Below, piece after piece: positions 1-64,000 of a stretch of 64,000 bases of DNA. This DNA comes from Desulfatibacillum sp. (GTDB lineage: Bacteria > Desulfobacterota > Desulfobacteria > Desulfobacterales > Desulfatibacillaceae). The notes under the pieces are model-generated. The model did no database searches and had not been told where the DNA came from. It saw nothing but the letters and a program-made list of their open reading frames with translations. The stretch is from contig JAEINP010000003.1 in the NCBI GenBank assembly GCA_016342355.1, forward strand, positions 1 to 64,000. The letters are read 5' to 3'. Made by a program: the position numbers and the translations under genes. Each line of letters starts with the position of its first letter. The stretch's first letter is position 1.

Positions 1-11
1 CCTCCACCAGA

Positions 12-43
12 AAACCCCTGTAAAAACAGGGGTTTATCTTTTT
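12..43 (+). terminator. Rho-independent terminator hairpin
   Basis: A perfect 9-bp stem (12-20 with 27-35, AAACCCCTG/CAGGGGTTT) encloses a 6-nt loop and is followed by a T-rich run to 43. It would end a + strand transcript entering from the left edge. On the - strand the arm is also followed by TTTT, so it may serve the integrase remnant ending at 76 as well. Confidence 0.65.
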
Positions 44-75
44 CAAAACCTCCCAAAATGCGGATCACTTGTTGA

Positions 76-558
76 TCACTCTTGATCATCGGATTTCGCC
101 TTCTTCCTCATTGGCACAACTTTTGCCCTGCCGGTCTTCCTGGCAACAATCTTGGCCACATCGAACCCTTCCTCTGTGTCAGCCTGACAATACCGATCAA
201 AGGCTTTATCGGTCCTGTGACCGGATGCCGTTTTGGTCTCATTCTCCCCCGGGAGCAGGGTTGTCTCGGTTGCCGTGGTGTGCCGGGCGCCTCCATAGAG
301 GTCCAGGCCTTTAATCCCCAGGTTGGAGCATGCCATTATCCAATGCTTGTAAAAATACTTTCCCCCAAACGGCGCACCGGCCTCAACGCCAGAGATGCCG
401 GAAAGATGCCGGAAGAACGGCATGTGTGGCAAACCGGGATACGGATCTTCCCGGTAGACGACCATGTGGTGGTGGAAATCAGGGACAACGGGCCGGGCAT
501 GGACGCCTTGTTCACCATCTCCCTGCCTGTTAAGGGAATCCCCCCCTGCCCTTTTCAA
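76..558 (-). pseudogene. tyrosine recombinase/integrase, C-terminal remnant
   Basis: The 160-residue frame carries the end of a phage-type tyrosine integrase. Near its middle is YGGARHTTAT, the catalytic Arg box, followed about 25 residues later by SGHRTDKAFDRY, which holds the conserved His and the Tyr nucleophile. The stretch before this (PFFRH, then FGGKYFYKHW) also resembles bacterial phage-like integrases. The N-terminal DNA-binding and core domains are absent: upstream sequence to 727 gives no matching frame, and full-length relatives are roughly 350-400 residues. It is therefore a decayed fragment, probably left by an excised or degraded mobile element. Alternatives: a frameshift hides part of the N-terminus; a standalone protein is unlikely. 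Confidence 0.6.
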
Positions 559-727
559 ATGGGTCCATTACTGCCAGTCCCCTGGCATCCAAACCAATCC
601 CTAACCTTTCAAGGGACTTGCATTTTATCCTGCAAGGCTTCATAATAAAATAACATGGAATATCGCTTGTTCGGATAATCATCGTCTAACATTCTTTATT
701 TCAAACATCCAAGGGGGAGGTTCTGCC

Positions 728-1684
728 ATGAAGCGGAAAAAGGTTTTTATAACTGGCATGGGAGGCTATGTGGGCCAGTGCCTGTGCAGGGAATTGGATC
801 GGGGAAGCTATTGCAGCCGGTTTTACGGTATGGACGTGAAAGAGCCCCTGTACAAGTTCAACAAAGGCGCCTTCCGCAAAATGGACATCAACGACCCGGC
901 CCTTTTGGACTGGATCAAGGAAATCCAGCCGGACGTCATCATCCATCTGGCCTATGTGCTCCAGCCTTCCCAGGACAGTGCGGGTATGCGAAAAATCAAT
1001 GTGGAGGGCACCAAACACGTTCTGGAAGCCGCCAGGCAGGCGGGAGCGGGCCAGGTTATGGTCACCAGCAGCGGAACCGCATACGGAGCGTGGCAGGATA
1101 ACCCGGTGCCCCTGAGAGAGGACCACCCCATCCGCCGCCATCCCCATTTCCAATATGCACGGGACAAAGCGGACGTGGAGGCTATCCTGGATGAATTCGT
1201 AAAAGAGAATCCCGACATCATCACCTCATGGGTGCGTCCCTGCATCATTTACGGACCCAATGTGGACAACTATATCAGCCAGCTTTTCACCCTGCCCGTG
1301 GCCATGGAGCTAAGAGGATGCCCTTCTCCTGAACTCCAGTTTGTCCATGAAGACGACGTGGTGGCTGCCCTACTCTTTCTCCTGAAAAAAGAGGCCCGGG
1401 GCCCCTTCAACCTGGCGCCGCCCGATACCGTGACCCTGGCGGATGTTAACGCCCTTTCAAAGAAACCTGTCATGCCCCTGACTCCGTCCATGATGGCCGC
1501 GGCGTTTCGAATCACCTGGGCGCTGGGCTTGCCCGTTCTCAAAGTCCCCGATTCCTTTGTGGACTTTATCCAATATCCGTGGGTGCTGGACACCACCAAG
1601 ATTATGGACCTGGGCTTCAAGTACACTTACTCCACCCGGGAGACCATAGAAATCATGCTCCGGGCAAAAAGGGTCATCGTTTAA
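728..1684 (+). CDS. NAD-dependent epimerase/dehydratase (extended SDR)
   Basis: A 318-residue extended short-chain dehydrogenase/reductase. The N-terminal Rossmann fold shows the NAD(P) motif TGMGGYVG at residues 10-16, and YARDK (143-147) is the catalytic YxxxK. Length fits sugar-nucleotide epimerases and related NAD(P)-dependent enzymes, but nothing here fixes the substrate. A strong Shine-Dalgarno (GGGGGAGG) lies about 7 bases before the ATG. It stands alone, between the integrase remnant and a methyltransferase on the same strand. Specific calls such as UDP-glucose 4-epimerase are not supported. Confidence 0.85.
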   Translation: MKRKKVFITGMGGYVGQCLCRELDRGSYCSRFYGMDVKEPLYKFNKGAFRKMDINDPALLDWIKEIQPDVIIHLAYVLQPSQDSAGMRKINVEGTKHVLEAARQAGAGQVMVTSSGTAYGAWQDNPVPLREDHPIRRHPHFQYARDKADVEAILDEFVKENPDIITSWVRPCIIYGPNVDNYISQLFTLPVAMELRGCPSPELQFVHEDDVVAALLFLLKKEARGPFNLAPPDTVTLADVNALSKKPVMPLTPSMMAAAFRITWALGLPVLKVPDSFVDFIQYPWVLDTTKIMDLGFKYTYSTRETIEIMLRAKRVIV

Positions 1685-1796
1685 CATAGAGCCTTGGATC
1701 AATTCCTTTACTTTTCCTTCCACGTATGCCATAATTACAGCCATATGAGTGTTTTTTTTGGGATATATTGTGCATGGTTATATGTGGAGGGAAAAA

Positions 1797-2705
1797 ATGG
1801 CATCCAGCGATTTTCAGCCTAGCCCCAGCTCCCAGGGATGCACCTTTCTTAGGGCGCTTTCCCAGTTCGAACGCCACCCGAAACTTCGCAACCCGGACTA
1901 TCTTGCGGGTAAATTCCTGAGCCCCACCCACCACAGGCTTTTAAAGGTGGCCCGGCCCTGGTGGGCCCACCCCATCCTGAAACGGGTCAGCCCCGGAGCC
2001 TACTTTTACCAGATCTCCCGCATCCGCTTTGGGGATGAAGCGCTTTTAAAGGCACTGGAAGAAGGAATTCGTCAGGTAGTCATCATGGGGGCGGGCAACG
2101 ACACCCGGGCGTTCAGGTTCCAGGACGCCCTTTTACGCCACAAGGCCCGGGTCATCGAACTGGACATCCCGTCCAGCCAGGCGTGGAAAACCCAAAAGGT
2201 CATAGAGTATTGGGGAGAGCTTCCCGGCCATGTGGCCTACGCGCCCATTGATTTTAACAAGACCACCCTGGAACAAGCCCTATTGGAGGATTCTTCCGTG
2301 GGGTACGACCCCTCGGCCAGGACCCTGTTCTTCTGGGAAGGGGTTTGCTACTACCTGGATCAGGAGTCCGTGCACAAGGTCCTGAATTTTATCCGGGACT
2401 CCTCCCCGGCTCAAAGCACCCTTGTCTTTGATTATTTCCAGCAAGCCGCCCTGGAAGGCCGCACCTCTCCTTACGGAGCTCAAACGGTCATGAAAAGAAA
2501 CCGGAAAAAGGGTGAGCCCTTTGTATTTGGCATCGAAGAAACCCTGATAGAAAATTTCCTGAGTGATCACAATCTGGAATTACTGACCCATATGAACCCC
2601 CGGGACGCCACATCCCACTACCTTTCCGACAAGGCAGGCGGACTATTGGGCAAGCAGCACGCCTACCTGAACATGGTCAAGGCCCGCACCATCCCACAAA
2701 CGTGA
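1797..2705 (+). CDS. LCMT-like SAM-dependent methyltransferase
   Basis: A protein of about 302 residues of the leucine carboxyl methyltransferase / putative O-methyltransferase family. VVIMGAGNDTRAFRF near residues 94-108 is the family's SAM-binding motif I, and LFFWEGVCYYL is the later family motif. The frame is open from a GTG at 1749, but the ATG at 1797 is preferred because GGAGG at 1786-1790 lies 6 bases ahead of it. Bacterial members methylate small molecules or polyketide-like carboxyls rather than PP2A; the substrate here is unknown. A promoter begins 7 bases after its stop, so it is likely the last gene of its transcript. Confidence 0.8.
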   Translation: MASSDFQPSPSSQGCTFLRALSQFERHPKLRNPDYLAGKFLSPTHHRLLKVARPWWAHPILKRVSPGAYFYQISRIRFGDEALLKALEEGIRQVVIMGAGNDTRAFRFQDALLRHKARVIELDIPSSQAWKTQKVIEYWGELPGHVAYAPIDFNKTTLEQALLEDSSVGYDPSARTLFFWEGVCYYLDQESVHKVLNFIRDSSPAQSTLVFDYFQQAALEGRTSPYGAQTVMKRNRKKGEPFVFGIEETLIENFLSDHNLELLTHMNPRDATSHYLSDKAGGLLGKQHAYLNMVKARTIPQT

Positions 2706-2711
2706 AGATTT

Positions 2712-2740
2712 TTGACAAATTGCATGAAATGTTATATACT
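2712..2740 (+). promoter_or_regulatory. near-consensus sigma-70 promoter
   Basis: TTGACA at 2712-2717 and TATACT at 2735-2740 are separated by exactly 17 bases. The transcript would begin near 2747, leaving a leader of about 155 nt before the FmdB start at 2902. This is the best promoter match I see in the window. Confidence 0.75.
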
Positions 2741-2746
2741 ATTCAA

Positions 2747-2901
2747 TTGTTTGATGGACTCGTGAGATTCCGTCAAATTCCGGGGTTATGATCCCGGACC
2801 CTGTGGCATTCGGCTACTGGGTTTTGAAAAGTATATAGCTTGGGTACTGCCCCGGGTATGGGTTATTCTACCCGGGCAACAGCCTGATTCGGAGATTTGT
2901 C
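2747..2901 (+). ncRNA. structured leader or 6S-like small RNA
   Basis: The predicted transcript folds strongly. An 8-bp hairpin pairs 2851-2858 with 2869-2876. A closing stem pairs 2774-2782 with 2890-2899 (one bulged G) and buries the GGAG ribosome-binding site of the next gene. A second hairpin, 2779-2784 with 2793-2798, uses part of the same 5' strand, so the two folds exclude each other. The 3' part (hairpin, then ACAGCCTG, then CGGAGAT) resembles the 3' strand of enterobacterial 6S RNA. It could be a 6S RNA gene, a regulatory leader controlling translation, or both. I recall no named riboswitch that fits. Confidence 0.4.
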
Positions 2902-3147
2902 ATGCCAATTTTTGAATTCAAATGCCTGGAATGTGAAGAGGTTTTTGAGGTGCTTTGTGTCAATTCCGACGACACTGTCGCCATGGAATGCAAGAAGTGC
3001 CAATCCCCAAATATTGAAAGAATCTTGTCCTCCACCAACTTCGCCATGGGAAGCAGCGGAGGAGGACAAGGCGCCGGGGCAAGCGCCCAGACTCGAAGCT
3101 GCTCTACAGGCTCTTGCACCACCTATAATGTGCCCGGGGTGGGCTGA
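2902..3147 (+). CDS. FmdB-family zinc ribbon protein
   Basis: An 81-residue protein. The N-terminal 45 residues form the FmdB/CxxC_CxxC_SSSS zinc ribbon: CLEC at 9-12 and CKKC at 30-33 would bind one zinc, after the typical start MPIFEFKC. The C-terminal half is low-complexity, rich in Gly, Ser and Cys (CSTGSC), as in many family members. GGAG at 2891-2894 is its ribosome-binding site and lies inside the leader stem described at 2747-2901. Function in the family is poorly defined (proposed regulatory role). It precedes the fur-feoA gene by 61 bases and may share its transcript. Confidence 0.8.
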   Translation: MPIFEFKCLECEEVFEVLCVNSDDTVAMECKKCQSPNIERILSSTNFAMGSSGGGQGAGASAQTRSCSTGSCTTYNVPGVG

Positions 3148-3208
3148 TAACCGGATACCATGGTTTGATTAAGCCCGTATTCCGGGTATTTCGCCCGAGG
3201 CGCCTGAT

Positions 3209-3931
3209 TTGAAAAAAAGATACGCCCTATTTGCCATGCCAGATTCCCTACATGTCCACAGCCTGGAGGAAAAGCAGTTTGCACAACTGTTTACCGACGA
3301 GGGCATAGAGGATGTGGAAGACCGCCTGGCCATCCTGCGGGTTTTCCTGGAAATCGAGGAGCATATCACCTCGGTCCAGTTGATGGACCTTTTGGAAAAG
3401 GCCGGGTATGAGTTTGAGCCCGACTTTGTGCGGGAAACCCTCCGGCTCATGTGCCGGTACGGTTTTGCCAGCAAACGGGACTTTGAAGGCCGTACCAGCA
3501 CCTACGAGCACCTGCACCTGGGCCAGCATCATGACCACATGATCTGCACCAAATGCGGGTCCATTACGGAATTTGTCCACGACCAATTGGAAGCGGTCCA
3601 GAAACAGGCGGCTGCTTCCTACGGGTTTCACATGCTCCAGCACAGGCTGGAGATTTATGGCCTGTGCTCCAAATGCTATAAAGAAAGGGTCAAACTTCTG
3701 CCCCTGGCAATGACCAAGGTGGGAGAACGGGCCACAATCCGGGATACAACAGGCTGCGCCAAGTTCAGGCATCGCCTCCTGACCATGGGATTACGCACCG
3801 GGGATAACCTGGAAGTAATCACTTCCGACGGCAGAGGGCAAGTGGTCGTTTCCGTAGAGGGCAGACGCATGGCCCTTGGCAGGGGACTGGCTCAGAAAAT
3901 CCTTGTGGAACCCATGAATGGTAATAGGTAA
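3209..3931 (+). CDS. Fur-family regulator fused to FeoA domain
   Basis: A 240-residue two-domain protein. Residues 1-160 are a ferric uptake regulator: winged helix, then the metal site HHDHMIC (107-113) and the structural zinc pairs CTKC (113-116) and CSKC (153-156). Residues 165-236 form a second, SH3-like FeoA domain (LGRGLAQKI near its end). A TTG start is chosen because GAGG lies 8 bases upstream; the next ATG (3236) has no such site. It sits 3 bases before feoA and then feoB, so it probably senses iron and controls this operon. The FeoA domain may couple the regulator to the transporter or the iron pool (inference). Confidence 0.88.
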   Translation: MKKRYALFAMPDSLHVHSLEEKQFAQLFTDEGIEDVEDRLAILRVFLEIEEHITSVQLMDLLEKAGYEFEPDFVRETLRLMCRYGFASKRDFEGRTSTYEHLHLGQHHDHMICTKCGSITEFVHDQLEAVQKQAAASYGFHMLQHRLEIYGLCSKCYKERVKLLPLAMTKVGERATIRDTTGCAKFRHRLLTMGLRTGDNLEVITSDGRGQVVVSVEGRRMALGRGLAQKILVEPMNGNR

Positions 3932-3934
3932 TCC

Positions 3935-4159
3935 ATGTTATTGAGTGAAATGAACCAAGGCCAGGAAGCGGTCATCGCCAAGGTTGGCGGCGCTGGCGCC
4001 TTTCGCAGGCGCCTTCTTGAGATGGGCTTTTTACGAGGCGCCACCCTGCGTGTGGAAAAATACGCCCCGCTGAAAGACCCCCTGGAAGTGACCCTGAACG
4101 GGTGCCATGTTTCCCTGCGTGTGGAGGAAGCAGCCCACATAGTCATGGAAGACGCGTGA
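3935..4159 (+). CDS. feoA: ferrous iron transport protein A
   Basis: A 74-residue stand-alone FeoA: a small SH3-like cytosolic protein that assists FeoB. The hallmark FRRRLLEMGFLRGATL (residues 23-38) is present, followed by the beta-strand DPLEVTLNGCHVSLR. It starts 3 bases after the fur-feoA stop, and its TGA overlaps the feoB ATG (ATGA), indicating translational coupling. The operon therefore encodes two FeoA domains, one free and one attached to Fur. Confidence 0.92.
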   Translation: MLLSEMNQGQEAVIAKVGGAGAFRRRLLEMGFLRGATLRVEKYAPLKDPLEVTLNGCHVSLRVEEAAHIVMEDA

Positions 4160-6342
4160 TGGCCTCCCTAAAAAAACTGACCATAGCCCTTGCGGGCAAT
4201 CCCAATTCAGGTAAAACCACCACCTTCAATAATATCACGGGAACCCGCCAAAAAGTGGGCAACTGGCCCGGCGTGACCGTGGAGAAAAAAGAAGGCCACG
4301 TGCGTTTTGGCGACTATGACCTGACGGTGGTGGACCTGCCGGGAACATACAGCCTGACCACCTTTTCCATCGAGGAAATCGTGGCCCGGAACTTCATCCT
4401 GGAAAACAAGCCCGACGTGGTGGTGGACATCATCGATTCCTCCAACCTGGAACGAAGCCTCTACCTGGCCACCCAATTGCGTGAGCTGGACACCCAGGTT
4501 CTTTTTGTCCTCAACATGGCGGACCTTGCCAAAGACAAAGGCATTGTAATCGACGCCGACATGCTGTCCTCCCTCCTGGAAGTGCCGGTGATTTTTACGG
4601 TGGGCAACCGGAACGAAGGCACGCCGGATCTGCTGAAAAACATCATCAGCGTGGCGGAATCAGGCAAGGGCCCTCCGGCGGAAAGACGTGTCCGGTACAG
4701 CCAGGATATTGAAAAAAGCATTGCCGTTGTACGGAATCTCCTCCAGGAACACGCCGGAGAGGGCTTTCCTTACAATCCAAGATGGACAGCCATCAAGCTC
4801 ATTGAAGCGGACGAAGTGGTCACCCAATTGGTCTCCAAGGAACTGGGACTGAACGCCGCGCCCATATTGGATGAAACAACCCGGCAACGGAACAAAATTT
4901 CCAATCTTTTCGACGATGAGCCCGAAATCCTCATGACCGAACAGCGCTACGGATTCATTGCCGGAATCGTGCGCGAGGTGGTCAAACGATCGTCCATCAA
5001 AAGGGTGGATGTTTCCCGGAATATCGACCTGGTCCTCACCAACCGGGTGTTGGGTTTTCCGATTTTCTTCTTTTTCATATGGGCCATGTTCCAGCTTACA
5101 TTCACCCTGGGCGCTTATCCGCAGACCTGGATAGAGCGGGGGGTGGAGCTCACATCCATGGGTATGACCCAAATCCTGCCTTCCGGCCTGATCCAGGATT
5201 TAATAGTCAACGGCATCATCGCCGGGGTGGGCAGCGTACTCATATTCCTGCCCAACATCCTGATTTTATTCTTCTGCATCGCCCTGTTCGAGGACACGGG
5301 TTACATGGCCCGGGCCGCTTTTCTCATGGACAAGGTCATGCACCTGGTGGGCCTCCACGGGAAATCCTTCATCCCCATGCTCATGGGTTTCGGATGCAAT
5401 GTGCCCGCCATCATGGCGGCCCGCACCCTGGAAAACGAAAAAGACCGCATCCTCACCATTCTCATCAATCCGTTCATGTCGTGCTCGGCTCGGCTGCCGG
5501 TCTATGTACTTTTGGCCGGGGCCTTTTTTGCCGAAAAGGCCGGGACCGTTATTTTCAGCATCTACCTTTTAGGCATTGTGCTGGCCATTGTCATGGGCAG
5601 GATATTCCGGAACACCTTGCTGAAGGGGAGCGTCGCCCCCTTTGTCATGGAATTGCCGCCCTACCGGGTGCCCATGGCCAAAAGCCTCATGATCCACATG
5701 TGGGACAGGAGCAAGCTCTTTTTAAAAAAAATGGGCGGGGTCATCCTGGTCGGCTCCATCATTATATGGGCGCTGTCCACCTTTCCCCAAAACGAGACCC
5801 TTGTCCGGCAGCACGAAATAGAAAAGCGGCAGGTGCAAACCACCTTTGCCGTGCGCAAACCCAACGCCTCGCAACAGGCCATCAACGTAAGAATGATGGA
5901 GCAGGACAAGGCCCTGGCCGCTCTGGACCGTAAATATCTGGCCATGGCCAAAGAAGAATCCTATCTGGGCGGTATCGGCAAGTTTTTCGCCCCGGTTTTT
6001 GCTCCCATAGGCATTGACTGGAAGGGCGGCGTAGCCCTGTTCACGGGATTTGTGGCCAAGGAGATAGTTATTTCCACCATGGGAGTGCTCCACGTCACCC
6101 GGGACGATTCGAAAAAAGGCCTGGCCGAAGCCCTGAAACAATCCGGTATGACGCCCTTATCCGCCTTTTCCATGATGGCGTTCATCCTGCTTTACGTCCC
6201 CTGCCTTGCTACGGTTTCGGCCATACGCCAGGAAACCAATTCATGGAAATGGACCGCCTTTTCCATTGGCTATAGCACTACCCTGGCCTGGGTGGTCGCC
6301 TTTGTCATTTTCCAGGGCGGACATTTGCTGGGACTGGGATAA
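4159..6342 (+). CDS. feoB: ferrous iron transport protein B
   Basis: A 727-residue inner-membrane Fe(II) transporter. The N-terminal G domain has G1 GNPNSGKTT (about 13-21), G3 DLPGTYSL and G4 NMAD; the helical NFeoB spacer follows to about residue 270. The C-terminal half has the two Gate repeats, with CNVPAIMAAR and MSCSARLPVY as conserved signatures, and ends in hydrophobic helices. The ATG at 4159 overlapping the feoA stop is preferred over an upstream in-frame ATG (4102) inside feoA. A strong hairpin follows the stop, ending the fur-feoA/feoA/feoB unit. Length is typical of the family. Confidence 0.96.
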   Translation: MASLKKLTIALAGNPNSGKTTTFNNITGTRQKVGNWPGVTVEKKEGHVRFGDYDLTVVDLPGTYSLTTFSIEEIVARNFILENKPDVVVDIIDSSNLERSLYLATQLRELDTQVLFVLNMADLAKDKGIVIDADMLSSLLEVPVIFTVGNRNEGTPDLLKNIISVAESGKGPPAERRVRYSQDIEKSIAVVRNLLQEHAGEGFPYNPRWTAIKLIEADEVVTQLVSKELGLNAAPILDETTRQRNKISNLFDDEPEILMTEQRYGFIAGIVREVVKRSSIKRVDVSRNIDLVLTNRVLGFPIFFFFIWAMFQLTFTLGAYPQTWIERGVELTSMGMTQILPSGLIQDLIVNGIIAGVGSVLIFLPNILILFFCIALFEDTGYMARAAFLMDKVMHLVGLHGKSFIPMLMGFGCNVPAIMAARTLENEKDRILTILINPFMSCSARLPVYVLLAGAFFAEKAGTVIFSIYLLGIVLAIVMGRIFRNTLLKGSVAPFVMELPPYRVPMAKSLMIHMWDRSKLFLKKMGGVILVGSIIIWALSTFPQNETLVRQHEIEKRQVQTTFAVRKPNASQQAINVRMMEQDKALAALDRKYLAMAKEESYLGGIGKFFAPVFAPIGIDWKGGVALFTGFVAKEIVISTMGVLHVTRDDSKKGLAEALKQSGMTPLSAFSMMAFILLYVPCLATVSAIRQETNSWKWTAFSIGYSTTLAWVVAFVIFQGGHLLGLG

Positions 6343-6366
6343 AAGGCCCGGATATCCCGGGCCTTT
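6342..6366 (+). terminator. terminator-like hairpin after feoB
   Basis: A perfect 10-bp stem pairs AAAGGCCCGG (6342-6351) with CCGGGCCTTT (6357-6366) around a 5-nt loop, beginning at the last base of the feoB stop. The T-run is short (TTT), so termination may be partial. Confidence 0.55.
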
Positions 6367-6409
6367 CGCGGAACAGGAATGACTCTCCCGACCAACTATA
6401 AGGCAAGGC

Positions 6410-7354
6410 ATGGACGTTTTTAAACCAGCGTATATTCAGACCAGGGATCTGGGCGTCCTGAAACAAAAAATCGACCAGGCCCTGGAAATCATGCGGGAGT
6501 GTGTGCTCTGCCCCCGGCAATGCCGGGTAAACCGGCTGGAACACGAGACCGGGATTTGCAATACCGGCCCTAACGCCGTGGTTTCCAGCTTTGGCCCCCA
6601 TTTTGGCGAGGAAGCCCCTCTGGTGGGCGAAAAAGGCTCGGGAACCATCTTTTTCGCCAACTGCAATCTCTTGTGCCTGTTCTGCCAGAATTATGGCATC
6701 AGCCATAAGGGAGAAGGCGAGGAAGTGGGGCCGGAATCCATCGCAAGGGTCATGATCCAACTGCAGGACGCCGGTTGCCGCAACATCAATTTTGTCACGC
6801 CTTCCCACGTCATCCCCCAAATTCTTCAAGCCGTGGACCTGGCTGCGGAACAAGGCCTGAGCATCCCCCTGGTCTACAATACCGGAGCCTATGATTCGGT
6901 GGAGAGTTTAAAACTCCTGGACGGCGTGGTGGATATCTACATGCCGGATTTCAAGTTCTGGCATCCCGAGATCGCCGGAAAAACCTGCCAAGCCCCGGAC
7001 TACCGCCAGGTGGCCTGCGCGGCCCTTAGGGAAATGCACCGGCAGGTGGGGGACCTGCAAATCAATAAACAGGGGCTTGCCACCCGGGGCCTGTTGGTGC
7101 GCCATCTGGTTTTGCCGGGAAGGATGGCCGGAACCAAACAGATCATGGAGTTTATCGCCCGCGAAATATCCCCCAACACCTATGTGAACATCATGCCCCA
7201 GTACCGTCCCCTTGGCAGGGCCGGAGAAATTCCCGGCCTGGAAGAGGCCTTGCATTTCCGAGAATACGAGCAGGCCGTGGCGGAAGCCCTCAAAGCGGGT
7301 ATCTCCCGCCTGGACGAACGCCGCCGTGTTTTTCGGATGGACATCACCCGCTGA
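6410..7354 (+). CDS. radical SAM protein, PflA-like activase family
   Basis: A 314-residue radical SAM enzyme of the group usually annotated as putative pyruvate formate-lyase activating enzyme. The cluster motif CNLLCLFC (C85, C89, C92) is the CxxxCxxC that binds the SAM-cleaving 4Fe-4S cluster. An N-terminal cysteine set, CVLCPRQC (31-38) plus C50, may bind a second metal or cluster. GSGTIFFANC leads into the barrel. AAGGCAAGGC supplies the ribosome-binding site. No glycyl-radical enzyme is adjacent, so its target cannot be named. The activity (5'-deoxyadenosyl radical formation) is inferred from the family. Confidence 0.85.
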   Translation: MDVFKPAYIQTRDLGVLKQKIDQALEIMRECVLCPRQCRVNRLEHETGICNTGPNAVVSSFGPHFGEEAPLVGEKGSGTIFFANCNLLCLFCQNYGISHKGEGEEVGPESIARVMIQLQDAGCRNINFVTPSHVIPQILQAVDLAAEQGLSIPLVYNTGAYDSVESLKLLDGVVDIYMPDFKFWHPEIAGKTCQAPDYRQVACAALREMHRQVGDLQINKQGLATRGLLVRHLVLPGRMAGTKQIMEFIAREISPNTYVNIMPQYRPLGRAGEIPGLEEALHFREYEQAVAEALKAGISRLDERRRVFRMDITR

Positions 7355-7373
7355 TGCGCCAATGAATTAGGGT

Positions 7374-9071
7374 TCAGGGCGCCGGAATAGCCTTCAAAAC
7401 CTGGAGGCCCAGAGCGCCGCTTGCCAGGTATGCATATCCCTCATGGACTTCTAATTTATAAAAGACATTCAGGGTTTCCACCCACGCGACCGTAACCGGA
7501 TTTAAAGGGTCGCTCACGTCCACAATGATCACGCTTGGCCCGTTATCAGACACGTACAGGTAGTTTCCCGACAGGGTCACAGCCCTGGCGGAGTTGGGGG
7601 TGTCCAGGTATGCCTTCTGCTCCGGGTTGGCCGGATCGGAAACATCCGCAACCTTGACGCCTTGATGGCCATCGGCAATAAAAGCATAATTTCCAGACAA
7701 CACGATGTCCTCTGCAAAGGCGGTGTCAAGGGCGCCGATTTCAGTTGGATTTTCCGGGTCCGATACATCCACGACCATGAGGCCGTCCATGCCATCGGCG
7801 ACGTAAGCAAGGTTGCCGGAAAGAGCCACGTCATAAGCGGAGCGCGTATCCAGTGTCCCTTTAATGGCGGGGTTGGCGGGATTGGAAACATCGATCACCC
7901 TCAGGCCTGCGTCTCCATCCGCCACATAGGCGTAATCGCCGGAAACCGTTACATTGTTAGCGTCTTCCGTATCCAGGTTACCGACCTCCCATGGAGCAGT
8001 GGGATCTGACACATCCAGGATGCGGAGGCCATCGTCTCCATCGGCCAGATAGGCATAGTCTCCCTGGACAGCCACACCCCGGGCGAAAGCGGATGAGGCC
8101 GAACCTTTAACACTTGGGTTGGCGGGATCGGAAATATCCACCACGGCCAGCCCCCCTGCCCCGTCAGCGACATAGGCGTGATCGCCTTGCAGGGCGACGT
8201 CTTGTGCGTCGATGGTATTCACGTACCCTACAATTTGGGAATTTGGCGCAATGGCGACATCCGTAATTTTCAAACCCTGATAACCGTTCGCCAGGTAAGC
8301 AATATTATCGAGAACCAAGATTCCATTCGTATCGCCGGAGTCGCGGGTTCCAAGAATTTTTGGATCTGCGGGGTCTGACACGTCCACCATTTTAAACCCA
8401 TTGCCATCACCCGCCACGTAAGCCGTAGTTCCAAAAACCGTCACGCTCCAGGATTCGCCTGTGCTTGCAGCGCCCACGATTTGGGGGGCTGCGGGGTTGG
8501 AAATATCCACCACCTTCATACCATGGGCGCCGTCAGCCACAAAGGCGTGGTCATTCGAGACAGCCACACTGCTGGCGTCTTCCGTGGCAACCGCTCCCAC
8601 TACCTGGGGGTTGGCGGGGTCGGAGATGTTCACAATTTTAAGCCCCTCAGCGTCATCGGCCACACAGGCGAAATTATTGCCGTAAAGGGCCACGTCCCTG
8701 GCCTGGAAAGTGGGGGCGGCGCCAACGACTTGCGGGTCCGTGGGATCGGTCACATCCATGACACAAAGACCGGCCGTGTCGTCCGCCACGTAGGCGAGGT
8801 TCCCGCTCACAGCTATGGAACGGGCCTTTTCCGTGTCTACAACACCGACGATTTGGGGATCCAAAGGATCATCCACGTCCACGACTTTCATGCCATCGCT
8901 GCTGTCCGCCACATAAGCATAATGGCCTGATATCGCCACGTCCCGGGCGGAGTCCGTTGCCACTGCCCCCAGGAGGGCGGGTGCGAAAGGATCCGCCACG
9001 TCAAACACACGCAGGCCGCCACTGGCGTCCGCCACATAGGCGGTGTTATTGGCCACGGCAACGTTCAGGGC
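7374..9071 (-). repeat. 14 tandem LVIVD-coding repeats (about 123 bp each)
   Basis: The C-terminal two thirds of the lipoprotein gene is built from 14 consecutive units of 41 codons. The protein pattern is kept well, for example AYVADSSDGM, AYVADDTAGL and AYVADGMDGL, but the DNA copies have diverged, so the array is old rather than recently amplified. Units 7 and 13 are the most degenerate (AYLANGYQGL and LYVSDNGPSV). Confidence 0.8.
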
Positions 9072-9800
9072 GGTCCCCGGAGTGTTGATCAGGGCTGATT
9101 GGGGCGATGTTTTATCCACTGCCAGGGCGAAAAGGTCGTCGTTATTGTGCACAGCGTCTATACAGGGAGTGATGGATGCCCAGCCCCGGACCAGTGCGTC
9201 CTGGTTATTGACCGGGTCCCAATATGCCAGGTCCACGTAATTGACGTCGCCGCTTCCATTGAGATCCTGGTTGATAAGCCGAACGGCGGCGGCGTTCATG
9301 CGGTCTATAATGTCTTCCCGGGGATATCCTGCCATGAGCATAAAGCTCACGGTCTGGTACGTCAATTCAGACAGGATGTTGACACGAAAGCCTTCCTTTT
9401 TGATAGTTCCGCCCTGGAGCACGAGATGGATGGTTCCAGCGTTGGGCGTGCCCGCCGCGTCAAGGAAGCCGTCGTCGTCCGCATCAATATCCGTGCCGCC
9501 TGTGACTTCGATGACGTAGAGGCGGTCGTCGTCCAAGCGGTCGTCGGAAAGGGTGAATCGCCCGGCCCTGGTAAGGTCATCACTGGTGGTTGTCGCGCCC
9601 GTGGTGATGGGATTTTCCATATCGGGGTAGGCAAAGACTTTGTAGTCCGCCCCGCATAAGGGACCCAGGACCGCTTTTCCGGTGGATGTGCCTCCTATGT
9701 ACGGGACATCATTATCGTCACTGCAGCTGAACAAAACGACCAGAAGAGAGATCACAAAAATGGGTAAAAGTAATGATTTCAGCTTGAGCTTCCAATGCAT
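7374..9800 (-). CDS. LVIVD-repeat beta-propeller lipoprotein
   Basis: An 808-residue exported protein. The start at 9800 (MHWKLKLKS) is chosen because GGAGGA precedes it and a signal peptide begins there; an in-frame start further upstream lacks these. The hydrophobic stretch ends in LFSC, a plausible lipobox, followed by acidic residues. An EF-hand-like calcium loop, DLNGSGDVNYVD, lies near 179-190. From about residue 250 there are 14 copies of a 41-residue LVIVD repeat, core pattern AYVAD-x4-GL-x-VVDVSDP. LVIVD repeats form beta-propellers; 14 could be two seven-bladed domains (inference). Likely an outer-membrane or periplasmic binding protein. It converges on the radical SAM gene and is monocistronic. 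Confidence 0.85.
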   Translation of the reverse strand: MHWKLKLKSLLLPIFVISLLVVLFSCSDDNDVPYIGGTSTGKAVLGPLCGADYKVFAYPDMENPITTGATTTSDDLTRAGRFTLSDDRLDDDRLYVIEVTGGTDIDADDDGFLDAAGTPNAGTIHLVLQGGTIKKEGFRVNILSELTYQTVSFMLMAGYPREDIIDRMNAAAVRLINQDLNGSGDVNYVDLAYWDPVNNQDALVRGWASITPCIDAVHNNDDLFALAVDKTSPQSALINTPGTALNVAVANNTAYVADASGGLRVFDVADPFAPALLGAVATDSARDVAISGHYAYVADSSDGMKVVDVDDPLDPQIVGVVDTEKARSIAVSGNLAYVADDTAGLCVMDVTDPTDPQVVGAAPTFQARDVALYGNNFACVADDAEGLKIVNISDPANPQVVGAVATEDASSVAVSNDHAFVADGAHGMKVVDISNPAAPQIVGAASTGESWSVTVFGTTAYVAGDGNGFKMVDVSDPADPKILGTRDSGDTNGILVLDNIAYLANGYQGLKITDVAIAPNSQIVGYVNTIDAQDVALQGDHAYVADGAGGLAVVDISDPANPSVKGSASSAFARGVAVQGDYAYLADGDDGLRILDVSDPTAPWEVGNLDTEDANNVTVSGDYAYVADGDAGLRVIDVSNPANPAIKGTLDTRSAYDVALSGNLAYVADGMDGLMVVDVSDPENPTEIGALDTAFAEDIVLSGNYAFIADGHQGVKVADVSDPANPEQKAYLDTPNSARAVTLSGNYLYVSDNGPSVIIVDVSDPLNPVTVAWVETLNVFYKLEVHEGYAYLASGALGLQVLKAIPAP

Positions 9801-9918
9801 AGCGTCCTCCAGGGTTGAGTCAAGGCCAGAGACTTTATATTCGATACTCGGTTTTATTGTACGCGTATTCTTTTGTAAACCCGCATTCGCCAAAATAAAA
9901 TACTGTGGATAAAAAAGA

Positions 9919-9953
9919 TTGACAGGACGGGGGTATCATCTTGTATACAAGAT
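9919..9953 (+). promoter_or_regulatory. marR promoter overlapped by a palindromic operator
   Basis: TTGACA at 9919-9924 is followed by a perfect 16-bp palindrome, ATCTTGTATACAAGAT, at 9938-9953. The likely -10 hexamer (TGTATA, 9942-9947, 17-base spacer) falls inside the palindrome, so a bound dimer would block RNA polymerase. The MarR start is 38 bases downstream, which fits autoregulation. Confidence 0.65.
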
Positions 9954-9990
9954 ATTATTATCCTCGCATACGGGATGATCGGAGAAAACC

Positions 9991-10401
9991 ATGCACTATA
10001 AAGACTGCATCATGTTCCAAATGGCCAAAGCCTATCAAAAGGTTCATGCCGAATTCAAGACGGGCGCCGCCAATTTCGGCCTGACCCCCATACAATGCCT
10101 TGTCCTGCAAGTCCTGTTTGAGGAAGACGGCCTATCCTCGGGTGAAATCGGCCAACGTCTGAATATGGACAGTTCTACACTGTCCGGGGTCTTGGAACGA
10201 TTGACCGACGGAGACTGGATCATTAAAAAAATTTCCGTCTTAGACCGGCGGGTCCTGGAAATCCACCCGACGCACAATGCCTTTGCCCATAAAGCCGCCT
10301 TGGTTGAAATGATTGAAAGCCTCAACAAATCGGTACTTAAGTCGTTCCGGGTGGAGGAAAAATTGCTGTTCCAGAGGATGTTACAGGATCTTTATCAATA
10401 A
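9991..10401 (+). CDS. MarR-family transcriptional regulator
   Basis: A 136-residue winged-helix DNA-binding protein. QCLVLQVLFEEDGLSSGEIGQRLNMDSSTLSGVLERL (residues about 34-70) spans the recognition helices, followed by the wing with DRRVLEIHPT, the DxR motif of the family. CGGAGAA gives the ribosome-binding site. Perfect or near-perfect copies of the same TTGTATACAA palindrome lie before it (9938-9953) and after it (10420-10431). The simplest reading is that it represses itself and the downstream HTH-ferredoxin gene. The inducing ligand is unknown. Confidence 0.85.
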   Translation: MHYKDCIMFQMAKAYQKVHAEFKTGAANFGLTPIQCLVLQVLFEEDGLSSGEIGQRLNMDSSTLSGVLERLTDGDWIIKKISVLDRRVLEIHPTHNAFAHKAALVEMIESLNKSVLKSFRVEEKLLFQRMLQDLYQ

Positions 10402-10725
10402 TTTTTTTTGATCAATTAACTTGTATACAAGATATCTCACCCGGACAGGCCTCTTGGATTTTCTGTGAGCCACGAGATCGGAAACTCGGGCGTTTAGATC
10501 AAGGCTGTTAGAAAGGAGCCAAGACAATGAACGATAGGTTTACCACGAACTTCTGGAAGTGAAGAAAATGCGCGGGGCGAATATTCGGGAATGGACATCC
10601 CGAAGTTCGTTGCCATGGCGTTTAAGGAGGCCATCAAAGCCAACCAACACCGGCGTAATTTTGCCTGACGCAATACATGAACAATGAAGCCGCACACCGA
10701 TATCAAACAAAAAAGGAGCATGCAA
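10402..10725 (+). other. intergenic region with second operator and coding scraps
   Basis: This 324-base gap separates marR from the ferredoxin gene. It holds the operator at 10420-10431. Further on, an ATG at 10527 after GAAAGGAG opens an 11-codon frame that stops. Between 10591 and 10668 a different frame reads as a helical 25-residue peptide (MDIPKFVAMAF...). These may be remains of a small frameshifted gene or a leader peptide; I cannot support a real gene. Confidence 0.35.
10420..10431 (+). promoter_or_regulatory. second MarR operator copy
   Basis: CTTGTATACAAG is a perfect 12-bp palindrome identical to the core of the 9938-9953 site. It lies 19 bases after the marR stop and about 295 bases before the ferredoxin gene. 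The shared sequence supports one regulator acting at both. Confidence 0.6.
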
Positions 10726-11880
10726 ATGGATAAAAAAAATGCATATCAGGGCCTGATCGAGCACACCAACAACTGGTTGTTCGAAATGCCGGAAAACGAT
10801 TTGCTGATGGAACTTCTAAAAATGCGTTTCACCGTGGAAGAAGCAGCCTTTTTGTCCAGGTTTCCCCATTTCCCCCATACCCTGGAGGAGCTTTCCCAAC
10901 GTCTTGAAATCCCCGCTGACGAACTGGAAAAAATCATGAAGCCCATGATTTTCAAGGGCTTTATTTACAAAGTGCATGGCAAGTCGACGGTGCGCTATTC
11001 GTTCACGGATCCGGTTTTCTTTTTCGGCAGACTGCCAGGCTGGAGGGGCGAAGACGACGAGTTCAATCGCAAATTCGCACCGCTTTTCAACAAATATTAC
11101 GACAAGCACATGGGTGCGGACTTCCTAGGGCATCCCACCAAAGGGCTTCGGGCCATTCCCGTGGCCAAAACCGTGGATGACTCCCGGGAGATCGTTCCCT
11201 ATGAGGATATACTTGCCTACGTGGAAAAGGAAAACTACTACACCGTCTCCACCTGTCCCTGCCGCCACGACCATAACCTGGACCCGGCTAATACCCCCTG
11301 CCCGCACGAAAAGGAAGTCTGCCTGCATTTCGGCAAGCTGGGAAAATACATAGTGGATCACGGCATGGGACGGGAAATCACCAAAAAGGAAACCCTGGAA
11401 ATCTTAGCCCGATGCGCGGACGCGGGGCTGGTGCATGCCATATCCAATACGAAATTCGGCATGGACACCATCTGCAACTGCTGCTCGTGCTGCTGCATTT
11501 TCGTCCGCCCAATCGACCTGCCGGAAGGGGCTCAGCGGGAGCATCATCAGCCTTCCAGCTATATGTTAAGCTATGACGCGGAAAAGTGCATTGTTTGCGG
11601 AAAATGCGCCAAGCGCTGCCCTGTGGATGCCATTGAAATTCGAAACAGGAAAAACGTCCCGCCTCCCCCGGACGGAAAAAGACTCCGCCTCCAAGATAAA
11701 AAAGAGTGGGTCTATAATCCGGATTTTTGTATTGGCTGTGGGGTTTGTGTGCATAAATGCGCCACCGATGCCATCAAACTGGTTTACAGAGGCCAGGATG
11801 CGGACATCCCGGACAGTTTTTCCGAGGCGGGAAAGCGTATGTTGGCCGAGCGGAAAAGGGATTTTTCCAAAGTTTTTTAA
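10726..11880 (+). CDS. winged-helix plus 4Fe-4S ferredoxin-domain protein
   Basis: A 384-residue soluble protein. Residues 30-95 look like a helix-turn-helix/winged helix. A cysteine-rich middle follows (CPCRHDH near 177-183, CNCCSCCC at 250-257). The C-terminus has two ferredoxin clusters: C288/C291/C294/C298 in CIVCGKCAKRCP and C335/C338/C341/C345 in CIGCGVCVHKC. Such proteins occur in anaerobic Desulfobacterota, with a presumed electron-transfer or redox-sensing role. The ATG at 10726 is chosen because GGAG (10715-10718) lies 7 bases upstream; earlier in-frame ATGs lack this. The upstream MarR operator suggests control by the neighbouring regulator. Confidence 0.75.
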   Translation: MDKKNAYQGLIEHTNNWLFEMPENDLLMELLKMRFTVEEAAFLSRFPHFPHTLEELSQRLEIPADELEKIMKPMIFKGFIYKVHGKSTVRYSFTDPVFFFGRLPGWRGEDDEFNRKFAPLFNKYYDKHMGADFLGHPTKGLRAIPVAKTVDDSREIVPYEDILAYVEKENYYTVSTCPCRHDHNLDPANTPCPHEKEVCLHFGKLGKYIVDHGMGREITKKETLEILARCADAGLVHAISNTKFGMDTICNCCSCCCIFVRPIDLPEGAQREHHQPSSYMLSYDAEKCIVCGKCAKRCPVDAIEIRNRKNVPPPPDGKRLRLQDKKEWVYNPDFCIGCGVCVHKCATDAIKLVYRGQDADIPDSFSEAGKRMLAERKRDFSKVF

Positions 11881-12127
11881 ACAGGACTTGGCAATACGCA
11901 TCGGCAGGCTTTCCGGCCTCAGGCAGCCGCATTATCCGGGGCTGCTTCAGCCGCCCGTAAAGGGAGCTATTTGCTGTGCAACGGACTCACCGAGGCTGCG
12001 GGGACGTCCCGGGTCGCGCCCCTGCTGCAAACTGGAATCCTGCCTTTCCATTTAAATGTGGACGCGTCCCTGACTATACTCAGTCGTTAGTCAGCAAAAT
12101 AAACAAGTCTAATAAAGGAAATTAGCC

Positions 12128-12520
12128 ATGACAGACCAACGTGCGCGCCTATACAATCTTTCGTCAGGGTTCGCGGATGCTTTCAATCGCGGGAATCTTG
12201 ACGATATAATGGATTTCTTTGCCCAGGACGCCATTCTAGAGGATAGCACAGGAGGGAAGCACAAAGGAAAAGAAGCCATTCGAGCCGCCTTCAGGCCCCT
12301 TGTGGATGGCGGACAAGGCAAAATTCGCTTTGATCTTGAAGACTTTTTTACTGAGGTGGAAACCAAGAAAGTAATGATCAGGTGGACCCTGCACACCAAC
12401 ATGGAGGGAGACTGGAAAAAACGGCGTGGAATGGACATCTTACGTTTCAGCGGCGACAAGATTGTTGAAAAACTGGCTTACACAAAGGCTGAGGTCCCGG
12501 TGCTCAGTGACGGCCCCTAA
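12128..12520 (+). CDS. SnoaL-like/NTF2-fold protein
   Basis: A 130-residue protein with the cone-shaped NTF2/SnoaL fold. The N-terminal helix (FADAFNRGNLDDIMDFFAQDAILEDSTGG is typical of its helix-strand start, residues 15-43) is followed by GKEAIRAAFRPL and a beta-sheet ending in RFSGDKIVEKLAY. Members bind or isomerise small hydrophobic molecules, and no catalytic residue identifies a reaction. AAAGGAA precedes the ATG. A TATACT-like -10 (12075-12080) inside a TGACT/AGTCA dyad lies just upstream; the 250 bases back to the ferredoxin gene otherwise show nothing I recognise. Confidence 0.7.
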   Translation: MTDQRARLYNLSSGFADAFNRGNLDDIMDFFAQDAILEDSTGGKHKGKEAIRAAFRPLVDGGQGKIRFDLEDFFTEVETKKVMIRWTLHTNMEGDWKKRRGMDILRFSGDKIVEKLAYTKAEVPVLSDGP

Positions 12521-12540
12521 AACACTGTCAAACATCTACA

Positions 12541-12599
12541 ATGGGGTCAAGTCTACGTTTGACGTTTGAGCCGCCTTTAAGACCGTCAAGTGTCAAACG
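12541..12599. repeat. REP-like repeat, copy 1, with hairpin
   Basis: The first 30 bases (12541-12570, beginning ATGGGGTCAAGTCTACG) match 13121-13150 at 27 of 30 positions. Here they continue into a hairpin: CGTTTGACGTTTGA (12556-12569) pairs with TCAAGTGTCAAACG (12586-12599), with two wobbles. Similar motifs accompany REP-associated transposase systems in related bacteria (recalled, not searched); no transposase gene is present. Confidence 0.55.
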
Positions 12600-13061
12600 C
12601 AGGCTGGCCCTCCGCTCCACAGCGGCGCCCGCAGCCGCCTTCACAAAAGGTCATCACAATTTCCGGGCACCCTGTATGCTCGTCCATTTGCTCCTGGACG
12701 GCGGAAAAGCCGCGCTTTTCGTAAAACCGGACGCTTTTTTGGTTCTCTTTATACACGGAAAGGCGCAGCCTGTTTCTGAGGGATTTTGCCTTGTCCATTA
12801 AAAGGCCGCCGATCCCCCTGCCCTGCTCCTTTGGAGATACGAACAGAGCGGCAAATCATTTCCATAGAGGGAAGCAAACCCTTTGACAGCGTCGTTTTCA
12901 ACAAAAACATACGTTTCGGAGGCGGGGAGGTAAATGTTGCGCATATCATCCAGCCTGGATTCCCAAAATTCGCGGCCCACAAAGTCATGAGATTCTATGG
13001 GCGCCTCCAGCCAAATTTTCAGCACGGCGTCCATGTCCGACGATGTCATGGGTCTGATCAT
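12586..13061 (-). pseudogene. GNAT-family N-acetyltransferase, frameshifted
   Basis: Two frames join to make one acetyltransferase of about 155 residues. The 5' frame starts at 13061 (MIRPMTSSDMDAVLKIW, with AGGGAT before it) and runs to SLYGNDL. The 3' frame supplies LFVSPKEQGRGIGGLLMDKAK, the acetyl-CoA-binding motif (QGRGIGG), then VRFYEKRGF. The break is near 12846-12852; adding one base would restore GNDLAALFVSPKEQ. Either the gene is inactivated by a single deletion or the assembly has an error. REP-like repeats flank it on both sides. Confidence 0.75.
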
Positions 13062-13120
13062 GATTTATCCCTATTGATGATTGAGCATAGAAGCCTCCCC
13101 TAACCGTACGCCGAAAATAC

Positions 13121-13150
13121 ATGGGGTCAAATCTACGCTTTACGTTTGAG
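13121..13150. repeat. REP-like repeat, copy 2
   Basis: A direct copy of 12541-12570 in the same orientation with 3 mismatches (ATGGGGTCAAATCTACG...). The downstream hairpin arm seen in copy 1 is missing. The two copies lie 580 bases apart and bracket the broken acetyltransferase gene. Confidence 0.5.
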
Positions 13151-13196
13151 ACCCGGGATCCGGTTCAGGCTTCCAGTTCGGGCCTTGCATGGAAAG

Positions 13197-14432
13197 CTAC
13201 CGGATGACCCGGAAGTTTCCCAAACAAATCAATTCCTTGGGTGACAAGGCATAAGGAAGGGCTTTGCCCCAAATCCCGCTGGTCAGACGCGCCGCCGCGC
13301 GGACGGCCCGTCCCGTTTTCCAGCCCGGATCAAACTGGGGCATGACGGTCTGGTAAACCGCCTCTTTGGCGAAAGACAGGGCAGGTCCGGCCAGGGAAAA
13401 AGAATCTGCAACCAAGTAGGTATCCAGGTTGCCAAATGTGATGAGGGTTGGCTTGGGTGAGGGTTTAAAGCTCGTCAATTTTTTGCCTTTTGATAGTCTG
13501 ATGATATTACGCGCCGCGCACTTACCCATATCCATTGCATGATAGGCCTGCTTGGCCAAAGGTTTGTTGAGCCCGGCGGTATCGCCGACAACAAATAGGT
13601 TAGGATGCTCAATGCTCCGGAGGCTATCATTCACGGGCGCCCATTCGCCCGATTCACGGGCCAGTCCCCAGGCAAGCAGTTCTCCACGGGGTTTGACCCC
13701 TCCCGTCCAAATGGTCATGTCCGCCGGTATTGTTTCGCCGTCCGCAAGCTCAAGCGTTCCGGTTGAAACCTTTCTTACTGATCTTCCCATGTGAAAAGAC
13801 ACCGGTAAATTTCGGCATCTATCAACAACCATTTCATGAAGCCCCGGAGGTCCAAATCCCAGGACTCTGTTGTTCCCATCAATAAGATGAATATCAATCC
13901 CCGGTCTTTTTCCGTAGCGCCGAAGTACCTCCCCGAGGGCCTCCACGCCTTCAATGCCGCCTCCCACAATAGCTATGGAAAAAGGTTTCCCGGAATCCAT
14001 CCTCATGGCAAGAGTTTTGCCGATGGCATGGCAGTCTTCAACACTTTTGAAACCGACTGCGATTTCTTCCGCCCCTGGCGCATTGAAAAAATTAGCTGCT
14101 CCTCCAATGGCGCAAATGGCGAAATCGTAAGGAACCTCCGTGCCGTTTTCCGTTTTCACATAGTTTTCGCGAGGCAGCCAATACGCGGCCTTTTCCTGAA
14201 GAAAACGATGCCCGGCAGCCTCGACGATTTTCCGTCTGGAAATCCTGATCTGTCCGGGTTTTTTAATCTGGCTGACCAGTTCGTGGATGTTGGGTAAAAA
14301 TTCAAAATACGGCCATGGATCCAGAACAGTTACTTGAAAACCCTTTGGTAGCGCTTTCGCGGCGGACAAGCCCCCGAAATTTGCTCCGACGATCAAGACA
14401 CGGGGCCTTTTTTTACTCGTGATGATATGCAT
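13197..14432 (-). CDS. NAD(P)/FAD-dependent oxidoreductase, NDH-2-like
   Basis: A 411-residue flavoprotein of the pyridine nucleotide-disulfide / type II NADH dehydrogenase group. The N-terminal FAD fold begins RVLIVGANFGGLSAAKAL (residues 10-27). The second dinucleotide fold shows IAIVGGGIEGVEALGEV. NLFVVGDTAGLNKPLAKQAYHA near 300 is the FAD-contacting GD motif. Such enzymes oxidise NADH or sulfide and pass electrons to quinones. No redox-active Cys pair is obvious, which argues against sulfide:quinone oxidoreductase. The start has only a weak ribosome-binding site. Confidence 0.8.
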   Translation of the reverse strand: MHIITSKKRPRVLIVGANFGGLSAAKALPKGFQVTVLDPWPYFEFLPNIHELVSQIKKPGQIRISRRKIVEAAGHRFLQEKAAYWLPRENYVKTENGTEVPYDFAICAIGGAANFFNAPGAEEIAVGFKSVEDCHAIGKTLAMRMDSGKPFSIAIVGGGIEGVEALGEVLRRYGKRPGIDIHLIDGNNRVLGFGPPGLHEMVVDRCRNLPVSFHMGRSVRKVSTGTLELADGETIPADMTIWTGGVKPRGELLAWGLARESGEWAPVNDSLRSIEHPNLFVVGDTAGLNKPLAKQAYHAMDMGKCAARNIIRLSKGKKLTSFKPSPKPTLITFGNLDTYLVADSFSLAGPALSFAKEAVYQTVMPQFDPGWKTGRAVRAAARLTSGIWGKALPYALSPKELICLGNFRVIR

Positions 14433-14450
14433 GATTGGAAAATGGCCCCG

Positions 14451-14825
14451 CTATTTCACGCCCAGTAAAGGAAGTTCCTTCTCAATCCGGAAAAAAACCA
14501 AGTGCCTGGGATTCTCCGGGTCTTTTCCCCCTTCCCGTTTTCTGAGTTCAAAGAGCCTTTCCGTATCCTTCTCCTCCGCAACTTTTGTCAAAGACAATCT
14601 TTTCCCTTTATATCCCGGTCCTTCCTGCAAAAACAGGTAATGGGCATGGGGATTATCCGACAAATTGGCATAGGAAAGCCTCTCCGGCATAATGAAGGCG
14701 ATCGTGCCGTCCTCCATGCAGTGCGGCCGGGAAAAAATCGCCCCGTTAACCTCACCACTTTGATTGGAGGTGGAAAGAACTCCAACCCCCTCATTTTGCC
14801 CAAAATAAATTTTCATGTCTTCCAT
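14451..14825 (-). CDS. pyridoxamine 5'-phosphate oxidase-like FMN protein
   Basis: A 124-residue split-barrel flavin-binding protein. VGVLSTSNQSGEVNGAIFS (residues 13-31) begins the barrel, followed by TIAFIMPERLSYANLSDNPHAHYLF, typical of general-stress FMN or F420 binding proteins. AGGAG precedes the ATG. It ends 18 bases before the flavoprotein gene on the same strand, so the two may be co-transcribed. The substrate is unknown. Confidence 0.75.
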   Translation of the reverse strand: MEDMKIYFGQNEGVGVLSTSNQSGEVNGAIFSRPHCMEDGTIAFIMPERLSYANLSDNPHAHYLFLQEGPGYKGKRLSLTKVAEEKDTERLFELRKREGGKDPENPRHLVFFRIEKELPLLGVK

Positions 14826-14966
14826 TTACACGCTCCTGGCCGATTGCGTCTGAGTGTTATGCGATGGTTTCAAAAAATTCCTTTGCCAATCTCAAAGTTT
14901 CCAACGGTATTCCGAACGGACTTGAAATGAACAAAAGCCAATTGTTTTGCGTCTTTTCCGGAGTTA

Positions 14967-15443
14967 TTATGGATTCATTCTCGCAATGCTGAAATTGAGT
15001 ATCATGGCAAACCCCACCCACAAAGCATAGGGCGCCATACTCAAAGAAGCGGAGCGGGACAAGCTCCAAAAAGTTTTCATGCAGGCTAAAATCAGGAAAA
15101 AAAGGGCCGTGATCTCACAAAAGGCCAGCCAGGGCATCTGGAGTTCAAAGTATATCAAAGTCCATAGGCCGTTAAGAACAAGCTGTAAGATATAGAGCAC
15201 CATAGGCATTCGGATGCTTTGAGAAGATTTTGCCAGCCACACCCTCCAACCCGCGAATGCTATCAAAATATACAGGAGGGTCCAGACCGGCCCGAAAAGC
15301 CAACCTGGAGGCGCCCAGGAGGGTTTTTGGATTTCTTGATACATTGGCGAAACGTTCGGTCCGGTAAAATACCCGCCGAATAAGGCAACCATCCCGACCA
15401 CAGCCGTTATGAGAAAAAGCGCTCCCAGACTTTTGTTCTTCAT
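14967..15443 (-). CDS. TspO/MBR family membrane protein
   Basis: A 158-residue integral membrane protein with five predicted helices. The family signature is clear: P-x-W-APPGWLFGPVWTLLYILI (about residues 42-62), then WRVW and NGLWTLIYF. TspO proteins bind tetrapyrroles and other small hydrophobic ligands and are linked to stress or photosynthesis regulation. GGGGAA gives the ribosome-binding site. Confidence 0.88.
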   Translation of the reverse strand: MKNKSLGALFLITAVVGMVALFGGYFTGPNVSPMYQEIQKPSWAPPGWLFGPVWTLLYILIAFAGWRVWLAKSSQSIRMPMVLYILQLVLNGLWTLIYFELQMPWLAFCEITALFFLILACMKTFWSLSRSASLSMAPYALWVGFAMILNFSIARMNP

Positions 15444-15461
15444 GCTTCCCCATAAATAAGG

Positions 15462-15701
15462 CTACTCTCTCAAGAAGTTCCTGAGGAGACTATATGGAAT
15501 TTCCGCAGTCCCCACTATCGGCTGTCCCCTCCCTTTGTTCCGATCCCAAAAGCAGAAAAAGAGCAGGCCGAATAAATACACAAATGCCAATCCCCAGGCA
15601 AAGCAAACAGCAAATGCCTGATCATGTTTTCGATACACTCGCCAAAACCTATGGAAGGGTTTACGAATCCCTATTGCACTTTCTTTTGGAATCCAACTCA
15701 T
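15462..15701 (-). CDS. small hypothetical membrane protein
   Basis: A 79-residue frame with one hydrophobic segment (FAVCFAWGLAFVYLFGLLFF, residues about 30-49) and basic flanks. Its ATG directly follows the stop of the CBS gene (TAAATG), suggesting coupling. I recognise no family. No independent ribosome-binding site is visible and it could be a chance frame. Confidence 0.35.
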   Translation of the reverse strand: MSWIPKESAIGIRKPFHRFWRVYRKHDQAFAVCFAWGLAFVYLFGLLFFCFWDRNKGRGQPIVGTAEIPYSLLRNFLRE

Positions 15702-16151
15702 TTATGGCATGAGCGTACGCAGGACGTCTTCTTTGCCCACAATGCCCACCAGCTTGCCGCTTTCCACCACAGGCAGGGTGTGCAGCTTTTTGTCCACCAT
15801 GAGGCTGGCCACTTCGTCCAAAAGGGTGTCAGGCGTCACCGTCACCGGATCTTCGGTCATGGCCTGGGAGACTTTGAAGGCGGCCATTTTTTCCACTTCC
15901 TTTTCCAGAGCTTTTGAAGACCCCAAAGAGAAAACTCCGTCCAGGAGCGTGAAAACGGAAGGAACGGGAAATCGCTTTTGCTGGGCGATAAGATCGCTTT
16001 GGCACAATATTCCCACCACCTTGCCGTTTTTATCCACTACAGGCGCGCCGTTGATCCGTTTTTCCAACAACAGTTTGGCGGCTTCCGAGATGTCCGTGTC
16101 CGGTGTGAGGGAAAAAACCTTGGTGGTCATGATATCGCTGACTTTTTGCAC
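15702..16151 (-). CDS. tandem CBS-domain protein
   Basis: A protein of about 149 residues made of two CBS domains: VSDIMTTKVFSLTPDTDISEAA with INGAPVVDKNGKVVGIL, and VSQAMTEDPVTVTPDTLLDEVA with LHTLPVVESGKLVGIV. CBS pairs bind adenine nucleotides and act as energy sensors. A GTG at 16151 is chosen because AAAAAGGAGA lies 6 bases upstream; the frame extends further (to 16211) without such a site. It follows the DHH-CBS gene by 40 bases and is probably in its operon. Confidence 0.85.
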   Translation of the reverse strand: MQKVSDIMTTKVFSLTPDTDISEAAKLLLEKRINGAPVVDKNGKVVGILCQSDLIAQQKRFPVPSVFTLLDGVFSLGSSKALEKEVEKMAAFKVSQAMTEDPVTVTPDTLLDEVASLMVDKKLHTLPVVESGKLVGIVGKEDVLRTLMP

Positions 16152-16191
16152 TATCGTCTCCTTTTTAGGTAATAAACAGGGTTCCGGATAA

Positions 16192-17490
16192 CTACTCCGG
16201 CAATAGGTCATAATAGTAAAGCATGGCGTCGGATCGGGTGAATATCCCGATCAGGTCCCCATTGTCCACCACGGGCAGCCTGCCGATATCATGTTTGACC
16301 ATGATTCTGGCGGCCTTGGGCACGCTCATGTTGGGGGGCGCCGAGATCATGTCTGTGGACATAAAGGCCTTGGCCGGGGCCCGCCATTGGGACTCCTTCT
16401 TGATTTTGTTCACATCCCTTCTGGAAATCACGCCCACCAGTTTGCTGCCCTCGGTGACAGGCATGCCCGAGATGCCTTTTTGCTTGAGGATTTCAGCTAC
16501 TTCTTTCATGTTGGTTTTGACGTCAATGGTTTCCACGGGAAAAGACATCAGGTCGCCAATGAGAATGGAAGACCGTTCGTTCTCCCGGATGAGTTCCAGA
16601 ATCCATTCCCGCACTCCTACGGGGTTGACGTCCCGCAGCATGGCCGAAGCCGCCGCAGGGTGCCCGCCGCCGCCCATGATGCGCATGATCTGACCCACGT
16701 CCAGGCTATCCACACCGCTCCTGGCAATGACTATGCAACGGCCTTTTTCCCCATCGTTAAAAATGCCAAAGGCGGCATCCACATTCAAAATATCCCTGTA
16801 CATATGGACAACCAGGGAAAGGCCGTGGGTATGGCCGGTAATTTCCATTTCGCAAATACTAACCCTGTGGCCGCCCACCTTAATGCGTTCGGCCTTTTGC
16901 AGCATTTCGAAAAGCACATCCTTTTGTTTGACCCCGTACGCGGGCCGCAAAAAATTCTCCAGCACGTTCAGGTCCGCTTGGTGCGACAACAGATAAGCCA
17001 CTGCCATGGCGTCACGGGCTGTGGTGGACGGAAAGGCGAGGTTGCCTGTATCTTCATAAATGCCAGCCAGGAACAAGGTCGCCTGTATAGGTGAGATCTC
17101 CAGTTGCTGCCTTTGAATCTCCTCAACAAGCAAAGTGGTGCATGCCCCCACCATTTCCTGGACCACCTTGGAAGCGGGCATATCCGTTGGAACAGCATGA
17201 TGATCCCACACATGGATGTCCAAATTTTTCCTGGTAGCCAGGGACGCCAACCGTTCAATCCGCTTCCATTGATTGGTGTCCACTACCACCAGCCGGGTTA
17301 CGGCCTCGGCGTCCACATCCTTGTGACTTTGGATCTCGAAAAGATCCTTATGGATAGACAGGAACGCCTGAATGTTGGGATTGACCCTGGTGGGCAGCAC
17401 CAAAAGAGCCCCCGGATAAACAATCCCGGCGGCGACCAGGGAGGCTAATGCATCGAAATCTGAAGAATTATGAGTTGTTATAATTTCCAA
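16192..17490 (-). CDS. DHH phosphoesterase with C-terminal CBS pair
   Basis: A 432-residue cytosolic protein. The N-terminal DHH domain shows HNSSDFDALAS (metal-binding, 7-17) and VWDHH; the DHHA1 domain carries GGGGHPAAASAML near 290. Two CBS domains follow (GISGMPVTEGSKLVGVI and IGRLPVVDNGDLIGIF). The same order opens CCA-adding enzymes/poly(A) polymerases of some bacteria, but here the protein ends after the CBS pair with no nucleotidyltransferase domain. A TTG start at 17490 is preferred (AAGGAGAG upstream, family start LEIITTH). Likely activity: nano-RNA or cyclic dinucleotide hydrolysis gated by adenylates (inference). Confidence 0.8.
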   Translation of the reverse strand: MEIITTHNSSDFDALASLVAAGIVYPGALLVLPTRVNPNIQAFLSIHKDLFEIQSHKDVDAEAVTRLVVVDTNQWKRIERLASLATRKNLDIHVWDHHAVPTDMPASKVVQEMVGACTTLLVEEIQRQQLEISPIQATLFLAGIYEDTGNLAFPSTTARDAMAVAYLLSHQADLNVLENFLRPAYGVKQKDVLFEMLQKAERIKVGGHRVSICEMEITGHTHGLSLVVHMYRDILNVDAAFGIFNDGEKGRCIVIARSGVDSLDVGQIMRIMGGGGHPAAASAMLRDVNPVGVREWILELIRENERSSILIGDLMSFPVETIDVKTNMKEVAEILKQKGISGMPVTEGSKLVGVISRRDVNKIKKESQWRAPAKAFMSTDMISAPPNMSVPKAARIMVKHDIGRLPVVDNGDLIGIFTRSDAMLYYYDLLPE

Positions 17491-17755
17491 CGGACTCTCC
17501 TTGTTCCTGATGGGGACGGGCCTGAAAATAAATAATACCATCCCCCCTATTCACTGTACAACCTTTTTGGCGATTGCCGAAATTTACAAAAAAGTCTTGC
17601 GTATCAAAGGCATCTATCATATAAAATTGAAAATATTTCAAAAACGCTCACCTTTGGTTTTCACGGCCTTGACCTTGGTCCGAGCGTAAGCGGCGCACAG
17701 GGTGGTTGCCGCGTTTCTGCATACTAATCAACCTGAAAAAAAAAGAAGAGTGCTC

Positions 17756-20257
17756 ATGAAAAGAAAGACGGGACTCACTGGCGTTTTGTTTTTGCTGGCC
17801 TTGTGTATGGTCATATTTTCCGGCCCGGCATGGGGCGGCATCGTATCCTGCCCGGACAAAGCACGGGTAGGACAACTGGTTGAAATTGTTGCCAGCGATC
17901 CAGGAACATGGGTGGCTGAGAATATCACCGCCATTTATTCAGACGCGGCGGGTACGGTGGAGCTGGGCACCGACGAGGCCGCCACAACAGTGTATTGGCG
18001 CCTGCCCAAAAGTGTTTCCATATCTCCGTTCCAATACACTATAGAGTGGACTCCCGCCAGCGGCATTGGCGCTCCGGCCCAGGGAACGATTAATGTTTAC
18101 GGCCATGTGACCATTAAAGATATAATTGACATAGAACTCATTTATTACCCGGGCCTGACGGAAACCATGACCGCGTCAGGCGGGCTCGCCCCCTACACAT
18201 GGACAGTCATCGGGCCGGATTTGAATGAAGAAACGGCTTTGAGGGCTGAAGCCGTGCCGGCTGCGACCCCCTATCAATTCATTGCTCCTTCCACAGGGGA
18301 ATTTGCGGGCATTCATACGATTTGGGCCTCTGACGGTCTGAAAAGGGTCATTGATCCATCCCTGACCGGTACGGCCCTGGAGGAAGCGGAAGCCCGCGAC
18401 AATGTGGAGATCTATGAATTCGCATGGCTGGATGGAGACCAGTTTTTCATCCCGGAAGATTCCGCGCCTGTCACCTATACGTTGACGGGAGCACCCACCC
18501 ACCCCATAGATCCTGAGACCGGGGACTTTATCCGTGATGACGACGGCTTTCCCGTTACCATGGTTTATTCCTTTAAAATCATGGAGGAGAATACAGAATC
18601 CTCCACGAACTTTACCGGGCTTCGCTCGGAATACGGATATATTACCCTGGATAACGGAAACGCCCCCATATCCGGGGTTTTAGTCGTCACCTACCATCCC
18701 CCGACCAATCCCAGCTCGGAAAACACCTTCTGGATCCGCGGCGTGGCCAGCGAAAAACTGAATTACAGCGTAGACACATACGAAGCCAACATCTATGACG
18801 TGTGGCTGGGACCTATCACCATCCGCCTTCAGACCGACATATCCGGAGTGATTGTAGACGAAAACAAAAATCCCCTGGAGGGGGTTGAAGTTCTGCTCCT
18901 GGCGCCAACCCAGTATCAAACGAAAACCTCCCCGACTCTCACGGACGGAAAATTCTCCCTTAACCTGCCCCGTAATCAAAGGTATTATTTCCAGGCGAAC
19001 AAGGACGGTTATGTATCCAGGTTATTTACCTCGGCCCAGTTCGACAACGATGGAGGGGCTGTTAGCCTTCAGGCTTCCGATCCCCAGAACTATATCAACG
19101 GCAATGTGGACTATACTCCACCTATTTCTGGAACCGACAAACTGGCTGATGGGGAAATCGTAACTATCACTCTGATGGATTACAACCAAGCCCCTGCAGA
19201 GGTCCTGGCGGAAACCAAGGTGGTGTACGCCAACACCCTGACCACCCAGGCCTATCGCCTGGACATTGGGACGGAAGAGATTCTTCCTGGCGGCAGTTAT
19301 GCCCTTATCGCCTATGCCAATGGATACTCATGCACAAAAATTTTCCGCATTACGGATAATCCGGCCACGGGCTTTCAGATTCCCTTTTCCATGGACCTGG
19401 ATATGAAGAAAATTCCCCTCGTTGTTTCGGATGTTAATTCGTTGGCGGACCCCATAGAAAGATCCATAACCGGCTCATTGGACCCCGTGCCCCAAACCCA
19501 GGGCGCCCCTGCCGAAGAGCTGCCAGCCCCCTGTGCGCTGGGCGGTGTGGCCTTTGAAATCCGCAACTCCCACAAAGATCTGCGGGTTTACGCGGACTTC
19601 CGTCCAGGATTCATTGATACTTCCGTCCTGAGCAACACGGCCGTGATGACGGATACCACCACAGTGAAATTTTCCATGGAGTCCGAAGAATCACCCATAA
19701 ACCCGGAAGATACAGAATATCACGAGGATTATGTAACCTATGCCGGGGGCTCCCAAAGAATGCTGTTCACCAATGTGTATACGGAAAAGAACCACCTTGG
19801 GGTGTACAATAACACCTTGGTGAATGATTACGGGGCTATCATGACCATCCCCTTTGATCTGCTTACCGTGAGCATCAATGATTTTGAGTCAGGAATTTAC
19901 TATGTGCGCAGAGGCTCAGACTCAAAAGACCTGGGCTCGCAATATGGCGATGACATTCCCCTTTCCGACATCCTGGCCATTGACTACCTGGGCGACGGAG
20001 AGACAGGGTGGGTTACCTTCAGAGCTAAAAGTTTTTCCTATTATGGTGTGGGCATGTCATCCGGCACATCCTACCAGGGAACCGGAAGCTATAAATGGGC
20101 CACCTTTGACAGATATGAATTATGGGGTTGCTTTGTAAACGCCCTGGCCACTGACAATAAAAAGGGTAAAGGCGGATTATTGGTTGCCTTACTCCTGGCA
20201 ATGCTGGCAGGAGGGCTTGCCATAGTCAGCAAAAAGAAAAATATCCATCAGGGGTAG
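17756..20257 (+). CDS. large secreted protein with C-terminal membrane anchor
   Basis: An 833-residue exported protein. Residues 1-28 form a signal peptide (KRKTG, hydrophobic core, AWGG). The body is rich in beta-strands; near residues 360-430 there is a carboxypeptidase regulatory-like domain (GVIVDENKNPLEGVEVLLL ... TDGKFSLNL ... KDGYVSR). The C-terminus has a polar GKGKGG-like linker, a hydrophobic helix (LLVALLLAMLAGGLAIV) and a basic tail (SKKKN), the layout of a sorting or anchor signal. No PEP or LPxTG motif is seen. Probably a surface-anchored structural or adhesive protein. The start at 17756 fits the signal peptide. A strong terminator follows. Confidence 0.75.
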   Translation: MKRKTGLTGVLFLLALCMVIFSGPAWGGIVSCPDKARVGQLVEIVASDPGTWVAENITAIYSDAAGTVELGTDEAATTVYWRLPKSVSISPFQYTIEWTPASGIGAPAQGTINVYGHVTIKDIIDIELIYYPGLTETMTASGGLAPYTWTVIGPDLNEETALRAEAVPAATPYQFIAPSTGEFAGIHTIWASDGLKRVIDPSLTGTALEEAEARDNVEIYEFAWLDGDQFFIPEDSAPVTYTLTGAPTHPIDPETGDFIRDDDGFPVTMVYSFKIMEENTESSTNFTGLRSEYGYITLDNGNAPISGVLVVTYHPPTNPSSENTFWIRGVASEKLNYSVDTYEANIYDVWLGPITIRLQTDISGVIVDENKNPLEGVEVLLLAPTQYQTKTSPTLTDGKFSLNLPRNQRYYFQANKDGYVSRLFTSAQFDNDGGAVSLQASDPQNYINGNVDYTPPISGTDKLADGEIVTITLMDYNQAPAEVLAETKVVYANTLTTQAYRLDIGTEEILPGGSYALIAYANGYSCTKIFRITDNPATGFQIPFSMDLDMKKIPLVVSDVNSLADPIERSITGSLDPVPQTQGAPAEELPAPCALGGVAFEIRNSHKDLRVYADFRPGFIDTSVLSNTAVMTDTTTVKFSMESEESPINPEDTEYHEDYVTYAGGSQRMLFTNVYTEKNHLGVYNNTLVNDYGAIMTIPFDLLTVSINDFESGIYYVRRGSDSKDLGSQYGDDIPLSDILAIDYLGDGETGWVTFRAKSFSYYGVGMSSGTSYQGTGSYKWATFDRYELWGCFVNALATDNKKGKGGLLVALLLAMLAGGLAIVSKKKNIHQG

Positions 20258-20283
20258 CCCTGCCTGACGCAACATAAAAGCAC

Positions 20284-20321
20284 AAAAGCCGGTCCCCTTT
20301 TATTGAGGACCGGCTTTTTTT
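20284..20321. terminator. bidirectional rho-independent terminator
   Basis: A perfect 12-bp stem pairs AAAAGCCGGTCC (20284-20295) with GGACCGGCTTTT (20307-20318), followed by T to 20321. It ends the secreted-protein gene and, read on the - strand, the long glycan locus that finishes at 20347. Confidence 0.85.
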
Positions 20322-20346
20322 ATTTGCCTTACTATATCAAAAAAAA

Positions 20347-21297
20347 TCAAAAGGTTGAAAGCAGGTTGTCAAAATAGGCAATAGTCTTAACCAAACCCTG
20401 TTCCAGACGGATTTTAGGCTCCCATCCAAGAACCTGTTTGGCTTGAGTGATATCCGGCTTTCTTTGTTTGGGATCATCGGTCGGCAAGTCAAAAAACCTG
20501 ATTTCTGAAGAAGAGCCGGTAAGAGCCACCACCTTTTCAGCCAATTCCAGAATGGTGAACTCGTCAGGATTTCCCAGGTTCATGGGACCTGTGATATCAT
20601 CCGGGGAATTCATGAGGCGGATAAAGCCTTCCACCAGGTCGTCCGCATAGCAAAAGGAACGGGTTTGCGAGCCATCTCCGTACACGGTGATGGGCTCATT
20701 CCTGAGAGCCTGGATAATGAAGTTGGAAACCACCCTGCCATCCTCTGGATGCATGTTGGGGCCGTAAGTGTTGAAAATGCGGGCCACCTTGATTTTCAGA
20801 CCGTGTTCCCGATAATAATCAAAAAACAGGGTCTCGGCGCAGCGTTTTCCCTCGTCATAGCAGGAACGGGGCCCCACGCAATTCACATGGCCCCAATAGG
20901 ACTCGGGCTGTGGATGGATTTCCGGATCTCCGTAGACCTCGCTGGTGGAAGCCTGAAAAATCCTGGCGGAAACCCGTTTGGCAAGACCCAGCATATTGAT
21001 GGCCCCATGCACATTGACCCGGGTGGTCATGACCGGATCATTCTGATAATGGACGGGCGAGGCCGGACAGGCCAGGTTATAGATTTCATCCACCTGCACA
21101 TACAAGGGAAAGGTAATGTCGTGGCGAAGGAGTTCAAAACGGGGATTGTCCATAAGATGAAGGACATTCTGACGAGTCCCTGTATAGAAGTTGTCTACAC
21201 ACAGGACTTCGCAGGAGGCCCCCAGCAATCGTTCACACAAGTGGGACCCCAGAAAACCGGCTCCCCCGGTAACCAAAACTCTCTTGGGCAGGTTCAT
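20347..21297 (-). CDS. UDP-glucuronate decarboxylase (UDP-xylose synthase)
   Basis: A 316-residue extended SDR closely matching the UXS family: NAD motif [41 protein letters not shown], and catalytic YDEGK in SCYDEGKR. It would convert UDP-glucuronate to UDP-xylose in the cytoplasm, a glycan precursor. The ATG at 21297 ([12 protein letters not shown]) fits the family start; a TTG 18 bases upstream is possible. It is the last gene of the - strand locus. Whether UDP-GlcA is made locally is not shown, since no UDP-glucose dehydrogenase is in the window. Confidence 0.9.
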
Positions 21298-21352
21298 AGT
21301 ACTTACAGAAATCAAGCGGAGACCACATGTTGCAGGCCCGGCCCGGGGATGA

Positions 21353-21646
21353 CTATCCCTTTTCGTTGGTATTGATGCGATCCCTCAGGACCCCGGAACA
21401 GGTGAAAGTCACCACCCGCCTTTGATCGAGGACAATGCTGTCTCCCGTGGCGGGGTTTCTCCCGCGGCGCTGCTTTTTGTCCCGAACCCGAAATTTTCCG
21501 AAACCGGAAATCAGGACATCATCACCATCCTCCAGGGAAGATTTGATGATATCGAGCAGGTCCTCTACCATGGTGGCGCATTGCTTTGCAGGAAGACCTA
21601 ATTGGTTGTGGATTTCCTCCACGATCTGAGCTTTGGTTAGTGCCAT
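21353..21646 (-). CDS. ihfA: integration host factor alpha subunit
   Basis: A 97-residue HU/IHF-fold DNA-bending protein. [12 protein letters not shown] starts the helical dimer body; [21 protein letters not shown] is the DNA-binding arm, and [16 protein letters not shown] ends the protein as in IhfA. The start at 21646 is chosen by family alignment over upstream frame extension to 21688. It has its own promoter (21721-21749), so it may be expressed independently of the glycan genes on both sides. Confidence 0.85.
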
Positions 21647-21720
21647 TGGCAAGGTGCTCCCGTTAACGGAATACTTTTGGTTTATCAAAAATTATCAGGT
21701 ATTTGTCCAGCGATTGATCA

Positions 21721-21749
21721 ACGATACCGTTGAAAAATCATCTTGTCAA
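21721..21749 (-). promoter_or_regulatory. sigma-70 promoter for ihfA
   Basis: On the - strand TTGACA (21749-21744) and TATCGT (21726-21721) are spaced by 17 bases, about 75 bases ahead of the ihfA ATG. The -35 is consensus and the -10 keeps the key TA...T bases. Confidence 0.55.
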
Positions 21750-21777
21750 GAAGATTTGCAATTCCAAGACGCTGAGA

Positions 21778-22926
21778 TTAATCCCATTTGACTCCGCGAA
21801 ATATGGAATCCCGGTATATGCTGCCTTTATGCTTCATGACGACTTCCATCATTTTTGCCATAACATCATCTGTTAAAAAGTTGGGCTCCAGCCCCAGATC
21901 CAAAAGCCCGGTATGGGCTGGATTATAATAATGCTCCTCCGCTTCCTTACGGGGATTTGGTACGGACTTGATTTCCACATCCAGTCCCATGGCTTTGCCA
22001 ACCCGCTGGACCTTTTCCGCCAATTGGTTCACACTAAAGGTTTCTGTGAACTGGTTGAATATGCGCAGGTCCGGTTTTTCCGGGGGATTTTCCAGGGAAA
22101 GCCGCACGCAATTGAGGGTATCCTTGATGTTCAGGTATCCCCGGGTCTGCCCTCCCGAGCCGTATACGGTCAGGGGATACCCCGCCACGGCCTGGACAAT
22201 AAAACGATTGAGGACCGTACCAAACAACTCGTCATAATTGAAGAATGGAAACAGACGCTCGTCATCCTGGCTCTCGTCCGTAATTAGCCCGTAAACCGGC
22301 CCCTGCATGAGATCGGTCACCTTGAGGCCCCACATGCGCACATAAAACCACAGCAGGTCCGTATCCATGACCTTGGTGGTATGGTACAGGCTGCCAGCCT
22401 GGCGGGGATACAGGAATTTCTGGGAGCGCCCCTTGTGGGTGATGTCCAGCCATCCTTCCTCAATATCAATATTGGGGGTGCCATACTCGCCCATGGTGCC
22501 AATCTTGATCACATGGGCGTCCCTGGCAAATTCCCGCACCGCAAAAATGGTGTTAGCCGTGGCCTCCAAATTATTTTTCAGGGTCAGGGTGGCGGCCCGC
22601 CGGTTGGCCATGGAATAGGGAGCGGAAGGCTGTTCCGCATAATGAATAACCGCTTCGGGCCTGGTTTTCGAAAAGACCTCGGCCACAAAGCTCCAGTCCA
22701 TCAGGTCACCGATATACACGGAAATCTCATTGCCCGAGGTTTCCTTCCAGATCTGGACGCGCTCGTGAAGCCCTGGCACTTCAAACAGAGGCCTGACGTC
22801 CATCTCCTGACAGATTGTCCGGCGCAGGTAGTTGTCCACCACGGTCACATCATGGCCCAAGGCGGAAAGTTGCATGGCCGTTGGCCACCCCAAGTACCCG
22901 TCGCCTCCTAAAATCAATACACGCAT
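21778..22926 (-). CDS. UDP-sulfoquinovose synthase homologue
   Basis: A 382-residue extended SDR of the SQD1/SqdB type. Signatures: GGDGYLGWPTAMQL (NAD site), VDNYLRR, TMGEYGTPNIDIEEG (nearly identical to plant and bacterial SQD1), YHTTK as catalytic YxxxK, and GQTRGYLNI. The reaction adds sulfite to UDP-glucose to give UDP-sulfoquinovose. The start at 22926 follows GGAG TCAAGA; an ATG 12 bases earlier is possible. No sulfolipid glycosyltransferase (SqdX/SqdD) is adjacent; instead it sits among capsule-type genes, so the sulfosugar may enter a surface glycan (inference). Confidence 0.85.
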   Translation of the reverse strand: MRVLILGGDGYLGWPTAMQLSALGHDVTVVDNYLRRTICQEMDVRPLFEVPGLHERVQIWKETSGNEISVYIGDLMDWSFVAEVFSKTRPEAVIHYAEQPSAPYSMANRRAATLTLKNNLEATANTIFAVREFARDAHVIKIGTMGEYGTPNIDIEEGWLDITHKGRSQKFLYPRQAGSLYHTTKVMDTDLLWFYVRMWGLKVTDLMQGPVYGLITDESQDDERLFPFFNYDELFGTVLNRFIVQAVAGYPLTVYGSGGQTRGYLNIKDTLNCVRLSLENPPEKPDLRIFNQFTETFSVNQLAEKVQRVGKAMGLDVEIKSVPNPRKEAEEHYYNPAHTGLLDLGLEPNFLTDDVMAKMMEVVMKHKGSIYRDSIFRGVKWD

Positions 22927-22970
22927 TCTTGACTCCATATTCCCAATAATCCCTTTCAGGATGCCCTGAT

Positions 22971-24050
22971 TCAGGGAAAATATCTTTGGCTTGGATGTTG
23001 TTTGTCTTCCCCCCCCTGGAACAGAAGGCTGTTATCCGAAAGCAGCTTGGACAGGGTCTCCCGGTCCATATTCTCTTCGATACCCGAATTATAAGGGTTA
23101 TCCACCTGCCTGCTTACCACCGTGGGGTATGTGTAGGCCACTTCCCTGTACAGGGAGGTAAAAGCCGGAAGCACCGCAAAATATTGGGGCAATTCCCAAA
23201 CCCTACGGGTTTCCTCGTGGCTCATGAGTTCTTCATACATCTTTTCTCCGGGCTTGATGCCTATGTTCACAATCTCAATGGATTGGGGATCATGCCCAAA
23301 AACAGGGGCCAGTTCAGCAATCATCACCCGGGCAAGATCGCTGATTTTTATGGAAGGCATTTTGGTGACAAAAACCTCTCCCCCGCATGCCAGGGAGGCC
23401 GAGTCGATCACCAGTTGCACCGCCTGGGGCAGACTCATGATAAACCGTGTCATGCCCGGGTCTGTCAAGGTAACCGGCCCTCCCTTGCGGATTTGTTCCC
23501 GGAAAATGGGAATCACCGATCCCCGGGAGCCCAGGACATTGCCAAACCGCGTGGAGGCGTAAAGAGGACCGCCATCCCGCGAATTGCTGTCCGCAGCGGT
23601 CATCAGGCGTTCACCCATGAGCTTGGAAGTGCCCATGACATTGGTGGGGTTAACCGCCTTGTCCGAACTGGTGAAAATGACCCGCTCCACTCTATTATCA
23701 GCGGCAGCGGTAATGATATTCTGCACCCCCATAATGTTGGTGCGGACCGCTTCAAAGGGGGATTTTTCGCACAGGATCACATGCTTGAAGGCCGCGGCAT
23801 GAAAAACAACCTGGATGCCCCGCATCTTGCGGGCTAGCTTGTTTTCATCCCGGACATCCGCCAAAAAGAACCGGCCGTTGGCGGACTTTTCAAAGCGCTG
23901 CTCCAGAAAAAAAAGCTCGCTTTCATTATTGTCCAGGCCGATCAGTTCCTCCACCCGGTGCTCTTCCAAGAGTTGGCGCACCAACTCCGAACCTACCGTA
24001 CCGCAGGCCCCGGTGACCAGCACCCTTTTTCCTTTTAGGAATGACTCCAT
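22971..24050 (-). CDS. UDP-N-acetylglucosamine 4,6-dehydratase (LegB/PseB-like)
   Basis: A 359-residue, soluble, short-form CapD/FlaA1-family dehydratase. NAD motif TGACGTVGSELVRQL is at residues 13-27; SSDKAVNPTNVMGTSK carries the family's SDKA and MxxxK catalytic region; RFGNVLGSRGSVIP follows. It removes water from UDP-GlcNAc to give a 4-keto-6-deoxy sugar, the first step toward legionaminic, pseudaminic or bacillosamine-type sugars. No aminotransferase for the next step lies in the window. It lacks the membrane domain of long CapD proteins. Confidence 0.85.
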   Translation of the reverse strand: MESFLKGKRVLVTGACGTVGSELVRQLLEEHRVEELIGLDNNESELFFLEQRFEKSANGRFFLADVRDENKLARKMRGIQVVFHAAAFKHVILCEKSPFEAVRTNIMGVQNIITAAADNRVERVIFTSSDKAVNPTNVMGTSKLMGERLMTAADSNSRDGGPLYASTRFGNVLGSRGSVIPIFREQIRKGGPVTLTDPGMTRFIMSLPQAVQLVIDSASLACGGEVFVTKMPSIKISDLARVMIAELAPVFGHDPQSIEIVNIGIKPGEKMYEELMSHEETRRVWELPQYFAVLPAFTSLYREVAYTYPTVVSRQVDNPYNSGIEENMDRETLSKLLSDNSLLFQGGEDKQHPSQRYFP

Positions 24051-24066
24051 TCAATAATACCCTTTC

Positions 24067-25230
24067 TTACCGGCCATCTGTCCAACCCAGGATTTTATGG
24101 ACAATCCGGGAGGTTCGCTCCGCCAGCAAGGCTGTATCAAAATTTTCTTGAATTCTTAACCTACTTTTTTGGCACAAATCAGGATCAATTGCAATGCGCT
24201 TCATGATATTCTGTATGGCAAAGGCTAATTTTTCATGATCCCCCGGAGGAACCACTCGGCCGCAATCCCCCACAATCCGGGCGGAATCACCCACGTCCGT
24301 CACCACGCAGGGCACGGAGCAGCTCATGGCCTCGCCAATGGAATTGGAAAAACCTTCATGCTCCACCGAGGCGGAACACAGGATGTCCAAGGCGCCATAC
24401 ACAGGTCCCATATCCGAATGGGAACCTGCCCAAATAACCTTTTCGCCAATCCCCAGTTGTGAGGCAAGGTCTTCAAGTTCCTGCCTGGATGGACCGGGCT
24501 TGGGCCCTACGCACACAAACCGTACGGCATTGTTCTGGACCGCAATTATTTTGGCGGCCTTAAGAAAAACTCTATGCCCTTTCATGGGCCGGAGGGAGGC
24601 CACAATCCCGATGAGGGTGCAGTCCGAGGGTATGCCCCATTTTTCCCTGAGCACCCTGCCCTTCTGCACGTTCTTCGTAAAACGATGGGTGTCTATGCCG
24701 TTGGGGATGACCGTTACCCTATCCCGGGGAAATCCTCGGGCGATAATGTCGGCAGCCCCGGCATGGGAATTGGAAACAATCACGTCAGGAAATCGGGCCA
24801 GGGACCGTTCCAGAAAATAAAACAGTCTGGCAAACCATCCCGCCCCTTTCAGGTCCTTATCCGAAGCCCTTATACCCCAGGCGATCTTTACGTTGCCCGC
24901 AAGTTTGGCGCAGGGGATCGCATAAATATTAGGGCCTGGCAGAAAAGAATACACCACATGGGGACGTCTTCGCCGTAACTCCCGGACCAAGTGGGCGCCT
25001 GATGAAAACACATCCCAGCGGCCCTTTTTATTCAGGCTGAAAAGTTCCACGCCCGGCGTGTTTTCCAGGTCTTTCCGCAGGGCGCCTCGATCGTAAAAAA
25101 GACATACGCTAACGTCAAAGATACTCTTGTCCAACGCCTTGGCCAGGGTGACCAACTGGCGTTCCGTGCCGCCCGGGTCCAGGGCGCCTGATAAAAGAAG
25201 CACCCGCACTTTGTTGGAATTATCTGTCAT
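24067..25230 (-). CDS. glycosyltransferase family 4
   Basis: A 387-residue GT-B enzyme. The N-terminal domain begins VRVLLLSGALDPGGTERQLVTLA, typical of GT4. In the C-terminal domain EHEGFSNSIGEAM gives the EGFSNSIGE form of the E-x7-E motif that binds the nucleotide-sugar phosphates. It probably transfers a hexose during repeat-unit assembly at the cytoplasmic face. It begins 20 bases after the preceding methyltransferase gene stops, in the same direction. Confidence 0.88.
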   Translation of the reverse strand: MTDNSNKVRVLLLSGALDPGGTERQLVTLAKALDKSIFDVSVCLFYDRGALRKDLENTPGVELFSLNKKGRWDVFSSGAHLVRELRRRRPHVVYSFLPGPNIYAIPCAKLAGNVKIAWGIRASDKDLKGAGWFARLFYFLERSLARFPDVIVSNSHAGAADIIARGFPRDRVTVIPNGIDTHRFTKNVQKGRVLREKWGIPSDCTLIGIVASLRPMKGHRVFLKAAKIIAVQNNAVRFVCVGPKPGPSRQELEDLASQLGIGEKVIWAGSHSDMGPVYGALDILCSASVEHEGFSNSIGEAMSCSVPCVVTDVGDSARIVGDCGRVVPPGDHEKLAFAIQNIMKRIAIDPDLCQKSRLRIQENFDTALLAERTSRIVHKILGWTDGR

Positions 25231-25249
25231 TGATTCTTCTATCCGGCCT

Positions 25250-25987
25250 TTACGAAGCCTTCATGAGTAATTGAAAATGGCTTGTCATAAAATAGGCCAT
25301 CAGGGGATTGCCCAACAACTTATCTCCCAAAGATCCCAAGGTGTTCAAAGACAGCCATTTCACTCTTGGCTGTCGGAACCCGGCCTCTGTCAAGAGTTTG
25401 ATCCAAACCCGGGGGGTTTGGTGTTTGTGCCATTCAATGGTGGGCACAAAGGGATTGCGGATTTTCAATTTCCCGAAAAAATTGTGCCGTGAGCAGTCAC
25501 ACACCATGATGGCGGCTCCGGGGCTTGCCAGGGCGAAAATCTTGGCGCACAGGTCTTTGTAGATGGTCCATGATGGTCTATCTTCCAACAAACGGATGCA
25601 GGCATCTTCATTTAGGTGATTGATTGAATCATACAGGATGATGACATCAAAGGTTTCACCCTGTGTTTCAAAATCCTGGAGGGTCACGGGCCTGTGGACG
25701 ATGTTTTCCAGGTTCAGTAAAGTGCGCAAAGTATGAAATCTTTCAGTCACACCAACAGTGCTTCCATCTGCTTCCGGTTCAATGCACACCACTTGTCCGG
25801 CGCCCTGACAGGCGGCATAAAAGCTATACAGCCCCGAGCCTCCTCCGATATCCAAAACACGTTTATCATTAAAATCAATCGTGCTAAAAAGCCTGCTCAT
25901 TTTATAATGGAGCCTTTTGGGGCTCGAAGATAAACCTTGCTTGACCATGGTATCCAAGAAAAGGCGCATGTCCTTTTGAGTATCCAT
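25250..25987 (-). CDS. class I SAM-dependent methyltransferase
   Basis: A 245-residue methyltransferase. RVLDIGGGSGLYSFYAA (about residues 39-55) is motif I, CIEPEAD ends strand 2, and FDVIILYDSINHL is the motif IV region. AAGGAG precedes the ATG. Position within the glycan locus suggests it methylates a sugar or lipid-linked intermediate; the substrate is not fixed by sequence. Confidence 0.8.
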   Translation of the reverse strand: MDTQKDMRLFLDTMVKQGLSSSPKRLHYKMSRLFSTIDFNDKRVLDIGGGSGLYSFYAACQGAGQVVCIEPEADGSTVGVTERFHTLRTLLNLENIVHRPVTLQDFETQGETFDVIILYDSINHLNEDACIRLLEDRPSWTIYKDLCAKIFALASPGAAIMVCDCSRHNFFGKLKIRNPFVPTIEWHKHQTPRVWIKLLTEAGFRQPRVKWLSLNTLGSLGDKLLGNPLMAYFMTSHFQLLMKAS

Positions 25988-26026
25988 TTTTGGTGCGCTC
26001 CTTATGATTGCAAGTACGAAAAACCC

Positions 26027-27409
26027 CTATGCTTTGGCAATGGTAAAGCACATTTGGGTTCCCGGAAGCAGTTTCGCATGGATTTCGGAAAAAGACCCCG
26101 AAACCTTTGCAAAGGCGCGGATGGCAACCTCCACCTCCCTCAGCTCAATGACGCCCGTTTTTTGTTTTTCATATTGTGCGTATGCCTGTTTGCGGCGTAT
26201 TAGCCCGTTGGCCAGAACCTTGGCATCATACCATCCGTCCTTGATTCGCCACGCCAAACGGGCCTGGGCGGTCTTCACCACGCCGGGATGTTCCCGGCTG
26301 GCCTTTTGTGCAATGGATCTCAATGAGTCCACGATAATTTCACAGGAAAAAGGCCCGTCAATATTCACGGCGTAATCCTTGCCGACAGCGGCCTCTGGCG
26401 TGGGCAAGGATTTGTTTTGCAAAATATCCTGTATAGCCCGAATCGTTTCTTCTGCGGTGAAAGCCGGGATACTCACAGCCCTGGGCAATTCAAATTCATA
26501 CAGGGATGAGAGTACTGGCCGGTAAGCCACCACTGGCTTTCCCAAAACATAGGCTTCCACCCCTGTGGTGCAGGAGTTGTGTACCAGAACTTCCGAAGCC
26601 AGTATCCAGGGAATCACATTGCCCTGGTGGATAACTTCCACATTGTCCAGGCCCTGGACCGCCTTTTTCCAGACATCATGATCTTCCGATGGGTGGGGTC
26701 TCAATACAATTTTTCGATCAGGAAAATATTGGCTGAGAACAGGCAGCAACTCTTGGAAGGCGTCAAACACCTTCCCCACATGGTCCACCCAGTTTTGGAG
26801 GAAGGCTTCATGCTCAGGGTTTTGTATGCGGCCATGGCGGCGCATAAGATTTTCGATAAAATAATCCCGCCCGAAAAAATTATTGTACAGGCCGAAATTG
26901 GTGTTTATCAGCAAAAAATCCCCATGTCGGGAGCGAATCGCCCGAGCTTCCTCGTCAAAAATGGCCCGAAAAGGCGCTCTCAACAGATCAAACCGGGGAT
27001 TACCGGCAATGACGATCTTCCGGCTTTCCGGCCCCATTTTTTGGGCGATGGCCCCAGCCTGCACTTGGCCCCAGGCATAAAAGGCATCCAACATGGTGAA
27101 TACTTCCGCGGACACCCGATCCCGGGCGTAGGTTTCCTGATCCACGATGACAAGTCCCTCTTCGCACCATGCCACCACCTTGTTACCCAGGCCTTTTAGC
27201 AAACGGGTTCCAGGAATTTTGAGGGGTGATATCCCTTTTTCGACATAGATCCCCTTGGGAAGGTATTTCATCCGCCTCAGTAATTCGGACTGCATGCCCA
27301 TCACTACGGAAAAACCGGCCTGGGCCGCATGGCAAGCAAGCAGGATTTTTGCATGAAGTTCCCGGACTTTGGTTTCAATGGGTATAAAGAGAAAAGGCTG
27401 GTCTTCCAT
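26027..27409 (-). CDS. surface carbohydrate biosynthesis protein (GT-like)
   Basis: A 460-residue protein resembling the family named surface carbohydrate biosynthesis protein, found with nonulosonic acid and capsule genes. FLFIPIETKVRELHAKILLACHAA opens the N-terminal domain; KIVLRPHPSEDHDVW and VLVHNSCTTGVEAYVLGKPVVAY are the GT-B-like phosphate-binding segments shared with CDP-glycerol transferases and Kdo transferases. It likely transfers a CMP-activated or related acidic sugar. It is the gene after neuB and neuC homologues, 15 bases from neuC. Confidence 0.75.
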   Translation of the reverse strand: MEDQPFLFIPIETKVRELHAKILLACHAAQAGFSVVMGMQSELLRRMKYLPKGIYVEKGISPLKIPGTRLLKGLGNKVVAWCEEGLVIVDQETYARDRVSAEVFTMLDAFYAWGQVQAGAIAQKMGPESRKIVIAGNPRFDLLRAPFRAIFDEEARAIRSRHGDFLLINTNFGLYNNFFGRDYFIENLMRRHGRIQNPEHEAFLQNWVDHVGKVFDAFQELLPVLSQYFPDRKIVLRPHPSEDHDVWKKAVQGLDNVEVIHQGNVIPWILASEVLVHNSCTTGVEAYVLGKPVVAYRPVLSSLYEFELPRAVSIPAFTAEETIRAIQDILQNKSLPTPEAAVGKDYAVNIDGPFSCEIIVDSLRSIAQKASREHPGVVKTAQARLAWRIKDGWYDAKVLANGLIRRKQAYAQYEKQKTGVIELREVEVAIRAFAKVSGSFSEIHAKLLPGTQMCFTIAKA

Positions 27410-27424
27410 GAAAAGGCAAAGCTC

Positions 27425-28579
27425 CTAATATGTAATCCGTTTTTGGATGGTAAAATCATAATCTTTCAGGATAGCCAGCATCTTTCCCCCTGCCTTGCCG
27501 TCGCCCCACATATGGTTAGGCTCGTACCGGCCATGGGCCAATTGCGCCTTTATGGCGTCCTTGATGGCATTCTTGTCATAACCGACGTCCAGAATGTTAT
27601 TGCTCCGGTCCCTTCCGGACTGTCGGGACCCGATGTTCACGCAGGGGGTTCCCATAAAAGCCGCCTCGCGGATTCCACTGGAGGAATTCCCCACAATTAC
27701 CTGGGCATTCTTTAGTAATGGCGCATAGAGCTCAATGGGCAGGCTTTTGAAAAAATGAATGGCCGCGCTGGAATTTTTCTCCCTGAATATTCTGATCCCC
27801 TTGGAAATTCCGTCCGATCCCGCATCCATGTTGGGCCAAATCCAAATGGCGCCCATTCCCAGTTCAGATATGGCGCTGAGGGTCTGATTGACGTGCTCCA
27901 GATTTTTGGAATACTCGGTGGTCACGGGATGCTGAATGACCACCAGATAGGGCTGACTAATATCCACCTTGGTTCCCACGCCAGCGGATTCCTGCAGGTC
28001 CACAACCGGTTTCAGGTTATCCAGGTCCAGGCTGGCGATCACATCCAGGCTGCTGGCGCCCACAGGAAAAACCGTTTCCGGAGCTTCTCCCATTCTGACA
28101 ATACGATCCGCCGCTTCCTGGGTGGCTGGAAAATGCACATGGGCCAGCTTGGTGATGGCGTGGCGAATGCTCTCGTCAATGGAGCCGGAGACCTCGCCCC
28201 CTTCCATGTGGGCCACGGGGATGTTCATATACGAAGCCGTCATGGCAATGGACAGGCATTCAAACCGGTCAGCGATAACCATCACAATGTCCGGGTTGAG
28301 ATTCTCAAAAGCAGTGGTGAATTCGCTCACAGCCAGCCCGGCGCTTTTAGCCATGGTGACGGGAGTTTCCCCTTCCACCAGAAAATGAATGCGGCGGTCC
28401 ACCTTGACGCCCAGATTTATGAGGGAATCAGCGATGTTTCCATATTTGGCCAGGATGGCTCCGCCCCCCACGATAATCTGCAATTCCACATCAGGATCGT
28501 TTTGGGCGGCCTGTATGATGGACTTGACCTTGGCGTAATTGCCCCGCGTGGTGATAACCAGGCATAATTTAATTTTCAA
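27425..28579 (-). CDS. UDP-N-acetylglucosamine 2-epimerase (hydrolysing), NeuC-like
   Basis: A 384-residue GT-B-fold epimerase. KIKLCLVITTRGNYAKV starts the protein; MEGGEVSGSIDESIRHAITKLAHVHF (about 115-140) and NSSSGIREAAFMGTPCVNIGSRQSGR are the substrate and UDP-binding motifs of NeuC/LegG. It yields ManNAc or a 2,4-diacetamido analogue for the synthase next door. A TTG at 28579 overlapping the neuB stop with GGGAG 8 bases upstream is preferred; an ATG at 28594 is the alternative. Confidence 0.88.
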   Translation of the reverse strand: MKIKLCLVITTRGNYAKVKSIIQAAQNDPDVELQIIVGGGAILAKYGNIADSLINLGVKVDRRIHFLVEGETPVTMAKSAGLAVSEFTTAFENLNPDIVMVIADRFECLSIAMTASYMNIPVAHMEGGEVSGSIDESIRHAITKLAHVHFPATQEAADRIVRMGEAPETVFPVGASSLDVIASLDLDNLKPVVDLQESAGVGTKVDISQPYLVVIQHPVTTEYSKNLEHVNQTLSAISELGMGAIWIWPNMDAGSDGISKGIRIFREKNSSAAIHFFKSLPIELYAPLLKNAQVIVGNSSSGIREAAFMGTPCVNIGSRQSGRDRSNNILDVGYDKNAIKDAIKAQLAHGRYEPNHMWGDGKAGGKMLAILKDYDFTIQKRITY

Positions 28580-29601
28580 CGTAATTGCTCCCATGTAATC
28601 AGGGTGTCTTCCTGAATGTCAGATGCCGCCTCCCTGCCCAGAACCTTCTCCAACTCCGCAGGGGAAATTCCGGTTCCAGGCCTCTTGGATACAAGCATGG
28701 CCTCTGTAATACACTCACCCGCATGGATGGCGCAGGCAGCCACCAAACTCTTCCTGGCCCAGGCAAGGCTTTGCTTTTCCGCCTCATTGGGGGCTTTGGT
28801 TTCGGAACCCAGGCTTTCCTCCACCTCACGAATCTGCTCCACAAACAGATGGAGGTCCTCGGGTCCGCAAGAGACTTTCCAGTCCTGAGCATTGGGCACA
28901 TCGTAATCCAGAGTAATGTGCTTTTCAACGATGGAAGCCCCCATGGCAACGGCAGCCAGGGGGATGTGGTACCCCATGGTATGGTCCGAATACCCAGCCA
29001 CCACACCCATGTTGGTTAGGGCCTTGATGGCCCGCAAATTGATCAGATGCGGAGCGGTAGGATAGGCCGTGACACAATGGAGCACAGCCAGTTGGGGATT
29101 GCCCGCCCTCACAAAAATCTTCACCGCCTCCTGAACCTGACCCGCAGTGTACATGCCAGTGGAAAGGATAACTGGCTTGCCCATTTGAGCCACCTTTTTG
29201 ATAAAAGGCCAGTTCTCCACCTCGCCGGAGCCGACTTTATATACCGGCACATTTAAGGCGCCCAAAAACTCCAGGCTGGGCTCGTCGTGGGCCGTGGCGA
29301 AAAAGGTAATGCCTTTTTCCCGACAATAATCCGAAATCTCCCTGAAAGACTCGTAAGGCAATTCCCGGGATGACAGACGGTCGATCCAATCCGCCGATTC
29401 TTTGCTAATAAGTTTTCGGGCCTGGAACACCTGAAATTTGATGGCATCGGCTCTGGCCTTTACAGCCAAATCCACCAAGGCCCTGGCTTTATCCATGCTG
29501 CCAAAATGAGCCACTCCAGCCTCAGCAATGATATACACAGGACAACCAGCGCCCACAGCGCGCCCGTCAATTTCAAATGTATTGGCAAATTCAAAAGCCA
29601 T
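28576..29601 (-). CDS. N-acetylneuraminate synthase family (NeuB/LegI/PseI)
   Basis: A 341-residue enzyme that condenses a 6-carbon amino sugar with phosphoenolpyruvate. The TIM barrel has IIAEAGVAHFGSMDKA, IKFQVFQA, KVGSGEV, ILSTGMYT, HCVTAYPT, GYSDHTMGY and VEKHITLD. The C-terminal 60 residues are an antifreeze/SAF domain (SLVAACAIHAGECITE ... KRPGTGI). Sequence alone does not separate sialic, legionaminic and pseudaminic acid products; the dehydratase at 22971 favours a 5,7-diamino type, the simple NeuC partner allows either. Translationally coupled to neuC. Confidence 0.9.
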   Translation of the reverse strand: MAFEFANTFEIDGRAVGAGCPVYIIAEAGVAHFGSMDKARALVDLAVKARADAIKFQVFQARKLISKESADWIDRLSSRELPYESFREISDYCREKGITFFATAHDEPSLEFLGALNVPVYKVGSGEVENWPFIKKVAQMGKPVILSTGMYTAGQVQEAVKIFVRAGNPQLAVLHCVTAYPTAPHLINLRAIKALTNMGVVAGYSDHTMGYHIPLAAVAMGASIVEKHITLDYDVPNAQDWKVSCGPEDLHLFVEQIREVEESLGSETKAPNEAEKQSLAWARKSLVAACAIHAGECITEAMLVSKRPGTGISPAELEKVLGREAASDIQEDTLITWEQLR

Positions 29602-29610
29602 GGCAACCTC

Positions 29611-30675
29611 TTACAGGGGTTTCTTGTTGAGAGTCATCATCTTATAGCCATAGCCGTTTTCCCGAATAAAATCCTCGGCCTTCTGCTTCATGATTCCTGA
29701 AAAAAGCTGGTGCAAGGGGCCTTTGTCCTGCCTGTCCCGCAAGTAGGGGTCCTTTCCCTCCAGATAATTCAAAACGGCGTCCAGGTCTGGCTGATGAAAA
29801 GAAACAGATAGATTTTCCAGGCCGGCTTGTTTCATGGCGAAACAGATGCTTTGAGAAGTGAAATAGGAAGGGTGGTTCCGGCCGTCAAAGGTGGCGGCCT
29901 TTTCCCTCAGCACACGACAAACCATGCTGGCCCCGTTAGGGCAAAAGGTCAGCAAAACGCCCCCTGGCTTTAACACCTCGGTTATCTGCCGGAGGGTCTC
30001 CACGGGCCGTTTTAAATGTTCAATGACGCCCCACAGGGTAACCACGTCAAAGGACTCGGGGGGAAAACCCGCCTCATCCAACAGTTGAGGACGCACATCC
30101 AGGCCCAATTCGCCAGTGGCGTAGGCCACAGCCTTTTCACTAAGTTCCAGACCGACTGTTTCCCATCCGGCGTCCCGGGCCAGGGCCAAAAAATGGCCGA
30201 TGGAACAACCTATATCCAGGACCCTGCCAGGCTTGTCCGTACCCAGAGCAGCCTGCATGGCTTCAATACCACGCTGGTACTTGCCTTTGTCATAGGCGGT
30301 ATTAGCCTGAGAGAGCAAAACCTCAATCCACAAATCATTGGCTGAAAGTTCCTCGCAGGAGGCATCATCCCCCTCGCCCCGGTAGCAATCCATAAGAGCG
30401 CCTTCGTCGACCTGGGGATCTCCAAAAACATGGCCGCATTCTTTGGTATTGGCGCATCTTTTAAATTCAAAACCCTGCTTCTTGAATAGCAGCTCGGCCT
30501 TTTCGTGGCCGCATACCGGGCATCTTTCAACCGGTTCCGCCACCTCCGGCCTGATGCCGTCCCTGCCGTCCGAGAGCAGGGCAATCTCCCGATCCCTGGC
30601 TGCAAAGTATTTATCCCGCCCGGTTTGCTGGACAAAATCGTAGGTGCTTGAACTGTTTTTGTCTGCTTCTTTCAT
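29611..30675 (-). CDS. zinc-ribbon class I methyltransferase
   Basis: A 354-residue protein. After a polar N-terminus, CPVCGH and C...C at about residues 52-80 form a zinc ribbon like that of sugar C-methyltransferases. RVLDIGCSIGHFLALARDAGW is SAM motif I, then VGLELSEKAVAYA and FDVVTLWGVIEHL. The C-terminus is all-helical. AGGGG precedes the ATG. It lies 9 bases from neuB, so it may act on the nonulosonic acid or a precursor (inference). Confidence 0.8.
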   Translation of the reverse strand: MKEADKNSSSTYDFVQQTGRDKYFAARDREIALLSDGRDGIRPEVAEPVERCPVCGHEKAELLFKKQGFEFKRCANTKECGHVFGDPQVDEGALMDCYRGEGDDASCEELSANDLWIEVLLSQANTAYDKGKYQRGIEAMQAALGTDKPGRVLDIGCSIGHFLALARDAGWETVGLELSEKAVAYATGELGLDVRPQLLDEAGFPPESFDVVTLWGVIEHLKRPVETLRQITEVLKPGGVLLTFCPNGASMVCRVLREKAATFDGRNHPSYFTSQSICFAMKQAGLENLSVSFHQPDLDAVLNYLEGKDPYLRDRQDKGPLHQLFSGIMKQKAEDFIRENGYGYKMMTLNKKPL

Positions 30676-30715
30676 AAAATACCCCTGTTGTGCTCTCTTC
30701 CTGTTTTTCTATTCC

Positions 30716-31633
30716 TTAAAGCGGGTAGCCATAATCCTTAAGCGGCAGGCCATATTCACGGACAAGCTCTTGGTTGGTATCCCTGAACAAGTCCGCCACT
30801 TTGGTCCGCCAACCTCCGGGCCACTCCACATGCATCTTATTGTTGAAATTTCTATTGGTCTTTCTGAGAATCTTCTTAACCGGGCCGGGCACTAAGCGCG
30901 CCACCTTGCCCCACGGCCCCTTGGTCAGGTAAGCGGCCGTGTCCATGGCCACCTGTTTTTGAGGTAGGTTTATGAGGGTTAGCGCCTTGTCCAGATCCAT
31001 GGGAATAATCCTACATAGTTTTTCCATAAAGGCCTGGCGATTCACCTTAAGCTCTTCAAAAACCAAAATATGTACATGCTCCTTGCCAAAATAACTGGAG
31101 TAAAGATTGACCAGGTCATTACTTCTGAGCATGGATAGGCGGTTCATGGTGGTCACATGAGAAAAATTCTCCTGATACCGGGAACGCATTAGGGGGTCTT
31201 CCCAAAAATACCGGCAGTAACAGGCTTCAAGGTATTCGTTAAAAGTGCACCAGGCGCGTGCTTTAGGCACCCCCCGCAAATACTGTTTATATAAGGACTC
31301 CATCTGGTCAACTTGATTCCTAATGACCAAGAGCACCTCGGAATCCCCAAAAACCTCTTTGAGTCTTTTGGCAGTTTCCTTCCTGTCAGGGTTGAAGTCG
31401 CTGCTGAAGCGCTCATAGGAAATGACATTGGGTTTATCTGGTGACAATTCCACATGCTTGTCCACCCTTTCAAAATCCAGGGAATCATGCTGGTGCAGAC
31501 AGGCCATTAATGAAGTGATCCTGTCCTCTTTCCAGGGTATCCCCCAATATTCAATGTCCGGATGCTTGGAAAAAAGATTTTGCTGCAACGAGGTGCTGGC
31601 GCATTTTGGCAGACCTATATGTATACAATTCAT
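30716..31633 (-). CDS. sulfotransferase-like P-loop protein
   Basis: A 305-residue cytosolic protein with a sulfotransferase fold. IHIGLPKCASTSLQQNLF (residues 4-21) corresponds to the 5'-phosphosulfate loop, in the variant PKCAST; LVIRNQVDQMESLYKQYL is the 3'-phosphate-binding helix. It would use PAPS to sulfate a glycan hydroxyl. The start at 31633 (AAAGGTAAAGG upstream) is preferred over a frame extension to 31693. It is weakly conserved, so another P-loop transfer reaction is possible. Confidence 0.7.
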   Translation of the reverse strand: MNCIHIGLPKCASTSLQQNLFSKHPDIEYWGIPWKEDRITSLMACLHQHDSLDFERVDKHVELSPDKPNVISYERFSSDFNPDRKETAKRLKEVFGDSEVLLVIRNQVDQMESLYKQYLRGVPKARAWCTFNEYLEACYCRYFWEDPLMRSRYQENFSHVTTMNRLSMLRSNDLVNLYSSYFGKEHVHILVFEELKVNRQAFMEKLCRIIPMDLDKALTLINLPQKQVAMDTAAYLTKGPWGKVARLVPGPVKKILRKTNRNFNNKMHVEWPGGWRTKVADLFRDTNQELVREYGLPLKDYGYPL

Positions 31634-31788
31634 ACCTTTACCTTTCAGCACACAAATCAAGAAAATATGAAGCCCAGCAGCCCTAAACAGCACACTAAAA
31701 CTACGCTATGCAAAGGCCGCTCTATATCTGATTAGGCAAATACCTTCCTATAAACAGTTTACGCCTGTTTTTCCGGCGGAACTCGCTT

Positions 31789-32532
31789 TTATCTTGGCGG
31801 CTGCTCCAGAAACGGAAGCCGGATTTTGCAATTTTTGATATAAAAATCAGCCGTTTCAAAATCCTCTGGACCATCCACATCCAGCGCATAGGGATAAGGA
31901 ATCTCAATGGGAAGGGAGGGTAAGGCGAAAACATCCCTTTCGTTCAACAAGGCTTCGGTGGTGGTGACCACAAAATTCCCCAGGATAAAATGATCCGGCT
32001 TACGCTGCTTGTTGTAACAGACCCGACGCTCTTCCATAAAACGGAACCGCACAGAACCGTCATCCTCCAGCACCCGCTGGTTGTATGCATGAAAAATGGA
32101 AGGAAAGCGGCTGATTGACTGGGCTGAATGGGCCTGGGGATTGGCAAGCAGCAACTCGCAGCATTCGTCAATGTGCTCGGGAAGCAAAAACGGAGAAGTG
32201 GGCTGAAGCAAGGCCACGGCGAAGGGGACATAGCCTTCCTTTTCTTTCAGAGAGATCAAAAGGTCCACCATCACATCAATGATGTGGGTGTCGTCCTGGC
32301 CCAACTCGGGAGGTCGGTCTGCCACTTCAATCTGGTAATCCCGGCACACCGCCGCAATATCAGAATCATCAGTGGAGCAAAGGATTCTATCCAAACTTTT
32401 TGATTGTTTTCCCGCTCGGGCAACCCAGCTAAGAAGAGGGTGTCCGCCCAGCAGGGCGATATTCTTCTTATGCAGGGACTTGGATCCGCCCCGGGCCGGA
32501 ATAAGGCCCAGGATTTCATATTTTTCACTCAT
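31789..32532 (-). CDS. CMP-nonulosonate synthetase (NeuA-like), copy 1
   Basis: A 247-residue cytidylyltransferase. LIPARGGSKSLHKKNIALLGGHPL (residues 10-33) is the CTP-binding signature; LQPTSPFLLPEHID and YALDVDGPEDFETADFYI are later family motifs. It would activate the NeuB product as a CMP sugar. It is one of three such domains in this locus. About 150 bases of low-information sequence separate it from the sulfotransferase gene. Confidence 0.88.
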   Translation of the reverse strand: MSEKYEILGLIPARGGSKSLHKKNIALLGGHPLLSWVARAGKQSKSLDRILCSTDDSDIAAVCRDYQIEVADRPPELGQDDTHIIDVMVDLLISLKEKEGYVPFAVALLQPTSPFLLPEHIDECCELLLANPQAHSAQSISRFPSIFHAYNQRVLEDDGSVRFRFMEERRVCYNKQRKPDHFILGNFVVTTTEALLNERDVFALPSLPIEIPYPYALDVDGPEDFETADFYIKNCKIRLPFLEQPPR

Positions 32533-32578
32533 AAGATTTTATCCTCATGGTTTGATTCCAAAAAAAATTATCCAAGCC

Positions 32579-33568
32579 CTATTCGATCTCCCGGGGGGCC
32601 AGGGCTTCAATGATCTTCTGCACCGTATACTCCTGGGTCAGGCTCCAGGCGTCCAGTGTGGACCCGCCAATATGAGGCGTGATAATCAGGTTATCGTGGG
32701 CGGAAGCGTATTTCACCAGGGGCTGGTCCGGAACCTTTCCGGTGAATTCAGGATCAAACTCCCCATCCAGGACATCCACGGCGGCGCCTGCCAGTTTGCC
32801 GTTTTCCAGGGCTGCCAACAGGGCGTCATGGTCCACCAGTTCCCCCCGGGAGGTATTGATGAAGAACGAGCCGTCCTTAAAAAGGTCAAAAATCCGGGCC
32901 GAAAACAGGTTTTCCGTGGCAGGTTCATGAGGAATATGGATGGTCACAATATCGCTTACGGCGACCAGATCCTCCAGGGAATCCATTCTGATGACGCCCT
33001 CCCCGGCCTTATCCACAAAGGGATCATAATACCGGACCTCCATGCCAAAAGCCAGCCCATAGGAAGCCACCAGCTTGCCCAACCTGCCCAGACCTGCCAC
33101 TCCCAGGCTCATTCGGGAAAGCATAGCCTTGCCCCCAAAGGGCCACCGGGCCCATTTACCGTCCAGGACCGACTTAAAACCCGGGACAATATTCCGGGTC
33201 AGGGCGATGACCAAACCCCAGGTAAGTTCCGCCGTGGGTGTGATGGTGTCCAGAAAATCCTGGTGATCCTTCAAGGTGACCACCTTGACGCCCTTTTGTC
33301 GGGCATAGTCCACGTCAATGTGGGGATGGCCTGTGGTATTGGAGCCTATGGCTTTGAGATGGGGACAGGCGTCCATGATTTCCCGGCCCAGGTAATATCC
33401 CAAAGGCGCCAAAAGCACCTCAGCCCGCTCCAGGACGACCGGTTTGAGATCGTCAGGAGTTTCCAGGATAATCACCCGAAAATTTTCCGTCAGCAATTTC
33501 TCAGCCTCAGGGGCGTAATTGAGGATGCTATAATAAACTAATACAGGCTTGTTGGTATCCATGTTCAT
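32579..33568 (-). CDS. D-2-hydroxyacid dehydrogenase
   Basis: A 329-residue NAD-dependent enzyme of the phosphoglycerate/2-hydroxyacid dehydrogenase family. The Rossmann motif is GVAGLGRLGKLVASYG; catalytic residues appear as INTSRGELVD (Arg), the Glu in DGEFDPE, and TPHIGGST (His). The start at 33568 follows AGGA and avoids overlapping the upstream gene, which stops at 33588. Length suits a glyoxylate/hydroxypyruvate-type enzyme rather than full SerA with an ACT domain. Its role in the locus may be to make a hydroxyacid substituent for the glycan (inference). Confidence 0.82.
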   Translation of the reverse strand: MNMDTNKPVLVYYSILNYAPEAEKLLTENFRVIILETPDDLKPVVLERAEVLLAPLGYYLGREIMDACPHLKAIGSNTTGHPHIDVDYARQKGVKVVTLKDHQDFLDTITPTAELTWGLVIALTRNIVPGFKSVLDGKWARWPFGGKAMLSRMSLGVAGLGRLGKLVASYGLAFGMEVRYYDPFVDKAGEGVIRMDSLEDLVAVSDIVTIHIPHEPATENLFSARIFDLFKDGSFFINTSRGELVDHDALLAALENGKLAGAAVDVLDGEFDPEFTGKVPDQPLVKYASAHDNLIITPHIGGSTLDAWSLTQEYTVQKIIEALAPREIE

Positions 33569-33587
33569 AAGTAATCCTAAAAAAAAT

Positions 33588-34958
33588 TTACCGTTTTGAG
33601 GATTCCCAAAAAAAGGAATCCAGGATATCCCGTACCCGATCGCCAGCCTTTCCGTCCGGGTTGCCGCACCATTTTTCCAACAATTTTTTTGCCTCCACAG
33701 GCAACTCGCCTGCTGAATCCGCATGTCCGGGGCTCAAGGCTTTCTCCTTCATCATCTCCAGGAACTCATCTTCGGATTTTGCGTAGGATACGGCATCGTC
33801 CATGGCCAGGGTATAGGGCTTCAAAGAGGGATCGGGGATCTCATAAAACCAGGGTATCACCACCGGTTTGTTCAATGCCAGGGCCTCGAACAAGGTGGTG
33901 GAGTTAAAACTTGCCACCACAGTGGCCCGGTTCAACAGTCCTAAAAGGTCGCCGCCTTCTACAAGTTCCAGGTTGTGCGGAAAATCCGGGTTTTCGCCAA
34001 GCAGGCCTGCCATGAACCTCTTGGATTTTGGGTCTCCCTTGGTTTTAATAATCACCTGGATCTCGGGGTTTTCACGCGCCAACCGCACCATGGCATGGTG
34101 ACAGGCTTTGGAAGCCATTTCAACATTCAATTTTTCCAGGTCGTTTTTGAGTGTTTCGTAGGAACCGGGAAGTTTGCGCCCTAAAACAGGAAGCCCGGCC
34201 TTATGATTAAAAGAAAAGAACAACACCGTAGGACGACCTGCCCGGCCGCCGAAACGAGCCAGGCTTTCCCTCTGCCAGTGCAATCGACTAAGGCGCGGCA
34301 TGCCTACTACCAGAATTTTTTCCGGGTCGAACACTCCCGCCTCGGCCTGGATGCCCGATTCCATCAGGTTATAGTTGCAAATAGCCCTGCCCTGAAACGG
34401 AACCTTGCGGGTTTTATACACTTCCACGTAAAAAGGCCTTAACCCGGGCGTTTTCATACATTCCTTATGCAAGGCAATAAAAGGAATGTTTAACTGGGTA
34501 CACGCACTAGCCAGTTCCTGCTCCGAGGCATAGGAAAAATTGCCGGTGAACATGGCGTCAAAACGCATGGAAAGACGCAGGTACTCCAGCACCCTTACCC
34601 AAAAAGCCCGGAGTTTTTCCTTTTGCGCCTGAATCTTGGGATCTGTGGACCGGTAATTGTTGTCGTCCATTTCCTTGGGCAAAAACGCGGCGTAAACCGC
34701 CTTGACCAGCTTGCGGTCCAGCGTATGAATGCCATACCGCTCATGCCCCTGGAAGCAGGCCATAATGTCCTCGGTATGCCCCGCCTTGGGCAGATATACA
34801 ATATTGACAGGATTATTAGCCGCTGCCTTCTGCTCGGTTTGCATATGAGCCCCAATGAAAAGGGCCGCAACCCGGGCCAGATTCCTGCGGGCCATTGCCG
34901 TGAGCACAGGGCTGGAAATCTTTTGGATGCTCCGGTATCGTATGGCGGAAAAATTCAT
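33588..34958 (-). CDS. capsule/surface polysaccharide GT-like protein A
   Basis: A 456-residue protein of GT-B type. The C-terminal half holds QVIIKTKGDPKSKRF and ASFNSTTLFEALALNKPVVIPWF, which match the nucleotide-binding half of CDP-glycerol/Kdo-type transferases. The N-terminal half is not assigned. The ATG at 34958 (AGGGAAA upstream) lies 15 bases after the previous stop and is preferred over a much longer open frame reaching 35204. Probably transfers a phospho- or CMP-linked unit to the glycan. Confidence 0.65.
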   Translation of the reverse strand: MNFSAIRYRSIQKISSPVLTAMARRNLARVAALFIGAHMQTEQKAAANNPVNIVYLPKAGHTEDIMACFQGHERYGIHTLDRKLVKAVYAAFLPKEMDDNNYRSTDPKIQAQKEKLRAFWVRVLEYLRLSMRFDAMFTGNFSYASEQELASACTQLNIPFIALHKECMKTPGLRPFYVEVYKTRKVPFQGRAICNYNLMESGIQAEAGVFDPEKILVVGMPRLSRLHWQRESLARFGGRAGRPTVLFFSFNHKAGLPVLGRKLPGSYETLKNDLEKLNVEMASKACHHAMVRLARENPEIQVIIKTKGDPKSKRFMAGLLGENPDFPHNLELVEGGDLLGLLNRATVVASFNSTTLFEALALNKPVVIPWFYEIPDPSLKPYTLAMDDAVSYAKSEDEFLEMMKEKALSPGHADSAGELPVEAKKLLEKWCGNPDGKAGDRVRDILDSFFWESSKR

Positions 34959-34972
34959 GGTTATTTCCCTTT

Positions 34973-36241
34973 TTATTCGGCTGTCCGCGATTTTTCCGCG
35001 ATAAAGCGGGTGTGCTCGGCCAGGACATCCCGGTTGGGATCTCCGGCGTAAACCAGGCGCGTAAGCAATTCCTGCACGTTTTCCTCCGAATAGGGTTTTG
35101 CCCCCGGATTCTTTGCCGCCTGTTCCAGGGCGTCGAACAACTCCCGGGGATTGTTCACTTTCCAACAAGCCCCATGTTCTTCCACCAGCATGTCGTATTC
35201 GCAAAAATATTTTGGAAAGACAAGCGTTTTCCCCTGCAAAAACACATCTATAAGGATGCTGGACGTGGTGCCGATAGCAACGTCAGCCCACCGAATCAAT
35301 TCCAGGGAATCAATTTCCGTGACCACCCTGGCATGGCTGGCCAGTTGCTTGTACCCCAGGCGGTTGGCTCGGGTATGGGGTTTGATAATGAGATTCACAA
35401 AGGGAAGATTAGCCATCCCCTTGATGGTTTCCACGGTGAGTTCCTCGTCCATGCCCGAGGTGATGGGCCGGTCAAAATACAGGACATTGATTTTTCCCGG
35501 CGTGCGTTTTTCCCGGGAAATGGTGCGGGGGATGATCTCATCCAGCACCGGCTTCCACTCCCGGCAAAACCGGGGTATGCCCAGGGCCTCCATTTTGTCC
35601 CGGGGGCCGCCCATTTTGGCGGTAAGGTCCAGGCGAAGGTGGTGCTGCATCTGGTAATGGTCGTAATCCGGGAACTCGTAATCTTTGAAATCAGTCATTT
35701 TCCCCACCCGGTCCGCGTACATCATAGCTCCGGGAGGGACGGCGATGGTGGGGACGCCCAGTTTCTTCGCAGCGGAAAAAAGCGCGCCCGTCACATATTG
35801 ACGCTCCTTGGCGAAATCAAACACAATCATCGAAGTCTTGGTTTTTTCCAGCAATTCGCAGGCCCAGTTCTCTGCAAAATATTTTTTTACCGTTAGTTCC
35901 TTGAACAGGTAGTCATGGAGGTATTTTTCATAGGTTTTTTCGGCCTTGTGCAGGGCGTTGCCTAACAGGCCTTCCCGGGAAGAAGCCAGGCTGCGATGCC
36001 CACCGCAAATGGCGTAGGCGAGCATTTTGCGGGCCAAGCCCGGCTTGTGAACGTCATAGACATACCGAATATCGGCGTTCCAATGGTTTTTCAGGTATAA
36101 AAGGCGCAAATCCTGATTGATGTCGTAATCCGGATTCTGGCATAAAACCATGACCTCATGCTCCCCCTGCTTCTGAAACTTGTAGATAATGGGAGCAAAG
36201 TGGTCGATATCGTTAAAGCGTCGTATAACAAATAAAATCAT
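34973..36241 (-). CDS. capsule/surface polysaccharide GT-like protein B
   Basis: A 422-residue protein. MILFVIRRFNDIDHFAPIIYKF starts a Rossmann-like half; NLIIKPHTRANRLGY and VAIGTTSSILIDVFLQGKTLVFPKYF form the C-terminal donor-binding half seen in CDP-glycerol glycerophosphotransferase-like and surface carbohydrate proteins. It resembles the protein at 33588 in layout but not in sequence. The start is taken at 36241; the frame is open 14 codons further. Confidence 0.65.
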   Translation of the reverse strand: MILFVIRRFNDIDHFAPIIYKFQKQGEHEVMVLCQNPDYDINQDLRLLYLKNHWNADIRYVYDVHKPGLARKMLAYAICGGHRSLASSREGLLGNALHKAEKTYEKYLHDYLFKELTVKKYFAENWACELLEKTKTSMIVFDFAKERQYVTGALFSAAKKLGVPTIAVPPGAMMYADRVGKMTDFKDYEFPDYDHYQMQHHLRLDLTAKMGGPRDKMEALGIPRFCREWKPVLDEIIPRTISREKRTPGKINVLYFDRPITSGMDEELTVETIKGMANLPFVNLIIKPHTRANRLGYKQLASHARVVTEIDSLELIRWADVAIGTTSSILIDVFLQGKTLVFPKYFCEYDMLVEEHGACWKVNNPRELFDALEQAAKNPGAKPYSEENVQELLTRLVYAGDPNRDVLAEHTRFIAEKSRTAE

Positions 36242-36301
36242 ATTGATATTTTCTGTTCCATCACCGGAATTCCATACCGGCAAACACCCGCAAAGCAGGC
36301 C

Positions 36302-37663
36302 TTATTGGTTTTGCTCCCACCATTCGTCAATGAATTTAGCCGCAAAGGCAATGGATTGTTCATCCCGCACTTCAATGGGACTATATACGTTCTTGACTTC
36401 CACCACGCCGACCTTTTCCCCCAGCTTTCTGCCGTTCCGCACAAAATGGGGATAGGTCACGCAACCCAGGCCCAACAAGTTGATAAGCAGGGGGGATTTT
36501 TTTAAGGTACGGGGCATGAACCCCTCGCCAATAGACTTGGTGTCCTCGTTGTCTTTGAGCCAGGAAGTGCGGTATTCAGCCCGGACAGGGATGACGCTGT
36601 CCAACCCTTCGTTGGCCAGTTTTTCTATCATCTTGTCGATAAAGTTCCTGCGCCGGAAAGGATAGGTTATCTCCAATATCACCAGGATGTCCGGGATTTC
36701 GCCGGTTTCCTCCAACTGCATGAGTGAATACTGGAGAACCATGCTCAGATCCACGTGATCCAGGGATAAATCCGCCGGACGGATAAAGGGAGTCTGGGCG
36801 CCTGCCTCGCGGGCTTGGGCCGCAAGTGCCTCACTGTCCGCCGAAACCACCACTTTATTGATATATTTTGACTGAAGCGCTCTCTTAACCGTGTATTCCA
36901 TCAGGGATTTTTGGCCGCAATCCGCCACGTTGTCTTTGACCGGTATGAGGGCCACAATATTAAGGTTATCCAAGTCCAGAGTCGCCGCTTTCTGGCCCGG
37001 TTCATCCCCGTTTTCCAGGGAGGTAAGAATACGCACCACATTTTGGCACCGCTCCGGGTTACGGTTTTGATGGATGCCGTGCCAGTGAAAAACACTGGCG
37101 CTGGGTTCGTATACCAAAAAGTATCCTTGAGAAATGATCTGCTTGGCCCAGATCCGGTCTTCGATATTGGTGGCCAATTCATCAAAGGGAAATTGCTCCC
37201 ACAAATCCCTTCTGACGGCGCTGTTGGCATTATGAAAAAAGGTGTCCTTTTTCTGGACTTTCCTATCCAGGCCGAACACGGTCAACAGATCCCGCTTATC
37301 CCAATCCGTGGTAAAGGTCATGGGCTCTTGCCGACCATATACGCCAGCCACGTTTTCTTCCTCAAAGGGGCTGACCAGGTTTTCCAGCCACGCAGTATTT
37401 GTTGGGATACAATGCCCTGAAAGCATTACAACGATATCACCCTTGCTGGCCTGAATGCCGCGATTGATGGCCTTTCCAGGCAGGTAGTGGTCAATTTCCA
37501 CTACTTTCACGTTAAATGCCCGGGCTTTTTCCACGGTCTTGTCTTCACTATTGTTATCCACAACAATGACTTCAAAATCCTGGAAGGTCTGAGCGAAAAC
37601 CGCCTTCAAGCATGAGGCGATCCATTTTTCCTCGTTTTTTGTTCTTACAATAATCGAAACCAT
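36302..37663 (-). CDS. GT2 glycosyltransferase fused to CMP-sugar synthetase-like domain
   Basis: A 453-residue fusion. Residues 1-225 are a family 2 glycosyltransferase: VSIIVRTKNEEKWI, VIVVDNNSEDKTVE, KGDIVVMLSGHCIP and IEDRIWAKQII. Residues 230-453 resemble the acylneuraminate cytidylyltransferase fold (VALIPVKDN... LMEYTVKRAL, VVVSADSEALA, LEITYPFRRRNFID). The catalytic ARGGSK loop of true CMP-synthetases is replaced by VKDNVADCGQKS, so the second domain may be inactive, use another substrate, or bind the CMP-sugar made by its neighbours. TGAGG precedes the ATG. Confidence 0.8.
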   Translation of the reverse strand: MVSIIVRTKNEEKWIASCLKAVFAQTFQDFEVIVVDNNSEDKTVEKARAFNVKVVEIDHYLPGKAINRGIQASKGDIVVMLSGHCIPTNTAWLENLVSPFEEENVAGVYGRQEPMTFTTDWDKRDLLTVFGLDRKVQKKDTFFHNANSAVRRDLWEQFPFDELATNIEDRIWAKQIISQGYFLVYEPSASVFHWHGIHQNRNPERCQNVVRILTSLENGDEPGQKAATLDLDNLNIVALIPVKDNVADCGQKSLMEYTVKRALQSKYINKVVVSADSEALAAQAREAGAQTPFIRPADLSLDHVDLSMVLQYSLMQLEETGEIPDILVILEITYPFRRRNFIDKMIEKLANEGLDSVIPVRAEYRTSWLKDNEDTKSIGEGFMPRTLKKSPLLINLLGLGCVTYPHFVRNGRKLGEKVGVVEVKNVYSPIEVRDEQSIAFAAKFIDEWWEQNQ

Positions 37664-37693
37664 ATTGCCTCACCCAGGCATCTTCTTCATGCC

Positions 37694-38824
37694 TTATGCG
37701 GGGATGTCGGAAGCGTTGAAATCGGACGCAAACTGCACAATGTGCGGGAACGCTTCCCGTGATTTACAAAAGCTCATGCCGGACAAACAGGCCTCTTCAT
37801 ACTGAACCGTATCCTGGTAGTACTCAAAAAATATCCTGGCCAAGCGAAAATAGTCCAGTGAGGAAACACTGCCATAGATCTTCCCTGCCTCGACCAAAAG
37901 GGATTTGAAATACGCCATTAACAGGGCGGCCTTGTTATGTCTGCCTGTGGCTAACCGCTGAACCAAAAGCGTTTCGTAAGAGGTCAGGGACGTATGTTTG
38001 GACTCCGTGTTGAGGATAGCGCCCTTATTCAGTTTGGGATCATGAAAATGCCCCTCAAACGGCTGCCCCAAAAACGTGGGAGTCAACAGCTGGTCTGTAA
38101 AGTCGATTTCCAGGAAATCGGCCATATTTTTCATAACTACCGTTGGTTGGGCTTTGAGGTCGGCCAACTCCACAAAAAGAAAATTTTTGTGGGCGGAGTA
38201 TCTCTCATAGACTTCTTTGGCCAGCTTGATTTCCCAAAACAGCCTGCGGCATCTTTCCTGAGTATCCACAGCTCCGCAATGAAACTTTTTGATGAACTTA
38301 TTCCTTTGGGAGCCGTACCTGACCGTTGCCGGACGCAGCAAATAAATAAACTTGGACCTTTCGATCAGGTCCTGATCCCGCCAGTCAAAGCCTTTGGTCA
38401 TGCACTTGAGTGCATAATATCTCGGATTGGAGCCTGCAGGAAGAAAGGATTGCTCATACCCCCTGAACACCGCATTGAGAAAGCCTTCAGCCGTCATCAT
38501 GCCCTGGACGGACTCCTTCAATATCCGGGAAAAAACGCCATGATCCACTAACCCTTGTGTGGATATGGAGGAATAATAGGTGGTAAAGGAGTCATTGGCG
38601 AACCGGTCCAGAATCGGTGCGAACTCCCGCATGAGGGGCTGACTGCCAGCCTTTTCCAGATCCCCCGCAATGCGGTTGAAAAATTCGGCGAAATAGCGCC
38701 ATTCAAAGGGCCACACCAGGGTGTCCGGGTGCCCGTCCAGGAGCGAAGCCAACAGAGTGGTGCCGCTTCGGGCTGGCCCTGCTATAAATAGCCAATCTTT
38801 TTTTTCGCTTTGCATGGAACTCAC
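37694..38824 (-). CDS. sulfotransferase family protein
   Basis: A 376-residue protein with a clear sulfotransferase P-loop: FIAGPARSGTTLLASLLDGHP at residues 13-33, followed by FIYLLRPATVRYGSQ, similar to the 3'-phosphate site. It would sulfate a sugar hydroxyl with PAPS. A GTG at 38824 overlaps the stop of the upstream radical SAM gene (GTGA); the ATG at 38815 is equally possible. It is the second sulfotransferase-like gene in the locus. Confidence 0.78.
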   Translation of the reverse strand: MSSMQSEKKDWLFIAGPARSGTTLLASLLDGHPDTLVWPFEWRYFAEFFNRIAGDLEKAGSQPLMREFAPILDRFANDSFTTYYSSISTQGLVDHGVFSRILKESVQGMMTAEGFLNAVFRGYEQSFLPAGSNPRYYALKCMTKGFDWRDQDLIERSKFIYLLRPATVRYGSQRNKFIKKFHCGAVDTQERCRRLFWEIKLAKEVYERYSAHKNFLFVELADLKAQPTVVMKNMADFLEIDFTDQLLTPTFLGQPFEGHFHDPKLNKGAILNTESKHTSLTSYETLLVQRLATGRHNKAALLMAYFKSLLVEAGKIYGSVSSLDYFRLARIFFEYYQDTVQYEEACLSGMSFCKSREAFPHIVQFASDFNASDIPA

Positions 38825-40173
38825 TTTCCGCCAAAAACCTGAAAACCCTTCATGAGGTCATTGATTTTTGCCTGCCATGTCAGGGTGCTTTCGTGGCTGA
38901 CATCGGTCATTTTTTCAACCCAGTGCTTGCCCAGTTCGGTCAGGTCGATATTGTCCTGACGCGCCAAGTCCTCACCCATTTCAGATTCCTGCAAAAGCAA
39001 CTCAAAGGCCCTGGACCCCGGAGTGGGTTTGAGGATGGTGCAACCGATTCGGTCGAGTCCACCCAGATCCGCCATTCTCCTGCACAGGTTATAGGTCCCC
39101 TCCATGCTTTTTTCGGTTTCCCCTGGCAACCCGAGAATAAAGCTGGGAAAATATTTAATGTCGGCTTCCTTTAACAGGGTGGCGGCGTTCATTGAAATCT
39201 TGGGAGTCTGGCCCTTAAAACATTTCTTAAGAATATCGGTATCCCCGCTTTCCACGCCCAAAAAGACCTCTTCCACATTCAGTTTTTTCAGGTATTTTAT
39301 AACTTCGGGCTTGATGCCCGTCACCCGGCTGTAAACAAAAAAGCTCAGGTCATTCAGTTTTTTTGGGCGGGAATCCACAAACTCCTTGAACCATTCAAAA
39401 TTATTCAGGTTATCGTCACTGATATCCCATATGCAGTTAGCGCCATAATTATCGTACAGGTCCTCGACCTCTTCCCAGATAGAGGCAATAGGGCGAAAAC
39501 GCACCCCCATTTCCAGCCGGGCGCAAAAGATGCACCCCCCGGTTTTATCCCGCCATGAGCAACCCTTGCTGGAATAAATGGATGCCTGGCGCATGGCGGG
39601 CCTGTCCGGGTAGGCTTCCCGAAAATTCTTGATATACAGGTCAAAATCAATAAATTCCCGGGAGGGATTGGGTAGATCCTCCAGGCGGTTTTCCAAAATT
39701 TTGTCATTAACAAAAATACCGCCATCATGTCTGAAAACAAGGTTGGGGATGTGAACCGGAGCCCCTTTTTTATTCGCCATAAGCCACTTGACCAATTCCA
39801 GGAAAGGAAACTCCGCCTCGAACCGGATAATGTAGTCAAAGCAATCCTGGTTGGTGGCTATATTGGTGGCCAGGACAGAAGGATGGGGTCCTCCCAGAAT
39901 GGTTTTACAACTCAGTTTTTTGGCCTCTTTGGCGTATGTCACACACGTTGGATAGTTGAAGGTGGTGGCGTAAAAACCCACCACATCAAAGGCGGCCAGA
40001 TCGTCCAGGTTGATGGGCAGAACATCCTCGTCCAGGACGGAAACCTCCACGCTGTCTCCAAGTTCCCTTTTAACCAAGGTGGCTATGGACAATATGCCTA
40101 GTGGGACGTACATCCCTTTTCTGGAATGCTTTGTCTCGCTCACGTTCATGGGATTGCAAAGTGCTATTTTCAT
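38821..40173 (-). CDS. cobalamin-type radical SAM protein
   Basis: A 450-residue enzyme. Residues 1-130 resemble the B12-binding domain of class B radical SAM proteins (GILSIATLVKREL, VGFYATTFNYPTC, TILGGPHPSVLA). The radical SAM barrel follows, with cysteines C205, C214 and C217: spacing Cx8CxxC, unlike the usual Cx3CxxC. IYSSKGC and GVESGDTDILKKC are family signatures. Such enzymes often methylate unactivated carbons or rearrange sugars. It overlaps both neighbours by 4 bases, so it is co-translated with a CMP-sugar synthetase and a sulfotransferase. Confidence 0.82.
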   Translation of the reverse strand: MKIALCNPMNVSETKHSRKGMYVPLGILSIATLVKRELGDSVEVSVLDEDVLPINLDDLAAFDVVGFYATTFNYPTCVTYAKEAKKLSCKTILGGPHPSVLATNIATNQDCFDYIIRFEAEFPFLELVKWLMANKKGAPVHIPNLVFRHDGGIFVNDKILENRLEDLPNPSREFIDFDLYIKNFREAYPDRPAMRQASIYSSKGCSWRDKTGGCIFCARLEMGVRFRPIASIWEEVEDLYDNYGANCIWDISDDNLNNFEWFKEFVDSRPKKLNDLSFFVYSRVTGIKPEVIKYLKKLNVEEVFLGVESGDTDILKKCFKGQTPKISMNAATLLKEADIKYFPSFILGLPGETEKSMEGTYNLCRRMADLGGLDRIGCTILKPTPGSRAFELLLQESEMGEDLARQDNIDLTELGKHWVEKMTDVSHESTLTWQAKINDLMKGFQVFGGK

Positions 40174-40892
40174 GCTTCCTCTGATTGGCGGCTCATTAAC
40201 AATTCAGCGAATTTAAAGTCGATTTCGGTATTTATATCCACCGCTTCCAACTCACTCACGACCACGGCCCGGGAATCGGCGCCCAGGCAATGGCCTTTCA
40301 ATTCAGGCGTTTCCAGCAAACGGCGATTGCGGAGGTAAAGCCCGCCCGTAAGAAAAAAAGCCTTTTCCCTTTTTTGCCTGGGGCTGGTTATGGCTCCTTC
40401 GGGAATGGGGCTAAAACTCTCCAGGGAGAGATCCTGCTTCACCCTTTTGGCGATATAAGGGTGTCCCTTGGTGATTTCCGACACCGAGGTCACGCTGTCG
40501 CACTGATTCTCCATCCAGGTTTCCACGGCTTTGTCTATGGAATCGGTGGATAAAAAAGGACAGGTGGGCTGAAGGGACATGATCCCCTCGTAGGTCTCGC
40601 CCAGGTTGTCACAAAACATCATGGCATGCTTTGAAACACCCGGCAGCAAAGAAAATTCCCTGGCCAATTCGCCCGGGCGCACAAAGGGGACATCCATGCC
40701 AAGGGACCTGCCTACTTCTGCGATTTCCTCATCGTCCGTGGATAAAATCAACCGGCCTATATATCGAGAGCGGCTGGCGGCCGCGTGTATATGGGCGATC
40801 AGGGGTTTACCGTCCAAAAGCCGGACATTCTTCCTGGGCACGCCCTTGGAACCGCCCCTGGCGGGTATTATTGCCAAAATTCCGGGTTTCAT
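40170..40892 (-). CDS. CMP-nonulosonate synthetase (NeuA-like), copy 2
   Basis: A 240-residue cytidylyltransferase with intact CTP loop IIPARGGSKGVPRKNVRLLDGKPL, LQPTCPFLSTDSID and EAVDINTEIDFKFAE. It shares the fold but not close sequence with the copy at 31789, which argues for a different sugar acid substrate. GAGG precedes the ATG at 40892. Its stop overlaps the radical SAM start (ATGA). Confidence 0.88.
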   Translation of the reverse strand: MKPGILAIIPARGGSKGVPRKNVRLLDGKPLIAHIHAAASRSRYIGRLILSTDDEEIAEVGRSLGMDVPFVRPGELAREFSLLPGVSKHAMMFCDNLGETYEGIMSLQPTCPFLSTDSIDKAVETWMENQCDSVTSVSEITKGHPYIAKRVKQDLSLESFSPIPEGAITSPRQKREKAFFLTGGLYLRNRRLLETPELKGHCLGADSRAVVVSELEAVDINTEIDFKFAELLMSRQSEEA

Positions 40893-40922
40893 CAAAACCT
40901 CATTTCAATGAGAAAGAACATG

Positions 40923-41999
40923 TCAGGCCAACTTCTCAAAATATTTGAAACTATGTTGATGTTTCATCAATTTGAAAACTCGATATTCCAGACTTTTTTT
41001 GTCAACATTCGTTTTGTCTGCAAAACCGCCACACTCAATGCATTTTTCAATAAAAGCCATGCTCACAGGTTCGATTTGCCCCTTCTTGCCCTTGTTATGA
41101 CCGTCAACTAAAGAAGCAACAAAAATGCTTTGAACCCTGGATGCCACTTCCGAAATGTATCCCTGCACAATATTATTTTCCATTTCCTGGAATGAAAAGG
41201 TATTCCAAAACAAATCAAACTTTAGATCCAGTTGAGGCAATTTCCAGGGAGGGATAACCAGGATTTTCCCTTTGACATCCGAAAGGGAAATTGAATTTTT
41301 GTCGCGAATATCCCGGTAATCGACCACCTCTCCAGGGAAGCAGGCTTTCAGGTATTGGGTTGATATATAGACGATAGGCACAATATCCACGATGACGTAA
41401 TATTCCAGTTTCCGGGCGCATTTATGTATGGACTCGCACAATCCTCCATAACCTGCTCCAATTTCCAGGACCGATTTAATTGATTCAAAGTCCCTATGAT
41501 ACCGCAACAGTGACAACAACACAGCCTGTTCAAAAGTCTTTCTGGTGTATTGTTTGTCTTCTATATCAATAAGATAAGGATTGCCGATTGTGTTTTCACT
41601 TAAGGCGTCCATGACAGGTCCGGATATTGAACCCGCAGACAGTGCAAAATAGAGGGCGTTCAGATATTTTTCGAAAAAACCCAGGCCCACCTTTCTGCTG
41701 GAGGTGAGTTTGTGCCGGTATAATCTGTCTGCCTGCATGAAGCCAGGCAGTTTCATAAGGGCCGACCCAATTTTATGTTTAAAGGAATCGTCCCAAATAG
41801 TGTTATCTTGTAAAGGAACATGAGTATAACCTGTCCCCAATCTGGGATCGCTCCGAAAATTGCCCAGTCCTGTTTGTCTGATTGCACTGACTATCCGTTG
41901 GGCATGTTCTCTCCAGTACGCCGTGGGTTGATACTTTTCATCCTGTATTTCCCCGTCAGTCAGAAACAACTCCAATAACGCAGAGTCATCTTTAATCAT
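40923..41999 (-). CDS. putative sugar O-methyltransferase
   Basis: A 358-residue SAM methyltransferase. VLEIGAGYGGLCESIHKC (about 177-194) is motif I; YYVIVDIVPIVYISTQYL and FWNTFSFQEM follow. The long N-terminal helical region and this motif set match proteins named putative sugar O-methyltransferase that travel with sialic-acid-type genes (recalled family association). The start at 41999 is chosen because GAGGGATG lies before it. It is adenine/thymine-richer than neighbours, suggesting separate acquisition. Confidence 0.7.
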   Translation of the reverse strand: MIKDDSALLELFLTDGEIQDEKYQPTAYWREHAQRIVSAIRQTGLGNFRSDPRLGTGYTHVPLQDNTIWDDSFKHKIGSALMKLPGFMQADRLYRHKLTSSRKVGLGFFEKYLNALYFALSAGSISGPVMDALSENTIGNPYLIDIEDKQYTRKTFEQAVLLSLLRYHRDFESIKSVLEIGAGYGGLCESIHKCARKLEYYVIVDIVPIVYISTQYLKACFPGEVVDYRDIRDKNSISLSDVKGKILVIPPWKLPQLDLKFDLFWNTFSFQEMENNIVQGYISEVASRVQSIFVASLVDGHNKGKKGQIEPVSMAFIEKCIECGGFADKTNVDKKSLEYRVFKLMKHQHSFKYFEKLA

Positions 42000-42057
42000 A
42001 ACATCCCTCATATTATGTAAAGCCTTTTAAAGTGAATTGCTGCTTCTCTGGGCCAGT

Positions 42058-42981
42058 TCAGGCCAATCGGACTATCTTATGAATCGCCTCAATTTCCTTC
42101 ATGAGTTTTTGAAAGTCGGAAAAACCCAGGGCCTGGAGAGGATCGATCCAGGCGTGCTCGGGATCGGGATGCACCTCGATGAGCAAACCATGAGCGCCGG
42201 CGGCGATAGCCGCCCGGGACATGGCCGCCACATAAGACCGCTTGAACGTAGCGTGGCTGGGATCAATAATAACCGGCACGCTGGGGGCATATTCCGCCAT
42301 GGCCGGGATGGCCTGGATGTCCAGGATAGCCCGGGAATTCACATTATGGGTGTGAGGCACGGTGACTCCCCGTTCGCACACCGCGTAGTCGTGCTTGCCC
42401 CGGGCGTCAAAATGCTCGCATACGCCCAACAGGGAACGGAGGCTTTCGCCGTAATGGCGCTTGAGCAAAATGGGCTTGTCGCTGGTCGCCAGAGCCTCCA
42501 CCAGATCCATGTTGAACATGTGGCGGTACCCCACCTGGAACATGTCCACATACTGGCTCATCATGTCCATGGTGTCGGCGTACATGATTTCGGAAATCAC
42601 GGCCAGGCCGTATTTTTCGGCGGCTTCCTTCATGTAGCCCAGGCGTTTTTCCGCCACCTGGTCCTGCTCCGAACGAGGAACCAGACGTCTTTTGTCCGCC
42701 ACGGGCAGGCCGGAGTCCGCATCGGGCTGGCCCAGAGGATCTCCGTAGGGAAAGGTCAGAGGCTTATAACAACCGCCGCGAATCATATTCGCGCCCGCTT
42801 CGCTCACCGCCTTGGCCGCCTCGAAAATCTGGGTCTTGCTTTCCACGGTGCAGGGGCCCGCCATGATGGCAAGATCCTTGCCGCCCACCTGTACATCGCC
42901 CGCCATGATTTTCCGTTCGTAGTTTTTGGCTGTGGACAGGGGAATATTATTTTCCCGGTCTGCCGGGGATATATCCTTCAT
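42058..42981 (-). CDS. aroF: 3-deoxy-7-phosphoheptulonate synthase
   Basis: A 307-residue DAHP synthase (class I, AroF of the beta type). Signatures: IMAGPCTVESKTQIFEAA, IRGGCYKPLTFPYG, LLKRHYGESL and IIDPSHATFKRSYV. It condenses erythrose 4-phosphate with phosphoenolpyruvate, the first step of the shikimate pathway. AAAGGAG lies 8 bases before the ATG at 42981. KRHYG replaces the usual KRG..., an oddity near the PEP site. It could serve aromatic synthesis or supply a 3-deoxy sugar acid to the neighbouring glycan genes (inference). Confidence 0.85.
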   Translation of the reverse strand: MKDISPADRENNIPLSTAKNYERKIMAGDVQVGGKDLAIMAGPCTVESKTQIFEAAKAVSEAGANMIRGGCYKPLTFPYGDPLGQPDADSGLPVADKRRLVPRSEQDQVAEKRLGYMKEAAEKYGLAVISEIMYADTMDMMSQYVDMFQVGYRHMFNMDLVEALATSDKPILLKRHYGESLRSLLGVCEHFDARGKHDYAVCERGVTVPHTHNVNSRAILDIQAIPAMAEYAPSVPVIIDPSHATFKRSYVAAMSRAAIAAGAHGLLIEVHPDPEHAWIDPLQALGFSDFQKLMKEIEAIHKIVRLA

Positions 42982-42996
42982 TGTTCGGGCTCCTTT

Positions 42997-43082
42997 ATTT
43001 CGGGGGGACACGATACTTACTCAGGCGTCATACCTGGAGAGTTTTAGCGCTTTTCTGAGATAAGGTCATGTCCCCCCGAAAT
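42997..43082. repeat. long inverted-repeat element upstream of aroF
   Basis: Outer arms ATTTCGGGGGGACA (42997-43010) and TGTCCCCCCGAAAT (43069-43082) are perfectly complementary over 14 bases. Inside, CTTACTCAG (43016-43024) pairs with CTGAGATAAG (43055-43064) with one bulged A. Between aroE and aroF it would form a long hairpin ending just before the aroF ribosome-binding site. It could be a REP/MITE-like insertion or a regulatory RNA hairpin. Confidence 0.6.
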
Positions 43083-43099
43083 CTCAAGCGCCTTAGCGC

Positions 43100-44137
43100 C
43101 TACCAAACCTTTTCCATGAGTTGGCGGACAGGCGCACGGTCCAGGGCGCGCAATCCGGCGGCGGCGGTGGCCTTGTCAAAGGCGATAACCGCCTGCTCCA
43201 GGTTCATGGCCGCCCCATTCTGAGTGCGGCGTCCAAGGCTTTTCGCCAGCCATAACAAAAGGGTTTCGCGAGGCTGGTAAATGATATCCATGACATAGGG
43301 CTGGCCCATGCCTGCGAGACAGGCTGCCGAGGCGGCGAAATTTTCGGCGATGGCTTCCCTGGCGGCCGCCAGATATCTTGCCTCGGACTTGTCGCCCTCG
43401 GGAACGCGCAGGGTATCGTCCACCGGCCCCAGAGGCATATAATGCAGGTGGGAATATGTTCCCAGAGCGTCCTTTTTGGGACTTTCAAAACCCAGGCTGG
43501 AGCAGTTCAACACAATATCAATTTCACCGATTTCTTTAAGCGCCGGAGGAAAAGAAACCGCCTTGGCCTGGCATTGGGAGGACAATTTGGCGGCCAGATT
43601 TTCACCGGTCTCAGGAGTTCGGTTGGATACATACAGACAGCCTTCCGACCCGATGGCTCCAGCGACATAGGCGGCCACGGCATAGCCGGCCCCGCCCGCG
43701 CCCACCAGCAGCACTTTCTTCCCAGCCAAATCCTGGCCGTAATCGTCCTTCAGGCAATTGATGGCTCCGGCGCCGTCCGTGTTGGTTCCTACAAGATCGT
43801 CACCATCCCGGTAGATGCAGTTGACCGCGCCAATGGCCTCGGCTTCCGGCTCCAGACGATCCAAAAAGGGAATGAGGGTGATTTTATAGGGCATGGTGAT
43901 TGCCCCGCCTATGTACCTTTTGTCCTCTCTTAGGGCCGCGGCCACCTGTTCCAGTTTTTCGGGCCGCACATCCATGGGATGCATGAACCCTGAAATGCCC
44001 AGGCCCTCAAAGGCGGCGTTCCAAAGGGAGGGAGACTTGGCGCCCTTGGAAGGAGATTCCCCCAATATGGCGGCGTACATGGTGGCGACGCCCAAGTCCA
44101 GTCCCTTGTTTTCGATCAAGTCCGTAACCTGTGTCAT
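43100..44137 (-). CDS. shikimate dehydrogenase-like protein
   Basis: A 345-residue NADP-dependent dehydrogenase, longer than typical AroE (about 275). The substrate domain keeps the catalytic pattern: AITMPYK (Lys), GAVNCIY (Asn), GTNTDGAG (Asp). VLLVGAGGAGYAVAAYVAG is the nucleotide-binding loop. The C-terminal half is divergent, with VMDIIYQPRETLLL retained. The start at 44137 has AGGAGG upstream. It may carry out the shikimate step, a quinate/shikimate-like step, or act on a glycan precursor. Confidence 0.78.
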   Translation of the reverse strand: MTQVTDLIENKGLDLGVATMYAAILGESPSKGAKSPSLWNAAFEGLGISGFMHPMDVRPEKLEQVAAALREDKRYIGGAITMPYKITLIPFLDRLEPEAEAIGAVNCIYRDGDDLVGTNTDGAGAINCLKDDYGQDLAGKKVLLVGAGGAGYAVAAYVAGAIGSEGCLYVSNRTPETGENLAAKLSSQCQAKAVSFPPALKEIGEIDIVLNCSSLGFESPKKDALGTYSHLHYMPLGPVDDTLRVPEGDKSEARYLAAAREAIAENFAASAACLAGMGQPYVMDIIYQPRETLLLWLAKSLGRRTQNGAAMNLEQAVIAFDKATAAAGLRALDRAPVRQLMEKVW

Positions 44138-44169
44138 GATTGGCCTTCCTCCTGATGCGATACGTGTCT

Positions 44170-45228
44170 TCAGCCTTTTCCCAGCCGGGCTGAAACAGAT
44201 TTTTGGTCCGGGCTCACCCAACCGCCGGTTTCCACGCTCCGGTAAATAGCGTGGACCAGACTCACGGTCCTGGCGGCGGAGGCGGCGGATATGGGCGGCT
44301 CCAGGTTTCCCGCAGCCAGGCGGTCCACAATGTCCTGCAACAAAGGGCCATGGGACAGGCCGTACCCGGTGGGTACAACCTGGGAGAATTTTTCAGGAAC
44401 AGAGTCATCCTCGGGATCTTTTTCCACAAAGGTCCAGGTGTCGATACGGTTTAAGGCAATGCCGCCTATGACCACCATGCCTTTTTCGCCGACCACGGAT
44501 ATGGATGCTTCAAAATCCTCGGGACGGGCCGCCGTGGTGGCCTCGATTACGCCCAAGGCGCCGCTCGCCAGCTGCACGGTGGCCACGGTGGTGTCTTCCG
44601 CCTCCAACTTGTTGAGGGCGTTGGCCTGGGCCGCGCACACATTGGTCACAGGTCCGCAAATCCACTCCAGGGCGTCCACATGGTGGATGGCCTGCTGATT
44701 GACCACGCCGCCGTCCATTTTCCAGGTGCCGTGCCAGCCGTCTTCGTAATAATCCTGGCGTCGGCACCAGCGCAAACGGATGGTTGCCAGCACAATCTTG
44801 CCAAAGCGTCCTGCTTCCAGGGTTGTCTTGAGCTTTTTAATGGAGGGGTTCAGGCGGTTTTGAAAAACAGGTGCATACATAAGCCCTTTTTCACGAGCCA
44901 GAGCCTCCATTTCCATAACCTCGTCGGGCAGCATGGCGGGGGGTTTTTCCACGATCACATGTTTGCCCGCCATGAGGGCTTGGCGAGTGTGCCCGGTGTG
45001 ATTCCCGGATTCCGTGCAGACCAAAACCGCGTCCACGTCCGGGGAAGCCAAAATTTCTTCATACGAAGAAGCCACCTTGCAGTCCATGAGCCCGGCCATC
45101 TTTTCAGCTCGTTCAGGAACCAGATCGCAAATCATGACCGCCCGGGCGTTTTTCAACTCCTTGTTGAAAACCTCCACATAGCGGCCGCTTACCACGCGTC
45201 CTGCACCGACTATTCCCAGCCTCAGCAT
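44170..45228 (-). CDS. Gfo/Idh/MocA family oxidoreductase
   Basis: A 352-residue NAD(P)-dependent sugar oxidoreductase. RLGIVGAGRVVSGRYVEVF starts the Rossmann fold; KHVIVEKPPAML carries the EKP catalytic motif; GGVVNQQAIHHVDALEW includes the HxxD pair. In glycan loci such proteins oxidise the 3- or 4-position of nucleotide sugars. GGGAG precedes the ATG. It lies between the ABC exporter and the aro-type genes on one strand. Confidence 0.88.
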   Translation of the reverse strand: MLRLGIVGAGRVVSGRYVEVFNKELKNARAVMICDLVPERAEKMAGLMDCKVASSYEEILASPDVDAVLVCTESGNHTGHTRQALMAGKHVIVEKPPAMLPDEVMEMEALAREKGLMYAPVFQNRLNPSIKKLKTTLEAGRFGKIVLATIRLRWCRRQDYYEDGWHGTWKMDGGVVNQQAIHHVDALEWICGPVTNVCAAQANALNKLEAEDTTVATVQLASGALGVIEATTAARPEDFEASISVVGEKGMVVIGGIALNRIDTWTFVEKDPEDDSVPEKFSQVVPTGYGLSHGPLLQDIVDRLAAGNLEPPISAASAARTVSLVHAIYRSVETGGWVSPDQKSVSARLGKG

Positions 45229-45285
45229 AAAGATATCTCCCGATAAAAAGAGTTTGCAATAACCCGCCCATTCATCGGGCGATTT

Positions 45286-46992
45286 TCAGGCCTTTGACAG
45301 ATCATACACATGGTCCGCCTTTCTAATGGTGGAAAGCCTGTGGGCGATGACCACCAAGGTCTTGTGTCCGGCCAGTTCTTCCATGGCTGCGGTGATTTCC
45401 GCCTCGGTTTCCTTATCCAGGGCGCTGGTGGCCTCGTCAAAAATATAAAGATCCGGGTTTCTGACTATCACCCTGGCAATGACCACCCGCTGCCTTTGGC
45501 CCCCGGAAAGTTTTGCGCCCTTGTCACCCACTACGGTATCGTACCCTTGCGGCAGGGTGGCAATGAAATCGTGAATCCTGGCAATACGGGCTGCTCGGAA
45601 AATTTCTTCCTCAGAAGCCCCGGGACAGCCCGCCAGGATATTTTCCCTAATGCTGGCATTGAAAATCACCGGGTCCTGGCCGACATATCCCACCTTGCGT
45701 CTCCATGACTTCAGGGAATAGTCCGAGAGATTGCGTCCGTCAACCATTATCCCGCCCTTTTGAGGCCGATGAAGGCCCAATAAAAGATCGGCGATGGTGG
45801 ACTTGCCGCTCCCGGAAGGCCCGATGATGGCGGTCATTTTGTTGGCGGGAATCTCCATGGAAAAATCTTCCAAAACAGGCTTGCCCGTACGGTAGGAAAA
45901 ATCCACCTGTTCCAACCGGATGCCCTGCTTCAAGCCTTGAAAAATATCCCCCTTATCCAGGACCTCCATCTCCTCAGGCTGAAAAATGACCTCGTGGATA
46001 ACGAACATCCCCGGTATCATGGAAGCAAATTTCATTCTTTGAGCCAGCACAAAGGAGACGCAGCTAAACATCTTTTGTCCCGCAATGACAAAAAAACCCA
46101 TTTTAGCCAGCAGGTTGGTGGTGTCGATAAATCCGGTAGTATGGACATAAAGAATCATGCCCGCTACACCCGTCACTGCAATCACTTCAATAAGGTTTTC
46201 CGGCATGTGGTTCATGATGGAAAATTTCGTGAAAATTTTCCGAGACAGCACCAATTGCCTCCGCAGCAAGGCCCTATATGGTCCCTCCATTCCCAAAGAT
46301 TTTACTTCCTTGATAGCCCCCAGGCTCTCCACTCCCAAAAAATTTGCCTGCTGGTCTAAGGCCAGCCGCTGCCTGCCGAACCTGAGCGAATAGGCGTACA
46401 GCACCTTGTTGATAACCGCGAAAGCAGTAAACGCCGCACACGTCAAAACCAGGGTCACTTTCCAGTCTGCCAATAAGAGAACAAAAGCAATGGCAAAACC
46501 AAGAATAAGCTTAGTCAGGAGATTGAAGAGAATTAAAAAGCCTTTGGCGACCCGTAACGGTTCTACAATAGCATTGTGAAGAAGGATGCCCTGCTTGGAT
46601 TCCAGGACCTTGGCGTAGTCCAGACGAAGATAGCGAAACAGGAGTTTACTTGACCACAACTCCCTTAATTTATAAGAGAAATGAGCATTGAGACCGCGCA
46701 GCGCTATGGCCAATAAATTTTTTATCCAAAAAGCAGCCAGGAGAATACCCAACTGGATCATGGCTTGGTTTGACTCAGGGAAAAAAGAGGTAAACCGATC
46801 AAAAACCTGCAAGGCCCCCACCTGCTGGGCTTGGGGATCCATCAACCGCGATAGAACGGGCAAAATCATGCCCAGACCCAAAGCCTCGGTAAAAGCTGCC
46901 ACAACCATGACCATGAGGAGGAATACCCCGAATTTCCGGTATCCCTCAGTCAGATCGCTTATAACCACCAATGTACTTTTCTTGGATTTCAT
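45286..46992 (-). CDS. ABC exporter, fused permease and ATPase
   Basis: A 568-residue half-transporter. The N-terminal 330 residues form six membrane helices; the ATPase has Walker A GPSGSGKST, signature LSGGQRQRV, Walker B LYIFDEATSALD and the switch His in VIAHRL. Layout matches PglK/MsbA-type flippases. As the most upstream gene of the glycan locus it probably flips lipid-linked oligosaccharide or exports its product. A weak hairpin (45267-45283) follows the stop. No ribosome-binding site is clear. Confidence 0.87.
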   Translation of the reverse strand: MKSKKSTLVVISDLTEGYRKFGVFLLMVMVVAAFTEALGLGMILPVLSRLMDPQAQQVGALQVFDRFTSFFPESNQAMIQLGILLAAFWIKNLLAIALRGLNAHFSYKLRELWSSKLLFRYLRLDYAKVLESKQGILLHNAIVEPLRVAKGFLILFNLLTKLILGFAIAFVLLLADWKVTLVLTCAAFTAFAVINKVLYAYSLRFGRQRLALDQQANFLGVESLGAIKEVKSLGMEGPYRALLRRQLVLSRKIFTKFSIMNHMPENLIEVIAVTGVAGMILYVHTTGFIDTTNLLAKMGFFVIAGQKMFSCVSFVLAQRMKFASMIPGMFVIHEVIFQPEEMEVLDKGDIFQGLKQGIRLEQVDFSYRTGKPVLEDFSMEIPANKMTAIIGPSGSGKSTIADLLLGLHRPQKGGIMVDGRNLSDYSLKSWRRKVGYVGQDPVIFNASIRENILAGCPGASEEEIFRAARIARIHDFIATLPQGYDTVVGDKGAKLSGGQRQRVVIARVIVRNPDLYIFDEATSALDKETEAEITAAMEELAGHKTLVVIAHRLSTIRKADHVYDLSKA

Positions 46993-47171
46993 AGGCTTTC
47001 AAGCACGTTCCCCGCTTAGCGTTCATTTTTTGAACACAGGAAGAATGCTCATATCAGACCATAGAAGTCAAGATAAAAAATGGAGGCCGGAAACTGCCAA
47101 AGCAGGGGGGAGCGGATCAAACATTCTGACAGTCCTTTTGCCCACCAACCAGACGCGGGACCGGAAAGGAA

Positions 47172-47909
47172 TCAATGATAGGTGGGTTTGTTGTCGTCCT
47201 TGCCTTTGCCCCCGTCCAGGACCGTGAAGCGCTTTTTCAGCCTTTTCATTTTCCAGGAAAAATACCGGGTTTTGAACCAAAGAAGCAGGGAAGACCGACC
47301 TCCGTATTTGTAATACAGATAGCCTGCGCCAATCCCGCCCAGGTGATAGGCCCCGGCGGAGTCTGCCTTTGCCAGGAAAAGAATGGCGGTTATGGCAATG
47401 GTGGCGTAACTCATGTACTTCGCCTTGATGGGCAAGACAAACATGAGCAGGATGGTGGCTTCAGGATTAAGGAACCCGAACACAACCACCATGGCCAGAA
47501 TGCTGGTGGACATTCCCATGAACGGGACGGAAAAGGCCTGGACATTGGCCAGGGGCAGCCCGCAGACCAGCCCTCCGGCAGCGGCGATATAAAAAAAAGT
47601 CAAAAAACGGGTTGGCCCGAAAAACTGCTGCACAGGCGAGGAAAAGAAATAAAAAACCAGGCATGTGATGAGAAAGCCTATAGGTCCATAAGGGTTGTGG
47701 ATAAAGGGATGGGTGAGCACCTGCCACCATCCGAACTGGGTGCTTCCCACGGGATGGATCGCCAGCCCATTGACCACGTTCAGACCCAGCCAGTGGGTTG
47801 CCAGCAATTCCAGAACGTAAATAACGCCGTACCCTATGAGCATTTTCTTGCCCAAGGAGGTGAAACCGGAGCCAAAGTTCAGTGTGGCGAACTGTCGGTT
47901 GTTGTCCAT
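47172..47909 (-). CDS. rhomboid-like membrane protein
   Basis: A 245-residue protein with six hydrophobic helices. WWQVLTHPFIHNPYGPIGFL resembles rhomboid loop 1, GPTRFLTFFYIAAAGG follows, FMGMSTSILAM may hold the serine (GxSx in place of the usual GxSG), and GAYHLGGIGAGYLYY supplies the His in the final helix. The Ser-His dyad may therefore be kept, but the changed Gly leaves protease activity uncertain. The tail is basic and cytosolic. The start at 47909 is chosen by RBS (AGGGAAAGG) and helix layout. Confidence 0.65.
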   Translation of the reverse strand: MDNNRQFATLNFGSGFTSLGKKMLIGYGVIYVLELLATHWLGLNVVNGLAIHPVGSTQFGWWQVLTHPFIHNPYGPIGFLITCLVFYFFSSPVQQFFGPTRFLTFFYIAAAGGLVCGLPLANVQAFSVPFMGMSTSILAMVVVFGFLNPEATILLMFVLPIKAKYMSYATIAITAILFLAKADSAGAYHLGGIGAGYLYYKYGGRSSLLLWFKTRYFSWKMKRLKKRFTVLDGGKGKDDNKPTYH

Positions 47910-47976
47910 GGAAAGCCTTTCCCTGTGTTTTGCAGGGGATTCTGTGGCTGCGGCAAACAAGCCACAAGATCAGTTC

Positions 47977-49512
47977 CTAATCCACTTTGAATTTGCCCGC
48001 AAGGTCTTTGAGATTATGCCCTAACATCTGCAACTGGGCTGTGGCGTCTTCCAGTTGAAGCGCGCCTTTGGTGTTTTGCTCACTGGCTATCTTGATGCTT
48101 TCCATGGCCTGGGTCAACTGATCAAAGCCAATAATCTGCTGCTGGTTGGAGGCCGCGATCTGGGTGGCGGATTTGGCGGAATTCTCCACACTTTCAGCCA
48201 GCACGGAAATGGCGCCCCCGGAACGGACCGCCAGTCTGACACCTGTGTCCACCGCTTTTGAGCCCCGCTCCATGGCCATGACTGCAGCACTGGTGGAGGC
48301 TTGGATATCGTTAAGAATGGCCCTGACCTGGGCTGTCGCCTGCCGTGACTGGTCGGAAAGGGACTTCACTTCCTGGGCCACCACACCGAAACCCTTGCCA
48401 TATTCCCCGGCCTTGGAGGCTTCAATGGAAGCATTGACGGAAAGGAGATTGGACTCGTTGGCAATGTCGTTCACAGCTTCAATAATTTCACCGATATTCT
48501 GGGAATGCTCACTCAGCTTTACAATGCTCTCCGCAATGTATTCCATTTCTTCCTTGATGCGTTCCATACCCTCCACAGCTTCCTTGGTGGCAGCCTCTCC
48601 TTCTGCGGAAATATGGGCGGAATCTTCTGCCAGTTTCGCTACCAGCTCAGCTTTCTCGAGAGCCAGCATGCTGGTCTGCTTGACTTCCTCGGCTGTTGTG
48701 GAGACCTGGCTTAGGGTGGATGAATTCTCGGTGGAACTGGCGGACAGCTCGGAGGCCGTGGCGGAAATCTGACTGGTGGACGTGGCCAGTATATCCGCGT
48801 TTTCCTTGATCTTGCCAACCAAGCTCTGGATTTTTTCCACAAAAAGATTGAAGCTGGAGGCAAACTGGGCGATTTCATCCTGCCCTTTCACGGCGATGCG
48901 CACCGTGAGGTCCCCTTCCCCTTCCGATATCTTCCCAAGTCCCCGGGCCACCTTCTTAAGGGGTTTGGCCACAACCTCCCCAATACTCGCGATAAGGGCG
49001 ATCATGAGCACCAGAGCCAGGGCGGCAAACATGACAAGCATGCCGGACATGGTGTCGCGCAGCCTTCCGGCTATATACTCCTTGGTAATGTAAACCCATG
49101 CAGTCCCCAGGACCCTCCCGTTCTTTTGGACCTTGGCTTCCCTGACAACACATTCCTGGGTGATCACGTCCAGGGAGCCTATCTGCTCCCATGACCGGCC
49201 CCCATCCGCAGTCCTGGCCCCGGCAAACAATGTTTTATCGTCCCCAAGGCTGACGGCAACGGCGTGAACCCGTTTGTCCGCAGTTTCCGCACCCAGGATT
49301 TCCAGGGCAAGATTTTTGTCTTTGTTTTCAAGGGCGGTAAGGGTGTTCTTTGACAGGCGGAGAATGGTGCTATCCCCCAACTCATGCAGATAGCCATATA
49401 CCTGAGATTTTACGAAAAAAAAACTGGCAAAGGAATAGCCCAGCATGACCACTGATATCACGATTACAAATACCAAGCTGATCTTGGCGCGAACAGTCCA
49501 ACGCATATTCAT
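47977..49512 (-). CDS. methyl-accepting chemotaxis protein
   Basis: A 511-residue chemoreceptor. Membrane helix 1 is near residues 10-32 and helix 2 near 185-208; between them is a periplasmic sensor domain of about 150 residues without an obvious named family. HAMP follows, then the long cytoplasmic coiled coil with the signalling tip SNLLSVNASIEASKAGEYGK. It would bind a ligand and control CheA. The start could be 49512 or 49506. No che genes lie nearby. Confidence 0.93.
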   Translation of the reverse strand: MNMRWTVRAKISLVFVIVISVVMLGYSFASFFFVKSQVYGYLHELGDSTILRLSKNTLTALENKDKNLALEILGAETADKRVHAVAVSLGDDKTLFAGARTADGGRSWEQIGSLDVITQECVVREAKVQKNGRVLGTAWVYITKEYIAGRLRDTMSGMLVMFAALALVLMIALIASIGEVVAKPLKKVARGLGKISEGEGDLTVRIAVKGQDEIAQFASSFNLFVEKIQSLVGKIKENADILATSTSQISATASELSASSTENSSTLSQVSTTAEEVKQTSMLALEKAELVAKLAEDSAHISAEGEAATKEAVEGMERIKEEMEYIAESIVKLSEHSQNIGEIIEAVNDIANESNLLSVNASIEASKAGEYGKGFGVVAQEVKSLSDQSRQATAQVRAILNDIQASTSAAVMAMERGSKAVDTGVRLAVRSGGAISVLAESVENSAKSATQIAASNQQQIIGFDQLTQAMESIKIASEQNTKGALQLEDATAQLQMLGHNLKDLAGKFKVD

Positions 49513-49891
49513 CTCTTTTCCAATCAGGAACAATTATCCTCAAAAAAAAGCGCAAACCATAACGAAGACATTCCAAATATCCCATTGGCGTCCCCCCGGT
49601 GTTGCGCCCTTAGACCTCTCTCAAACCTGTTTTGCTACAATGCGGCCTGTCTCCAGGCTGTGGGCTGTTTCGTCATCCAAGAATCAGAAAAGCCAATTGA
49701 GAAAGACTATCACAAACATGCCCTAAAGACAAAATCTTTTCCAACCTGGAAGAAAACCAAATTAGGGCAAAACCCGTAGGTAATTATTCAGGAAATAGTG
49801 CACAGGAAAAACGGCAGGCTCCCCGGGGCCAGAAACCTGGCCTCAGGGAGAGTAATAATAATTGTGCGGAAATCAGACCTGCTAAAAGGCT
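49513..49891. other. gene-free intergenic stretch
   Basis: This 379-base gap between the chemoreceptor and yedF contains the terminator at 49807-49850 and otherwise only A-rich sequence. I see no RNA gene, repeat or convincing open frame in it. Confidence 0.6.
49807..49850 (-). terminator. terminator downstream of yedF
   Basis: A two-part stem (CTCCC/GGGAG outside, GGCCAG/CTGGCC inside, loop AAAC) spans 49819-49850. On the - strand it is followed by a five-T run (49811-49807), suiting the leftward yedF transcript. Confidence 0.5.
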
Positions 49892-50503
49892 TTAAACCTT
49901 GATGACCTTATCGGCCAGTTGCATGGACGTAACAATGTCCAGCATATTGGTGGTCTCGCCTACCATTTTTTGGTCCAGAATCCCAAAATGGTCCAGGCAG
50001 GTGCCGCAAACAAGCACACTCACCCCGCTTTTTTCAAGTTCCTGGATGGCGGGGAGAACCTGGGACCCTTCAATGGACAGTTTTACCCCGCTGTTTAACA
50101 AAACCACCCTCCACAATTCCGGCCCCATTTCCTTGAGGGTGCCCATGAAATTCATCATGAGCTTTTCGCCCAGCACATCATCCCCCCTGCCCATGCAGTT
50201 GGACGCGGCAAGAACCAATATCTTTTTTGTCCCGCCCGGAATATCACAGGCTAGGTAATCCGGCTCGGGACCGGACTCGGGAATCTGGCCGGTGGAAGAA
50301 GCGTTCAAGGTAAATACCCCGCCCTTTTCTTCTATAGCCACATCAAAGCCCTGGCTTTTTAAATAACGGGTAACGTTTTCCTTGGCAGCGCCATTATCCA
50401 CCAGCACCCGGATGTTCTCGGGCCGGTCCTTTTCCACTGCGTTTTTTGTTTGCAGAACTGGTGCAGGACAAGCCAGCCCTTTGGCATCAATTTCCATGGT
50501 CAT
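49892..50503 (-). CDS. yedF: YedF-type sulfurtransferase-like selenium metabolism protein
   Basis: A 203-residue fusion. Residues 1-75 are a TusA/SirA domain with IDAKGLACPAPVLQTK (the CPxP motif). The rest is a DsrE-like domain (GTKKILVLAASNCMGRGDD ... SGVSVLVCGTCLDHFG). This pairing matches the YedF selenium metabolism family. The start at 50503 follows AGGAGG; the frame extends further (to 50590) without one. No selD or selA is in view. Confidence 0.85.
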   Translation of the reverse strand: MTMEIDAKGLACPAPVLQTKNAVEKDRPENIRVLVDNGAAKENVTRYLKSQGFDVAIEEKGGVFTLNASSTGQIPESGPEPDYLACDIPGGTKKILVLAASNCMGRGDDVLGEKLMMNFMGTLKEMGPELWRVVLLNSGVKLSIEGSQVLPAIQELEKSGVSVLVCGTCLDHFGILDQKMVGETTNMLDIVTSMQLADKVIKV

Positions 50504-50711
50504 GAAAGCCTCCTGGTTATAATTCTCCAGGTGATTAACGCCAAAACCCAGCCCAGTGTCAAATTGATAATATAATTTTGAATTATTCAAATCATAGAAA
50601 TTATCTATAATACGACCTGTTCTTCCTATGAACGAGCCCTATCCCCCATAGTCTTTGGTTTGACAACTATTGCCCATTTCCAAAAAGGGCTGGACTATAC
50701 AGTCTCCTGTT

Positions 50712-51392
50712 TCAGACTTGTTCCTGGAAGATAATCAGGCTGCGTGGTGCGTTTTCAATGGGGAGGGTGTAGTCAATCACCTTGGCGGCATAGGTTTTGC
50801 CGCCGTATTCCAGGCCTTTTAGGTCTGCCAATTCCTCCGATCCTTTCCGTCCTTTCATGGCGATAATCCGCCCGTCTGGCCTAAGAATAGGCGCTGCCCA
50901 GGCCAGGATGGAAGGAAGGTCAGACAAGGCCCGGCAGACCACCACGTCAAAAAGCGTCCCCTCCTCGCCTTCAACACCCCAGTTTTCGGCACGGATATTG
51001 TATATCTTCACATTGGCGAGACCCAGCTCCAGGGCCGCGTGCCTTTGAAAATTGGCTTTCTTCCGGATAGTCTCAATGGAAGCGACCTGGATGTCCGGCC
51101 TGAAAATGGCCATGACCAAGCCGGGAAAGCCTGCCCCGGAGCCTATATCCGCCACATTTGCACCCATGGGAATGTGGGACAGGGGCGCCAGGGAATCGGC
51201 GAAATGCTTGACGGCCATCTCCCGGGGGTCACGAATGGAGGTAAGGTTAACCCTTTGATTGGCCTGGGCCAGCAGACGGGCAAAGACTGCGCATTTGTCC
51301 AGTGAAGCCTTGTCCGGAGACAGACCAAAACCCCGGGCGCCCTGGAAAACCAGGTCCGTCCATGGGGGGGAACCGGCTTCCAATGGTGTCAT
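50712..51392 (-). CDS. rsmG: 16S rRNA (guanine527-N7)-methyltransferase
   Basis: A 226-residue SAM enzyme. NLTSIRDPREMAVKHFADSL and VADIGSGAGFPGLVMAI are the GidB/RsmG signatures; VVCRALSDLPSIL follows. It methylates N7 of G527 in 16S rRNA. The ATG at 51392 overlaps the smr stop (ATGA), and the frame is open further upstream only through that gene. Usually found near parAB; here it is with smr. Confidence 0.93.
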   Translation of the reverse strand: MTPLEAGSPPWTDLVFQGARGFGLSPDKASLDKCAVFARLLAQANQRVNLTSIRDPREMAVKHFADSLAPLSHIPMGANVADIGSGAGFPGLVMAIFRPDIQVASIETIRKKANFQRHAALELGLANVKIYNIRAENWGVEGEEGTLFDVVVCRALSDLPSILAWAAPILRPDGRIIAMKGRKGSEELADLKGLEYGGKTYAAKVIDYTLPIENAPRSLIIFQEQV

Positions 51393-51661
51393 TTTTTTGT
51401 CTCCAGTTCCACCAAGGTGGCGCCCCATCCTCCCGAACCGGGAGGCGCCAGGGAAAAGGTACGCACCATGGGGTTTTTTGACAGGCAGGCATGGACGCTC
51501 CTGGCCAGGCTGCCCGTGCCTTTGCCGTGGATCACTCGGACAGAATAAATCCCGGCCCGGAAGCATTCCGTCAGGTAGTCTTTGAGCAGGCCTGACACCT
51601 CGCCAGGGCGAAAAGTATGCAGGTCCAACTCATCGGTAATAGGAATTTTGACAGGTTCCAT
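51389..51661 (-). CDS. Smr-domain protein
   Basis: A 90-residue small MutS-related (Smr) domain. DELDLHTFRPGEV, VRVIHGKGTG and GGWGATLVEL are the family motifs. Such stand-alone domains have nicking or RNA endonuclease activity. CGGAGAA precedes the ATG at 51661. It is translationally coupled to rsmG. Confidence 0.85.
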   Translation of the reverse strand: MEPVKIPITDELDLHTFRPGEVSGLLKDYLTECFRAGIYSVRVIHGKGTGSLARSVHACLSKNPMVRTFSLAPPGSGGWGATLVELETKK

Positions 51662-51765
51662 GATTCTCCGGTTAACCGTGGGATTCAGCATAACTGGCGA
51701 AATTCCTCCCATAACCGGCTGCGTTTGGCAAGTGGTAATACAAATTGAGAAGGATGGAAGCGATC

Positions 51766-53169
51766 ATGGAACAGTTTGATGCAAAGTTTTCCCGGGAAGA
51801 ATTCACCAGCACCATGTCCAGGCTGGTGTTCAAAACCCTTCAGACCATTTCCAAACGGGGCGAACCCCTTACGCCGGAAATGCTGTCCGTATTGCTCATG
51901 CATGACAAGGATTACAAGAGCGCCCTGGAAAAAACAATACTGGACAGGGTGGAATCCGATGGCATGGGCCTCATGGAGCAGGAGCAGTTTCTCTCTGAAA
52001 TTCAGGAACTCACGGAAGAACGAAACCTCCTGTCGGAAAAACTGAACAAATACAAAAAGGAAATCCTGGTTCAAGGGGTGGAAGACGCCGATGAAATGTC
52101 CGAAGCCAAAATCTGCCCCAGGCGATTCCGGTTTTTACTGATTTCATTTTTGAACATTGTCCGGATGGACATGGGCTTCCACAAATTGGACGAACTGGAT
52201 TCCCTGGCCCTTGAGGCCCAGAACGCAGAAAGCAGCGAAGTCCTTTCCAGGGTGGCGGACCGTATTCTGGACCTGGTGGAGTCGCGCCTGGAAATAGTGC
52301 ATGACGAACGCAAGGAAAATGCCGAATTTCTTAAAGCCGTGGACGAAAATCTTTTAGCTATTGAGGGGCAGGTTCTGGATTCCCATGTGGAGGTCCAGCA
52401 GTCCCAAGAGGATAACGACGTCTTTTTCGGGGAAATAAAAGGTAAGGTCAAGGACGTCAGTCAAACCCTGAACTCTGAGCCAGACACCCCAAATTTTAGA
52501 TTCAACCTTTTGGAAAAGATGCAACTCATCAAATCTGCCCTGGAGGAAAAACACGCCCGGGATCTCAAGCGGCTGGATAATGCCAATTCCCGCATGGCCA
52601 AACTCAAAAAGAGCCTTAAATCGCTTATCAGGCAGGTGGGAGAAGCCCAAAGCCGGGCAAAAATCCTTGAGGAACAGGCCATGGTGGACGCCTTGACGGA
52701 AATCCCCAATCGCCGGGCCTACGAGGAGCGGCTGGCCGAGGAATGGGCAAGGTATCAACGATCAGGCAACGCCTTTGCCATGCTTATGGTGGATCTGGAC
52801 CACTTCAAGCGCATCAACGACGATTTCGGCCATGCCGTGGGAGACACCTGTCTCCAGGGCGTGGTGAGCCTGATGAAGCCCAACCTGAGAAACTCGGATT
52901 TCCTGGCCCGGTTCGGAGGAGAAGAATTTGTCATCATCCTGCCTGATACCGATCGGGAAGGGGCTGTGATGACAGGTGAAAAACTCCGGAAAAAGGTGGA
53001 AAAAGCCAATTTTGTCTATGAGGGCGAAAAGGTGAACGTGACTATCTCCGTGGGCGGAACCCGGGCCTCCAAATCGGACAAGGACACCAACGAGCTCTTT
53101 GTCCGCCTGGACGCCGCCATGTACCAAGCCAAAGCAAGCGGCCGGAACCGGATGGTCTGGAAAGACTGA
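51766..53169 (+). CDS. diguanylate cyclase (GGDEF) protein
   Basis: A 467-residue cytosolic protein. The first 300 residues are helical and coiled-coil-like with no named sensor domain. The last 165 form the GGDEF domain: ALTEIPNRRAYEERL-like start, VDLDHFKRINDDFGHAVGD, and active-site FARFGGEEF-type motif (RFGGEEFVII), so c-di-GMP synthesis should be possible. An RxxD inhibitory site is not obvious. The start at 51766 has GGAAG upstream. It diverges from smr and converges on the MFS gene. Confidence 0.9.
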   Translation: MEQFDAKFSREEFTSTMSRLVFKTLQTISKRGEPLTPEMLSVLLMHDKDYKSALEKTILDRVESDGMGLMEQEQFLSEIQELTEERNLLSEKLNKYKKEILVQGVEDADEMSEAKICPRRFRFLLISFLNIVRMDMGFHKLDELDSLALEAQNAESSEVLSRVADRILDLVESRLEIVHDERKENAEFLKAVDENLLAIEGQVLDSHVEVQQSQEDNDVFFGEIKGKVKDVSQTLNSEPDTPNFRFNLLEKMQLIKSALEEKHARDLKRLDNANSRMAKLKKSLKSLIRQVGEAQSRAKILEEQAMVDALTEIPNRRAYEERLAEEWARYQRSGNAFAMLMVDLDHFKRINDDFGHAVGDTCLQGVVSLMKPNLRNSDFLARFGGEEFVIILPDTDREGAVMTGEKLRKKVEKANFVYEGEKVNVTISVGGTRASKSDKDTNELFVRLDAAMYQAKASGRNRMVWKD

Positions 53170-53215
53170 AAACATTATCAGCAGCAGAGTTTCAAGGAAG
53201 ATCGGACTGCACAGA

Positions 53216-54373
53216 TCAAACTTTGTTCCAGCCTCGCAGGCTCCAGGCAAGAAACAGGATGGCCAGAAGGGTCATGGCGGCGGAGAAAACCCCGATCCCG
53301 GGGATGCCCAGCCTTTCCCACAAAAAGCCCCCCATCAGGGTGCCCAAAGCCCGGCCTGCGCCGGCAAATGCCAATAAACCGCTCATGAGAGTGGCCCGAT
53401 ATCCGGGAAGCAATTCCGTGCTCAGTGCCAGGGCCGAAACAATGGTGAATTCAAAGGCCAGATAAACCAGAAAAAGCCCTATCAGAGCTGATGGCAGGGA
53501 AAAATTCAAAAAGGGCAGGAGACAATAGGTCAAGGCGCATACTCCTCCGCCCAGTGAAATGGCCCGGGGCAGCCCAATCCTGTCCGAAAGGCTTGCCGTA
53601 AGGCCTTCCCCGCACAATTCCCCCAGCCCGATGATACCCGTCCCCATGCCCAAGGCGGCAATGCCCAGCCCAAAACTCTGTTCCATCCAGGCTCCACAGG
53701 CAATAAACAGGCAGTCATTGCCCGCGCAAAGCAAAAACGAAAACCCCAGAATTCCCAGGCAAGGCCGTTCCCGAAGCAAAGCGCTCCATGCCTGCCTGTA
53801 ACCTATGCCTTGGCCCGAAGAACTTTGACCGGGATCTTTAGGAATGAAAATGGCCAGCAGGATGAAGCCCCCAAAGCACAGGACTCCCAGCAGGATAAAC
53901 GGCGATCGCCAGCCCCATTTTTCGATGGCAAAACCCACCAGAGGAATGCCCACCAGCATGCTGGCCGCCCAGCTTACCTCCAGCAGACCGACCACCAGGC
54001 CCCGTTTTTCATAGGGTATGTGCTTGCCCACATAAGCCTGGAGCGCCGGGTCAAAAATACTTTTTCCCAAACCCACCAGCAGCAGGGAGACCATCACCAC
54101 CCCGTACAAAGGCACCAAGCCACCGGCCAGCAACACCGCCGAAAGCATGGCCATAGCCCCCAGCATCATGGCCTTGTACCCCAATCGATCCGTGGCGGGA
54201 CCTATCGCCACCCCCACCAGCGTGGTTATCTGGTTGAGCGCCAGTATGGAGCTGATGGCCGTAAGGGGTACTCCCAGCCCCCGCGCCAATACCGGGGCGA
54301 AGGGGTAGGCGAAACGGCGGGCTACGTTCAGCAGAAATCGGCAATAAGTTGCTAAGGCGAACCTGAAAAACAT
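53216..54373 (-). CDS. MFS transporter
   Basis: A 385-residue, 12-helix major facilitator protein. The loop 2-3 motif appears as GPATDRLGYKAMMLG, and a second copy as ASLSDRIGLPRAISLG. Short length and lack of other motifs point to a drug or small-molecule exporter, but the substrate is unknown. AAAGG precedes the start. Its end faces the GGDEF gene 46 bases away. Confidence 0.88.
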   Translation of the reverse strand: MFFRFALATYCRFLLNVARRFAYPFAPVLARGLGVPLTAISSILALNQITTLVGVAIGPATDRLGYKAMMLGAMAMLSAVLLAGGLVPLYGVVMVSLLLVGLGKSIFDPALQAYVGKHIPYEKRGLVVGLLEVSWAASMLVGIPLVGFAIEKWGWRSPFILLGVLCFGGFILLAIFIPKDPGQSSSGQGIGYRQAWSALLRERPCLGILGFSFLLCAGNDCLFIACGAWMEQSFGLGIAALGMGTGIIGLGELCGEGLTASLSDRIGLPRAISLGGGVCALTYCLLPFLNFSLPSALIGLFLVYLAFEFTIVSALALSTELLPGYRATLMSGLLAFAGAGRALGTLMGGFLWERLGIPGIGVFSAAMTLLAILFLAWSLRGWNKV

Positions 54374-54616
54374 GCAAAGACCTTTCTTGTCGGAGTGCTT
54401 CCAAGATTTTGGACTTTGCCAGCATAGGGGGGAAAATGCAATGGAATTGGCCACAAATTGCGGGGGATGGGCACAATCTGGAATGTGCTTCCCTTGCCAG
54501 TCAATCCAATTTTAATGCGGCCCAAACAATAATCCAACAATGATGTGGGTATCTGTTGTCCGCCGACATGGCATTTTCCCTTTAAAAACCAGACCCCCAC
54601 TTTCAAGGAGAACAAG

Positions 54617-56101
54617 ATGAAACCACGAGCAAAATTTGAAAAAATAGCAGGCTGTTTGCTTGTTGCTGCAGCCCTTTTGGTCATGGCTGCAGGGCCTGTT
54701 TGCGCAGAGTCCGAGTTGTACAAAGGATTCAAGAAGGCAAAGTATGTGTTTTTGTTCATTGGGGACGGCATGGGCATGCCCCAGCGCTCCGCTGCCGAGG
54801 TTTATCTTTCCAAGGAAATCAATGGGGGAAGCCAACAACTATTGAGCATGAATCAATTTCCCGCCCAGGGTGTCACCACCACCCAGGCCAATAACCGTTT
54901 CATCACCGGTTCAGCCGCTGCCGGAACAGCCATGGCATGCGGCATCAAGACCAACATCAATTTTATCGGCGTGGACCCGGAGCTTAACCCGACGCCCTCC
55001 ATTGCCGAAATGGCCAGGGACAATGGCATGGCGGTGGGCATTGTCTCCAGCGTGTCCATTGATCACGCCACCCCGGCCGCCTTTTACGCCCATCAGCCCA
55101 CGCGTAAACTTTACCACGAGATTTCCGTGGATTTGGTGAACAGCGGTTTTGACTATTTCGCCGGAGGCGGGTTCATTGATCCCACGGGTAAAAAGTCCAA
55201 GAATCCCCAGGGAGATGCCTTGCAGATGGCCCGGGAGCACGGCTACTCGATAATTACAGACAAAGACGAGTTTATGAATTTTAGGGGCGGCAAACTCATC
55301 TCCTACAACAAAAGGCTTCCCGACGGAAAAGCCCTGCCGTACGCCATTGACACCTCCACGCTGGATATCAACCTGGAAGAATTCACCGCCAAAGGCATTG
55401 AACTGCTAAGCCAGAACAAAAAGGGCTTCTTCCTTATGGTGGAAGGCGGCAAGATTGACTGGGCCTGCCATGCCAATGACGCTGTCTCGGCCATCCAGGA
55501 TACCGTGGCCTTTGACAACTCCATCAAACAAGCAGTGGAATTCTATAAGAAACACCCCAAAAATACTGTCATCATCGTTACCGGCGACCACGAATGCGGC
55601 GGCATGACCCTGGGTTTTGCCGGAACCGATTACTCCACCCAGTTTGAAGTGCTCAGCAAGCAAAGACTATCCTTCCAGGCCTTCACCGATCACATTATGG
55701 ACAAATACAAAAAGGATCATCCCGAGGGGGGAAACTTTGACGACATGGCGCCCATGCTGAGCTACTACTTTGGCCTGGAAACACAGGGCGAAGGTCCCCT
55801 GGTGCTTAAGGATTACGAGTTGGCTGAACTCCAAAAGGCATTCCAGCAAACCATGAAGGGCGACAAGGTGAAAGCGGGAACCCAGGAATATATCCTCTAT
55901 GGTTCCTACGATCCCCTGACCATGAAGATCACCCACATACTCAACCAGAAGGCTGGTATCGGCTGGACGTCCTATTCTCATACGGGCGTTCCCATCACCA
56001 CTTCCGCCATGGGGTTGGGCGCCGATATCTTCAATGGTTTTTATGACAACACCGACATCCCCAAAAAAATCGTCTCCATCATGGGCTTCCAGGCCCTTTA
56101 G
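54617..56101 (+). CDS. phoA: alkaline phosphatase
   Basis: A 494-residue exported phosphomonoesterase. Residues 1-30 are a signal peptide ending VCAES. IGDGMGMPQRSAAEV (about 50-64) is the first metal motif, TGSAAAGTAMACG holds the nucleophilic Ser, and VTGDHECGGM is the later zinc site. It releases phosphate in the periplasm. AAGGAGAA precedes the ATG. The upstream 240 bases show no pho box I can support. A terminator follows. Confidence 0.92.
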   Translation: MKPRAKFEKIAGCLLVAAALLVMAAGPVCAESELYKGFKKAKYVFLFIGDGMGMPQRSAAEVYLSKEINGGSQQLLSMNQFPAQGVTTTQANNRFITGSAAAGTAMACGIKTNINFIGVDPELNPTPSIAEMARDNGMAVGIVSSVSIDHATPAAFYAHQPTRKLYHEISVDLVNSGFDYFAGGGFIDPTGKKSKNPQGDALQMAREHGYSIITDKDEFMNFRGGKLISYNKRLPDGKALPYAIDTSTLDINLEEFTAKGIELLSQNKKGFFLMVEGGKIDWACHANDAVSAIQDTVAFDNSIKQAVEFYKKHPKNTVIIVTGDHECGGMTLGFAGTDYSTQFEVLSKQRLSFQAFTDHIMDKYKKDHPEGGNFDDMAPMLSYYFGLETQGEGPLVLKDYELAELQKAFQQTMKGDKVKAGTQEYILYGSYDPLTMKITHILNQKAGIGWTSYSHTGVPITTSAMGLGADIFNGFYDNTDIPKKIVSIMGFQAL

Positions 56102-56174
56102 ATCGGGATGGCAGAATACTTTGCATGGGGCGTCCCCCGCCCCATGCTTCACTGAGGCAAGCGGCTTCCGCAAA

Positions 56175-56220
56175 AAACCGCCGGGGTGGCCAATATGGGT
56201 CCCACCCGGCGGTTTCATTC
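56175..56220 (+). terminator. terminator after phoA
   Basis: A long stem pairs AAACCGCCGGG (56175-56185) with CCCGGCGGTTT (56205-56215), extended by GGTGG/CCCACC, around a short loop, then CATTCTT. It lies 75 bases after the phosphatase stop. Confidence 0.7.
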
Positions 56221-56265
56221 TTAAACCCGGCCATACCGGGGCTCAATCGAGAAAGAATTCCACCC

Positions 56266-57456
56266 ATGTCAAATATTTCCAGCAGGGCCAGGGGGGCTTT
56301 TTTAAAACGGGACATGATTCTCAGCCTGTTTTTTGTGGCTATGACCGTGATCATTATGATGCTGCCCACGGGTTTCTCCAACAGAGGAGACGCCAACGCG
56401 CTTGGCTGTAAGGGCGAAGTGCTGGAAACAGACAATTCCCTCCTGCGCCAGTTCGGTATTGTGCGCATGGGCGCCCAATCCCTGGAGGTGAAACTCCTGA
56501 GCGGCCCGTTCAAAGGCGAAGTTGTTTCCGCCGAAAACCGGGTGACGGGAAAAATGGACCTGGACAAGATTTTTCTCCCGGGAGACAAAGCATACATGGT
56601 TCTCTCCGTCAAAGACGGCGCCATTCACTATGCCAATGCCATGGACCATTACCGCCTGGATGTGGAACTGATCCTCCTTTCCGCCTTTTTTTTACTGCTC
56701 ATCCTATTCGGAGGATGGACAGGAACCAAGGCTATTGTTTCCTTTATTTTTTCAGCAGCCATGATCTGGAAGGTCATGGTCCCCCTGTTTCTCAAGGGGT
56801 ACAACCCCATATTGGTGGCTGTGGCGATCGTGGTTGTGGTGAGCGCAGCAGTGATTTTTCTGGTGGGCGGGCTTACCAAACAAGGATTGGTGGCCTTTGG
56901 AGGCGCCATCGCCGGAGTGACTGCCACATGCATCCTGGCTCTGGTCTTTGGAGGGGCTTTCAAACTCCACGGGGCGGTCAGGCCCTTTTCCGAAACATTA
57001 CTGTATTCCGGTTACGCGGATCTTTCCCTCACCCGGATTTTTTTGGCCTCGGTATTCATTGCCTCGGCCGGGGCAGTCATGGACTTGGCCATGGACGTGT
57101 CCTCCGCCATGAACGAACTGGCCCAAAAAAGGCCGGACATGGGTTTTGGCGAATCCCTGAAATCAGGCATGACGGTGGGGAGGGCCGTAGTGGGAACCAT
57201 GACCACCACCCTGCTGTTCGCCTATTCCGGCGGGTATATCACCCTGCTCATGGTGTTCATGGCCCAGGGAGTGTCCCTGAGCAACCTGTTCAATCTCAAT
57301 TATGTTTCCGCGGAAATTTTAAACACCCTGGTGGGAAGTTTCGGGCTGATCACCGTGGCCCCGTTCACCGCCCTTATCGGCGCCCTGGTGTTCGCCAGGG
57401 GCCGGAAAGGCTGTGGGGAACAATTGGCAGCCGGAGATACTACCTGCCGGGAATAA
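56266..57456 (+). CDS. YibE/F family membrane protein
   Basis: A 396-residue protein. An N-terminal helix (about 17-37) is followed by a short extracytoplasmic domain with GDKAYMVLS, then about seven helices. LTRIFLASVFIASAGAVMDLAMDVSSAM and ETLLYSGYADLSL are typical YibE/F signatures. Function is unknown; related to polar-solute or nucleobase handling by some annotations. The start at 56266 has a weak ribosome-binding site. Its last 17 bases overlap the convergent gene at 57440. Confidence 0.85.
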   Translation: MSNISSRARGAFLKRDMILSLFFVAMTVIIMMLPTGFSNRGDANALGCKGEVLETDNSLLRQFGIVRMGAQSLEVKLLSGPFKGEVVSAENRVTGKMDLDKIFLPGDKAYMVLSVKDGAIHYANAMDHYRLDVELILLSAFFLLLILFGGWTGTKAIVSFIFSAAMIWKVMVPLFLKGYNPILVAVAIVVVVSAAVIFLVGGLTKQGLVAFGGAIAGVTATCILALVFGGAFKLHGAVRPFSETLLYSGYADLSLTRIFLASVFIASAGAVMDLAMDVSSAMNELAQKRPDMGFGESLKSGMTVGRAVVGTMTTTLLFAYSGGYITLLMVFMAQGVSLSNLFNLNYVSAEILNTLVGSFGLITVAPFTALIGALVFARGRKGCGEQLAAGDTTCRE

Positions 57457-57805
57457 TAATCCGGGACTGTTCCCGTTGCATGAGATCCTGCTCGCGTTGC
57501 ATCTGCTGGATTTTCTCCACCATCTCGTTGAGGGACCGCTCCATGGCTGCGGGAAAAGCCTTCAAAGCCTCTTCCAGGGTTTCCGCTTCCAGGGTTTCCT
57601 GGATGGGCAGAGGTCCCTGGGAAGACATGAGCTGGGTATGTCCAATATAAATGGTTTTACGGCTTGTATCTTCCGTCCCATCGACTTTGACGGGGACCAG
57701 CCTGCGGATAGAGGCGACCTTCAAATCCGTAATGGATTCTTCCCTGTAAAGATTATCCACATCCACCGAAAAATCGATCTCGTTTCCTTGGGCTTCCTGA
57801 TTCAT
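57440..57805 (-). CDS. conserved hypothetical protein
   Basis: A 121-residue cytosolic protein with no recognised domain. The N-terminal 70 residues look beta-rich (VASIRRLVPVKVDGTED, TIYIGHTQLM); the rest is an amphipathic helix ending in a Gln/Met-rich coiled coil (MVEKIQQMQREQDLMQREQ). Its coding pattern looks real and it is well separated from upstream genes. Its 3' end overlaps the YibE/F stop. The 294 bases upstream hold nothing I recognise. Confidence 0.6.
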   Translation of the reverse strand: MNQEAQGNEIDFSVDVDNLYREESITDLKVASIRRLVPVKVDGTEDTSRKTIYIGHTQLMSSQGPLPIQETLEAETLEEALKAFPAAMERSLNEMVEKIQQMQREQDLMQREQSRIIIPGR

Positions 57806-58099
57806 TACTACCTCCGCTGATTGGGGTGATCTGATTTAATAATGCAATGCAACTCGCACTGATAGATAGACCTCTATGGTCCATGGCTATCCGGGCCTTA
57901 AACGGAATTATCCCCTGCAAAGGCAGTCTTGGAAAAACCCATCTTTCCCGGGGAATAAAAATTCAAGTGCGGCAGCAGTCAAATTTACATACAAAAATGC
58001 TTTCCATTTACTGGCCGGACAGTCCAAGAACTCCCTCCAATATCTTGACCAAGGGGCGTTGCCAAAACGCATGCCCGGGCCTGCTGCAAATCCGCCGGA

Positions 58100-58585
58100 C
58101 TAGGCGCAGCATTTCTTATATTTTTTTCCGCTTCCACAGGGGCAGGGATCGTTCCGGCCCACCTTGGGGGTGTCACGCTTCACCGGTTTGGGGGCGACCG
58201 CCTCTCCGTCCACAAAAAACCATTTTCCGTCAATTTTGCGGAATTCAGCCAATTCGTGGTGTTTGGTCCGGGCATTGCTCTGGGTGTAACTGGCAATGAA
58301 CTCCACCTGCCCGGTCTCGTCATCCTCTCCCCCCTTGCGGGTGGAGACGACTTCCAAGCCATGCCACTGGGAATTCTCAGCCCAGTCCCTGGCGCTTTTT
58401 TCGTCAAAGTCCTCGTTGCGTTCAGGATCTATGGTTGCGCCAATATACTCGATTTCCGCCAGGCTGTATGCCGTGTACCGGGAGCGCATGAGCGCTTCAG
58501 CGGTTTTGGCTTCTGCTTCGCCCTTGATCAGGGGCTGGCAGCATGCCTCATATTCTTTTTCCGACCCGCAGGGGCATTGACTCAT
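58100..58585 (-). CDS. YchJ-family SEC-C metal-binding protein
   Basis: A 161-residue protein with SEC-C zinc motifs at both ends, [13 protein letters not shown] and [13 protein letters not shown], around an NTF2-like core ([16 protein letters not shown] ... WHGLEVVS). This matches the UPF0225/YchJ family, of unknown function. The start at 58585 follows AAAGGAA; an in-frame TTG lies 18 bases upstream. Confidence 0.88.
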
Positions 58586-58599
58586 AATGTGTATTCCTT

Positions 58600-59121
58600 T
58601 CAATCTCCGGCGCTCATTATCTGGCCGGAAGTATAGCGTCTGGCAAGTTCAACATATAATTTCGCGGCCATGGTATTGGCCTGGACTTCCGAATCCTTCA
58701 GCTCACGGATCAGAACCGCCGGAACCCCCTGAATCAAAGACCTTGGGGGAAATTTTTTATGATAAGGGACCAGGGCGTTGGCGGCCACAATGCTGTCCCG
58801 ACCGATTTCAGCCCCGCTCATGACTGTGGCGTTCATGCCCACCATGACATTATCGCCTATTGTGGCGGCGCGGACGATGGCCCCATGGCCAATGGTACAG
58901 CCGTTCCCTATCACTGGTCCCATCCCCATATCCGAATGCATGACCACACAGTCCTGGACGTTGGTGCCCTCGCCTATGGCGATTTTTCCTTCATCGCCGC
59001 GAAGCACGGCATTGAACCATATACCCGAACCCTGGCCGATGGCCACGTCGCCAAAAACCTTGGCGCCATCCGCCAAAAAGACAGACTCATGAATAACAGG
59101 CTTCAGTTTCTCATTTTCCAT
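58600..59121 (-). CDS. gamma-carbonic anhydrase family hexapeptide protein
   Basis: A 173-residue left-handed beta-helix protein. Hexapeptide repeats run through the protein ([45 protein letters not shown]). In active members three His bind zinc; here MHS and IGHGA supply two, but the third position (usually IVHG) is Arg in IVRAA. The carbonic anhydrase activity is therefore doubtful. GGGAGG precedes the ATG at 59121. It lies 15 bases before ychJ on the same strand. Confidence 0.85.
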
Positions 59122-59257
59122 CCATGCCTCCCTTTGGCATAATTTCCTTGAACAAAAACATGGCATGGTGCTTTACCACGGCAGCACCTGCTGTTCAAGA
59201 CTCGGGAGAAAGGTTTTTTCTTTTGCAGGAGGGAAAACCGCCGGACCGGCAGCCTGA

Positions 59258-61603
59258 TCACTCTGAAGAATCCAGGACTTCCCGCACAGTGGTGGAAAGC
59301 CGGAATAATTCCAATGGTTTCATCATGTAGCCCTTGATTCCCAATGCCCAGGCCTTTTCTTCGGTCATGATTTCGCTGTACCCGGTGCATAAAACAATTG
59401 GGATATCGGGCCTGACTTCCAAAATCCTTTGGGCCAGAACCCCTCCGGTCATAACAGGCATGGTCTGGTCCATAATCACACAGTCAAAAACATGGGAACT
59501 TTGCTTAAAGGCCTTGAGTGCTTCCGGAGGGTTGTCGAACGTGGTCACCTGGTATCCCAAATGTTCCAGCATCTGGCGGCCCAGTTGGAGCAGGTCAGGC
59601 TCATCATCAATAAACAAAATATGCTCTTTGCCCCGGGGAGCGGGGAATGCGTGTTCTTCATCGGCAACTTCCCCGGCCTCGGTTTCAGGGAGATAGACTT
59701 TAAAAACAGTGCCTTTCCCTACCCCGCTTTCCACGGTAATGGCCCCTGCGTGACTTTTTACAATGCCATGGACCACAGCCAGTCCAAGACCTGTGCCCTC
59801 GCCCATTTCCTTTGTGGTGAAATAGGGGTCGAAAATCCTCTCCCTGGTCTGGTTGTCCATGCCGCGCCCCGTATCCGCCACCATCAGGCACAGATATTTT
59901 CCCGGGAGCATTTCCGGGTCCGGCAAAGTATCTCCCGGTTCAAACACCTCGTTTTCCAGGCGAACCTCCAAAACGCCCCCCGTATCCCCCATGGCATGAG
60001 ACGCATTGGTGCACAAGTTCATGAGGACCTGATGCATGGATGTGGGGTCAGCCAACACCTTGCCCGCGTCCTTCCGGATATACCGCCGGAAAGTCACCGA
60101 CGAAGGCAACGAGGCCCGCAGCAGTTTGAGCGCCTCCTTCACAACCAGATCCAACTTCACGGGCCTCTGTTCCTGACCCTTCTGGCGGGAAAAGGTAAGA
60201 ATCTGGCCCACCAGGTCCTTGGCCCGGTGGGAGGCCTTTAACACCTGAAGCAGATTTCGGTGAGCCATGGACCCTTCGGGAATTTCCATGGTGCACATTT
60301 CCGTATAACCCATGATGGCAGACAAAATATTGTTGAAATCATGGGCGATGCCCCCGGCAAGGGTGCCGATGGCCTCGGCTTTCTGGGCCTGCTGAAGCTG
60401 GGACTCCAGCCGGATTTTTTCTTCATCAGCCTGCTTCTGGGCAGTCACATCCCTGGCAAAAACAGCCACCCGGTTCACCCGGTCCTCCTGGTCGTGAATG
60501 GGATAGACCAAAATATCGTAAAACCTGGAATCTGCTTCCCCGGCAAAACGGGTGGATCTGCCGGAGTCCAGAACGCTCTGTATTTGCTCTCTTTCAATGG
60601 TGGGCAAATACTGGCTGGGCATATCCCAAAGGCAGGCGCCCAGGGCGTCATCCACAGAAAGGCGCAGGCTGGAGGCACAGGTCTGGTTCAAGGCCAGTAA
60701 GGCGCCTTCCTGGTCCAAAAGGAAAACAATATCCGCCGAGGCGTTGAGCAGGGCCCTTGCCATTTCATTGCTTTCACGCAGGGCGATTTCAATGGCCTTG
60801 CGTTCGGTCACGTCTATGGCCACGCTGATAACCCCGGCAATGACCCCGTTTTGCTTTCGCAAGGGTTCGGTGTGGGCCTGAAAGGTTCTGTGGTCCCACA
60901 CAATTTCATAAGCGCTGGAAATCCCATTCAGGGCGGCCTTGTGCGCCTTGAATGGCGCAAAGTCCGGGTCCGTGGTTCCAAAAAAATCCTCCAGGCTCAT
61001 GCCTGGAGTCTGGGTGGATTCCTGGCCAATGGTCTCCAGGGCTGATCCCAGAGACAAGGTATTCCTCAACTCCATGTCCGTGGTCCACATCATGGCGCCC
61101 GGTAATTGCTCTAAAAGCACGCGGAGGCGTAACCGGGAGTCGTTCAGAGCTTCCTGGGCGACCCTCTGATCGGTCACGTCAAAAAAAATGCCTAAAATAC
61201 CGTTGATAACTCCCCGGGAATAAATAGGGGAAAGAAGATTGTAGTAAACTCTGGAAGGATTTTCGCCGGTCCTGGCCTCCATTTCCCAGGCCACTGTCTG
61301 CCCCTGAAGCACTTTGGACTTGTTCTTTTTCAGCAAACCGAGATCCGAAACTGGCAGCCCATAGGAAATGTCTGATCCCCGGAGTGCTTCCCCCCAATGC
61401 CTCCTGGACAAATGGCTTTGCAAAATGACTTGGTCCTGAAGATCCTGGACCCAAAAGTCAAACGGAAGGCTTTCCAGCATGCTCCGGGAAAAAAACTCTC
61501 CATCCCATTGGGCCTGATGGAGTTCGTTTTCCATGTCACGAACCTGGTTTTCCAGGTTTCGGACCTTGGCTTCCAATTCTTCATAGCTGGGCTTTTCGGA
61601 CAT
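59258..61603 (-). CDS. multi-PAS hybrid histidine kinase with receiver
   Basis: A 781-residue signalling protein. A short N-terminal coiled coil (SYEELEAKVRNLENQV) is followed by three to four PAS domains. HisKA has GGIAHDFNNILSAIMGY with the phospho-accepting His; HATPase shows DTGRGMDNQTRERIFDPYFTTKE and GTGLGLAVVHGI. The C-terminal receiver has LFIDDEPD and VIMDQTMP, the Asp being the phospho-acceptor. No membrane helix or DNA-binding output is seen. GGGAGAAG precedes the start. Confidence 0.92.
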   Translation of the reverse strand: MSEKPSYEELEAKVRNLENQVRDMENELHQAQWDGEFFSRSMLESLPFDFWVQDLQDQVILQSHLSRRHWGEALRGSDISYGLPVSDLGLLKKNKSKVLQGQTVAWEMEARTGENPSRVYYNLLSPIYSRGVINGILGIFFDVTDQRVAQEALNDSRLRLRVLLEQLPGAMMWTTDMELRNTLSLGSALETIGQESTQTPGMSLEDFFGTTDPDFAPFKAHKAALNGISSAYEIVWDHRTFQAHTEPLRKQNGVIAGVISVAIDVTERKAIEIALRESNEMARALLNASADIVFLLDQEGALLALNQTCASSLRLSVDDALGACLWDMPSQYLPTIEREQIQSVLDSGRSTRFAGEADSRFYDILVYPIHDQEDRVNRVAVFARDVTAQKQADEEKIRLESQLQQAQKAEAIGTLAGGIAHDFNNILSAIMGYTEMCTMEIPEGSMAHRNLLQVLKASHRAKDLVGQILTFSRQKGQEQRPVKLDLVVKEALKLLRASLPSSVTFRRYIRKDAGKVLADPTSMHQVLMNLCTNASHAMGDTGGVLEVRLENEVFEPGDTLPDPEMLPGKYLCLMVADTGRGMDNQTRERIFDPYFTTKEMGEGTGLGLAVVHGIVKSHAGAITVESGVGKGTVFKVYLPETEAGEVADEEHAFPAPRGKEHILFIDDEPDLLQLGRQMLEHLGYQVTTFDNPPEALKAFKQSSHVFDCVIMDQTMPVMTGGVLAQRILEVRPDIPIVLCTGYSEIMTEEKAWALGIKGYMMKPLELFRLSTTVREVLDSSE

Positions 61604-61643
61604 GCTCTTCTCCCTGGCGGCTTGAATGCCTGGAGACTCCACA

Positions 61644-62361
61644 TCATGATGCCGTGGAAAAACGGATCCAGCCCAAGTTTACCATAGCCGACGCCAAAAG
61701 CACATCTGCGGTAAGGGCCACACCCAGGCAGGTGGGCAATAGGGTCCCGAATATTTGAACGCTGAAGTAATCTGAAAACGAAAAGGTCGAAAAGCCCGCC
61801 ACCAGGATGACAGAGGACATGATGATGGCCCGACCGGAATACTGCAACGTATTTCTGACAGATGCTTGCGGATCGTCAGTCTTACCGAATTCCAAACGCA
61901 ATCGCAACAGAAAATGTATGGTATCGTCCACACCAATGCCTATGGCTATCATTAGCACGCTCAAAGAGTCCGTGTCCACAATATCCCAACACAGGCCGGT
62001 ATACCCAAGCAACACCAACAGGGGCAAGGCGTTGGGAATCATGGCTCAAAATCCAGTCTCGGGTAAGAGGATCGGAAATCAGGGTGTGGATCACCTCCTC
62101 CGGCCTTTTCGGTTGTGCCTCCAGAATGTCCGCGTAATCTTCTATAACCTAATATGCACTCGGGATTAAGGAGTCTCCCCCATACACGGAGTTTTTGTTC
62201 AGATAACGTTCATAATCGGGATTATTGGAGAAAAAAAGCTCGCCTACGCTGGAGGAAATAGTGGCCTGAAACAGATAACGCCCAAAAAACGCCGTGATCA
62301 GCAAAAAGAACAGAACAACCACAAGACGATGACGGAGGACAAACCGTATATAGAAACCCAT
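61644..62361 (-). pseudogene. RND/MMPL-type transporter, decayed
   Basis: Remains of a transporter that should exceed 700 residues. It starts at 62361 (MGFYIRFVLRHRLVVVL, first helix), reaches an in-frame TAG at 62149-62151, continues in frame as EDYADILEAQPKRP and ISDPLTRDWILS, then jumps frame near 62040 to IPNALPLLVLLGYTG and ends with the last helices (IGIGVDDTIHFLLRLRLEF). At least one nonsense codon and a large internal deletion have removed most of the protein. It lies between two kinases on one strand, 1 base after the stop of the first. Confidence 0.82.
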
Positions 62362-62362
62362 G

Positions 62363-64000
62363 CTATTTCCTGTCCAGTATGTCTCTGATTTTCTGGGACA
62401 ATTGTTCCAGGTTAAAAGGCTTTTGAATAAAACCGTCACACCCCTTTTCCATGATGGTTGTGGCTTGTCCATTGAGGGAATAACCGCTGGATAAAAGGAC
62501 CTTCACTTCCGGTTTGATGCGCACCAAATGGTCATACAACTCAAACCCCTGCATTTCAGGCATGATCATGTCCATGACAACCAAGTCGATCTTCCCCATG
62601 TTCTCCTTAAAGATTTCCAGGGCCTCGTGGGGTGAGCGAGCCACAAAGGTTTTGTATCCCAAAGCCTGAAGAACTTCATCCCCCGTACTGATGATGACCT
62701 CCTCATCGTCAATGAGCAAAATGGTTTCGGACCCCTGCACGATAGTGGTTTCAGCCTCGGTCTCCTCCACAATCGCTTTTGCGGATGCAGGCAGGTAAAT
62801 GTTGAAAGTAGCCCCCTGCCCTTCCTGGCTGTACACATTGATGATGCCGCCATGGTTCTGAATGATTCCGTAAGCCGACGCCAGCCCAAGCCCTGTACCC
62901 CGGGTGATCTCCTTGGTGGTGAAAAAGGGATCAAAAACCCTCTTCCTAACCTCAGGAGTCATGCCGTCCCCCGTATCCGTGACAGACATCCGGACATATT
63001 TCCCCGGCGGAAGGCAATAGGACCCGGCAAACCGGTTGTCCATGGTCACATTTTCAGAGCGAAGATAGATTATGCCGCCCCCGGGCATGGCTTGCCACGC
63101 ATTGACCAGCAGATTAAGCAAAACCTGTTCAATCTGCCCGTGGTCCACTTCAACCGGCCAAATATCTTCCTGGAGATTTTGTTTGATCCGAATCTCCTTC
63201 CGGGTTCTGCCAAACATGGAGGCGGTCCGGGAAACCAGTTCGTTCAGGTTGGTGACCGTCACCTGATACTTCCCGCTTCGTGCAAAACCCAGCAACTGAC
63301 GGGTCAGGCCCGTGGCGTTCTTGATGTGTTGTTCAATGTTCTTGATACGGGTATAGAGGGGGTCCGAGTCTTCCAGTTTGAGCAGCATCAGGCTCAGGTT
63401 GCCCTGTATGCCCATGAGCAGGTTGTTGAAGTCATGGGCCACGCCTCCCGCCAGGGTTCCCATGGCTTCCAGCTTCTGGGCCTGTTGCAGGCGTTCTTCC
63501 AGCTTCAGCCTCTCCTCCTCGGCCTTTTTCCGTTCGGTAATATCCCTTGTAATGCCCAGGACCCCAACCACCTGCCCCTTATCCCCCCGGATAAAAGTAC
63601 ATGCAGACTCCCCCCAGACAGTCCCTCCATCCCGTTTCAGAAATTCCATGTCCAAAACCAGGCTTCTGGGCTCTGGACCGGGTTGGTACAATTCCCTTTC
63701 CAACTCATCCGCAAACATTTCCAAAACCTTTTGGGTGGATTCCCGGGTTAGCACGTCGGAAAACTCCTGTTCCAGAACCTCCTCGGGATGATATCCCCGC
63801 ATGCGATAGACGGAAGGGCTTACATAGGTCCATTGCAGATTCAAATCCGTGGTCCAGATGACATCGTTGGTGTTTTCGGCAACCAGCCTGTAACGCTCCT
63901 CACTGCCCTTCAAAGCCTTTCCCACAGCGGTTTTTTCCGTGATATCCGTATGTGTCCCTATCAAACCCAAAAAACGGCCGGATTTGTCCGACACCACATT
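62363..64000 (-). CDS. PAS histidine kinase with receiver, partial at edge
   Basis: At least 545 residues, cut by the right window edge so its N-terminus is missing. Visible parts: the end of a PAS domain (GLIGTHTDITEK), a full PAS (RYRLVAENTNDVIWTTD), HisKA with GGVAHDFNNLLMGIQGN, HATPase (VTDTGDGMTPEVRKRVFDPFFTTKE, GTGLGLASAYGI) and a receiver (LLIDDEEVI, VVMDMIMPEMQG). It is close in layout to the kinase at 59258 and may derive from the same duplication. Confidence 0.9.
   Translation of the reverse strand, partial: NVVSDKSGRFLGLIGTHTDITEKTAVGKALKGSEERYRLVAENTNDVIWTTDLNLQWTYVSPSVYRMRGYHPEEVLEQEFSDVLTRESTQKVLEMFADELERELYQPGPEPRSLVLDMEFLKRDGGTVWGESACTFIRGDKGQVVGVLGITRDITERKKAEEERLKLEERLQQAQKLEAMGTLAGGVAHDFNNLLMGIQGNLSLMLLKLEDSDPLYTRIKNIEQHIKNATGLTRQLLGFARSGKYQVTVTNLNELVSRTASMFGRTRKEIRIKQNLQEDIWPVEVDHGQIEQVLLNLLVNAWQAMPGGGIIYLRSENVTMDNRFAGSYCLPPGKYVRMSVTDTGDGMTPEVRKRVFDPFFTTKEITRGTGLGLASAYGIIQNHGGIINVYSQEGQGATFNIYLPASAKAIVEETEAETTIVQGSETILLIDDEEVIISTGDEVLQALGYKTFVARSPHEALEIFKENMGKIDLVVMDMIMPEMQGFELYDHLVRIKPEVKVLLSSGYSLNGQATTIMEKGCDGFIQKPFNLEQLSQKIRDILDRK

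Follow-up and report, generated by a model that had tools for sequence, protein, structure and literature searches.

What does the DNA in front of the iron-transport genes of Desulfatibacillum sp. specify besides a promoter? The window analysed here, a stretch of 64,000 nucleotides to which all coordinates refer, holds an fmdB gene followed by genes of the Feo type, and an earlier note on this DNA had proposed that an RNA able to cover the fmdB ribosome-binding site is made here. This proposal proved right in outline, as a conserved structured RNA is present. The gene order is methyltransferase, element, fmdB, fur/feoA fusion, feoA and feoB:

1749-2705, + strand: SAM-dependent (leucine carboxyl) methyltransferase gene, the upstream neighbour
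2891-2894, + strand: Shine-Dalgarno sequence GGAG of fmdB, identical in Desulfatibacillum alkenivorans
2902-3147, + strand: fmdB, encoding an FmdB-type zinc-ribbon protein of 81 aa (PF09723)
3209-3931, + strand: gene for a fusion protein, a Fur domain followed by a C-terminal FeoA domain (PF01475, PF04023), directly before feoA and feoB
3935-4159, + strand: feoA (PF04023)
4159-6342, + strand: feoB (PF02421, PF07670, PF07664), its start picked by inspection

The methyltransferase gene and fmdB have the same direction, and the stop codon of the former lies 7 nt from the -35 hexamer described below. No terminator was found between the methyltransferase gene and this hexamer by a terminator scan. 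In D. alkenivorans (genome L020) the methyltransferase, fmdB and fur-feoA genes occur in matching order. Matches to both the Fur and the FeoA domain were also seen in six of the eight other genomes of the family.

The answer that we prefer, and to which we give about even chances, is modelled on predicted folds: the element at 2713-2902 would be a promoter-embedded translational insulator placed before the fmdB-fur/feoA-feoA-feoB operon.

Promoter and leader hairpins

The two promoter hexamers also belong to the strands of two predicted RNA stems, named P0 and P1:

2712-2717, + strand: -35 hexamer TTGACA; also most of the P0 5' strand
2735-2740, + strand: -10 hexamer TATACT; also part of the P1 5' strand

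Together they form the promoter TTGACA-17-TATACT (2712-2740), in which 11 of the 12 consensus bases are present; it is the only site with at least 11 of 12 on either strand of the 64 kb. D. alkenivorans keeps it with a spacer of 18 nt instead of 17, a difference that equals one bulged A in P1, and the near-consensus promoter of the earlier note is thus upheld. A short transcript starting near 2747 is predicted from the promoter consensus alone. An antisense promoter made from the inverted copy of the -10 hexamer was rejected, since it gives a 9/12 match in D. alkenivorans only and has no -35 hexamer in the window. A leader peptide was also rejected: the short frame ATG GAC TCG TGA at 2754 is absent from D. 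alkenivorans.

The leader is indeed structured. The segment 2745-2915 folds to -62.9 kcal/mol (z -3.2) and none of 200 shuffles was equally stable, while about 1% of the 160-nt stretches sampled elsewhere in the window reach a z as low. The lowest z of the 160-nt scan (-5.5) was found at 12161-12320, where a 130-aa ORF (12128-12520) begins. Four hairpins are predicted in the leader:

2749-2778, + strand: H1, the first structure of the predicted promoter-initiated RNA
2780-2798, + strand: H2, with a GGG/CCC core that is kept; it contains the hairpin 2779-2784/2793-2798 of the earlier note
2798-2822, + strand: H3, followed by UUUU; weak and terminator-like
2840-2887, + strand: H4, abutting the fmdB ribosome-binding site

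The sequences of the leader hairpins differ strongly between the two Desulfatibacillum species and their shape is kept. In D. alkenivorans, H1 (2750-2759/2768-2777) has undergone two compensatory double changes along with two wobble changes and keeps its core, and the core of H3 (2803-2807/2813-2817) is retained with one compensatory and two wobble changes, its lower stem being lost. H4, which consists of a 6-bp base, a 3-nt bulge on the 3' side and a longer inner stem, shows the same topology when each species is folded independently. The shape of H1, H3 and H4 is preserved through compensatory change. When the two leaders were aligned and folded jointly, the consensus structure was better than all 500 column shuffles. 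Nearly or fully identical stretches are the promoter, GAAAAGTATATA at 2826-2837 and GCCTGATTCGGAGATTTGTCATGCC at 2882-2906, the last being a 25-nt invariant block that includes GGAG. The conserved bases are those of the promoter, the ribosome-binding site and their partners, and the loops and junctions diverge.

The predicted fold of 2713-2902

When transcribed whole, the strand 2713-2902 is predicted to form one large nested RNA structure, in which the promoter supplies the 5' strands of the following stems:

2713-2721, + strand: P0 5' strand UGACAAAUU, pair probabilities 0.8-1.0 in both species
2894-2902, + strand: P0 3' strand GAUUUGUCA, comprising the last G of GGAG, the spacer and the A of AUG
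2725-2728, + strand: P0b 5' strand UGAA, identical in D. alkenivorans
2888-2891, + strand: P0b 3' strand UUCG, including the first G of GGAG
2731-2746, + strand: P1 5' strand, GUUAUAUACU (2731-2740) plus the inner UUCAA (2742-2746)
2824-2839, + strand: P1 3' strand UUGAAAAGUAUAUAGC, containing the 12-nt GAAAAGTATATA, which is identical in both species

P0 joins the -35 region to the Shine-Dalgarno/AUG segment, and P1 (outer part 2731-2740/2830-2839, inner part 2742-2746/2824-2828) joins the -10 region to the conserved 12-nt block and encloses three hairpins in one domain. Among the conserved stretches the promoter and GCCTGATTCGGAGATTTGTCATGCC have evident functions; the conservation of GAAAAGTATATA, otherwise puzzling, is explained by this pairing with the -10 region. 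In both species P0 and P1 pair with probabilities of 0.8-1.0 in folds whose 5' end is placed from 30 nt before the promoter onwards.

Several lines of evidence support this fold. The segment 2708-2906 folds to -81.9 kcal/mol (z -6.66) and its D. alkenivorans equivalent to -79.9 kcal/mol (z -4.99), and 100 other stretches used as control gave a mean z of -0.3 and a minimum of -4.25. A fold begun at 2745 has z -3.2, and one begun at 2708 has z -6.7. In D. alkenivorans none of the 23 pairs of P0, P0b and outer P1 is lost, the 10 pairs of outer P1 included; inner P1 is held only partly. Two pairs change and remain paired: U2721-G2894 in P0 becomes C-G and U2732-G2838 in P1 becomes U-A. Covariation in P0 and P1 is nevertheless weak, because only two species are compared and most pairs of these stems are invariant, and the conservation of their 5' strands can be explained by conservation of the promoter alone.

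For pairing of the 35-nt promoter segment with the leader, the calculated interaction energy was -18.4 kcal/mol in the window and -16.4 kcal/mol in D. alkenivorans. None of 1000 shuffles of leader or promoter was lower in either species, with one leader shuffle of the window tying -18.4 at printed precision. The raw value of -18.4 was reached at 8 of 2500 random genomic positions; taken from a single species it is not overwhelming, and the weight lies in its repetition in D. alkenivorans. The - strand, too, is more stable than its shuffles, but falls about 17-21 kcal/mol short of the + strand (in the window, -61.3 versus -81.9 kcal/mol). This excess stability, together with several G-U pairs, favours a structure in coding-strand RNA over a palindrome in the DNA. 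Taken as a model, the fold 2713-2902 is well supported.

The covering stem differs from the one first proposed. The earlier note had described two folds of a single leader, in which a closing stem (2774-2782/2890-2899) covers the GGAG site and an alternative hairpin (2779-2784/2793-2798) frees it. The complementarity of the closing stem is present in the window sequence, yet its pair probabilities do not exceed 0.005, and forcing it costs about 9 kcal/mol (-52.9 versus -62.2). In D. alkenivorans two of its nine pairs are broken and two become G-U, with no compensatory change on both sides, and it was abandoned as the covering stem. The alternative hairpin is present in the window sequence; in D. 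alkenivorans it keeps just the GGG/CCC core and one outer pair. A lack of covariation among relatives had been named in advance as evidence against both stems, and this is what the closing stem shows and what the hairpin nearly shows; across the two sequences no covariation was seen in this pair of stems. The site is covered instead by 2713-2721/2894-2902 and 2725-2728/2888-2891. Since the 5' strands of this stem lie upstream of the predicted transcription start, the two states are, in the model, probably two different transcripts, one of read-through and one initiated at the promoter, and not two folds of one leader.

Candidate insulator and rival explanations

According to the preferred reading, RNA running in from the methyltransferase gene would carry the 5' strands of P0 and P1, fold, and hide the fmdB start, so that stray transcription would leave the iron operon untranslated. 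P0 and P0b tie up the first and last G of GGAG together with the A of AUG. RNA begun at the embedded promoter (around 2747) would lack both 5' strands and retain H1-H4 only; its start site would be cheaper to open and thereby easier to translate. The switch would then be which promoter made the RNA, and not a ligand. The nested order H1-H3, P1, H4, P0 may allow the structure to form during transcription without rearrangement. The predicted cost of opening the segment that runs from immediately before the Shine-Dalgarno sequence to AUG is 7.3-10.4 kcal/mol for RNAs starting at or upstream of the -35 hexamer and 2.7-7.0 kcal/mol for RNAs starting at 2745-2749 or an equivalent position. Once the short RNA is extended by 40 nt of coding sequence, the Shine-Dalgarno sequence is still predicted to be paired and the relief amounts to only about 2-3 kcal/mol; in these models the fmdB start is only partially relieved in the short RNA. 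We infer the regulatory role of the fold from models of two species.

Other explanations have to be weighed against this one. The leader may be an ordinary structured 5' UTR, whose hairpins stabilise the mRNA and fix its translation rate, the promoter pairing being a by-product or irrelevant. Such a role would suit H1, which covaries and lies at the extreme 5' end of the predicted RNA, and the loop sequences are unconserved, as purely structural hairpins would be; but the conserved 12-nt block and the promoter-leader complementarity, found in both species, are left without explanation, and we consider this view unlikely, though deserving of weight. It is quite unlikely that the same bases act as a DNA operator, with the inverted TATATACT over the -10 hexamer and AGTATATA at 2830-2837 serving as repressor sites, perhaps for Fur-FeoA, that loop or occlude the promoter. 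The 5.26-Mb genome contains exactly two perfect matches to TATATACTNTTCA, at 2733-2745 and 2825-2837 in opposite orientation, and the sites are 98 and 100 bp apart in the two species. Nonetheless, P0, the stability excess of the + strand (-81.9 versus -61.3) and the G-U pairs would all go unexplained, and genomic matches to TATATACTNTTCA with at most one mismatch are barely above control (13 versus 10). A TATATACTNTTCA regulon was rejected, no clear excess over control being seen in the genome. The TATATACTNTTCA pair at 2733-2745/2825-2837 could serve in the DNA as an operator in addition to forming stem P1.

A shade less plausible still is a cis-regulatory RNA of the riboswitch type, in which an iron-related ligand or partner would control closure of P0. 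Its multi-branched form, a closing stem on the ribosome-binding site and the iron-transport operon downstream agree with this idea, whereas the transcript of the embedded promoter is devoid of P0 and the junctions and loops differ within the genus, with no conserved pocket visible in the two sequences. The riboswitch families suggested by the earlier note were not recovered either: no Rfam family matched at gathering score in the whole window, and none matched the equivalent region of D. alkenivorans. Premature termination offers another possibility, very unlikely in our view, by which H3 and its U-run would end most transcripts near 2826, leaving an RNA only about 80 nt long. Both species do have a hairpin and a following U at this position, but the U-run is short, the lower stem of H3 is unconserved, the terminator scan did not call H3 in D. 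alkenivorans, and no conserved competing antiterminator was found. The likeness to 6S RNA that had been noticed by eye is the sole point in favour of a 6S RNA or a 6S relative, for which the probability is negligible: the region 2650-2960 gave no match to RF00013 even at E 10, and the genuine 6S gene of the genome lies on contig C25 (16306-16490) with 84.6 bits against RF00013, for which the gathering score of 46.4 was the cut-off.

Known systems and distribution

The closest parallel to the insulator reading is found in phage T4. In the long early transcripts of the lysozyme gene e the start is buried in a helix; late promoters sit in the DNA that encodes the 5' strand of this helix, and from them a shorter RNA is made that is translated (PMC3014915). 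The starts of T4 soc, 49 and I-TevI are likewise occluded in early read-through transcripts (PMC3014915). As in gene e, the Shine-Dalgarno/AUG segment of fmdB is in the 3' strand of a helix predicted to be stable in the long RNA (P0 at 0.8-1.0 in both species), and the promoter is inside the 5' strand (-35 hexamer in P0, -10 hexamer in P1), which the predicted promoter transcript would lack. The setting differs, being a bacterial chromosome with a sigma-70-type promoter before an iron operon, and in place of the simple hairpin of gene e there is a 190-nt multi-branched fold with both hexamers in stems. Long transcripts exist for gene e, whereas the long transcript of the element is putative. 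By analogy, the element may work like gene e, two structural features of that system being present, and it is a candidate and not a proven member of the group.

Transposons offer a second parallel. In IS10/Tn10, as Davis reportedly described in 1985, the fold of read-through RNA hides the transposase start, and the start stays unhidden in RNA from the transposase's own promoter. The transposase start of IS200 is reportedly protected from external transcription in a similar way (Beuzon, 1999). Both papers are among the references of PMC2965389. The element shares with both the read-through RNA that is predicted to fold and hide a start, but it is no transposon, and the genes that it would protect serve iron transport of the host. 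In the ompA mRNA a 5' stem-loop stabilises the transcript. H1 resembles it in being the 5'-terminal structure of the predicted short RNA, although the ompA stem-loop includes no promoter sequence and its start is not occluded by upstream RNA. With 6S RNA (RF00013) the element has in common a structured RNA of similar length and nothing more.

No published description of the 2713-2902 element was found in a literature search. We suggest tentatively, as possible rather than probable, that this is a chromosomal promoter, belonging neither to a phage nor to a transposon, whose -35 and -10 hexamers are both strands of RNA stems, such that any transcript covering the promoter silences the start downstream of it and transcripts of the promoter itself do not; as an insulator of iron uptake it might be the first of its class. 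If this is true, promoter DNA bears a second message at the level of RNA, and from the promoter region the ribosome can tell by which promoter the mRNA was made. A cellular metabolic operon would then use a device that has otherwise been recorded for phage lysis genes and transposases, and selection on the leader structure, including the upstream promoter sequence, would be explained. More cases could be sought by a simple rule, namely promoter hexamers complementary to a downstream start region.

Among 291 genomes of the order, the leader covariance model matched only the two Desulfatibacillum genomes. One weak extra hit (E 0.08) was rejected, as by inspection it resembles a ribosomal-protein coding region. 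Elsewhere in the order fmdB mostly has, by inspection, a short leader with the promoter close to the start. Upstream of fmdB in L033 (about 2490-2690) the folding z is -8.1 and GTGGACGAA/TTCGTCCAC inverted repeats occur near the start; this region resembles a repeat array rather than a further copy of the element. In another genus of the same family (g3), fmdB lies upstream of fur-feoA with an ordinary leader (z about -2) and has a different gene upstream. There, fur-feoA has its own upstream region (L105, about 1440-1475, and the equivalent in L104) with dyads of the AAGGCAAGCCTAA type, which are perhaps a metal-regulator box.
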